DNA of 46,842 bases from Burkholderiaceae bacterium (GCA_023261135.1 JALRJP010000001.1:9603-56444), one strand, 5' to 3'. Numbered from the stretch's first letter, positions 1 to 46,842 are shown. Numbers and translations are program-made. The notes: generated from the letters alone by a model not told the origin.

Positions 1-1
1 A

Positions 2-2590
2 ATGCCGATTGAGATTCAAATTGAGAAGATGCATGGCAAGAGCTTGTCCACGCAAGAGGTGCAGTCCAAATCACGCGCCTATGCCCAAGAACAAATAGAG
101 CGGCAGAAAAAAGATTTCATTCGACTTGGTGTGCTTGGCCAGTGGGACCAGCCTTACAAAACCATGGACTTTAAGAACGAGGCCGATGAACTTCGTACGC
201 TAAAGACCATTGTTGAAAAAGGCTTCGTCTACCGTGGCCTGAAGCCAGTGAACTGGTGCTTCGACTGCGGCTCCGCACTTGCAGAGGCAGAGGTTGAATA
301 TGCAGACAAAACAGACCCAGCGGTCTATGTCAGCTTTGCTGCTACGCCACAGACAGTGAAAGCACTCGAAGCACTTATGGGCTATGCGATTCAAGGGCAG
401 GCGGTTGCCACTGTCATCTGGACAACAACGCCCTGGACCCTTCCTGCCAACCAGGCGCTTAATGTGCATCCCGAAGCTCTTATGGCACTGGTCAAACTTG
501 ACGAGGCCGTTCACCATGAGCACCCCACAAAACTTTTACTCATTGCCGAAGAACGTGTTGAGGCCTGCCTAGCCCAATGGTCAGTGACGGGTAGCATTGT
601 TGGTCGATGCCAGGGGCAGGCCCTGTCGGGACTGCGCTTTGAACACCCACTCTGGCAGGCCCATGCCGGTTATCAACGCGAGTCGGTCGTCATTCCAGCT
701 GGTTACGTTGGGCTTGACTCAGGCACCGGTGTGGTGCACTGTGCGCCGGCCTATGGCGTAGAAGACTTTCTTAGTTGGCGGGGGGCCGGACACGCCGACG
801 ACACCGTGATTAACCCAGTTATGGGCAATGGCCACTACGCAGAGAGCCTGCCTTTGTTTGCCAGCATGCTCATTTGGAAAGCCAACGCCGAGGTCATCAA
901 ACAGCTGACCAACTGCCAACGTCTCATCGCCTCCACCAATGACCGGCACAGCTACATGCATTGCTGGAGACACAAAACACCCATCATCTACAGAGCAACC
1001 AGCCAGTGGTTCGCAAGCATGGATAACCCGGTAGGTCAAAAGGGCAAGAGTCTTCGGGAACTCGCCATGCAAGGCGTAGAAGAAACACAGTTCTTCCCCT
1101 CGTGGGGGAAGGCGAGGCTTTCGGCCATGATCGCCAACCGCCCAGACTGGACGCTTTCGCGTCAGAGGCAGTGGGGTGTGCCCATGGCGTTTCTTGTGCA
1201 CAAAGAATCAGGCGCGCTGCACCCGCGTACGACGGAACTCCTTGAGGGGGTTGCCCAAGAGGTGGAGAAAGGCGGCATTGAGGCATGGCAGGCCCTCTCG
1301 GTTCAGAAACTCCTTCAAAGTCTTCCAGCCACCGAGTCAGACCCGCAACCGGCAAGCCATGCCAATGCCTACGAAAAAAATCGAGACACCCTCGACGTAT
1401 GGTTTGATTCAGGCACAACCCATGCCACTGTGCTGCGAGGCTCCCATGCCAGCGAGTCGAGCTTTCCTGCAGATCTTTATCTTGAAGGCAGTGATCAACA
1501 CAGAGGCTGGTTTCACTCGTCCCTACTAACAGGCTGCATGCTCGATGGCCACGCGCCCTATAAGGCTCTTCTTACCCATGGCTTTGTTGTTGACGGCCAG
1601 GGTCGCAAGATGTCCAAATCAATGGGCAATGTCATTGCGCCACAGAAAATCTCAGAGACTCTGGGCGCCGACATTCTTCGGCTTTGGGTCGCCACAACCG
1701 ACTATTCGGGCGAACTCTCAATTTCTGACGAAATTCTTAAACGCGTGGTGGAGTCTTACCGTCGCATACGCAACACCCTCACCTTTCTTCTCGGTAATTT
1801 AAACGACTTCAATCCAGAAACAGATGCGGTTGATACCAAAGCTCAGCTCGAGATTGATCAATATGCACTGGTTTTATGCGCCGAGATGCAAGCCGCTGTC
1901 ATGAAGGACTACGAAGCCTACAGCTTCCATCCGGTCATGTCGCGACTAACCCAATTTTGCTCAGAAGACCTTGGCGCTTTTTACCTAGACATTCTGAAAG
2001 ACAGGCTTTACACCTGCCCTGTAGCAAGTCATGCACGACGCTCGGCTCAGACAAGCCTATGGCACATTAGCAACGCACTGATTCGGCTCATGGCCCCCGT
2101 GCTCTCATTCACGGCCCAAGAGGCCTGGCAGGCGTTTCGCCGCCACGATACCGAGGCAATGGTTTTTGCCGAGCAGTCAGCAAGGCTTCCTGAGCCCCTT
2201 GAGTCCGAGCAGCTCAGCAAGAAATGGGGCCTTATTCGTAAAGCGCGTGCGGAGGTTATGAAGGCCATTGAGAAGTCACGCGAGTCGGGGCACGTAGGAT
2301 CGTCTCTACAGGCATCTGTGACGATCAAGGCAGGCGGTGAAACCGCTCAGGCTTTACTCAGCCTGGGTGAGGATCTAAGGTTTGTCATGATCACTTCCCA
2401 GGCGAGTCTGGACGTTCTTAACACGAGTACCGAGGGAATTGACATTGACGTCTCGGCCATGAACGCTCCCAAGTGCGCGCGCTGCTGGCATTTCAGAGAC
2501 GATGTAGGCGCCCTACCCGACCATCCGCTTTTGTGCGGTCGCTGTCATTCGAACCTTTTTGGCCAAGGAGAAAAACGATTCGCAGCCTAA
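2..2590 (+). CDS. ileS: Isoleucyl-tRNA synthetase, 5'-truncated by window edge
   Basis: KMSKSMGN class I synthetase motif; C-terminal zinc-binding [12 protein letters not shown]...LCGRCHSNL; no start inside window. Confidence 0.97.
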
Positions 2591-3087
2591 GGCCGTGGAT
2601 TTTCTTTGTTGTAGGTCTGCTGATTATCGATCAGCTTACAAAGCTTGCAACCCTAGAGTTATTAGGCTTCGGAGGTCGTGTCGAAGTTACGAGCTTTTTT
2701 AATTTTGTTCATGTTCGCAACCCCGGCGCGGCCTTTAGTTTTCTTGCCGATGCAGCGGGCTGGCAACGTTGGTTTTTCTCGGGGCTTGCAGTCGTTATTT
2801 CGGCCTGGCTTGGATTTATGATTCTTCAGTCACCTCATGACAGACTTTTTTGCACAGCTGCAAGCCTCATGATGTCGGGAGCACTAGGCAATCTTATTGA
2901 TCGACTCATCCATGGCGAGGTCATTGACTTTCTTGATTTTCACTGGGCGGGCTGGCACTGGCCCGCGTTTAACATTGCAGACTCCGCTATTACCTTGGGG
3001 GCAGCATTGTTTATTTGGGTGGAATTTCTTCGCTATCGCCAGTCCAAGTCCAAGCTGAAAGACCATGAACAGCCCCCTCAACCCTAG
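2578..3087 (+). CDS. lspA: Lipoprotein signal peptidase II; start placed at ATT 2578 (non-canonical)
   Basis: LIIDQLTK...[10 protein letters not shown]...NLIDRL...VIDF...FNIADSAI motifs; AAGGAG (2565-2570) 7 nt before ATT; follows ileS. Confidence 0.92.
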
Positions 3088-4363
3088 ACCAAGCCACCAT
3101 GTCGTCCTTGGGGTTACGGGCGGCGTCGCCGCCTATAAATCCTGCGAACTTGTACGCCTTCTGCGTAAGCAGGCTGTCAGTGTGCAGGTGGTCATGACAG
3201 AGTCTGCTCAACGTTTTATTGGTCGAGCTAGTTTTCAAGCGCTCTCGGGACGACCGGTCTTCACCGATGTCTGGGACGCGAGCATTGACAACCAAATGCC
3301 GCATATCGAGCTCTCGCGTGAGGCCAGCTGTATTTTAGTAGCACCTGCAACCGCGGACTTCCTTGCGCGCCTTACCCAAGGGCGGTCAAACGACCTTCTT
3401 ACGAGCCTTTGCCTTGCAAGAGAAATTCCCTTAGCTGTTGCACCTGCAATGAATCGTCAAATGTGGCAAAACCCAGCAACCCAGGCAAATATCGCGCTCT
3501 TGAAGGCGCGCGGGATCTGCATTTGGGGACCGAGCGAAGGCGAGCAGGCCTGCGGGGAGACTGGCGACGGACGTATGCTTGAACCCACCGCACTTACTCA
3601 AGAGCTCAATCGGCTTCTTCGGGCGCAGCTGAAAGACACGTCCAGGCAACAGCGTATTCCCTTGCGCGGGCTACTCGCCGAGCGCCATGTCGTCATTACT
3701 GCAGGACCAACCTTTGAACCCATCGACCCTGTTCGAGGCATTACGAATCGATCCTCCGGCCAAATGGGCTTTGCTCTTGCACAGGCTGCCAAGGAAGCAG
3801 GGGCTCGGGTGACACTCATTGCTGGCCCCGTGCAACTTTCAACGCCCGAGGGCTGCCAGCGTATCGATGTCGTGACCGCTTTAGATATGCAAGCTGCGGT
3901 GGACTCTGCCTTGGAGCATGCAGGGCCCGAGGCTGTTTTTATTGGTGTGGCAGCAGTCGCAGACTGGCGTCCCAAGACATCCAACAGCCTAAAGCTTAAA
4001 AAAGAAGCCCAGGCCAGTCTGTCTGAAATTGCCTGGGTCGAGAACCCGGATATTCTGGCGGGCGTGGCGAGACGCCCGACCCGACAACGCCCCTACACCG
4101 TTGGCTTTGCAGCAGAGACCGGTAGTCAAAAAGACTTGGAAGACATCCTGCCCAGAAAGGCTCTACGCAAGGCCGTGGATCTTTTAGTAGGAAACCTTGT
4201 GCACGAGAGTCTTGGTGGGCAAGAGGCTCAACTGACAGTACTGGATACAAGGCAGGTCTCCGGCCCGAGCCAGGGCTTTATTCAACTGCCGAGTCAATCA
4301 AAACAGCAGCAGGCGGAGCTGCTGATTCAGCTTATTGCCGATCGACTGCCCGCTCAGCCCTAA
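3065..4363 (+). CDS. coaBC: Bifunctional phosphopantothenoylcysteine decarboxylase/phosphopantothenate-cysteine ligase
   Basis: GVTGGVAAYKSCELVRLL, APAMNRQMW, ITAGPTFEPIDPVRGITNRSSGQMG motifs. Confidence 0.96.
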   Translation: MNSPLNPRPSHHVVLGVTGGVAAYKSCELVRLLRKQAVSVQVVMTESAQRFIGRASFQALSGRPVFTDVWDASIDNQMPHIELSREASCILVAPATADFLARLTQGRSNDLLTSLCLAREIPLAVAPAMNRQMWQNPATQANIALLKARGICIWGPSEGEQACGETGDGRMLEPTALTQELNRLLRAQLKDTSRQQRIPLRGLLAERHVVITAGPTFEPIDPVRGITNRSSGQMGFALAQAAKEAGARVTLIAGPVQLSTPEGCQRIDVVTALDMQAAVDSALEHAGPEAVFIGVAAVADWRPKTSNSLKLKKEAQASLSEIAWVENPDILAGVARRPTRQRPYTVGFAAETGSQKDLEDILPRKALRKAVDLLVGNLVHESLGGQEAQLTVLDTRQVSGPSQGFIQLPSQSKQQQAELLIQLIADRLPAQP

Positions 4364-4395
4364 AGAGAAGAATAGCAGCCTTACTTGATGCCGGA

Positions 4396-4842
4396 CTAAC
4401 GTCCTGTGCTACCGAAGCCTCCCTCAGCGCGCTCCGTCGTCTCAAAAGCGTCGACAAGATCAAAACGAACCTGAGCAACCGGCACAATCACAAGCTGGGC
4501 GAGCCTTTCCATAGGGTTCAAAACGAACTCGCTATCTCCACGGTTCCAGGCTGAGACCATTAAGGGCCCCTGGTAATCGGAATCAATCAACCCAACAAGG
4601 TTCCCCAGGACAATTCCATGTTTATGGCCAAGACCACTTCGCGGCAGAATAAGTCCAGCATAGGCTGGATCTTCTATGTAAAGAGATAGCCCCGTTGAAA
4701 TGAGCGCGGTTTGCCCAGGAGCAAGCCTGAGCGGCGCGTCGATAACCGCACGCAGGTCGAAGCCGGCCGAGCCAGCTGTTGCGTAGGCGGGCAGATTCTC
4801 TCGTACACGCTCATCGAGCACCCGAAGCTTGACAGTATTCAT
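4396..4842 (-). CDS. dut: dUTP diphosphatase
   Basis: [38 protein letters not shown] dUTPase motifs. Confidence 0.97.
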
Positions 4843-5789
4843 GCCAGTTCTCCAAATAAAGCACGCAGCCTATCGCCATCACGCTTAAAAACTCGAATAC
4901 CCTCAGCCAACTTCTCGCAGGCCATTGCATCTTCGTTAACCTGCAAACGAAAACTAGGCTCATCAAAGCAAGGTGCCTCAGACGGAGTCTTCGTCAAAGT
5001 GTTTAGGTCTCGAGACGGCAGTGCGGGTGTCAGCGGCTGCTGAAGCTCTTGATTCATTAAGCCCTCGAGCAACTCTGGGCTTACCGTAAGAAGGTCGCAG
5101 CCTGCCAGCGCTAATACCTGCTCCACCGAGCGAAAACTCGCACCCATAACCTCGGTCCCATAGCCACGCTCAGCGAAACAGCTGTAGATGGCTCTTACCG
5201 ACTGAACGCCTGGGTCGTCCTCTACGCGATCCCAGCTTACTCCTCGTGCCTTATGCCAATCAGTAATACGGCCAACAAAGGGGGAAATAAGGGTTACACC
5301 CGCATCTGCGCAGGCCATAGCCTGTGGCATTGAAAACAATAAGGTGAGGTTACAGGCAATACCACGACGCTCTAGGACTTCGGCAGCGCGAATACCCTCC
5401 CAGGTTGCTGCAATTTTTATAAGCACGCGAGAGGGACTAATTCCGTGCCGAGAATACAACTGAAGAATGTCATCGGCCTGCGCAATCGTGGCCTCTGTAT
5501 TAAACGACTGCGCAGCATCGACTTCTGTTGAGACACGGCCTGGAATAATGGCAAGAATTTCGAGCCCAAACCGCACCACAAGCCTGAGCAGTTGAACATC
5601 TAGAGATTCACCACGCGACTGCTGCAACACCTGCCTTACGAGCGGCCTGTACTGACTCGACTCGACGGCCTTGAGAATGAGACTAGGGTTGGTCGTGGCG
5701 TCAATCGGCTGAAACCTGCGCATCAGCTCAAAACTACCGGTGTCCGCAACAACGCGTGTGTGGCGCTTTAATTCGTCAAGGGCATTCAT
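4839..5789 (-). CDS. tal: Transaldolase
   Basis: [41 protein letters not shown]; 316 aa; ATGA overlap with dut. Confidence 0.95.
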
Positions 5790-5795
5790 AGAAAA

Positions 5796-5826
5796 CGGGC
5801 ATGATTGAAAAGATCAATCATGCCCG
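5796..5826 (-). terminator. Perfect 12-bp stem hairpin CGGGCATGATTG/CAATCATGCCCG followed on the minus strand by GTTTTC
   Basis: Direct inverted repeat, 7-nt loop, between fccB stop and tal start. Confidence 0.75.
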
Positions 5827-5867
5827 AAATCAGCAGGCTCTTCCGCCTGCAATTTAAAGCGAGGCGT

Positions 5868-7178
5868 TTAGGTGAGCATGTCGGCCCAAATATTTCGGGC
5901 CCAGCTTAACGCATACTTGCCCTCGAGCTCATTCGGTGTGGGACTTAACCCGCCAGCATCCTTATTTACTTTCACAACAGTCTTCTTGGCAGGATCGTAG
6001 TTATAGACAGCAGCCACGTGCACTACGCTCTTTTCGTCTACAAAACTGTAGCAAGTATTGGCAAGCATGTGGGGCTGAGGTGTTCGGCCGTTCATCAGCT
6101 CAACAATGGCCGCAGCGACCATCTTTCCGTGCTGGTTGGCCATATGCCCCGATTTGGGCATACCTGCTGCTGCAGAGGTTGCATCACCCAGCACGTGCAC
6201 ATTCTTGTGGACCTGGGACTCCAGGGTGAGCCAGTCAACACCAGCCCAAAGATTATTAACATTCACCAGGCCGGCGGCGTAAGCAATTTGACCCGCTTTT
6301 TGTTGAGGGATGACGTTTAAGACATCGCCCTTAATGCGGTCACCCACCTCGGTAATAAGCGTCTTATTACGCAGGTCGAGTTCGGTGACATTCATATTGG
6401 GAACATACTCCACCAGTCCGGGGTAAAGGTCTTTCCAGGCCTTGGAGAAGAGGGCACCCTTCGATACGATTTTCTCGTTGCTGTCGAGCACGAGCACCTT
6501 ACTCTTTGGCTTCTCACGCTTGAAGTAGTTTGCGACCTGACAGACTCGCTCGTAGGGCCCAGGGGGGCAGCGATACGGCCCCTTGGGAACCGACAGAATG
6601 TATGTGCCTCCGTTTGGCATAGCCTCAAGCTGGGCACGCAGCGCAACCGTTTGTGGGCCTGCTTTCCAGGAATGCAAGACAACCTTTTGCGCCTCTGCAT
6701 TCAGCCCCGCGATGGTTTCAAACCGGAAATCAATGCCAGGAGACACCACCAGTCGGTCGTATGAAATGGAGGCGCCCTTGGCGGTCATAACGACCTTTTT
6801 AACAGGATCAATTTGCGTGACTTCGTCGTAGACCATTTTGATGCCACGGCGCTCGAGGCCCTCGTAGCTACGTGTGATCTCATTCATTTTCCGCACGCCA
6901 CCAATAACAAGGTTCGAGATGGGGCACGAATAGAACTCTTTTTGACGCTCGATAAGCGTGACCTCAATGGCACCGTCGCTCCACATATTGAGATACTTGG
7001 CCGCTGTGGCACCACCAAACCCACCGCCAACTACCACAACACGGCCAAGCTTTTTACCGCCAGACCCCGCCATGCCGCCAGAAGTAGCACAGCCCGAAAG
7101 ACCTACAGTTGAGGCGACAGCAGCGGCACCCAGGCCTGCCTTAAGTACGCCACGACGATTGACTTTTTGATTGCTCAT
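5868..7178 (-). CDS. fccB: Flavocytochrome c sulfide dehydrogenase-type flavoprotein (FccB/SoxF-like)
   Basis: Tat motif NRRGVLKAG; GRVVVVGGGFGGATAAKYL FAD-binding; EFYSCPISNLVIGG; adjacent cytochrome c. Confidence 0.88.
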   Translation of the reverse strand: MSNQKVNRRGVLKAGLGAAAVASTVGLSGCATSGGMAGSGGKKLGRVVVVGGGFGGATAAKYLNMWSDGAIEVTLIERQKEFYSCPISNLVIGGVRKMNEITRSYEGLERRGIKMVYDEVTQIDPVKKVVMTAKGASISYDRLVVSPGIDFRFETIAGLNAEAQKVVLHSWKAGPQTVALRAQLEAMPNGGTYILSVPKGPYRCPPGPYERVCQVANYFKREKPKSKVLVLDSNEKIVSKGALFSKAWKDLYPGLVEYVPNMNVTELDLRNKTLITEVGDRIKGDVLNVIPQQKAGQIAYAAGLVNVNNLWAGVDWLTLESQVHKNVHVLGDATSAAAGMPKSGHMANQHGKMVAAAIVELMNGRTPQPHMLANTCYSFVDEKSVVHVAAVYNYDPAKKTVVKVNKDAGGLSPTPNELEGKYALSWARNIWADMLT

Positions 7179-7264
7179 TGATGACTCCCTGAAATCATAT
7201 TTGGTATGCCCTAGCAGACCTTAAGACGCTGAAGCGTTGGCCGGCTGGGAACGGGACGAAAAAC

Positions 7265-7570
7265 CTAGCGCTTCTTGGACTGACCTGCGAAGAAATCGGC
7301 AAGCGCAGCAATCTGCTCGTCAGAGTAACCTTGAGACAGTTGGTGCATGATCGTCGCAGGTTTTTCTCCCGACTTGAAAGCCTTCATCACCGAAATAAAC
7401 TTGTCTCGATCGTAGCCAGCCAGGGACTCTATGCCGCCAGCACTATTGCCGTTCGTGCCATGGCAATTCGCACAATTGGCCGCAATGTATCGAGCCTGAG
7501 TTAAATTGGATGCCTGCGCAGTGGCCATGCCAGCCAGCAACAGAGCCGAGGCAAGAAAAACTTTTCTCAT
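7265..7570 (-). CDS. fccA: Monoheme cytochrome c, FccA-like subunit
   Basis: Signal peptide; CANCH heme motif; immediately upstream of the FCSD flavoprotein. Confidence 0.8.
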   Translation of the reverse strand: MRKVFLASALLLAGMATAQASNLTQARYIAANCANCHGTNGNSAGGIESLAGYDRDKFISVMKAFKSGEKPATIMHQLSQGYSDEQIAALADFFAGQSKKR

Positions 7571-7793
7571 GATTCCTCCTAAAGTGAAAACTAACGAAAC
7601 TAGACAAAATTTTTATAGTTGTGCACCCAATGTAACAGGCGCCTACGACGATTTCCACCATATTTGGCTAAGTGTATACGGCGTTTACAAGGGGCAGACC
7701 CAGTGTAAACCCTAGTGGCATTGAGGCCCGCCTAAAGAAAAAAGCCGCCCTTCAAAAGAATAAGCCTTCGAAAGGCCAAGAACGAGCTAAGGG

Positions 7794-10169
7794 CTAAACC
7801 TCAGCAGGCTCCTTGCGCTTCGTGCGTGACTTACCATTGCCCGCAGATCGGCCCACAGCAGGCTTTCGAGCAGGCTTATCCCCCTCGAAGAAGAGTTCAA
7901 CCGTCTCGCCGTCCTCGGCGAGCTCGATATCCACTCGACCACCGTTAACCAAACGACCAAATAGCAGTTCATCAGCGAGAGCACGACGAATCTTGTCCTG
8001 AATAACACGTTGCATGGGACGCGCGCCCATCGCAGGGTCAAAGCCCTGTTTTGCCAGGAACCGACGAAGCGATTCCGAGAATGCGACGTCCACTTTCTTC
8101 TCTTGCAACTGCGACTCGAGTTCAATAAGGAATTTGTCAACCACTCGAAGAATGATCTCTTCATCAAGCGCTTTAAAAGAAACAATGGCATCGAGCCTGT
8201 TCCGAAACTCGGGTGTGAAAACCCGCTTAATTTCCTGCATTTCATCGCCCGCCTCGCGAGAGTTGCTAAAGCCAATTACGCGCTTGTTAAGCATCTCGGC
8301 ACCGGCGTTCGTGGTCATGATGATGATGATGTTGCGGAAGTCCGCCTTGCGACCGTTGTTATCGGTCAAGGTGCCGTGATCCATGACCTGTAACAATATG
8401 TTGAAGACATCCGGGTGTGCCTTCTCGATCTCATCGAGCAGCAAGACAGCATGCGGCTTTTTGGTAATTGCCTCGGTGAGCAGCCCGCCTTGATCAAAGC
8501 CCACGTATCCGGGAGGAGCGCCAATAAGCCGACTTACCGCATGACGCTCCATGTATTCGGACATATCAAAACGAATGAGCTCGATACCCAAAAGGTAGGC
8601 CAATTGACGAGCCACTTCTGTTTTGCCAACACCCGTAGGACCGCTAAATAGAAATGAGCCAATAGGCTTCTCGGGCTTACCCAGTCCCGAGCGAGCCATC
8701 TTAATTGCCGCTGCAAGCGCATCAATCGCCGCGTCTTGACCAAAGACAACATTCTTTAAGTTGCGGTCAAGCTTGGCAAGAACCTGACGGTCGTCGGTAT
8801 TGACCGTCTGAGGCGGAATGCGAGCAATTTTAGAGACGATCTCCTCAATTTCAGCCTTACCGATCGTGCGCTTCTGTTTACTCTTTGGCAAGATTCGCTG
8901 AGCCGCGCCAGCCTCATCAATAACGTCAATGGCCTTGTCAGGCAGGTGACGATCATTAATGTAGCGTGCCGACAACTCTGCGGCTGCCGTAAGTGCCCCT
9001 GCCTGATAGCGAACACCATGATGCTCTTCAAACCTAGTCTTAAGGCCTTTCAGGATCTGAATGGTCTGATCAACCGAAGGCTCATCCACATCGATTTTCT
9101 GGAAGCGTCTCGACAAGGCATGGTCTTTCTCAAAAATGCCCCTGTATTCCGTGTAGGTGGTCGCACCGACGCAACGCAAAGCGCCAGAAGACAATGACGG
9201 CTTGAGTAAATTACTGGCGTCCAAGGTGCCCCCCGATGCCGAGCCCGCGCCAATGAGGGTATGGATTTCGTCAATAAACAAAACCGCGTTTTTATCTGCC
9301 TTAAGCTGCTTAAGGACGGCTTTAAGCCTCTGCTCAAAGTCACCCCGGTATTTTGTGCCAGCTAACAACGCACCCATATCAAGGGAGTAGACAGTCGCGG
9401 ACTCCAAGACCTCGGGCACCAGGCCCTCGGTTATACGGAAGGCCAGGCCTTCGGCAATGGCTGTTTTACCGACCCCGGCCTCGCCAACCAGCAAGGGGTT
9501 GTTCTTACGGCGCCGACAGAGCACCTGAATCACTCGCTCGACCTCATGTTCCCGACCAATCAGAGGGTCGATCTTCCCGGACTTGGCGAGCTTATTTAAG
9601 TTCTGTGTGTACTGGTCAAGCGCAGAGGGCTGGCTCGAACTCGAAGAGCCAGAGTTCGAAGCCCCCGAATTGCCCGAGGTCTCGGCCTCGCCCGCCGCGG
9701 CGGCCTCCTCGGGCGGAGTCTGGGAAGGGGGGGCCTTAGTGATGCCATGGGCAATGAAATTGACAACATCAAGCCTGGTTACCCCCTGCTGATGCAGGTA
9801 GTAGACCGCATGGGAATCTTTCTCGCCAAAAATAGCAACAAGAACATTCGCGCCGGTGACCTCTTTTTTACCATTGGACGTGGACTGAACATGCATAATC
9901 GCCCGTTGAATAACCCGCTGAAAGCCAAGCGTGGGCTGGGTATCAACCTCTTCGGAGCCCTGGATAACGGGGGTATTCTCGGAGATGAAGCCGGTCAGGC
10001 TCTTTCTCAAAAGATCGAAATCAACGGCACAGGCCTTAAGAATTTCGGAGGCGGACGGGTTGTCGAGAAGGGCCAGCAACAGATGCTCAACGGTTATGAA
10101 TTCGTGCCTCTGCTGTCTTGCCTCGACAAAGGCCATGTGCAGACTAACTTCAAGTTCTTGAGAAATCAT
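7794..10169 (-). CDS. clpA: ATP-dependent Clp protease ATP-binding subunit ClpA
   Basis: Two AAA+ modules ([31 protein letters not shown]), Clp N-domain; start [14 protein letters not shown] with ATGA overlap to clpS. Confidence 0.96.
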
Positions 10170-10492
10170 GCTTCCTCCATGGTGCACTGCAATGGATGCT
10201 GATGCATCCGAGAAAAACCATTAACCTGCTCGACCTTTGTCTCAGCCACCTCTTTGGGATACGTTCCACAGGCCCCTCGACCCTCGCGGTGTACTTTCAA
10301 CATCACTAGGGTGGCCTGATCTCGGCCCATTGAAAAGAATTTTTGCAGGACTATGACCACAAATTCCATCGGGGTGTAGTCATCATTCAACAAATAGACC
10401 GTGAATAAAGGAGGAGGCTTGACTTTCGCGGGGGCGCGTTCTAGCACCGGAAGGTCCGATTGATCGGGGATCAGAACAGGTTTTGATGCCAT
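10166..10492 (-). CDS. clpS: Clp protease adaptor ClpS; start set at [10 protein letters not shown] rather than the longest ORF
   Basis: [21 protein letters not shown]...[21 protein letters not shown]. Confidence 0.95.
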
Positions 10493-10736
10493 AGACGCGC
10501 TTGCCAGGTTTTCCCTAAGAATTAATCTGCAAAAACTTGATTTTAAAGCGTGAATAAGGTTGGACAAACCGCCTGCATTACCCTATATTAATAAGTGGTT
10601 TGTGGCTCGCATGCCTCAAAGGTACGGCGCAAGGCGCGCGAAGGCTGTTTGTATCGCTCGATATTGACAGGTTTCTGTCTGAAGTTGGCCTCTTGACGTG
10701 CGTTTTATTTGTTTTTTTGTGAGGTGTTTAGCAGTT

Positions 10737-10943
10737 ATGTCTACAGGTACAGTCAAGTGGTTCAACGATGCAAAGGGTTTTGGCTTCATTACTCCCGATG
10801 AAGGCGGAGAAGACGTATTCGCACATTTTTCAGCAATTCAAACGAATGGCTTTCGGTCACTGAAAGAAGGCCAAAAGGTTCAGTTTGATATTGTTCAGGG
10901 CCCCAAAGGAAAACAGGCCTCGAACATTGTGCCTCAGGGTTAA
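10737..10943 (+). CDS. Cold-shock domain protein
   Basis: [34 protein letters not shown]. Confidence 0.95.
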
Positions 10944-10980
10944 GTTGTTGCTCTGACTACAAGGTCTTAAAAAATTTAAA

Positions 10981-11010
10981 CCCGACCGCCGCAAGGCCGT
11001 CGGGTTTTTT
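10981..11010 (+). terminator. Rho-independent terminator of the cold-shock gene, probably bidirectional with icd
   Basis: CCCGAC...GTCGGG stem followed by TTTTTT; A-rich upstream arm gives a T-rich tail on the minus strand. Confidence 0.85.
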
Positions 11011-11032
11011 ATTGTGAAGAGCCTTGTAACGA

Positions 11033-12286
11033 TTAAAGCTGATCGATCATGACCTGACCGAACTCCGAGCAGGAAACTTGGGTCGAACCCTGCATGAGCC
11101 GCGCAAAGTCGTAGGTCACCTTTTTGGTTGCAATAGCCTTTTCCATCGCACGAATAATGCTGTCGGCCGCTTCAACCCAGCCCATATGACGTAGCATCAT
11201 CTCGGCAGACAGAATAAGAGACCCCGGGTTCACGTAATCCTTACCCGCGTACTTAGGTGCCGTTCCGTGAGTCGCCTCAAACAAGGCAACGCTATTTGAC
11301 ATATTAGCCCCCGGCGCAATACCAATACCGCCAACTTGGGCTGCAAGGGCGTCCGAGATGTAATCGCCATTCAAATTTAAGGTCGCAATCACACTGTACT
11401 CTGCGGGCCGCAAGAGAATCTGCTGCAAAAACGCGTCAGCGATGGCGTCCTTTACAACAATGGGATTGCCGGTTTTGGGGTTCTTATACTCACACCAGGG
11501 ACCGCCATCAATCGGCTTAGCACCGAACTCCTTTTGGGCGAGTGCGTAACCCCAGTCACGAAAACCGCCTTCTGTGAACTTCATGATGTTGCCCTTGTGA
11601 ACAAGTGTCACGCTGGGTTTGTCATTGTCAATAGCGTATTGCATGGCCTTGCGAACCAGGCGCTCGGTGCCCTCTCGCGAGACAGGCTTAATGCCAATTC
11701 CGGAAGATTCCGGAAAACGAATCTTCTTAACGCCAAAGTCGTTAATGAGAATTTGGATCAGCCTCTTGGCCTCTGGAGACTCGGCGGCATATTCGATCCC
11801 CGCATAGATGTCCTCAGAGTTTTCTCGGAAGATAACCATATCGACCTTCTCGGGTTCGCGCAAAGGACTGGGTACACCCGTGAAATATCGCACCGGGCGA
11901 AGACATACATAAAGATCAAGTTGCTGACGAAGGGCTACGTTAAGTGAACGTATGCCACCACCAATAGGCGTGGTTAGAGGCCCCTTGATAGAAACAACGT
12001 AGTCCTTGAGAGCCTCAAGGGTTTCCTCGGGAAGCCAGACATCCGGGCCATAGACCTTGGTCGATTTCTCGCCACAATAAATTTCCATCCAGGCTATTTT
12101 TCGTTTTCCGCCATATGCCTTTTCCACCGCGGCATCGACAACTTTAATCATGACGGGGCTGATGTCTACGCCGGTCCCATCACCTTCGATATACGGAATG
12201 ATGGGCTCATCGGGTACATTGAGCGAGAAATCGGCATTCACCGTTATTTTTTCACCGCGATTCGGCCTGACAATTTTGCTAGACAC
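11033..12286 (-). CDS. icd: NADP-dependent isocitrate dehydrogenase; GTG start favoured
   Basis: [62 protein letters not shown] before GTG at 12286. Confidence 0.95.
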
Positions 12287-12310
12287 AGTCACTCCCTCCA
12301 TGAAGTCAAT

Positions 12311-12808
12311 ATGACCCGAAAGTTTACTCCGCTTAGAAACCCCCTCTCCTTCGTCAAGGCAGGAAGCACCTTATGTCTGTTAATGAATATAGCGACAGCG
12401 CCTATGGCCAGTCTTGCACAAACACCCGAATCGACAAGCCCAGAGACCGTTACCCTAAAAATCAACAATGCTGTTGCCAAGGCTGAGGTGGCAGATACCC
12501 CTACCCTTCAGCAAAAGGGGCTGATGTTTCGAGAATCGCTGGCCAAAGACCATGGAATGGTCTTCGTGTTTTCAAAACCCGAGCGCTACTGCATGTGGAT
12601 GAAGAACACACCACTGCCACTCTCGGTCGCTTTTATTGATGCAACGGGACGAATCGTAAACATTGAATCGATGCAACCCAAAACCGAGACGAGTCATTGT
12701 GCGCGGACTCCTGTACCCTATGCGCTCGAGATGAAGCAAGGCTGGTTTCGCGAGAAAAGCATAACGGTGGGGGATCGGGTCCTGGGCCTTCCGACCTTTC
12801 GGCCTTAG
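12311..12808 (+). CDS. Exported DUF192 family protein
   Basis: Signal peptide; [12 protein letters not shown]...GMVFVF...[18 protein letters not shown] typical of DUF192. Confidence 0.88.
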
Positions 12809-12889
12809 CGAATGCGTCGCCAAGAAACCTAGCCCGCCCGCGTCATAGCAGGCGGGTCATGAACAACGAGCACTTAAGCAAATCCGCGA

Positions 12890-13474
12890 CTAGCCCTCTG
12901 CAAAGTTCTTCGCTGCAAAATCCCAGTTAACAAGCGCCCAAAACGCGCCCAGGTAATCCGGCCTGCGGTTACGGTAATCAACGTAATACGCATGCTCCCA
13001 GACATCGCAGGTTAAAAGTGGCTTATCTTCACCAGTCAAGGGCGTCGCAGCGTTACTGGTATTGACGATATCGAGGCTACCGTCGGCCTTGCGAACGAGC
13101 CAAGTCCAGCCGGATCCAAAGTTACCAATGGCGCTCTTCGTGAAGGCCTCCTTGAAGCCATCGAAGCTCGACCACTTCGATTCAATAGCCTTAAGCAGCA
13201 CTCCCGAGGGGCTACCACCGGCCTGCGGTGCAAGACCGTTCCAGTAAAACGTGTGATTCCAGACCTGCGCCGCATTGTTAAAAATGCCACCGCTCGACCG
13301 CTTTACGATCTCCTCAAGGCTACTGGCTTCAAACTCAGTCCCTTTAATGAGGTTATTCAAATTGGTCACGTAGGTCTGATGATGCTTACCGTAGTGATAT
13401 TCCAGGGTCTCTTTCGAGATGTGGGGGGACAAGGCGTCCATGGCGTAAGGTAATGCAGGAAGGACATGTTCCAT
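12890..13474 (-). CDS. sodB: Fe/Mn superoxide dismutase
   Basis: [48 protein letters not shown]. Confidence 0.97.
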
Positions 13475-13582
13475 GAGAAGACTCCACTCATTGAGGTTTT
13501 ATAAAAAGATGGCAAGACCGCTGGCAATAGAACAACCCAGTGCCTTGCAATGAACAGCCTCTATTATGCGATGGTCGAATGC

Positions 13583-14818
13583 CTAGTGGCCTGGGGGTTT
13601 ACCGGAAATCACTGAAATAACCTTGGTTAGGGCAAGGCTATCAGCAAACTGTAATCTCAGTTCACCTCCTGGATCCAGCTCTTGGGCCCTACTTATGAGC
13701 TCGCCATTTACGTCGTAGGCCAGACAATAGCCACGGGCCAGAACACCCAGAGGACTGAACCCCTCAAGCTGCTGCTCCAAGGCCTGAAGGTCTCGCTCCG
13801 CGTCGCGCAAGCGGCTGCGTAGAGCGCGATGGAAATTCATTTGGCCCTGTTCCAGACGACGCGCCCACGCCATCACTCGGTGCCGTGGGTTGGGCAAGCT
13901 GCCACCGGCTAAATCAAGCTGTTGTTGGGCCGTTCGAAGCCGCTGATCAATACCTCTGCGCAGGAGAATGCTTAAGCTAATAAGACGCTTGTGATTCTCC
14001 TCTTCCCCCCTGCAAACCCACGTCGCAGCTGCCGTTGGCGTTGCCGCTCGGTGGTCTGCCGCGAAATCGACGAGGCTGGTGTCAGTCTCGTGACCGACAC
14101 CTGAGATCGTATAGACCGGACAATGGGCAACAGCCCGGACAAGGGCCTCATCGTTGAACGCCCATAAATCTTCCAGACTGCCTCCGCCTCTCGCAAGAAT
14201 CACAGCGTCAGGCTGATCAAGCTCCGCCCGATGCAAGGCATTACGAATAGACTGTGGTGCCGTGGCACCCTGAACCAGACAAGGGTACAAACAAAGCTCA
14301 AGCCGAGGTCCAAGGCGTTGAAGGGTAATGAGCATGTCGCGAAGTGCAGCCGCCTGCGCTGATGTCACCAAGGCCACGCGACGCAGCAGACCTGGAAATG
14401 GCTTTTTTCGCTCCGCCAAAAAAAGGCCCTCGGCCTCGAGTCTTGCCCTCAGCCGTTGAAAAACTTCAAACAAACTACCCTGCCCCTGCGGCTTAAGGGC
14501 AAGAATACGAACCTGAAACTCCCCCTTCGGCTCGTAGAGACCCGGGGCAGCCAAAGCCTCAACCGCGAGTCCCTCTATGGGCTCAACGGCAGACCCTAAG
14601 AGTTCTCGCCGAAACATAACGGCTCTCAGGCTTGCCTGGTCGTCTTTGAGAAGCAAATAACAATGACCGCTGGCCGCTCGGGTGCACTGGCCGATTTCCG
14701 CTTGAAGGCGAATAAGGGGAAGCCTCTGAGAGAGCATCTGGCCAACCATACGGTTAAGCGCCGAGACGCTCACCAAGGGTGGCCCCTGTTCACCCTCGGT
14801 TGTTTGGAAAACCGCCAT
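13583..14818 (-). CDS. xseA: Exodeoxyribonuclease VII large subunit
   Basis: ILARGGGSLEDLWAFNDE; SGVGHETDTSLVDFAADHRAATPTAAA. Confidence 0.96.
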   Translation of the reverse strand: MAVFQTTEGEQGPPLVSVSALNRMVGQMLSQRLPLIRLQAEIGQCTRAASGHCYLLLKDDQASLRAVMFRRELLGSAVEPIEGLAVEALAAPGLYEPKGEFQVRILALKPQGQGSLFEVFQRLRARLEAEGLFLAERKKPFPGLLRRVALVTSAQAAALRDMLITLQRLGPRLELCLYPCLVQGATAPQSIRNALHRAELDQPDAVILARGGGSLEDLWAFNDEALVRAVAHCPVYTISGVGHETDTSLVDFAADHRAATPTAAATWVCRGEEENHKRLISLSILLRRGIDQRLRTAQQQLDLAGGSLPNPRHRVMAWARRLEQGQMNFHRALRSRLRDAERDLQALEQQLEGFSPLGVLARGYCLAYDVNGELISRAQELDPGGELRLQFADSLALTKVISVISGKPPGH

Positions 14819-14841
14819 TTAATGCCGTCCTCGCGCCCGAC

Positions 14842-15091
14842 TTACCCACAGAGACAGCGCTGAGGCTAGAAAGGCTTTCGCAATCCCCCTATTTTCCACG
14901 CGGTCTGGCAAGATTACCTTTGAAAAGCAAGAGTTTTTCATGTAACTAACTGATATATATGAAGTTATTTTTTTAAGCTATTTGTTGTCTTAACGAGGAC
15001 AAGAGTTTTAACACTTGTCAAACTGCTGGAAAAAACCTAAGAAACTCAGCCTTTTAGCTTGATGAAGCGACTATCCACAGAGTTATCCACA
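14842..15091 (+). promoter_or_regulatory. Cluster of DnaA-box-like 9-mers flanking an AT-rich stretch
   Basis: TTACCCACA 14842-14850, TTTTCCACG 14892-14900, CTATCCACA 15071-15079, TTATCCACA 15083-15091 (perfect); AT-rich core about 14938-14995. Confidence 0.5.
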
Positions 15092-15196
15092 GGCTGCCCG
15101 GTCGCTCGGCGACTACTATAAGGATCAACTATCTGACGAGTTCTAACCCAGAACAGAGCCCAAAGCCGAGCCTCACCATTCTCTATCGACCCCCTG

Positions 15197-16519
15197 ATGC
15201 TGCCCACTGTTTTTGATCTTACCTTGCAAATCTTGCGACACAGGCTATGGCATCACTGGTTTCAAGGCAAAGTCGCCAGCCCATTTCGCGAACTCCCATC
15301 GGTCGAACGGGCACCGAGCTTACTTAGGCGTAGCCTACAGCGAAGACTGCTCCGCGCTGGCTGGGCGGCGAGCCTTTTGTGGTTCTTGGGCTTGCCCTTG
15401 CTGTATGGCTTGAGTCGTTTGACGCGCCTTGAGGCACGCAGGCGTTATACAGCGCAGACCAAGGCCCCTTCGACGCCTCAAGGACTCACCATTGCCGTTG
15501 GTAACCTACTGGTAGGCGGCACGGGTAAAACCCCTCTCATCATTCGCTTGGCTAAGGACCTGAGACTGCAGGGTTACCAGGTTGGGGTTCTGAGTCGCGG
15601 GTACAAGCGAGGGGGATTAGGCCTGTCTAAAAGGGACTGCGTAGTTCTCGGGCCCGATTGCAGAAGCCCAGTGACGGGGGAACTGCTTTCACCAGAGGCG
15701 TGCGGAGACGAACCCTGGCTTATAGCCCTGCGTGCCGGTGTTCCTGTAGGAATCGGACAAGACCGATACAAAGCGGCCCAAAGCCTGCAGCAACATTTCC
15801 CCACTATAAACATCTGGCTTCTTGACGATGGCCTCTCTCAGACCAGCCTTCGTCCTGATGCAAGAATTCTGCTGCTGGATGGGCGTGGACTTGGAAATGG
15901 GCATTGCCTTCCCTACGGCCCTCTGCGATCGGAATGGACAAAAAAACTCGCCAATGGCTGGAGTGACTCGCCTTTGCACAAGCGCAACTCGCTTTCCTTA
16001 CAACCACTGATGCTCGCACATCCTAAAGGAACAGAGTTTAAGGAACTCTTTGAAGACAAAGGGTATCCGGCCCCGGGTCGACTGGCTATTTCGCGCTCGG
16101 CCGCATGCTGGGTCCGGCTTAAGGTTAGTAATGGGTCTGTCCTTAGCGAAGAGCGGCTCAATCTTGAAGAAGGTTGTCAGCGCTTCAGAACAAGCGCTCG
16201 CAACCTCATCGCGGCTGCAGGCATTGCCCAGCCCTACGCATTTTTTGAAAATCTAACGGCACTGGGCCTGACGATTCAACATAAGCTTGAACTCGAAAAC
16301 CATGAGCCAAGGGTCCTGCAAGCCATTCAAGCCTGGGTTCGAGACGAAAAAATCCCGAGGGACAGTATTCTTCTGACAACCGAAAAAGATGCAGTCAAAC
16401 TTGCATGGCAAGGGGCTCAGCCTGCGGCTGATGGCGTCATAGAATGGTGGGCGCTGCAGCTCGAGCTCTCCATTGAACCATCACATCTGGAGTTTCCTTA
16501 TGGATGCAAAACTACTTGA
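15197..16519 (+). CDS. lpxK: Tetraacyldisaccharide 4'-kinase
   Basis: IAVGNLLVGGTGKTPLIIRLA; GVLSRGYKR; GDEPWLIA; DDGLSQTSLRPDARILLLDGRGLGNGHCLPYGPLRSE. Confidence 0.92.
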   Translation: MLPTVFDLTLQILRHRLWHHWFQGKVASPFRELPSVERAPSLLRRSLQRRLLRAGWAASLLWFLGLPLLYGLSRLTRLEARRRYTAQTKAPSTPQGLTIAVGNLLVGGTGKTPLIIRLAKDLRLQGYQVGVLSRGYKRGGLGLSKRDCVVLGPDCRSPVTGELLSPEACGDEPWLIALRAGVPVGIGQDRYKAAQSLQQHFPTINIWLLDDGLSQTSLRPDARILLLDGRGLGNGHCLPYGPLRSEWTKKLANGWSDSPLHKRNSLSLQPLMLAHPKGTEFKELFEDKGYPAPGRLAISRSAACWVRLKVSNGSVLSEERLNLEEGCQRFRTSARNLIAAAGIAQPYAFFENLTALGLTIQHKLELENHEPRVLQAIQAWVRDEKIPRDSILLTTEKDAVKLAWQGAQPAADGVIEWWALQLELSIEPSHLEFPYGCKTT

Positions 16520-16694
16520 AATCCTTGTCTGCCCCTGCTGTCATCAGCCCCTACACTGGGCTGCGGGGCGAACGATGTTGCTCTGTAAGGCCGAACGCAT
16601 AGGCTTTCCTATCGAAAATGGCATTCCTCTGTTGCTCGAAGAGCAGGCCATTGCTGTACCCGAAATAGAAATCGCGGCTAACGATGACGACTGA
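16500..16694 (+). CDS. Trm112/UPF0434 family protein
   Basis: MDAKLLEILVCPCCHQPLHW...GFPIENGIPLLLEEQA. Confidence 0.92.
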   Translation: MDAKLLEILVCPCCHQPLHWAAGRTMLLCKAERIGFPIENGIPLLLEEQAIAVPEIEIAANDDD

Positions 16695-17463
16695 CTTTTG
16701 GGTTTGTATCCCGGCTCGAAGGGCCTCTAGCCGCCTCCCAGACAAAGTCCTTCAGCCGATTGGCGATGCGCCCATGATTGTCCATGTGGTAAGGGCCGCG
16801 CTGCGGTCAAGGGCGAGCCAGATCGTACTTGCCTTCGATGATGAGGCGATTGCGGACTGTCTCGAACAGACAAAAGATCTGCCAGAAGCCACCCGGTTAA
16901 AGCTGGTAAGAACCCGACACGACCATGCGAGTGGCACAGACAGACTTGTCGAGGTAGCAGCAATACTCAAGGCACCTGATGACCAAATCATGGTGAATCT
17001 CCAAGGTGATGAACCCTTGATGCCTCCGCGGCTCTTGAATGACATGGCGGAGCAGCTTGCCCGGTCGCCTCAGGCCTCTGTCGCCACCGCCGCCTGCCCC
17101 ATCAAGGAGCCCAGCGAGTGGGCAAGCCGAGCTGCGGTCAAGGTCGTCACCGACAATCAGTCCATGGCTCTTTATTTTTCACGTGCCTGCATCCCAGTAG
17201 ATCGCGATGCCTCAAGCGCTGAAGAACCCTCAACGGGTGCATTACGTCACCTTGGACTTTATGCCTACCGCGCTGGAGCACTAAGGCATTACGGCCAATG
17301 GGCGCAAGGTCAACTTGAACAACTCGAAAAGCTTGAGCAACTGCGTTGGCTTGAAAACGGTCATCGGATCGTCGTTAAAACAATTGCTGAGGCCCCGCCT
17401 GCGGGAGTTGATACCGCAGAGGACCTCGACCGCGTCCGGGCTCACTTGGCACGCGGCTTATAA
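16684..17463 (+). CDS. kdsB: 3-deoxy-manno-octulosonate cytidylyltransferase
   Basis: IPARRASSRLPDKVL; MVNLQGDEPLMPP; ALYFSRACIPVDRD. Confidence 0.96.
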   Translation: MTTDFWVCIPARRASSRLPDKVLQPIGDAPMIVHVVRAALRSRASQIVLAFDDEAIADCLEQTKDLPEATRLKLVRTRHDHASGTDRLVEVAAILKAPDDQIMVNLQGDEPLMPPRLLNDMAEQLARSPQASVATAACPIKEPSEWASRAAVKVVTDNQSMALYFSRACIPVDRDASSAEEPSTGALRHLGLYAYRAGALRHYGQWAQGQLEQLEKLEQLRWLENGHRIVVKTIAEAPPAGVDTAEDLDRVRAHLARGL

Positions 17464-17466
17464 TGA

Positions 17467-18511
<1,045 letters not shown>

Positions 18512-18643
18512 GAATGATTTAGTGATAAAACGCTATGCTAGCAGTTTGATAATTAAGATGTTGCGCCGCACCCAAGCCATTTTTATGCTCACAATCCCTG
18601 GTCACCAAGTCCCCTGGCCACAGTCCGCAGGTAAGGCCACGCC

Positions 18644-19825
18644 ATGAATCCGTTGATGCAGACCTATGCGAGGCTCGATATTGCATTTACTCGAGGCGAG
18701 GGTGCCTGGCTCTTCGACGACAAAAACGATGCTTACCTCGATGGACTCTCTGGCATTGCGGTCAACACCCTAGGCCATGCACACCCCCGATTTGTCAAAG
18801 AACTGGCTGAACAAGCATCCAGGCTCATACACACCTCAAACCTTTATCAGATTCCCTTGCAGACCCAACTTGCCGAGCGTCTTGTTGCCCTATCGGGTAT
18901 GACCAATGCATTTTTCTGCAACTCGGGGCTGGAGGCCAACGAGGCCGCGTTGAAACTTGCCCGACTTCACGGCCATAACAAAGGCTTTAAGCATCCAGAG
19001 GTCATTGTTTTCCAAAACAGCTTCCATGGACGATCCATTGCAACCCTTTCAGCCACAGCCAACTCCAAGGTGCAGAAGGGGTTTGAACCTCTGGTCGAAG
19101 GCTTCACCCACCTACCCCTTAACGACCTAGGTGCCGTTGAGACAACACTTCGGCAAAAAGAAGAGGTCACCGCCATTTTCCTTGAGTCTATTCAAGGTGA
19201 GGGAGGAATTCGGGCTGCCGATATTGCCTTCCTTAAGGGCTTACGGCAGCTCGCAGACCGTCACGATGTCCTCCTGATGCTTGATGAGGTTCAGTGCGGG
19301 ATTGGCCGCACTGGCCGTTGGTTTGCACACCAGTGGGCTGACATCAAACCCGATGTCATGCCGCTTGCCAAAGGTCTTGGGTCGGGTGTACCTATTGGCG
19401 CGGTTGTGGCCCATGGTAAGGCCGCCTCACTTTTCACTCCGGGTAGTCATGGCACAACCTTTGGTGGAAATCCCCTGGCTATGAGGGCCGGCCTGGCAAC
19501 CCTTGCCATTATTGAAGACGAAAACTTGCTTGAGAACGCGAGCGCGAGAGGTCATCAAATTACGTCCGCTCTTGCCAAGGCCTTTGAGGGCGAGTCCGCC
19601 ATTGCTGACATCCGTGGCCAGGGGCTCATGATTGGTATTGAGCTCGACCGACCCTGCGCTGAAATCGTCAAGCTGGCCCTTGCTGCCAGACTGCTTATTA
19701 ATGTCACTGCCGACCGGGTGGTTCGAATTCTCCCGCCCCTTACCCTCAGTGCCGACCAAGCCTCTGAACTCGTGAACAGGCTCGTTCCCGTTATCAAGGG
19801 GTTTCTAGAAAAGCCGGCAAGCTAA
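18644..19825 (+). CDS. argD: Acetylornithine aminotransferase
   Basis: FCNSGLEANEAALKLARLH; FHGRSIATLSATAN; LDEVQCGIGRTGRWFAHQ; HGTTFGGNPLA. Confidence 0.95.
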   Translation: MNPLMQTYARLDIAFTRGEGAWLFDDKNDAYLDGLSGIAVNTLGHAHPRFVKELAEQASRLIHTSNLYQIPLQTQLAERLVALSGMTNAFFCNSGLEANEAALKLARLHGHNKGFKHPEVIVFQNSFHGRSIATLSATANSKVQKGFEPLVEGFTHLPLNDLGAVETTLRQKEEVTAIFLESIQGEGGIRAADIAFLKGLRQLADRHDVLLMLDEVQCGIGRTGRWFAHQWADIKPDVMPLAKGLGSGVPIGAVVAHGKAASLFTPGSHGTTFGGNPLAMRAGLATLAIIEDENLLENASARGHQITSALAKAFEGESAIADIRGQGLMIGIELDRPCAEIVKLALAARLLINVTADRVVRILPPLTLSADQASELVNRLVPVIKGFLEKPAS

Positions 19826-19846
19826 GGTAAGCAAAGGGGCAATAAC

Positions 19847-20767
19847 GTGCGGCACTTCCTTGAGTTCAAAGATCTAACGCGGGCGGACTACCAGTATCTT
19901 TTCAAACGGACGGCCATACTTAAGGCGCGTTTTAAGAGCTATGTTCGTCATATGCCCCTGCAAGACAGGACACTTGTTATGATTTTCGAAAAGGCCTCCA
20001 CCCGCACCCGCCTCTCGTTTGAGGCAGGTATGCATCAGCTTGGAGGCGCCGCCATTTATTTAAACACTCGAGACACGCAACTGGGGCGGGGTGAACCCGT
20101 TGAAGACGCTGCTCAGGTGATCTCGCGCATGTGTGACCTTGTCATGATTCGCACCTTTGATCAGGAGATCATTCAACGCTTCGCTGCCCATTCACGGGTG
20201 CCAGTTATTAATGGCCTTACCAACGAGTACCATCCTTGCCAGATTCTCGCTGACATTTTCACCCTGATTGAACACAGAGGCAGTATTGAAGGAAGAACAA
20301 TTGCCTGGATTGGAGACTCCAACAATGTCTGCAATACCTGGCTGCAGGCTGCAGAGCTCCTCGATTTTCAAGTGCACGTCTCAACTCCTCCGGGCTACGA
20401 GGTCGAACCCGAGCGGGCTGGTCTTCATTCCACCGGTCACTTCACCGAATTTAAAGACCCTATGCAGGCCGTTGCAGGGGCTGACCTTGTGACCACCGAC
20501 GTATGGACAAGCATGGGTTTTGAGGCCGAAAACGAAGTTAGGCGAAAGGCTTTTGAAAACTGGTGCGTCGATGCAGACATGCTTAAAGCCGCCAAACCGG
20601 AGGCTTTGTTTATGCACTGTCTTCCCGCGCATCGCGGCGAAGAGGTCTCTGCGGAGGTTATCGATGGTCCCCAGTCAGTGGTCTGGGATGAGGCTGAAAA
20701 CAGGCTTCATGCTCAAAAAGCCCTAATGGAATTTTTACTTCTAGGCGAACTTGCTGACGATCAATAG
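19847..20767 (+). CDS. argF: Ornithine carbamoyltransferase (GTG start)
   Basis: EKASTRTRLSFEAGM; IGDSNNVCNTW; MHCLPAHRGEEVS. Confidence 0.96.
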   Translation: MRHFLEFKDLTRADYQYLFKRTAILKARFKSYVRHMPLQDRTLVMIFEKASTRTRLSFEAGMHQLGGAAIYLNTRDTQLGRGEPVEDAAQVISRMCDLVMIRTFDQEIIQRFAAHSRVPVINGLTNEYHPCQILADIFTLIEHRGSIEGRTIAWIGDSNNVCNTWLQAAELLDFQVHVSTPPGYEVEPERAGLHSTGHFTEFKDPMQAVAGADLVTTDVWTSMGFEAENEVRRKAFENWCVDADMLKAAKPEALFMHCLPAHRGEEVSAEVIDGPQSVVWDEAENRLHAQKALMEFLLLGELADDQ

Positions 20768-20847
20768 TCTGGCGCAAAAATCGTATTTAGGTCCAGACAC
20801 TTTTATTCAAAACCGTTTTTTATTTATTACAGGAGTTCACAAGTTCC

Positions 20848-22068
20848 ATGGCTAAAAAAGGTATTAAGAAGGTTGTCCTCGCCTACTCCGGAGGGCTCGA
20901 CACCTCCGTCATCCTTAAGTGGCTTCAAGACGAATACAACTGCGAAGTCATTACCTTTACCGCCGATATTGGGCAGGGGGAAGAACTCGAACCTGCACGC
21001 CAAAAAGCCAAAAAGTTTGGTGTCAAAAAGATCCATATCAAAGATCTTCGCGAAGAGTTTGTTCGCGATTTCGTCTTTCCTATGTTCCGAGCCAATACCG
21101 TGTATGAAGGCGAGTACCTTTTAGGAACCTCCATCGCTCGGCCACTTATCGCCAAGCATCTTGTTGAAATTGCGCGACAGGAAAAGGCTGATGCAATCTC
21201 ACACGGTGCAACGGGAAAGGGTAACGACCAGGTGCGGTTTGAGCTCGGTGCCTATGCCCTGATGCCCAATGTTCAAGTCATTGCCCCCTGGAGAGAATGG
21301 GATCTTTTGTCTAGAGATAAGTTGCTAGCCTACGCCGATGAACACGGCATTCCGGTAGATTACAAGAAGCGTAAAGGCGAGGCTCCATTCTCAATGGACG
21401 CCAACCTCTTGCATATCTCTTACGAGGGAGGCGTCTTAGAAGACCCCAGCAAGCCCCCTCCGAAGACGGGTATGTGGCGACTCACAGCCCCTATCGAGAA
21501 GACCCCAGCAAAGCCGGAAGGGATCGTCATGGATTTCGTAAAGGGAGACCTCGTTGCCATTAATGGTAAGAAGCAAAAGCCGCATGAACTTCTAAACACA
21601 CTGAATAAGCTGGGTGGCAAGCACGGTGTTGGACGCCTTGACCTGGTCGAGAATCGTTATGTGGGCATGAAATCGCGAGGATGCTACGAAACCCCAGGCG
21701 GGACCATTCTCTTGCGCGCACACCGGGCTATTGAATCGCTCACGCTTGACCGAGAAGTTGCCCACCTGAAAGACGACCTTATGCCTCGCTATGCTGAACT
21801 TATTTACAACGGCTACTGGTGGTCCCCCGAGCGTATTGCGTTGCAAACACTCATTGACCACACGCAGCAAAATGTCACCGGTCGTGTCAGGCTTGATCTC
21901 CACAAGGGTAACGTCATTGTCACAGGTCGTGAGAGCCCTTACTCATTATTCGACGCACGTATATCAACCTTTGACGATGATGGCGGCGCCTACAACCAGG
22001 CAGATGCCTCGGGTTTCATTAAGCTTAATGCGCTTCGCATGCGTATTGCTGCGAAGAAGCAAGGCTAG
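20848..22068 (+). CDS. argG: Argininosuccinate synthase
   Basis: [58 protein letters not shown]. Confidence 0.97.
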
Positions 22069-22128
22069 TCAGTTTGAGAACAGTCTGACGATCTAACTGC
22101 ATTTCTTATTGACCAAGAAAGGAGAAGC

Positions 22129-22614
22129 ATGCCTTCCTTTGACGCCACCCTTGAAGCCGATCTCAACGAAGTCCGTAACGCCGTTGAGCAGTCCATGAAA
22201 GAAATTGGAACACGGTTCGACTTCAAAGGCTCATCCGCCAAGGTTGAGCAGTCCAACCGTGAGATCACTGCCTATGCCGACAGCGATTTTCAGCTCGGCC
22301 AGGTGCGAGATGTACTCTTAACAAAGGCGGCAAAGCGCAATGTCGATGTCCGATTTTTAGAACCCGCCGACATTCAAAAAATAGGAGGAGACCGCGTCAA
22401 GCAGGTTATTACCGTAAAACATGGCATCGCGGGAGACGATGCGAAACGCATTGTCCGCATCATTAAAGACAGCAAAATGAAGGTTCAAGCCTCTATTCAG
22501 GGCGATGCCGTTCGAGTAACCGGCTCAAAGCGCGACGATCTTCAGGCGGTTATTGCACTGTTAAAAAAAGAGGTAACCGATCTTCCCCTTGGGTTCGGCA
22601 ACTTTAGGGATTAA
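22129..22614 (+). CDS. yajQ: YajQ family nucleotide-binding protein
   Basis: [61 protein letters not shown]. Confidence 0.95.
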
Positions 22615-22618
22615 TGCG

Positions 22619-23485
22619 CTAGCTAAGAATTCGCGCCCAGGCCGAATGGTTATGAATCGACTCAAAGTTTTCGGCTTCAACACGAAAACCATTCACACCC
22701 TTGACTCTTCGAACCGCTAGAGCCACGTCGCGCACAAGATCTTCAACAAACTTCGCGTTGTCATAAGCGCGCTCTGTAACGTACTTCTCGTCAGGTCGCT
22801 TAAGAAGTCCCCAGAGTTCACAAGACGCCTGAGCCTCAACAACCCGAATTAAAGACTCAAGACTTGGACTGGACTCCGCGGGATCTAAGAAGACCTCAAC
22901 TGTAACCTCGGAGCGCTGATTATGTGCACCATAGTCAGAGATTTCCTTTGAGCACGGGCAAAGGCTTTTTACCGGCACCTTCAGACAGACCGCGAGCCGA
23001 CTAAGCTCGCCCGATAGAACATCACAAGAGAGCGCTACCTTGTAATCCATAAGGCTCTCGACCCCGCTTACAGGGGCCGCCTTACGAATAAAAAAGGGAA
23101 ATGTGCAGTGGAAGGTTCCGTCACGAGCCTCGAGCATGACCACCATATCTTTGGCAAGTTTCTTCAGGCTCGCGGGCGAAAGGCATACCCCCTCTTTACT
23201 CATGGCCTCTAAAAGGGCAACGAAGCGAGACATATGAGTCCCTTTTTGGCCGGCAGGCAAAGACACCGAAAGTTCGAATTCAGCGACTGATGGCTGAGAT
23301 TGACCATTGGCCTCAACCAGAACCGGATAACGCAGACCACGAACCCCTACTCTGTGAATAGCAAGGTTTCGACGATCGGGTTCGCCTTGAACATCGGGCA
23401 TGACCGAGGCTGAACCGGGTGTTGAATTGGGTACGACCGGCTCATTGGACGGGCTAACGAGCCCTTTATCAGTGACAGAGTTCAT
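22619..23485 (-). CDS. folE2: GTP cyclohydrolase FolE2 (type IB)
   Basis: [52 protein letters not shown]. Confidence 0.93.
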
Positions 23486-25428
23486 GAAACAAGTGTAAGC
23501 GATGCGGCACCGAGTTTTGACTTATCCCCACAGGCCTGCTGGAGTTGAGCAAGTCGTTCGGCAGTGGACCGGGCTATGCCCGGGGCATCAAGGCCCGCCA
23601 TGGCTAGAAGTTTGGCGTGCTCACCATGGTCAATAAACCGATCGGGCAGGCCCAATTGCAATAAGGGAGTCTGAGGCCCTAAAGCCCGCGCTAGCGCCTC
23701 GGCGCAGGCGGAGCCTGCACCTCCCATGATGACGTTCTCTTCAACCGTCACCAACAGGTCATGATCTTGGGCAAGTTCAAACAGGCATTGGGTATCCAGA
23801 GGTTTGATAAACCTCATGTTTACGACAGTAGCATTAAACTGCCCGGCTGCCTGAAGGCAGGGCCCCACCATACTTCCAAAGGCAAGAAACGCGACTCTTG
23901 GTTGCCCAGACACTGCCTTGGCAGCCCTGACCAAGACCTCAGCCTCGCCAACGGGTAGAGTCTCGAGGCTACGGCCCGCATCAACGCCCATGCCCGGGCC
24001 GCGGGGGTAGCGGACAGCGCTTGGGCAGTCAAGGTGCAGACCTGTAGAGAGCATCGCACGGCATTCTTGCTCATCTTTAGGCGCCATAACCACCATATTG
24101 GGAATACAACGTAGAAAGCTGTAATCGTAGGCACCTGCATGGGTGGCGCCATCAGCACCGACAAGGCCGGCGCGATCGACTGCAAAGAGTACCGGAAGAT
24201 TCTGTAGCGCAACGTCATGAATAAGCTGGTCGTAGCCTCGCTGCAGAAACGTTGAATAAATAGCAACAACAGGTCTCAGGCCCTCACAGGCAAGGCCTGC
24301 CGAAAACGTGACGGCATGCTGCTCGGCAATAGCAACATCGTGGTAGCGGTCGGGAAACCGCTGTGAAAACTCCACCATGCCCGAGCCCTCTCGCATAGCA
24401 GGTGTCACAGCAACCAGACGCTCATCGGCCGCCGCGGCATCACAAAGCCACTGGCCAAAAACCTGCGAATAGCTTGGCTTAGAGGCACCTGCCGACTTCA
24501 AGCCCTCGGCCGGGTTGAATTTCCCGGGCCCATGATAGGCAATGGGATCTTCCTCTGCCCGCTCGTAACCGCGACCTTTACGGGTAATGACATGAAGGAA
24601 CTGAGGCCCCTTGAGTTCCCGCAGGTTTTCTAGCGCCGGAATAAGCGCATCAAGGTCATGACCATCAATGGGACCGAAGTAATTGAACCCAAATTCCTCA
24701 AAGAGCGTGCTTGGTGAGATAAGGCTTTTAGCACCGCCCTCAAGGCGTCGCGCGATTTCGAGCACAGGAGGTACAACACCTAGAACCTGCTTTCCAAGTT
24801 CACGGGCGGCCGAGTAAAAACGTCCCGTTAGTAACCGCGCCAAATAGTTACTCATAGCACCGACAGGCGGCGATATAGACATCTCGTTGTCATTCAAAAT
24901 AACGAGCAGGTCAATGTCCTTATGGATGCCTGCGTTGTTCATGGCCTCGTATGCCATGCCGGCACTCATGGCACCATCACCAATCACCGCAATATGACGA
25001 CGCCGGTTCGGGCCACGATGCTCGCCTTTTTGCTTCGACCCAAGCGCCATTCCAAGCGCAGCCGAGATGGAGGTTGAGGAATGTGCCGTTCCAAAGGCAT
25101 CGTAGTCACTCTCTGAACGGCGCGGGAAACCCGAAATACCATCAAGTTGACGCAGGCCCGACATGGCCTCGCGACGACCCGTAAGAATTTTGTGGGGGTA
25201 ACTTTGATGACCAACATCCCAGACCAGCCTGTCATAAGGGGTCTGGTAGACGTGGTGTATTGCAATGCTTAATTCGACCGTTCCAAGATTGGACGACAAA
25301 TGACCGCCCGTACTCGCAACGGAATGCAATAAAAACTCCCGAAGCTCGTCGGCCAGCGTTTTAAGCTGATGCCGATTAAGGTCCCGAAGATCGAGTGGAC
25401 TCTGAATGGTCTCTAGTAATTTAGTCAT
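23482..25428 (-). CDS. dxs: 1-deoxy-D-xylulose-5-phosphate synthase
   Basis: [57 protein letters not shown]. Confidence 0.97.
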
Positions 25429-25457
25429 GACGCTCCCCCAACAGCCTCAACAATGAA

Positions 25458-26408
25458 CTAGTGTTGACGGTGCGTCAATGCATGCGCTAGGTCACGCAAT
25501 GCATTGGCTCTGTCATCAAGACCATCAATGCGACTAAAGGCCGATTGATGGAGTCGATCCGCAAAGTTCTTTGTCTCTTCGAGACCCAGTAACTTTACGA
25601 AGGTCGGCTTTTCTGCCTGAGCATCCTTACCCGCCGTTTTACCCAGCGCCTGAGTCGAGGCGCTCACGTCGAGAAGGTCATCCAGCACCTGAAAGCCAAG
25701 ACCAAGATCGCGAGCAAAGGACTGGATTGATGAATAGACAGAAGAACGTAACGCAGAAGGACCAAGACCAAGTAAAGCACCAACCTCTGCGGATGCCAGA
25801 ATAAGGGCCCCAGTCTTAAGGCTGTGCATTTCTTCAAGCTCTGGCTGGTGAAGCATCTGGGCAACCCGATGAATATCAATAGCCTGCCCACCTGCCATTC
25901 CCCGGGCACCGGTTGCACGGCTCAATGACCGCAGTATTTCAATTTTTGTCGAGTCCCCGATGTCTTTGGCCTGAGCAATAAGCTCAAAGGCCAGCGTCTG
26001 AAGGGCATCACCCACTAGCAGAGCCGTGGCTTCATCGTAGGCCACATGAACAGTGGGCTTACCACGACGCAACTCGTCATCGTCCATACAGGGCATATCG
26101 TCATGGACCAGCGAAAACGCGTGAATACATTCCAAGGCACATGCCATGTCGAGACAGCTCTCGGACAAAGGCTCATAGCCAACGGCCTGCGCAGAGGCCA
26201 TGACAAGCAGTCCTCGTGCCCGCTTCCCTCCACCCAGAACGCCATGCGCCATAGCCTGCCAGAGCCGACTAAGGCTCTGATTGCAGGGCAGCGTTTTACC
26301 AAGCTCTTGCGGCTTTAAGTGGTGGGCCAGACGTTGGTCGATGGCCTGGCGCCAACCATTCAGGTCGGCGGTCTCTCGCCTTGCCTGCAGATCATGGGGG
26401 GACGCCAT
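25458..26408 (-). CDS. ispA: Farnesyl/geranyl diphosphate synthase family prenyltransferase
   Basis: GGKRARGLLVM; SLVHDDMPCMDDDELRRGKPTVH; DDLLD. Confidence 0.94.
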   Translation of the reverse strand: MASPHDLQARRETADLNGWRQAIDQRLAHHLKPQELGKTLPCNQSLSRLWQAMAHGVLGGGKRARGLLVMASAQAVGYEPLSESCLDMACALECIHAFSLVHDDMPCMDDDELRRGKPTVHVAYDEATALLVGDALQTLAFELIAQAKDIGDSTKIEILRSLSRATGARGMAGGQAIDIHRVAQMLHQPELEEMHSLKTGALILASAEVGALLGLGPSALRSSVYSSIQSFARDLGLGFQVLDDLLDVSASTQALGKTAGKDAQAEKPTFVKLLGLEETKNFADRLHQSAFSRIDGLDDRANALRDLAHALTHRQH

Positions 26409-26419
26409 AGACCGATTTT

Positions 26420-26728
26420 TTAGGAGGAGCCGGGCCCATCGCCGGGAAGCAAGGCATGACTGGGAACAAACCTCCTGCCCTGTTCGTCGATCACCTCAAT
26501 TTGCTCTTGAACCGACTCAAGCAAAGCCTTGGCATGCGCCAAAAGAGCGCTTCCACGCTGGTAGGCGGCCAAGGAATCCGCTAAGGGAAGCTCATTGGCA
26601 TCGAGCCGAGCCGAGATCTGCTCAAGTTCGGCCATGGACTGCTCGAAGCTGAGCGATTCAATAGGCTTTACCGACGACTTAGAGGGTATTTCCGCCTCAA
26701 GGGCTTTGGAATGGTCTTTTTTTGCCAT
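26420..26728 (-). CDS. xseB: Exodeoxyribonuclease VII small subunit
   Basis: LSFEQSMAELEQISARLDANELPLADSLAAYQRGSALLAHAKALLESVQEQIEVI. Confidence 0.93.
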   Translation of the reverse strand: MAKKDHSKALEAEIPSKSSVKPIESLSFEQSMAELEQISARLDANELPLADSLAAYQRGSALLAHAKALLESVQEQIEVIDEQGRRFVPSHALLPGDGPGSS

Positions 26729-26825
26729 ATCGGCCTATTTTAGACGACTATTCACCGATACTCTGGTCGCGCCTCAGGTCAAAGCGGCTAAACTAGAGGG
26801 CTTTCTTTTTTAGGGAGGGAGTCTG

Positions 26826-27953
26826 ATGTCGGATGTCGGAACCTTTTCTCGGCTTGCACCAAGTCCCGCACAACTACCCGTGCACAGCTACTTCAGTCAG
26901 TCCGTTCTCGATCTCGAGCAAGAGCGATGCTTTAAGGCGGGTCCCGGCTATGTTGGCCATCGGCTTATGGTCGATGAACCAGGTAAGTTTCACACGCTGG
27001 CCTTTGAAGACCATGGCAGGGTTCTTGTTCACAACGCTAACGGTATCGAACTTCTATCTAACGTCTGCCGGCACCGACAGGCTGTCATGCTTGAAGGAAG
27101 GGGCCAGACCGAGTCTATTGTCTGCCCTCTGCATCGCTGGACATACAACCTCGACGGCGAACTCATCGGTGCGCCTCACTTCGATGAAGACCCCTGCCGA
27201 CACCTTAAAAGACAGGCCTTAGCCGAGTGGAATGGCCTTCTTTTTGAAGGACCCCAGTCGCTTATTGAAGAACTCAAAGGTGTTCCATTCTTCGAACAAC
27301 TCAACTTTGAAGGCTATGTCTTCCACAGCCAACAAGAACATCTTTGCAACTACAACTGGAAGAGCTTTATTGAGGTCTACATGGACGACTACCATGTGGT
27401 GCCTTTCCACCCTGGACTTGGCCATTTCGTTGATTGCGAGAACCTTCGGTGGCACTTTGGCGAGAACTACAACATTCAGGCCGTAGGTCTGAGCAACCTT
27501 GACACAGGTCCAACACCGGTCTACCAACGATGGCAGAACGAAGTGCTTCGCATGCACGACCAGAAATTACCCAGATTCGGCGCCATCTGGATGACCATCT
27601 ACCCCAACATCATGGTGGAGTGGTACCCCAATGTTTTGGTGGTCAGTAGCCTCCATCCTGTTGGCCCGCAAGAGACTCGCAACATTGTCGAGTTCTACTA
27701 CCCCGAGGAAATTGCATTTTTTGAGCCAAGCTACATCGAGGCTCAACAGGCTGCCTACAACGAGACTGTGGTCGAAGACGATGAAATCGCTATTCGCATG
27801 GATCGCGGTCGAAGAGCCCTCTTACAGCAAGGACGTAATGAGGTAGGGCCCTACCACTCCCCCATGGAAGATGGAATGCTTCACTTCCACGAGTACCTGC
27901 GACGCTCACTTGGCAATGAGATCTTTAATGAATCCTCTTATATCAGTAGCTGA
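26826..27953 (+). CDS. Aromatic ring-hydroxylating dioxygenase alpha-subunit-like Rieske protein
   Basis: Rieske C-x-H...C-x2-H (NVCRHRQAVMLEGRGQTESIVCPLHRWTY); DDYHVVPFHPGL iron-site region. Confidence 0.88.
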   Translation: MSDVGTFSRLAPSPAQLPVHSYFSQSVLDLEQERCFKAGPGYVGHRLMVDEPGKFHTLAFEDHGRVLVHNANGIELLSNVCRHRQAVMLEGRGQTESIVCPLHRWTYNLDGELIGAPHFDEDPCRHLKRQALAEWNGLLFEGPQSLIEELKGVPFFEQLNFEGYVFHSQQEHLCNYNWKSFIEVYMDDYHVVPFHPGLGHFVDCENLRWHFGENYNIQAVGLSNLDTGPTPVYQRWQNEVLRMHDQKLPRFGAIWMTIYPNIMVEWYPNVLVVSSLHPVGPQETRNIVEFYYPEEIAFFEPSYIEAQQAAYNETVVEDDEIAIRMDRGRRALLQQGRNEVGPYHSPMEDGMLHFHEYLRRSLGNEIFNESSYISS

Positions 27954-28803
27954 ACTTGTTGCCCAGGAAGGGCACGTCGTTGTGGTTGATGTTCGCCACG
28001 ACCTTAACGATCCCACTGCCGGTCTGCGCGCTTACGCTGCGGGACACCTTCCCGAGGCGGCCTTTCTCTCGGTCGATGAAGACTTGTCGGGTGAGGCCAC
28101 GCCATCAAATGGTGGACGTCATCCACTGCCTCAGCAGGAAGACTTCATTCAGCGACTCAATGACATCGGGGGCACGGAGGAAACCCTGTTTATTGCCTAC
28201 GATGACTCCGGTGGCGCCTTCGCTGCGCGATTCTGGTGGCTCTGTCGCTGGGTGGGGCATCTTCATGTTGGCGTGCTGAACGGTGGTTTTAAGGCCTGGA
28301 CAGCAGCAGGTGGCCTGCTTCAAGCTGAGGAGCCGAACAAGAATAGGAATCCAGGTCCCAAAAGGGCTGGAAAAATTGCGTCACGTCCGAGCCTTAGCCC
28401 ACGTTGGAACCTTGAAGCGATGGAGGCTTGGGTATCGTCAGGCTCGTCACGTGAAATAGCCACCGTTATTGATGCCCGCAGCCTGGAGCGGTATCGGGGT
28501 GATCATGAGCCTCTTGACCCTGTTGCGGGTCATATCCCTGGGGCCATCTGCAGGCCGTCGTCATTAAACCTTACCGAGGATGGTTGCTTTAAGTCGCCAA
28601 GTCAACTGCGCCAGGAATTCGAAGTGTTGCTCGACGGGCGGGACCCCACTGAAGTCATTCATAGCTGCGGATCCGGAATCACAGCCTGCCATAACCTTCT
28701 CGCGATGGAGGCAGCAGGGCTAACCGGAAGTGTGCTCTACCCCGGTTCCTGGAGTGAATGGTGTGCCGCCGCGCACCGTCCGATTGCAGTCGGCTCAAGC
28801 TAA
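27928..28803 (+). CDS. Tandem rhodanese sulfurtransferase
   Basis: Two rhodanese domains; active-site loop HSCGSGITACHNLLAMEAAG; start at MNPLISVAELVAQ. Confidence 0.88.
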   Translation: MNPLISVAELVAQEGHVVVVDVRHDLNDPTAGLRAYAAGHLPEAAFLSVDEDLSGEATPSNGGRHPLPQQEDFIQRLNDIGGTEETLFIAYDDSGGAFAARFWWLCRWVGHLHVGVLNGGFKAWTAAGGLLQAEEPNKNRNPGPKRAGKIASRPSLSPRWNLEAMEAWVSSGSSREIATVIDARSLERYRGDHEPLDPVAGHIPGAICRPSSLNLTEDGCFKSPSQLRQEFEVLLDGRDPTEVIHSCGSGITACHNLLAMEAAGLTGSVLYPGSWSEWCAAAHRPIAVGSS

Positions 28804-28810
28804 ATTGGTT

Positions 28811-29224
28811 ATGCCGCTTCCTTCAGTCATGGCCAAACGCCTCGTGCCTGTTGTTTGGGTCACAGCCTCCTTGGTTGTGTCGGGCTGCGGACAAGTAATG
28901 GAGCGCCTCTCGGGCAAGAACGACCAAGAAGCCAGCAGACAGGCGCCTGCAACTTCTTCTCCGCAGCAGACAACGCCTGCGCCACAGACTGCGTCCAAGG
29001 CAAAAAGCTTGGTTGAGCCACCAGCCTTACCACAGGCAAGTGCCGTGGTTCAGACTCCAGCCTCACCTCAAACACCAGCCGCAACGCAAGCGCCTTCTTC
29101 AGCCCAGCCCAAGGTTCTCTCCGAACCTGTGACGCAATCCAAAGCGCAGGTGATTATTGAGCAGGCTCCAGCTTCTACCGCCGGCCCGAAGATCTACCGG
29201 TCCTCGGATGCGCGTCGGCCATAG
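28811..29224 (+). CDS. Small Pro/Ala/Gln-rich putative lipoprotein
   Basis: Hydrophobic leader with lipobox-like LVVSGC; low-complexity TPAPQT/QTPASPQTPAATQAP region. Confidence 0.5.
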   Translation: MPLPSVMAKRLVPVVWVTASLVVSGCGQVMERLSGKNDQEASRQAPATSSPQQTTPAPQTASKAKSLVEPPALPQASAVVQTPASPQTPAATQAPSSAQPKVLSEPVTQSKAQVIIEQAPASTAGPKIYRSSDARRP

Positions 29225-29481
29225 CCAAACGCAAGGTCATCAACAACTCGAATTTGCAGCCGCGATTCAATCGCGGGGTCCCGCTCAAGCAACAAATCCG
29301 AAAAGATAGCCCGAAAGGTGTCAGGACTCATGGCCTGATAAACGGCACGTGGAAGGTCGACTGCAATAGGTTGCATATTGCCTGGCCTAAGTGAGGCACG
29401 CAGCAAAAGCGTAAAGGCCAAAAGCTGCGCCTCTGGGCTCGATCCCTGCTCAAAGGCAAGGCTTTTCCATTGGGATTCCAA
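29194..29481 (-). CDS. Hypothetical 95-aa protein, TTG start, translationally coupled to the PBP gene
   Basis: ORF begins a few nt past the PBP stop; GGAAGG upstream of TTG; no recognised domain. Confidence 0.5.
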   Translation of the reverse strand: MESQWKSLAFEQGSSPEAQLLAFTLLLRASLRPGNMQPIAVDLPRAVYQAMSPDTFRAIFSDLLLERDPAIESRLQIRVVDDLAFGYGRRASEDR

Positions 29482-29483
29482 CG

Positions 29484-31568
29484 CTAGGGCCTTCCGACAA
29501 TAAGATCGTGCATAAGCTGCATTCCAAGGCGACTTGCCCCATGCCCGTTAGGCAAGGGCCTTTGACCCTGACGAGGAATGGCAATCACGCCCAGAGTCAG
29601 CACAGCAGGTAGGCCCCGCTTTGCTGCACCAAATGATTCCGACTCCAAGCTCACGCCATCACCTTGATTTGCAAGTTGCCGAGCCAGTCGGTTAAGTTCC
29701 ACTATAGCGGCGAAAGTGGTCGTACCCGCAAACTGGGGGTCTTGGCGACTCACAGTGCCTGTTTTAGCCTGCACAGGACAAGGCTCAACGCAGGACTTCT
29801 TAAAGCTGGCTGTAAAGGCATTGTGACCCGTACCTGCTCCGTCCCAACCGGGCTCTGGGCCCATCATGACGCGCGCCATTGCTGCTCGCACCTGCCGGGC
29901 GGCTTGCTGCTGGCGCGACTGCCGAAGTGTAAGGCCCTTCTCCACTCGATTACCCGAGGGAACAATTAATACGGGGTCAAGCGGTGCCATACCGCGCGAC
30001 ATGCGCTCGATCTGACCCGCTAGGCTTGCAAGCCCAAGGGCAGAAACCCGGTTATCACCCGCTCCGAGCACAGACTGAACAGCCGCCGAGGCAGCAAAGT
30101 AAGGCTCACGAATTTGTGTAATGCCTCCCGTATCTCGAATACGGTTGTAAGCAGACCAATTCAAAACGCTCGAGCCCGACCGACCAGGGGAAGCCACAGC
30201 CGGCAATGCCCAAAAAAAACCTGCATAGCCCATGACTTCGCTGCCGCCACCTGTGAGCCTTACACGGCCGCAGTCGTTACCCCCTGTGGCGCAATACTGA
30301 TTCCAGCCCAGGTCAGACGCAAGCGTCTGAGCCTGTCGAGCCATGGTGCAGTCAATGGTCTGTCCGCCTGCCTGCTTCGCACCGAGGTCACAAAGCGCAA
30401 GCCGCTCCCACCATTCGTTTCGCTTAAGACTTCGGCCGTCGAGCTGGCCCGAAGTCTTGACCTGAAAGCCAAGCTCCGTGCGTTGGGCGGCAGTGGTTGA
30501 ACTATTTTCGGAGAATGCCAAGGCGTAAAAAAGCTTCGCAATCGAGGCGGGTGGCGCGGGAAGAAGAAGGGGTGCAACCGCCTCCTCAACAAGAGGACTC
30601 AGGCCCGAAGAAGAACCGCATTCTCCAAAACAACGCAAGGCAAGAACTTGCTGACTATGTGGGTCCATGACAACCACCACAGCAGTCTGATGTTGCCCCG
30701 CACTCGGCCATGCGAGCCAAGGGCAGTCAACCGGCTCCTTCAGGCAGTCGGCATAGCGGTCGAGCTGAGTCTGAAGAACGGGGTGAAGCGTGAGTTCAAG
30801 AGACCGAGGGTTTTGATTCGCATCGCGAACGGCTTCAGAAACAACGAGTCGGGAATAGAGGAAAGTCATCAGCTCACGACTTGCGCCGCCAAAGGCAAAC
30901 TGACTACCGAGTCCCATACCCTCCTCAAGGCAATAGCCTGCAGGCCCTTTCAAATAAACAAGCTTTTGCTCGAAAGTACGCATTTGTAAACACGGTGGCT
31001 TGGCATCCCAGGCCACTCGTTCAGTCACAAGCTGAGCAAGACTCTGCTTGAGCACTGCTCTTGGTAGCGACGGATTCAAGTCGCGTAAAAAGCCAGCGCG
31101 CATGACCAGGTCTACGTCTACAAAAAACGATCGGCAGCCCTTCGCCCCGGCGGCGGACCATGCGTCATGCGCCAACGCGAGCCGCCTAGTAGTCTCTTTG
31201 CGACTCAGCTTTAACTGGCTCGATAGACGGCCAGCGAGAACCTCTTGTTGTCGCAAGGGGCAGGCCTGCGCATAGGATATGCCCTCATGCCTATCTAACC
31301 TTTGTTCCAATAAACTGCTCCAAAAGCGTGGTCTAGGCCTTGGTAGCTCCGATATCTGATTCTCTGAAGGAGTCTCATAAGAGGCTCGAAGTTGGTTAAC
31401 AATGACTGCAAGACGCTCGACTCGGTCGACTGGAACAAAGGCGTCGATCTCCGCGTAGGGCTGGCCTGCGAACCGATCGAAATAACTCACCACCAAGAAA
31501 AACAAAACAAGACAAAGCGCTGCAAGAATGCCAAGTGTGGAGCGCAGCAAGTGCTTTGAAAAAGTCAT
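29484..31568 (-). CDS. Divergent penicillin-binding transpeptidase with N-terminal TM helix
   Basis: PPASIAKLF (SxxK) and AKTGT (KTG) motifs; single N-terminal TM; coupled to SEDS gene. Confidence 0.82.
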   Translation of the reverse strand: MTFSKHLLRSTLGILAALCLVLFFLVVSYFDRFAGQPYAEIDAFVPVDRVERLAVIVNQLRASYETPSENQISELPRPRPRFWSSLLEQRLDRHEGISYAQACPLRQQEVLAGRLSSQLKLSRKETTRRLALAHDAWSAAGAKGCRSFFVDVDLVMRAGFLRDLNPSLPRAVLKQSLAQLVTERVAWDAKPPCLQMRTFEQKLVYLKGPAGYCLEEGMGLGSQFAFGGASRELMTFLYSRLVVSEAVRDANQNPRSLELTLHPVLQTQLDRYADCLKEPVDCPWLAWPSAGQHQTAVVVVMDPHSQQVLALRCFGECGSSSGLSPLVEEAVAPLLLPAPPASIAKLFYALAFSENSSTTAAQRTELGFQVKTSGQLDGRSLKRNEWWERLALCDLGAKQAGGQTIDCTMARQAQTLASDLGWNQYCATGGNDCGRVRLTGGGSEVMGYAGFFWALPAVASPGRSGSSVLNWSAYNRIRDTGGITQIREPYFAASAAVQSVLGAGDNRVSALGLASLAGQIERMSRGMAPLDPVLIVPSGNRVEKGLTLRQSRQQQAARQVRAAMARVMMGPEPGWDGAGTGHNAFTASFKKSCVEPCPVQAKTGTVSRQDPQFAGTTTFAAIVELNRLARQLANQGDGVSLESESFGAAKRGLPAVLTLGVIAIPRQGQRPLPNGHGASRLGMQLMHDLIVGRP

Positions 31569-33502
31569 GGCATCCTACCTGCAGGCAAGACCGATTGACG
31601 TTGTGCAAGACGCTCTGCCAACCCTAAGGTGCCCAGGCCAAGTGCAACAGAGGTCATGGACGACCAACCCATGCTCAAAACAGGCAGTCCGAGCCCGGTC
31701 AGTGGCATCAGCCTCCAGTTTCCTAAAAAGGTAATGGCCGTCTGCACAAGAGACGAGAAGAGCAAGAAAAAGGCAACGGCATAGGCTAAAGGAATAAGGG
31801 TGCCGCCTCTTGCGAGGCCAAGACCTGCTCTTACCATCAGAAGAAAGTAGCCAAGCACGAGCAACCCAAATAAAACAAGGGTGGAAAGCTCGCCCAAAGT
31901 ACCCGTAAGAAGGGCAGGAAAGTAATCGCTTAAGACCTGTATAGGCAGGCATGACCCCTCGTAGCTGCACCAACGCAATGCGCCTAGCCCGTAGCCTGAG
32001 GCTGGGGCCGACTCTGAGAACTTGATGAGACGGGCAAAATCACTGACTGAGGCCGTCATGGGCGAGAGCATGAGATCAATTCGTCCTTGAACCTTGTCGG
32101 TCATAAGGGCAAGGCTGGCCGCCATTAAGGCAAAGACAGTGATGGCCATAAGGAACCGAACCCCAAAGAGCAGAAAGACGAGACCGAAGACAACCGCAGC
32201 CGAAACAAGGCTTCCCCCAAGATCACTAAAAACAAGAGCGGCAAGACCAATAATGACAAGCCCCACAAAAAGCATAAGACCGAAGGCCTTTAGAAGCTGA
32301 GCAGCAACAACGGCTCTGGGATTGAGCGTGGTTGACGACAGGAAGAGACTTGTAAAGCCAGAAACCAAACCTATAAGACTGTAGGCTCTAGGAAGATAGA
32401 GTCGGGTCAAGTAAGCCTGTCGGGCGTGCAGGCTTGTAACCACTCCCGCAAAGCCGGCCATGGCAAGCTTCATTGCCTCCGAGCCTGCTGCCGGACTCAC
32501 AAGGCCATAAAGAGCAGTAGCTAGAGAAAACATAAGAACGCTTATTGCAATGACATGATCAGAGGCCCAGCGTAGGACATTGCTAATTAATCGCTCTTGC
32601 GCTATGGCAAATGCCAAGATCAAGCAGGGTGTGGTCACACCAACCAGGTAAACCCAGACCTGACGCTCAAGTGCGTAGGCAAATGGGTTGAGCAGATAGA
32701 CGGGCGACCCTTGTCCGAATCGGACCGACGCGTCAGCGACAATAAGAAGACCCAAGGTCGCAAGAGCATAAAAAACGGCATAGACCAATGAAGCGCCAAA
32801 ACCAAGGCTCCAACCGACAAAGCCTGACCCCAACAGGGCAAAGAGACCGGTTATCCAGGGCAACAAGACCAGCAATCGTTCAAGCTGCTCTGCTCGATCA
32901 AGCACAGCCCGGGGACTGTCCAAAAGCCTAGCAAGGTCCCAACGTTGCAGGGCGAACTGCCCAGAGACGGAGCTGTAGCGGACCCCTTCGGCCAATAGGA
33001 GTGCATCAAAGATTTCCTCATAGCCGGCAGCTGGGGGCTGACCCAGCCTTTCGAGTTCTGCAAGCCTAAGCTCTAGACCCGCAAGAACCCATGTTCGTGA
33101 GCCACCGGTTGCAAGTCGCGTAGCGAGTGCATCACGCAGGGCGCGGTAGCCTGCAATCCAGGCATCAAGGCCTGCTCGCGCAGCAAGGAGTTGCCTTGCA
33201 TCCACCGGCTTACTGGAGCCAGAGGGTGCATCCAAACTTAGACCGCGCCGACAATCAAGCTGCTCAAGCGGCTGCCCTCCCGCCGCCTGGCAAAGCCGTA
33301 ATGCCCCACCCGGAGACAGCCGAGAGGCGGGTAGACCCGCTGGGTTTGCTGCAACCAATGCCGCCTGTGCCATGGCCAGTTCTCTTACCTGGGAACCCAC
33401 TGGGCGCTCAAAGAGCACCCAGAGGCTGACCGCGGCCGCAAAGAACAGCGAAAACGACAAGCCAGGCCGGCTAAATGCGCCTGATTTGTTTAGACTAGAC
33501 AT
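31565..33502 (-). CDS. SEDS family (FtsW/RodA/SpoVE-like) membrane protein with extra N-terminal extracytoplasmic region
   Basis: GYGLGALRWCSYEG...LSDYFPALLTGTLGEL and FLGNWRLMPLTGLGLPVLSMGWSSM resemble SEDS signatures; many TM helices; ATGA overlap with PBP. Confidence 0.85.
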   Translation of the reverse strand: MSSLNKSGAFSRPGLSFSLFFAAAVSLWVLFERPVGSQVRELAMAQAALVAANPAGLPASRLSPGGALRLCQAAGGQPLEQLDCRRGLSLDAPSGSSKPVDARQLLAARAGLDAWIAGYRALRDALATRLATGGSRTWVLAGLELRLAELERLGQPPAAGYEEIFDALLLAEGVRYSSVSGQFALQRWDLARLLDSPRAVLDRAEQLERLLVLLPWITGLFALLGSGFVGWSLGFGASLVYAVFYALATLGLLIVADASVRFGQGSPVYLLNPFAYALERQVWVYLVGVTTPCLILAFAIAQERLISNVLRWASDHVIAISVLMFSLATALYGLVSPAAGSEAMKLAMAGFAGVVTSLHARQAYLTRLYLPRAYSLIGLVSGFTSLFLSSTTLNPRAVVAAQLLKAFGLMLFVGLVIIGLAALVFSDLGGSLVSAAVVFGLVFLLFGVRFLMAITVFALMAASLALMTDKVQGRIDLMLSPMTASVSDFARLIKFSESAPASGYGLGALRWCSYEGSCLPIQVLSDYFPALLTGTLGELSTLVLFGLLVLGYFLLMVRAGLGLARGGTLIPLAYAVAFFLLFSSLVQTAITFLGNWRLMPLTGLGLPVLSMGWSSMTSVALGLGTLGLAERLAQRQSVLPAGRMP

Positions 33503-33530
33503 AGCTATGCGTCATGGAGCAGATCTTAAG

Positions 33531-34559
33531 ATGGTGTTCTCGCGTTTATTTCGTAACCATAACAGCCAAGACCCTAACCCACCGGCAAAACGTCTCCGAG
33601 CTGACAGTTTCGCAGACGCCCTTGGGCTAGAACTTAAGGGCGTGGTATCACAGGCTGTTCTAAAAGAACTTGAGAGCCGAGAGCAAAACTATCTCAGCAG
33701 CATTCTCGATAAAAGTCATTTTCTTATAGACGCTATTGTTATTACGCCTTTAGACAAACAGGCCTCGGAGTCTCTTGAAAACTTCTTAAGGGTTCATAGC
33801 GACATTGACCCAGAGTTTCGAAACCATTTTTTCCGCTCGATTCTTGAGTCTGAATACCGTTCAGCACGAGGGTCCACGGTTATTGTTGCTGATGACTTTC
33901 TACCCAGCATCCAGCTTACCGACCAGAGCTTTGAGCAACCAACACAAGACGAGACGTTTCAAATCTCTCTGCGTGGACGTCGACTGCAATTTCAGGCGCA
34001 AGTTGCCCTAAAGGGTCCCGTTGCCAAAGAACATTCGCGCCTGTCGGCCGAGGCTCAATCGGGCGACTCTGTCAGTGGACTTCCCGGCCTCGCAATAAGT
34101 CGCCGAGCATCACTATCAGAGGCTCGAGCCAGTGGGCTTATTCTTAGTATTCACGATGCACAGGGACAACGCACCCTAGAATTACGCAGTCCCATTTTAA
34201 TCGGACGTGAACCACCTGGTGAGGTGGAGCTGGAAGGTCTCCAGTTTGTGAGCTTGCATGGTCGCTACGTCTCCCGTCGGCACCTTGTTGTTATGAATAT
34301 TCTTGAAGACACCTACTTTTTTCTGCACGATGCGGCCACCCTCTCCTGCCTCTCATCGGGCAGCCAACTGCTCAGGCCCTCTACGCTTTACTCAATGCCA
34401 AGGAACTCCGAGGCAGAGCTCATTTTTGGTATGACCGCAGAGACACGTAATCAGGCTGCAAGCGCCGACCCCGCCGACTTTCCCCGGGTCACCCTTGGTA
34501 AGGCGATGGGTCGAAGGTCCGCGCCGTCGAGTGCGACCCCCCGGCCCGGCGCGCTCTAA
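33531..34559 (+). CDS. FHA-domain protein (alternative start 33507)
   Basis: C-terminal FHA-like SPILIGRE...FVSLHGRYVSRRHLVVMNILEDTYFFLHDAA. Confidence 0.78.
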   Translation: MVFSRLFRNHNSQDPNPPAKRLRADSFADALGLELKGVVSQAVLKELESREQNYLSSILDKSHFLIDAIVITPLDKQASESLENFLRVHSDIDPEFRNHFFRSILESEYRSARGSTVIVADDFLPSIQLTDQSFEQPTQDETFQISLRGRRLQFQAQVALKGPVAKEHSRLSAEAQSGDSVSGLPGLAISRRASLSEARASGLILSIHDAQGQRTLELRSPILIGREPPGEVELEGLQFVSLHGRYVSRRHLVVMNILEDTYFFLHDAATLSCLSSGSQLLRPSTLYSMPRNSEAELIFGMTAETRNQAASADPADFPRVTLGKAMGRRSAPSSATPRPGAL

Positions 34560-34580
34560 CCATAACTCTGGTTCACTGGT

Positions 34581-35312
34581 ATGCAACTTCGATTCGCAAC
34601 CGCTTTGAATCAGGGCGCAGACGGCCACTTAGGCTTTGACGCCTTTTATGCGGCCCCAGAGGAAAAGCTTTTTGTACTTAGCGATGGGGCAAACGGCACA
34701 CCTCAGGGAGGGGCGTTTGCTCAAGCACTGGTCAGAGCACTTACCCTGGAGAAGCAGGATCCCTGGCCCGTGCTTTTTAGGCAATCCAATCCCGTTGTCC
34801 AGCACACTGATGCTCAGAAGAGCACAACCACCAAAAGACTTGGCGCCTACCTCTATCACCTTGGATTGAAGCTCGAATCCGAACTCAAAGAGTCCGCCGC
34901 CACGGTTAGCCTTGCCATGGTCGAAGACCAGAGCATTAAGCTTTTAGGTGTGGGAGATAGCTATGCGGGTGTTTTTTGTCGTGAACCCAAAACCGGCTGG
35001 CGCCCCATTCACTGGCTCGCTCGACATAAAGACAATAATGGACATCCGACCCAGCTTATCGGAGCGGCCGTACCTATTGAGCCGAACTGCTTTCAAACCA
35101 ACCTGACTGGCGATATTTGTGTGGTACTTGCCACCGATGGCGCAGGTGATTTTTTGTCCGAGTCGGACTTCACTCAGACCCTGGGGCTGCTTGGAGAAGA
35201 AGCACCGAGCCCGGAAGACCTTAACTTCCTAACTCATAGTCTTTGTGAGAGGGCCCTTCGCAATGGAAGCGATGACGATATTTCTCTATGTCTAATATGG
35301 CGCCGCATTTAA
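34581..35312 (+). CDS. PP2C-family protein phosphatase
   Basis: LFVLSDGANGT; LLGVGDSYAGVF; VVLATDGAGDFLSESD; GSDDDISLCLIW. Confidence 0.82.
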   Translation: MQLRFATALNQGADGHLGFDAFYAAPEEKLFVLSDGANGTPQGGAFAQALVRALTLEKQDPWPVLFRQSNPVVQHTDAQKSTTTKRLGAYLYHLGLKLESELKESAATVSLAMVEDQSIKLLGVGDSYAGVFCREPKTGWRPIHWLARHKDNNGHPTQLIGAAVPIEPNCFQTNLTGDICVVLATDGAGDFLSESDFTQTLGLLGEEAPSPEDLNFLTHSLCERALRNGSDDDISLCLIWRRI

Positions 35313-36562
35313 GCCATACCAAGGTTTTTGAGGAGCCCTATTTATTTAACCGCGAGGCTCAGATTCTTGCTGATCTTCACCAACGTGGTGCTCCTGTTCC
35401 TCGAATACTGGCAATGGATCATGTTGCGAAAAGCATCACTATGGACCATGACGGAACAAGCTTAGAAAATGTCATTGAAAGCCTCTCGCAGTCACCGGCT
35501 GCGCGCAAGGCATGGACACACAGGAATCTTGGTGCCCTAGTTAAAACAGTCGCTACAGTCGCTGACCATGGTGTCTTTCACCTCGATCTAGCCAGCCGTA
35601 ACTTTCTAGTCAGTCAGTCTGACAACGGTGACCCGCAGATTAAACTCATTGACTTTGGGCTAGCCCTAAGCATTCGGCTTCCGCTACAAAAACCGCTCTG
35701 GGTCATTCCCGACCCAAAGCTACACCACCCATTGCTGCTTCATGCCATGGCAGACGATTGGCAACAGTTTTTTAGAGATTCCGCACGGGCAGCGGCAATT
35801 TATCGAGAAAGGGGTCTACCGATTCCCTCTTATTTTGTTGGCACTGCCTTTGACATACCGCTTGAGGCGTATCAGTCGTATTGGCCGCAGACCGTGAATG
35901 CCGACGCCCTGAAGGACCGTTGGTGCCTGGTCTGTCATAGCTTTTCAGACTTTCTTGGTGAGCTTGTCGGACGACTCATGCTGCCCGAGATCGAGCAAAA
36001 GTTTCTTTTGAGCTACGCCCAGACACTTCGGAACTTAGAACACGATAGCCTGGCAAAGGAAAGACTCTTGAAGCTGCCCATCGCACTCGCACAAACAGGA
36101 GGCACACCAAGGCCAGGGATGTTTACAAAGCCGGAGGCAACGAGCCAAGGCAATAATAGCCACGCGACCCAGGATGCACTAGGGCCGTGGGCCTGGCTAC
36201 TACGGCCTACAGCTCTCTTGGTGCTACTGGCGAACTACGCCTACATCGACGACCAATACAAAACGCATCAAATCGTCTTAAGTGATCTCGGCTTTTATGC
36301 GTCCCTTCTTGCTCTAGTCGCGGGCGGCCTTGGAGGCCTTAGCGTTTTAAGTGCCCGGCTTTGGCCTCTTTTTGTATTTTCTCTACTGGCCATAGGCACC
36401 ACACAGGTCTGGTTCGGTTTTGAGATGGCATCACAAGGCCTCGGCCTTGGAACAAGCTTTGCCGTTGGGCTCGGGGTCTTCCTTGGACTGGGGCTTGCCA
36501 AAATGGCCACGCCCAAGCCCCAAACAAGCGCACAGGCAATACCCGCCTGGCCAAAACGTTAA
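35288..36562 (+). CDS. Protein-kinase-like protein with C-terminal transmembrane helices
   Basis: FHLDLASRNFLV catalytic loop, IKLIDFGLAL DFG motif, FNREAQIL alphaC Glu; about 4 hydrophobic segments at C-terminus. Confidence 0.8.
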   Translation: MSNMAPHLSHTKVFEEPYLFNREAQILADLHQRGAPVPRILAMDHVAKSITMDHDGTSLENVIESLSQSPAARKAWTHRNLGALVKTVATVADHGVFHLDLASRNFLVSQSDNGDPQIKLIDFGLALSIRLPLQKPLWVIPDPKLHHPLLLHAMADDWQQFFRDSARAAAIYRERGLPIPSYFVGTAFDIPLEAYQSYWPQTVNADALKDRWCLVCHSFSDFLGELVGRLMLPEIEQKFLLSYAQTLRNLEHDSLAKERLLKLPIALAQTGGTPRPGMFTKPEATSQGNNSHATQDALGPWAWLLRPTALLVLLANYAYIDDQYKTHQIVLSDLGFYASLLALVAGGLGGLSVLSARLWPLFVFSLLAIGTTQVWFGFEMASQGLGLGTSFAVGLGVFLGLGLAKMATPKPQTSAQAIPAWPKR

Positions 36563-37920
36563 CGCAAGAACTGATCGATACGCTCAATATCTTTGTCGTC
36601 AAGCGCACCCATAGCAGCGGAAAGACGAGTTCGGTAAGTGAGCAGCGAGAGACGGGTCTCAAAGACCTTACGCTGTGCCTCGATCTGGTCCGTTTCCGCA
36701 CCAAGCAATTCAAGAATTGTTCGCGCACCTACACGATAGGCCTTCTGGGTCTGCTGCAGTCGCTCTTGCCCTGCCTCCATAGCCTGCTCAAGCATAGGCA
36801 GACGCTCGGCTGCCGACCAGTAGGCATACCAACTCTCGCGCATCCCCCGCTCAAGGGCAAGAACCAAAGCCTGATGGTTGTCTTGGGCCAGTTCTGCGCG
36901 GGCAAGCCACTCGCGTTCCTGTGCCGTCATTCGCCCACCTGTTGTTAAGGGAATGGAAATCTGCAGACCAACAAACCCAGAACTAGCCTGATAACCAAAA
37001 GGAAGAATATCGCGGGAGGTGACTAAATCTTGCTGCGCCGAGGCAACCGCCTGGACCGTCATAGCCTTCTCGCCGTCAATAAGCTGGGCAGCCTGGGCAA
37101 GGGCAATGTCGCGTTCAAGCGCAAACAATTGAAGCTGAGGATGTAAACGCCTCATGCGCTCCAGGTAGGCTTCCATCGTGTCCATCTGGATCAGCGAAGA
37201 CGAAAGCCTAGGACTAAGGCTACGAGGGCGAGTCTCTCTTCCGGTTAAGTCAGACACCCACTCGGCGTGCACTCGACCTGCCGCCTCAATACCTGAAAGG
37301 CTGGCTCGGGCGGACTGAAGACGTTCGAAAGCTTCCGAACGATCGGTTAAGGTAGCATCACCAAGTCGCTGACGCTTACTGATTTCATCAAACGTCTTTC
37401 GCATGACAGCCACCTGACGCTCAGCAAAACGCCAGCGTTCCGTCACTTGCGTAAAGGCCAGTGTATTTTCAATAAGACCCGCCAGTAACTTCTGGCGGGC
37501 TAGGGCCTCGCTCAAGCGAACCGCGTCGGCAGAAAGCTTTAACTGCTCGGCTCTTTTCTTGAGTTTTGGGTCGTGAAGGGGCTTTGCCCAATGAATATTC
37601 GCCTGACCCATGGCGGCCAATTCATTCCAGGTTTCAAACTTTGCACCAGAGGCTGAGAAACCAGGTGCTGCAAATTTGGCATCTCGAGTAATGGAATAGC
37701 GCGTGGTCGCGCCCACTGTGCCACTAAAAACCAGCGAAGGCATCCAGAGTGCATCGATTTGCATCTGGAGAGCCTGTGCAATAAGGTCCTCCCTCTGAGC
37801 CGCCCGCAGCCCGGGATCGCTCTTCTGGGCCTTCTGCCAATCGTCCGCAAGCGTCTGCGCCTGGACAGAAATACCAACCGAACAAAATAGCAAAAACAAA
37901 AAATGAGGGGCAAGGCGCAT
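36559..37920 (-). CDS. TolC-family outer membrane efflux protein
   Basis: Signal peptide MRLAPHFLFLLFCSVGISVQAQ; ...QLQLFALERDIALAQAAQL...YRVGARTILELLGAETDQIEAQRKVFETR. Confidence 0.85.
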   Translation of the reverse strand: MRLAPHFLFLLFCSVGISVQAQTLADDWQKAQKSDPGLRAAQREDLIAQALQMQIDALWMPSLVFSGTVGATTRYSITRDAKFAAPGFSASGAKFETWNELAAMGQANIHWAKPLHDPKLKKRAEQLKLSADAVRLSEALARQKLLAGLIENTLAFTQVTERWRFAERQVAVMRKTFDEISKRQRLGDATLTDRSEAFERLQSARASLSGIEAAGRVHAEWVSDLTGRETRPRSLSPRLSSSLIQMDTMEAYLERMRRLHPQLQLFALERDIALAQAAQLIDGEKAMTVQAVASAQQDLVTSRDILPFGYQASSGFVGLQISIPLTTGGRMTAQEREWLARAELAQDNHQALVLALERGMRESWYAYWSAAERLPMLEQAMEAGQERLQQTQKAYRVGARTILELLGAETDQIEAQRKVFETRLSLLTYRTRLSAAMGALDDKDIERIDQFLR

Positions 37921-37933
37921 AGCAAGGAATCCT

Positions 37934-40900
37934 CTAGGTAATGCTCGTATCAGGCTCTGCATGGGTGGAATACACCAGAAGCGGAATAACAAGGAGGGTA
38001 AGCACTGTGGAGACCAGAATGCCAAAGATCAGAGAAATAGCAAGACCATTGAAAATGGGGTCATCCAATATGAAAAGCGCTCCTGTCATTGCCGCAAGGG
38101 CCGTAAGAACAATGGGCTGGGCACGGGTTGCGGCGGACGCCTCTACAGCATCCTTAAGGCTTGCCCCTTGCTCAAGCTGAAGATGAATAAAGTCAACGAG
38201 CAATATGGAGTTGCGAACAATAATGCCTGCAAGCGCAATCATGCCAATCATCGAGGTGGCTGTGAACTGCGAACCCAGCATGGCGTGGCCAGGTATCACG
38301 CCAATAATGGTTAAAGGGATAGGAGCCATAATAATGACCGGAATCAGGTACGACCCAAACTGAGCCACCACCAAGAGGTAGATCAACACAAGCCCTACGG
38401 CATAGGCTGCACCCATGTCGCGAAAGGTCTCGTAAGTAATCTGAGACTCGCCGTCCCATTTCAAAGAATAGTTGCGATAGGTATCTTTGGGCTGCGAAAT
38501 AAAATACTCTGCAATAGGCTGCCCGTCAGGGCCTTGGAGTTCCGCGAGCTGAAGTCTTGCCTGCGCAAGTCCATACAGAGGGCTGTCATTTTCTCCCGCC
38601 ACATCGGCCACCACGTAGGTCACAGGAACTAGATCTTTTCGGTAACGTACCTGTTCGCGCTGCGCATCAACCACCGTTACAAATTCAGACAAGGGCCTCG
38701 CCTCCCGCTGAGAGGTTCGTACCGTGAGTGCCAATAAGGCATTCAGGTTGTCTTGGCGAGCCTCGGGCAATCGAAGACTAACGGCGGCTGGATACTTGGT
38801 TGCATCGTGCAAATAAGCCGCTGACTGACCCGATAAGCCCGTACGCAGAACCGAGACAATTTCTTGTTGCGAAACCCCCATAAGGCTTGCCTTACGACGG
38901 TCTATGACAAGAATTTTCTTAGGAGAAGGATCGACGGTGCTGTCATCGACATCAACCATGCCTGGTGTGGCCTCAAGCAATCCACGCACAGCCTGCGCCA
39001 ATTCCCGGCGCCCTTCGTCGCTTGGCCCGTAGATTTCAGCGACCACGGGTGACAGAACCGGAGGACCCGGAGGGACCTCAACCACCTTGACCCGGGCGCC
39101 ATGACGTGCAGCCACAGCCTGAACCAAAGGACGCGCCTGCATAGCAATGGCATGACTCTTCTGCTCACGCATGGATTTATCAACCAAATTGACCTGAAGG
39201 TCGCCAAGATGGGGCGCCTGACGCAAGTTGTACTGCCGAACAAGACCATTGAAATTAATGGGCGCAGATAAGCCTGCATAAACCTGAATGTCTTGAACCT
39301 CGGGTAACTGGGTCAAGGCCAGAGCCATCTCCTTCAGAACAGCATCGGTCTTCTCAAGCCGGGTTCCGTTGGGCATATCAACCACCACTTGAAACTCTGA
39401 CTTGTTGTCAAAAGGAAGCATCTTCAGAACAACGCTACCCCGTATGGGCAACCAGACCGATACGGCAATAAGCGCTAAGACCGCCATCGCCAATAAAACC
39501 CGATAGAAAAGCGACCTTGACGAGCGAGTAAACGGATAAAAAAGAGCCGCAAAGAATCGAGAAATCCAAAGGGGTGGCCCCTGATGCCCATGATGCCCAG
39601 TTGCTGAGGACTCCTTCATCCAGTGCAAGGCCATCCACGGGGTTACTACAAAAGCAACCGCAAGCGAAATAAGCATGCCCATGCTGGCATTGATTGGGAT
39701 GGGACTCATGTAGGGCCCCATGAGTCCCGAGACGAAGGCCATAGGCAGAAGTGCTGCAATGACAGTAAACGTTGCTAGGATCGTAGGCCCGCCCACTTCA
39801 TCAACAGCGCTTGGAATGATTTCACCAAGCGACTTATGGGGGAAAAGTTGTTGATGCCTATGGATATTCTCAACAACAACAATTGCATCATCCACCAGAA
39901 TGCCAATTGAGAAAATGAGAGCAAAAAGTGAGACGCGATTAATGGTGAAGCCCCATGCCCAAGAGGCAAATAAAGTAGCCGCAAGAGTTAAAACCACTGC
40001 CGCACCGACAATCACGGCCTCACGACGACCCAGCGCGATGAGGACTAAAAGCACCACGGAGCCCGTTGCAAATAAGAGCTTCTGAATAAGCTGTAGCGCC
40101 TTCTGACTTGCAGTCTCACCGTAATTACGGGTCACATCAATCCGTACCGAGTCTGGGATAACCGTGCCCTTGAGAGGATCAACTTGAGCAAGAACCTCAT
40201 TGGCAACGTCAATGGCATTCTCCCCGGGCTTCTTCGTAATAGACAAGGTAACCGCTGGCATGAAACTTAGGCGCTCGCCCTCAGCCGTGCGCTTAGCCTG
40301 CCAGACCAGACGCTCGGGCTGCGCCGGGCCGTCGACGACACGTGCCACATCACGCAGAAACACCGGACTACCCTGACGAATACCAAGAACAAGATCGCCC
40401 ACATCAGTGGCATTTCGTAAAAACGGTCCTGTCTCTACCGCCAAAGCTTTATCACCAATAAGAAGGTCGCCAACCGGCGAACCCGCATTCGCCACATTCA
40501 CAATGGCTTGGACCTCGGAGACTGTGACGCCACGTGCACTTAGCCTTACTGGATCAAGCTCAACACGAATCTGACGCCCAGGCCCACCCAAGGTATCCAC
40601 CTCACGCGTACCCGGAATACGCTTAAGCTCAGTCTCAAGAGTGTTTGCAAGCTGCTCGAGTTCGAGCCGATCTGCTTTTTCGCTGCCCTGATGAAGTGTC
40701 AGCGTAAGAATAGGAACGTCATCAATACCCTTTGGTTTAATGACCGGAGGTAGAACGCCAAGGCCACGAGGAAGCCAGTCGGCGTTGGCGGAAATAACGT
40801 CGTAGAGCCTTACGAGGGCCTCAATGCGAGGCACCCCAACCTCAAACTGGATGGTCACCATAGCAACGCCCGTTTGAGATACAGACATGACGTGCTCAAC

Positions 40901-41176
40901 TCCCGTCATCTGGGCCAAAACCTGCTCCGCCGGAACGGCCACCATCTGCTCGACATCACGCGCAGATGCTCCAGGAAAAGGAATGATGACGTTGGCCATA
41001 GTGACGTCGATTTGAGGTTCCTCTTCACGTGGCGTAATGAACACAGCGAAAACGCCAAGCAAGACACAGGTCAAGGCGAGCAGAGGCGTGAGTTGGGCGT
41101 GCTGAAATGCTCGAGCAATGCGTCCTGACAAACCTAAGATCGCAGCATGTTTTGGTGAGGGATTCATGTCGTTCAT
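37934..41176 (-). CDS. RND efflux transporter permease subunit
   Basis: 1080 aa; FPGASARDVEQMVAVPAEQVLAQMTGVEHV; FSIGILVDDAIVVVENIHRH; GIIVRNSILLVDFIHLQLEQG. Confidence 0.93.
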   Translation of the reverse strand: MNDMNPSPKHAAILGLSGRIARAFQHAQLTPLLALTCVLLGVFAVFITPREEEPQIDVTMANVIIPFPGASARDVEQMVAVPAEQVLAQMTGVEHVMSVSQTGVAMVTIQFEVGVPRIEALVRLYDVISANADWLPRGLGVLPPVIKPKGIDDVPILTLTLHQGSEKADRLELEQLANTLETELKRIPGTREVDTLGGPGRQIRVELDPVRLSARGVTVSEVQAIVNVANAGSPVGDLLIGDKALAVETGPFLRNATDVGDLVLGIRQGSPVFLRDVARVVDGPAQPERLVWQAKRTAEGERLSFMPAVTLSITKKPGENAIDVANEVLAQVDPLKGTVIPDSVRIDVTRNYGETASQKALQLIQKLLFATGSVVLLVLIALGRREAVIVGAAVVLTLAATLFASWAWGFTINRVSLFALIFSIGILVDDAIVVVENIHRHQQLFPHKSLGEIIPSAVDEVGGPTILATFTVIAALLPMAFVSGLMGPYMSPIPINASMGMLISLAVAFVVTPWMALHWMKESSATGHHGHQGPPLWISRFFAALFYPFTRSSRSLFYRVLLAMAVLALIAVSVWLPIRGSVVLKMLPFDNKSEFQVVVDMPNGTRLEKTDAVLKEMALALTQLPEVQDIQVYAGLSAPINFNGLVRQYNLRQAPHLGDLQVNLVDKSMREQKSHAIAMQARPLVQAVAARHGARVKVVEVPPGPPVLSPVVAEIYGPSDEGRRELAQAVRGLLEATPGMVDVDDSTVDPSPKKILVIDRRKASLMGVSQQEIVSVLRTGLSGQSAAYLHDATKYPAAVSLRLPEARQDNLNALLALTVRTSQREARPLSEFVTVVDAQREQVRYRKDLVPVTYVVADVAGENDSPLYGLAQARLQLAELQGPDGQPIAEYFISQPKDTYRNYSLKWDGESQITYETFRDMGAAYAVGLVLIYLLVVAQFGSYLIPVIIMAPIPLTIIGVIPGHAMLGSQFTATSMIGMIALAGIIVRNSILLVDFIHLQLEQGASLKDAVEASAATRAQPIVLTALAAMTGALFILDDPIFNGLAISLIFGILVSTVLTLLVIPLLVYSTHAEPDTSIT

Positions 41177-41514
41177 AAAGATCTTGAAGATTGATTAATT
41201 AAGATTAAGAGCGACAGACGATATAAAAACATGATTTTGCTGGTTTTATTTGTCCACCCAAGGTTCACTATATATTTTTATATATTGATTGTCAGCTTCA
41301 CTCAACACCAATAAAACGCAGGGTGTTCTTGCAAAAACCTTCGTGATACAACCGAGACCTTGGTAAAAATCCTAGGGCGCTGGTCTAAAAAAAATAATAT
41401 GTTGTTACCCATAAGGGGATTCGACGCAATAAATTTGTGCCATTACAACTTACAGCACGGTGTTACTGACGGGATGTTGAATCGTGCGGGAAGACTTAAG
41501 GAGGCAAGAATTCA

Positions 41515-41898
41515 ATGTGTGAATACTATGCAGGGGCTGACCCTATACTGTATGAGTCACGAACTCGATCCATACGAATCGACGGCGTACTTACAAGTCT
41601 TAGACTTGAGAATCTGGTCTGGGATACCCTCGCTAAAATGGCAGAAGCCGAGGGTTCATCCACAAACACCCTCATCGCTCAGCTCTACAGAGAAGTTCTT
41701 AGTCGCCGGGGAGAGTGCCCAAACTTTGCATCTTTCCTCCGAGTAACAAGTCTCCGATACCTTAATTTGATGGCTGAACAGGGGACGGCCGCTCGTGACC
41801 CAAAGTCCTATTTATCCGTCGAGACGGCAGGCCATGACGCGACGTCTGACCGCGCTTCGACGGCGTATGGAAATCAAAGGCTAACGTCTGTTCGGTGA
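41515..41898 (+). CDS. Ribbon-helix-helix domain protein (RHH_4-like)
   Basis: RSIRIDGVLTSLRLENLVWDTLAKMAEAEGSSTNTLIAQLYREVLSRRGECPNFASFLRVTSLRYL; AGGAGG SD. Confidence 0.75.
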   Translation: MCEYYAGADPILYESRTRSIRIDGVLTSLRLENLVWDTLAKMAEAEGSSTNTLIAQLYREVLSRRGECPNFASFLRVTSLRYLNLMAEQGTAARDPKSYLSVETAGHDATSDRASTAYGNQRLTSVR

Positions 41899-41901
41899 AC
41901 C

Positions 41902-42291
41902 ATGACAACAATTACTGCACCTTTAGGGACGATCCAACATTTTTTGGCCTCCCTAGTCCTTTGTTTCTTTTCTAGCCTCGCCCAAGCAACGGAGATTGAC
42001 GGAGGAAAGCTATTTAAAAATGCATGTCAGACCTGTCACTCTGCCCAGGCAGGCGAGCCTCATCGACAAGGTCCAAACCTATTTGGAATATTTGAACGCT
42101 TGTCAGGCCAGGCCCCCGGGTTTCAATACTCAGCAGCTCTATCGTCTGCGAACCTCGTCTGGACAGAGGAAAACCTAGAGCGCTGGTTAGCCGACCCCCA
42201 GGAGCTTATTCCTGGGAATGTCATGGCTTATGTTCAGAGGAACCCCGACAGGCGTAAGGCGCTCATTGACCACCTTAAAACTCTCAAATAA
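41902..42291 (+). CDS. Class I cytochrome c
   Basis: Signal peptide; GGKLFKNACQTCHSAQAGEPHRQGPNLFGIF; distal Met candidate IPGNVMAYV. Confidence 0.88.
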   Translation: MTTITAPLGTIQHFLASLVLCFFSSLAQATEIDGGKLFKNACQTCHSAQAGEPHRQGPNLFGIFERLSGQAPGFQYSAALSSANLVWTEENLERWLADPQELIPGNVMAYVQRNPDRRKALIDHLKTLK

Positions 42292-42312
42292 CAGCCAAGG
42301 AGAACGTTGAAC

Positions 42313-42708
42313 ATGGCCAAAGCTATTCACACAATGATTCGGGTGCTGGATACCGACCGATCTGTCTACTTCTACAAGACGGCTTTTAATCTTGAGCCGG
42401 TGCACATTCTGGACTACCCCGATTTCAAGCTCACGTATCTAAGAAACAAAGAAAATGACTTCGAGATCGAACTAACGGAAAACAAAGGGCGAACTGAACC
42501 TTATGACCAAGGCAATGCTTACGGACATCTTGCAGTCTGTGTCGAGGAACTTGAAGCAGAGCACGCTCGCCTTAAGGAAGCAGGCTTGGCAACGGGCGAT
42601 CTGAAAACCATGAAATATAACGACGAAGTCGCTGCACGATTCTTTTTTGTAACTGATCCTGACGGTTACAAAATTGAAGTTCTAGAAAAAAAGGGGCACT
42701 ACGTCTAG
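42313..42708 (+). CDS. Glyoxalase I-like VOC family protein
   Basis: AIHTMIRVLDTDRSVYFYKTAF; FEIELTENKG; YGHLAVCV; DPDGYKIEVLEK; the four glyoxalase I metal-ligand positions appear retained. Confidence 0.85.
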   Translation: MAKAIHTMIRVLDTDRSVYFYKTAFNLEPVHILDYPDFKLTYLRNKENDFEIELTENKGRTEPYDQGNAYGHLAVCVEELEAEHARLKEAGLATGDLKTMKYNDEVAARFFFVTDPDGYKIEVLEKKGHYV

Positions 42709-42804
42709 TAACTATAGCCACCCCACTAAGAACTGATTCAACTTCCTTAACGCAGTCGTCAAAATTAATTTAAGCGCAAACAAGCATAAACAAGGAGACA
42801 GGCA

Positions 42805-43338
42805 ATGGAACAAACACTTAATTTCCATCAACCCCAACGCAGAACATTCATTCAGACAAGTATTGCTGCTTCAGTGAGCCTTGCAGCGTTTGGACTTGTT
42901 AATCAGTCTGAGGCATGGGCGCTCGAGGTTAAAGCTCTAAGTCCGATCGAGGCAAAAACAATGCTTCAGCTGTGCCGAGATATCTACCCTCACGATCGCA
43001 TTGGGGACGAGTTCTATGCCGTCGCGGTCAAGGGACTCGACAACAAGGCTCAAAAAGACAGCAAATTCAAAAAGCAGCTAACTGACGGCTTAAAAGACCT
43101 CGACGCCCGGGCGAAAAAAGGCTTTAAAAAGGCGTACGTGAATGTCGGATGGGAAATCGAACGCAATAAAGTGCTTCGACAGATTGAGAATACGGCATTT
43201 TTTCAGTCTATTCGGGGTGATCTCGTTGTAAGCCTCTACAACCAAGAGGGCGTGTGGCCAGTCTTTGGCTACGAGGGCGAAAGTGCCTCAAAAGGTGGCT
43301 ATATCAACCGGGGCTTCAACGATCTTAAGTGGCTCTAA
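42805..43338 (+). CDS. Tat-exported small subunit, gluconate 2-dehydrogenase subunit 3-like
   Basis: Tat motif QRRTFIQTSIAASVSLAAFG; precedes a GMC oxidoreductase lacking its own signal peptide. Confidence 0.68.
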   Translation: MEQTLNFHQPQRRTFIQTSIAASVSLAAFGLVNQSEAWALEVKALSPIEAKTMLQLCRDIYPHDRIGDEFYAVAVKGLDNKAQKDSKFKKQLTDGLKDLDARAKKGFKKAYVNVGWEIERNKVLRQIENTAFFQSIRGDLVVSLYNQEGVWPVFGYEGESASKGGYINRGFNDLKWL

Positions 43339-43406
43339 GCCTCACTTGACGCCCCATAGAAAATCAATTTGACGTAATGCGTCATCCCAATTGCTGGAGA
43401 TAACAA

Positions 43407-44978
43407 ATGGCTAATAAATTCGACTTAAACGATGACAGTGTCGCTGTCGTTATTGGATCCGGAGCTGGAGGAGGTACCCTGGCTACTGAACTCGCTCTTA
43501 AGGGTGTCAAGGTGGTATGCCTCGAAGCAGGCGGTAGACATGAGATCGAGGATTTCATTAATGATGAATGGGCCTCCTTTGGTCAACTCGCATGGACAGA
43601 CATGCGAATGACCTCGGGCTCATGGCGAGTCTCTAAAAACTTTCCCAATCTTCCCGCCTGGATCGTTAAATCAGTAGGAGGATCAACGGTTCACTGGGCA
43701 GGCGCCTCCATTCGATTCCAGGAGCACGAGTTCAAGACACGCACCGTCTACGGGGAAGTTAAAGGAGCAAATCTTCTGGACTGGCCCGTGACTCTTAAAG
43801 AAATGGAGCCATGGTATGCCAAGGCAGAGGATCGCATGGGCGTAACCCGAACAAATGGTATTCCCGGACTTCCAGGAAATAACAACTACAAAGTCTTTGA
43901 GGCCGGTGCAAAAAAACTTGGCTACAAAGAGGTACACACTGGACGTATGGCGATTAATAGCCAACCGAGAGATGGGCGTGGCGCATGCCAACAAATCGGC
44001 TTCTGCTTTCAAGGGTGTAAATCAGGTGCCAAATGGTCCACTCTTTACGCTGAAATTCCAAAAGGCGAGAAAACTGGAAACCTTGAGGTTCGCACCAATT
44101 GCCATGTCTACAAGATCGAACACGACAACTCAGGCAAAGTCACGGGTGTCGTCTATTTCGACAAGGATGGAAAGTCTCAGAGACAGAAGGCGCGTCTTGT
44201 TGCTGTTGCTGGAAACTCAATCGAGAGCCCTCGCCTGCTTTTGTTATCTGCCTCCGGCAAATATCCCAAAGGGTTAGCTAACTCCTCAGATCAAGTTGGT
44301 CGCAATTACATGCGACACATGACGGGTTCAGTCTATGCAACCTTTGCTAATCCGGTTCGTATGTGGCGTGGTACAACCATGGCCGGAATTGTTCAGGATG
44401 AGTCGATTCATGATCCGAAGCGAGGATTTGTTGGTGGCTACGAAATGGAAACCCTCTCGCTTGGTATCCCCTTTATGGCGGCGTTTTTAGACCCTGGTTC
44501 GTGGGGGCGCGAATTCACTACAGCCCTGGATGCCTATGAGTACATGGCGGGCATGTGGCTGGTCGGAGAAGACATGCCTCAGGCAAGTAACCGCGTGACT
44601 CTGCATGGAAAAGTCAAAGACAAGCACGGCCTTCCCGTTCCTAATGTCAACTTTGATGACCACGCCAATGACCTTGCCATGCGAGACCATGCCTACGAAA
44701 GAGGCATTGCCATGTACGAAGCTGCGGGAGCAACCCGAGTATTTCCCACAACACCGTATCCCTCAACCCATAATCTTGGAACATGCCGGATGTCGAAAAG
44801 GCCTGAGGACGGTGTCGTGAATGCCTATGGCCGGACACATGACATTAAAAATCTTTTTGTTTCCGATGGTAGCCAGTTCACCACTGGAGGCGCAGAGAAC
44901 CCCACGCTTACAATAGTGGCGCTTGCCCTTCGTCAGGCGGATCATATTGTGGGACTTATGACCAAGCGCGAAATTTAG
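43407..44978 (+). CDS. GMC family oxidoreductase
   Basis: VVIGSGAGGGTLATELALKGVKVVCLEAG; VGGSTVHWAG; THNLGTCRM; LFVSDGSQFTTGGAENPTLTIVALALRQAD. Confidence 0.92.
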   Translation: MANKFDLNDDSVAVVIGSGAGGGTLATELALKGVKVVCLEAGGRHEIEDFINDEWASFGQLAWTDMRMTSGSWRVSKNFPNLPAWIVKSVGGSTVHWAGASIRFQEHEFKTRTVYGEVKGANLLDWPVTLKEMEPWYAKAEDRMGVTRTNGIPGLPGNNNYKVFEAGAKKLGYKEVHTGRMAINSQPRDGRGACQQIGFCFQGCKSGAKWSTLYAEIPKGEKTGNLEVRTNCHVYKIEHDNSGKVTGVVYFDKDGKSQRQKARLVAVAGNSIESPRLLLLSASGKYPKGLANSSDQVGRNYMRHMTGSVYATFANPVRMWRGTTMAGIVQDESIHDPKRGFVGGYEMETLSLGIPFMAAFLDPGSWGREFTTALDAYEYMAGMWLVGEDMPQASNRVTLHGKVKDKHGLPVPNVNFDDHANDLAMRDHAYERGIAMYEAAGATRVFPTTPYPSTHNLGTCRMSKRPEDGVVNAYGRTHDIKNLFVSDGSQFTTGGAENPTLTIVALALRQADHIVGLMTKREI

Positions 44979-44998
44979 ACCGCGTACCAAAGGGTCAC

Positions 44999-45036
44999 AA
45001 ATCCCCCGGGGTCTGCTTTGAACCGGGGGATTTTTT
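44999..45036 (+). terminator. Rho-independent terminator between GMC oxidoreductase and second glyoxalase
   Basis: AATCCCCCGG...CCGGGGGATT stem followed by a T-run. Confidence 0.85.
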
Positions 45037-45052
45037 ATGGAGATAAGGCGCT

Positions 45053-45472
45053 ATGAAATATCTACACACTATGGTTCGAGTCACCGATCTTGAGAAGTCA
45101 CTTAACTTTTATTGCAATGCCCTTGGGCTTAGGGAAATTCGAAGAAAAGACGTTCCTGCAGGTCGATTCACACTTGTCTTTTTAGGCGCTCCTGAAAACC
45201 CAGAGAGCCAGATTGAACTGACATACAACTGGGACCCTGAGCAATACACGGGTGGTCGTAACTTTGGGCATCTTGCCTATGCGGTGGATAACATTTACGA
45301 ATCTTGCCAGCGCCTCGTGGACTCAGGTGTGACGATCAATCGCCCGCCAAGAGATGGCTATATGGCATTTGTTCGGTCGCCAGATAATATTTCTATTGAA
45401 CTGCTTCAAAAAGGGGAACCACTTAGCCCACAAGAGCCTTGGGCAAGCATGTCTAACCAAGGTACATGGTAA
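45053..45472 (+). CDS. gloA: Lactoylglutathione lyase-like VOC protein
   Basis: [54 protein letters not shown]. Confidence 0.88.
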
Positions 45473-45491
45473 GGAAAATAGGGAAAACACA

Positions 45492-46289
45492 TTGAGTACG
45501 TCCTCAAGCAAAGCCCCGGAAATAGAGACCAAGGCCATCACTGTTGCCGAACTTCCTGGATCCTTACCTTTGGGCGGCATTGTCCCCAATACTCCAATTT
45601 TTGCCTTTTCCAACCCGCCAGCCTGGCTGAAGCCTGATTCTGTATTTAATCCATCCAGAGTCTCGCGTGAGGAAATCGACTGTGACGGAGCCTTAGCCTT
45701 TCTATTGCGAAATGTCGTAACAACCGACGAGGCAGCCCTGCTTATCAAAGCCAGTGAATTTTTTGGATTTCGAGAAGAGGCACCCGGAATCTCCACGCCC
45801 CCGGGAATGCGAATGAACAAATCGGTTCACTGGATAGCACCAGGAAGCTTTTTAAAGATTCTTTTTAGCCGCATTCATCACCTTCTTCCCAAGACCATCG
45901 ACGGACGAAAACTTTCGAATCAGCTAAGTCACCGACTCAATATCTACAAATACGATCAGGGGGACGTTTTTAATCGCCACATAGATGGAGATTGGCCTGG
46001 CTACGGCCTGTCTGATGATGGTCGATCTATGGTGCAATGGCCAGAAGTATATTCGTGCCTGTCAATGCTTCTTTATTTAAACGGGGTCGAAAACGGAGTT
46101 GAAGGTGGCGCCACCAGGCTATTCGGTCGCAGTGGAACCGTTGTTGATATCACCCCAAAAACTGGCGACGCCCTATTTTTTAGACATGGCTTTTCTCCGG
46201 AATCTGTCATGCACTCGGGGCAACGGGTAACAGGGCCTGTCCCGAAATATCTTGCTCGGATCAATGTCCTTTATCAATCAGAAAGATAA
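45492..46289 (+). CDS. 2-oxoglutarate/Fe(II)-dependent oxygenase, prolyl 4-hydroxylase-like; TTG start inferred
   Basis: FNRHIDGD (HxD) and distal SVMHSGQRVTGPVPKYLARINVLYQ; LLYLNGVENGVEGGATRLF. Confidence 0.78.
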   Translation: MSTSSSKAPEIETKAITVAELPGSLPLGGIVPNTPIFAFSNPPAWLKPDSVFNPSRVSREEIDCDGALAFLLRNVVTTDEAALLIKASEFFGFREEAPGISTPPGMRMNKSVHWIAPGSFLKILFSRIHHLLPKTIDGRKLSNQLSHRLNIYKYDQGDVFNRHIDGDWPGYGLSDDGRSMVQWPEVYSCLSMLLYLNGVENGVEGGATRLFGRSGTVVDITPKTGDALFFRHGFSPESVMHSGQRVTGPVPKYLARINVLYQSER

Positions 46290-46457
46290 AAATTGTCCAT
46301 AAAAAACCCTTCGAAGCTTGCTCTGGATCAAAAGCATTCCCTCCCTTAATCAATAGACTCTATAAGGACTTTAGATTCAGTCTTGAGCAAATAAAACCGC
46401 ATTTTTTCAACATGTCTATTCGATGTTAGGTCACAAGCTTTCAGCAAGGAGTAACAA

Positions 46458-46842
46458 ATGTTCAAACATATTCTGGTACCCATCGATGGGTCCGATCTAT
46501 CAAAGCAGGCCATGCATAAGGCTGTAGGTATGGCAAAGGAAATGGGGGCAAAGGTAACTGGCTTTCACGTTGTCCCCGAGTTTCGCTACGCGTACTACAA
46601 CGAGTACATTCCTGCTGACTTCATTCCACCCGCAGAGCAAGAGGCGCGAGCAAAAAAAGTGGCAACAGGCTACCTTGCCGAGGTAGAAAAGGCCTGTGCT
46701 GCCGCCGATGTGAAATGCGCAGTACATTACGTCGTCAGCGACTTCCCAGCAGAGGCCATTGTCAAAGCCATCGAAGATTACCAATGTGACCTTGTAGCCA
46801 TGGCCTCTCACGCGCGCACAGGCATTGCACGCGTCATGTTGG
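46458..46842 (+). CDS. Universal stress protein (UspA family), truncated by window end; absent from the ORF track
   Basis: MFKHILVPIDGSDLSKQAMHKAVGMAKEMGAKVTGFHVVPEFRYAYY...CDLVAMASHARTGIARVML; SD AAGGAG upstream. Confidence 0.92.
   Translation, partial: MFKHILVPIDGSDLSKQAMHKAVGMAKEMGAKVTGFHVVPEFRYAYYNEYIPADFIPPAEQEARAKKVATGYLAEVEKACAAADVKCAVHYVVSDFPAEAIVKAIEDYQCDLVAMASHARTGIARVML

Follow-up and report, generated by a model that had tools for sequence, protein, structure and literature searches.

A locus at positions 28811-36562 of a 46,842-nt stretch of DNA from a Burkholderiaceae bacterium (GCA_023261135.1 JALRJP010000001.1:9603-56444; hereafter the window) was characterized. It carries seven genes and two candidate phosphorylation motifs, arranged as follows.

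28811..29224, + strand: small lipoprotein (137 aa), with lipobox SGC and the motif GC[D/G]Q[I/V/L]xxR
29194..29481, - strand: 95-aa protein coupled to the PBP, with a TTG start directly behind the PBP stop
29484..31568, - strand: class B PBP, a PBP3-type transpeptidase (694 aa) with one N-terminal TM helix
31565..33502, - strand: divergent SEDS glycosyltransferase (645 aa), with PF01098 in homologues and a catalytic Asp
33531..34559, + strand: FHA protein (342 aa), with an N-terminal alpha/beta domain and an FHA domain
34536..34547, + strand: TPRP motif at T336 in the C-terminal tail of the FHA protein, a candidate phosphothreonine site
34581..35312, + strand: PP2C-type Ser/Thr phosphatase (243 aa; NCBIfam Stp1, PF13672)
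35288..36562, + strand: Bud32/Kdo-like membrane kinase (424 aa), with a linker and several C-terminal TM helices
36104..36115, + strand: TPRP motif at T273 in the juxtamembrane linker of the kinase, a candidate autophosphorylation site

The SEDS and PBP genes are joined by an ATGA overlap, the start of the kinase gene overlaps the end of the PP2C gene (35288 versus 35312), and the lipoprotein ORF is convergent with that of the 95-aa protein, the two overlapping by 31 bp. All seven genes were found where the first-pass annotation had placed them, apart from the start of the FHA gene, which was moved to 33531; this corresponds to M54 of the ORF at 33372, the position where the homologues begin. 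The divergent SEDS and FHA starts are 28 bp apart (33503-33530 in the window; 20-33 bp in relatives), so that promoters must overlap coding sequence. A promoter scan of the 28-bp gap revealed no consensus promoter and nothing above chance. The base composition and GC content of the module are those of its flanks. Family assignments had previously been made at the level of motifs, and were here tested with Pfam, NCBIfam and PDB profiles and with AlphaFold/Foldseek.

The window SEDS was matched by NCBIfam ftsW (E 3.5e-7). PF01098 matched 16 of 19 SEDS homologues (best E 1.7e-7) and missed the window protein itself, while a profile of the family recovered FtsW structures from the PDB (E 2.4e-7). 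The protein has a PF01098-type C-terminal core containing the catalytic Asp, D526 in the motif LPxQxLSDY, which is invariant and aligned with the Asp of the TDF motif of FtsW and RodA; it also carries an extra N-terminal TM helix and a predicted periplasmic domain of ~170 aa. A tree of 52 C-terminal SEDS regions was divided by a 100/100 branch, with the new proteins on one side and FtsW and RodA on the other, its long branches calling for caution on finer placements. In HHalign comparisons with small alignments, FtsW (E 5e-6) scored better than RodA (E 1e-3). Orthology with either protein is ruled out by the separate 100/100 clade and by the presence of both orthologues elsewhere in the genome. 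Homology and the conserved catalytic Asp identify the window SEDS as a divergent, putative glycan polymerase.

There was no Pfam match to the window PBP, PF00905 being found in six of 19 homologues, and since PDB sequences searched with the PBP profile yielded no match, its fold was predicted. The top 50 PDB matches of the AlphaFold model (pTM 0.72) in Foldseek were peptidoglycan transpeptidases, mostly of PBP3 type and mostly Pseudomonas PBP3, the best having an E of 7.5e-9. The motifs PPASxxK (S342, K345) and KTGT (K602-T605) are present, and SxxK, KTG and several Cys are invariant in 19 homologues. When the usual SSN position was located by visual alignment, most homologues appeared to have K-R-N in place of SxN. 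On its predicted transpeptidase fold together with SxxK and KTG, the window PBP is probably a class B transpeptidase, although activity is not assured given the replacement of the first Ser of SxN. In another genome of the window's genus, G252 (L018/L031), the PBP frame is broken near residues 331-340, reflecting either a real pseudogene or an assembly error.

As in the FtsW-FtsI and RodA-PBP2 pairs, the SEDS and PBP genes of the window are adjacent and translation-coupled, and their products keep the catalytic Asp, SxxK and KTG. Unlike those pairs, the SEDS belongs to a separate clade, with the extra periplasmic domain and a WC...C pair before the catalytic loop, and the PBP has SxN changed to KRN. 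It had been proposed from the window that the pair is additional to those of the mrd and dcw clusters, and the rest of the genome bears this out. Other contigs of the same genome (1.85 Mb, 92% complete) encode canonical FtsW and RodA, and the genome also has genes for FtsI, PBP1a and MrdA, the last of these divided between two contigs. Both canonical SEDS were present in nearly all 26 family genomes and in seven of the eight module-bearing Comamonadaceae genomes, the eighth of which appears incomplete. Since the canonical FtsW/FtsI and RodA/MrdA are kept, the third pair is probably used for wall synthesis at particular sites or under particular conditions, and not for growth in general.

The FHA protein was matched weakly by PF00498, in three of 19 homologues, while AlphaFold/Foldseek matched its fold to FHA domains including that of FhaA. 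This fold makes up the C-terminal half; the N-terminal alpha/beta domain was assigned to no family. The N-terminal domain of FhaA (DUF3662) gave no Pfam match in the 19 FHA homologues at E up to 10 and was not among the top 50 PDB structure matches of the FHA protein, a very remote link being possible. The phosphatase matched NCBIfam Stp1 (E 1e-9) and PF13672 (E 5e-5), and its metal-binding Asp residues are invariant. The kinase domain matched Bud32 (E 2.7e-10), Pkinase (2.5e-6) and Kdo (PF06293; 7e-6, above its cut-off), and the catalytic residues K12, E23, D100, N105 and D122 are invariant in 16 homologues. The protein begins just before the catalytic Lys and so has no Gly-rich loop. Hydropathy indicates several TM helices at its C-terminus, and no PASTA repeats were found in it with Pfam or NCBIfam.

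The FHA tail and the kinase linker share a T-P-x-P motif. T336, P337 and P339 of the tail are invariant in 19 homologues, as are T273, P274 and P276 of the linker in 16, in stretches that are otherwise poorly conserved. The motif was present in 100% of complete FHA tails as compared with 3% of shuffled tails, and in 100% of kinase linkers as compared with 10% of shuffled linkers. It was absent from all module SEDS and PP2C proteins. FHA domains bind phosphothreonine, and the simplest reading is therefore that the kinase would phosphorylate itself and the FHA tail, with reversal by the PP2C. The invariant T-P-x-P in the two proteins is thus likely to act as a phosphothreonine switch. The motif was also absent from the FHA proteins of a second variant of the module (see below), where the switch would differ.

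A small ORF homologous to that of the 95-aa protein lies behind the PBP gene in every locus whose contig reaches there. A lipoprotein with the GC[D/G]Q motif is encoded beside the module in most loci, its gene being convergent with the 95-aa ORF in the window's genus and divergent from the SEDS gene in a sister genus and several Comamonadaceae. These associations make both proteins conserved parts of the module and not bystanders. Searches of Pfam, NCBIfam and PHROG returned nothing of meaningful E-value for the 95-aa protein. Its homology to the N-domain of the FHA protein was considered and is unsupported (HHalign probability 2.9%). Three exported proteins with no Pfam match are encoded next to the module (L051:4601-9201, - strand) and are conserved there in five to six of the Comamonadaceae loci; these proteins are possible further components.

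The gene set is conserved as a unit in relatives, in keeping with its treatment as one locus in the first-pass annotation. The module SEDS was found in 14 of 26 family genomes, with the five genes together wherever the contig was long enough; 22 contig loci, including those of freshwater Comamonadaceae MAGs and of the isolate Limnohabitans sp. T6-20, hold the five genes together. The two halves of the module diverge in the window's genus, whereas in the other loci all genes run in one direction as SEDS-PBP-95aa-FHA-PP2C-kinase. The module recurs across clades at 25-35% identity, which argues that the gene set is not due to chance. Across the order it was present in two of 250 genomes, and 90 Limnohabitans genomes included one with the first variant and one with the second. 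An FHA profile run over 369 class genomes found the module in none besides the genome of the window, and a phylum search with the PBP profile gave weak partial matches only. In two module-less genomes of the window's genus, G017 (C2) and G215 (C41), an unrelated gene directly follows sseA and no mobile genes are visible. Absence of the module at the same sseA site indicates that it is an accessory presence/absence cassette. Literature searches, with most subscription papers outside their scope, found no published description of it.

The second variant was detected by profile search in about 11 of 401 genomes around Limnohabitans. Canonical SEDS scored at most 31 bits against the SEDS profile, as compared with 84-101 bits for the proteins in ten genomes besides G664. 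Second-variant loci encode SEDS-PBP, PP2C and kinase, and an FHA gene was identified where tested. An order search with a single second-variant SEDS sequence revealed no further clear relatives. The PBP gene is adjacent to the SEDS gene in all loci reaching it, and at L171:8121-12038 (+ strand) the two are fused in a frame of ~1300 aa, followed by FHA, PP2C and kinase genes. This natural fusion supports the proposal that SEDS and PBP are direct partners. The kinase frame of L171 also contains an FGE-sulfatase-like domain. The second variant in G664 (L107) and the first in Limnohabitans sp. T6-20 (L051) have the same neighbour genes, encoding MAGIHITDIEAAINHW... and MALKSTIYKANLSIADIDHSYYED... 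proteins, as though a single chromosomal site were occupied by either the one or the other. Upstream of the SEDS gene of G664 (L107:18-7173, + strand) are DUF6844, SH3-like, M48 peptidase, DUF4337, kinase and CHASE2-domain genes. We conclude that the locus is a conserved accessory module containing a third SEDS/class B PBP pair, which forms its own clade, has its key catalytic residues intact and is tied to a kinase, a phosphatase and an FHA protein.

In mycobacteria, fhaA/fhaB, pstP, rodA, pbpA, pknA and pknB lie together, and this phosphosignalling controls peptidoglycan synthesis. The window locus resembles the actinobacterial pstP-rodA-pbpA-pknA/B-fha locus in encoding the same five gene kinds together, and the phosphothreonine/FHA logic would be the same. 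It differs in its Bud32/Kdo-like kinase with a C-terminal TM bundle and no PASTA, in an FHA protein with no detectable FhaA N-domain, in the extra SEDS domain, the 95-aa protein and the lipoprotein, and in that the pair is additional to the growth synthases, not a replacement for them. The PASTA kinases PknB, StkP and PrkA likewise have kinase and phosphatase genes beside wall synthesis genes, whereas the window kinase is of another lineage, lacks PASTA and belongs to a Gram-negative host. Horizontal acquisition of the whole actinobacterial locus in one piece is very improbable. The shared set of five gene kinds and the sporadic distribution would fit such an event, but the kinase is of another type and has no PASTA, the FhaA N-domain was found neither by Pfam nor among the top 50 structure matches, the SEDS is nearer FtsW than RodA, the PBP is nearest PBP3-type structures, and the GC content is like that of the flanks. 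The view taken in the first-pass annotation that this is not a simple actinobacterial transfer therefore holds. Other origins were also considered: no tblastn match was obtained in plasmids, no meaningful PHROG match pointed to a phage, and PADLOC gave only the generic similarity of a kinase and a phosphatase to defence systems; all three were rejected.

In an AT-rich sister genus, the DUF4280-tssJ-K-L-M-A genes of a type VI secretion system (T6SS) immediately precede the module in each of the six loci whose contig extends to that side. Matches to TssK (3e-38), DotU (6e-24), the IcmF N-domain (9e-39) and the ImpA N-domain (5e-28) were obtained with Pfam, TssJ being assigned by position and lipoprotein character only; look-alikes of tssB, C, hcp, E, F, G and vgrG were seen further upstream by sequence inspection. 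G252 carries the module on contig 7 and an orthologous T6SS cluster of the same order on contig 3, with TssB-like and TssC-like proteins 72% and 73% identical to those of the sister genus. This cluster contains no FHA, PP2C or kinase gene resembling those of the module; about 1.4 of the 2.0 Mb of G252 were scanned. One family genome that lacks the module was left out of account, too little of it having been sampled. The T6SS cluster of the family (L232, L236/L256) includes a DUF4280 (PAAR-like) gene, and no ClpV was recognised in the stretch inspected. Linkage to T6SS genes was thus present in the sister genus and absent at the loci of the window's genus, the Comamonadaceae and the second variant; a search reaching 10 kb from the Comamonadaceae type I loci, and one of the second-variant stretches, revealed no tss genes.

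It is established that PpkA, PppA and Fha regulate T6SS (PMC12607579, PMC3953482). In Acidovorax citrulli, T6SS function needs PpkA kinase activity and Fha residue T640 (PMC12607579). Binding of Fha to the phosphothreonine of TssL has also been published (PMC3953482). In its predicted parts list the module equally resembles this threonine-phosphorylation pathway, having a membrane kinase, a PP2C and an FHA protein with a C-terminal phospho-acceptor candidate, and in the sister genus it likewise adjoins a T6SS operon. By contrast, no Pfam match to the T6SS-specific Fha C-terminal domain or to the PpkA vWA domain was found in the module FHA and kinase, and the module adds a SEDS and a PBP that are absent from the T6SS clusters described in the papers found. 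There was no T-P-x-P in the Tss proteins tested. As the likeness lies in the parts and not in domain make-up, the proteins are not classed as members of the pathway. A T6SS role for the module is plausible.

We favour, with a confidence somewhat above even, the reading that the locus is an accessory third peptidoglycan synthase (SEDS plus class B PBP) regulated on site by a phosphothreonine switch. The membrane kinase would phosphorylate the T-P-x-P threonines of its linker and of the FHA tail; the FHA domain would bind the phosphorylated motifs, so that the FHA protein clusters both at the kinase and beneath the SEDS/PBP pair on the cytoplasmic side, and would turn the pair on or place it. 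The PP2C would reset the switch, and the 95-aa protein and the lipoprotein may, from their linkage, be further subunits. We infer from these sequences that the module makes peptidoglycan under phosphothreonine control. Conservation of the unit in two arrangements and two deep variants speaks for this, but the replaced first Ser of SxN, the lack of a Gly-rich loop in the kinase, the second-variant FHA proteins without T-P-x-P and the broken PBP frame of G252 count against an active, switched synthase. The altered SxN, the many extra cysteines and the great divergence of the sequences would also suit SEDS- and PBP-like proteins that are no longer catalytic and serve in sensing or scaffolding instead, for example by detecting beta-lactams or lipid II and signalling to the kinase. 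We consider this improbable, as the SEDS Asp and the PBP SxxK and KTG are invariant across deep divergence.

Whether a synthase would act in growth or in a more specialised setting bears on two further readings. The parts list is that of the actinobacterial pstP-pkn-rodA-pbpA-fha locus and the majority of loci have no T6SS neighbours, as expected of a general phospho-regulated synthase controlling growth mode or envelope stress as in Actinobacteria, the T6SS neighbourhood being incidental. The prospects of this reading fall a little short of even: species within one genus differ in whether they carry the module at a given site, and it occurs in one of 90 Limnohabitans genomes, an accessory distribution more in keeping with an optional or niche role than with core control of growth. 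A T6SS accessory would be a special case of the third-synthase reading, the kinase, PP2C and FHA protein carrying out T6SS threonine phosphorylation and the SEDS/PBP pair building or sealing peptidoglycan around the TssJLM membrane complex or, alternatively, repairing the wall after counter-attack. The position of the module directly behind DUF4280-tssJ-K-L-M-A in six sister-genus loci, the G252 cluster without module-like FHA, PP2C and kinase genes of its own, and the established control of T6SS by PpkA, PppA and Fha all argue for it. On the other side, the linkage is found in one genus only and possibly stems from a single event, the module and the T6SS are on different contigs in the window's genus, no tss genes lie near the Comamonadaceae or second-variant loci, the FHA protein and the kinase lack the Fha C-terminal and vWA domains by Pfam, and the Tss proteins tested lack T-P-x-P; we judge it less likely than not.

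For the third synthase, we hypothesize that the best-supported candidate job is wall building or repair around the T6SS apparatus encoded upstream in the sister genus. The boldest form of this idea, a T6SS with its own phospho-gated SEDS/PBP synthase, in which the kinase/phosphatase/FHA switch that starts T6SS assembly would also recruit a dedicated wall polymerase and cross-linker to build or reseal peptidoglycan around the membrane complex or at attack sites, we judge rather unlikely.

Gram-negatives are usually thought to have one divisome and one elongasome SEDS/PBP pair, and coupling of wall synthesis to Ser/Thr phosphorylation is known from Actinobacteria and Firmicutes. A third pair together with a kinase, a phosphatase and an FHA protein suggests a separately built, Gram-negative form of this coupling, and its presence in a cultured host, Limnohabitans sp. 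T6-20, makes the function of the module testable. If the T6SS link is true, the module would address how a large envelope-spanning machine fits into the peptidoglycan layer, and how the wall reseals around it.
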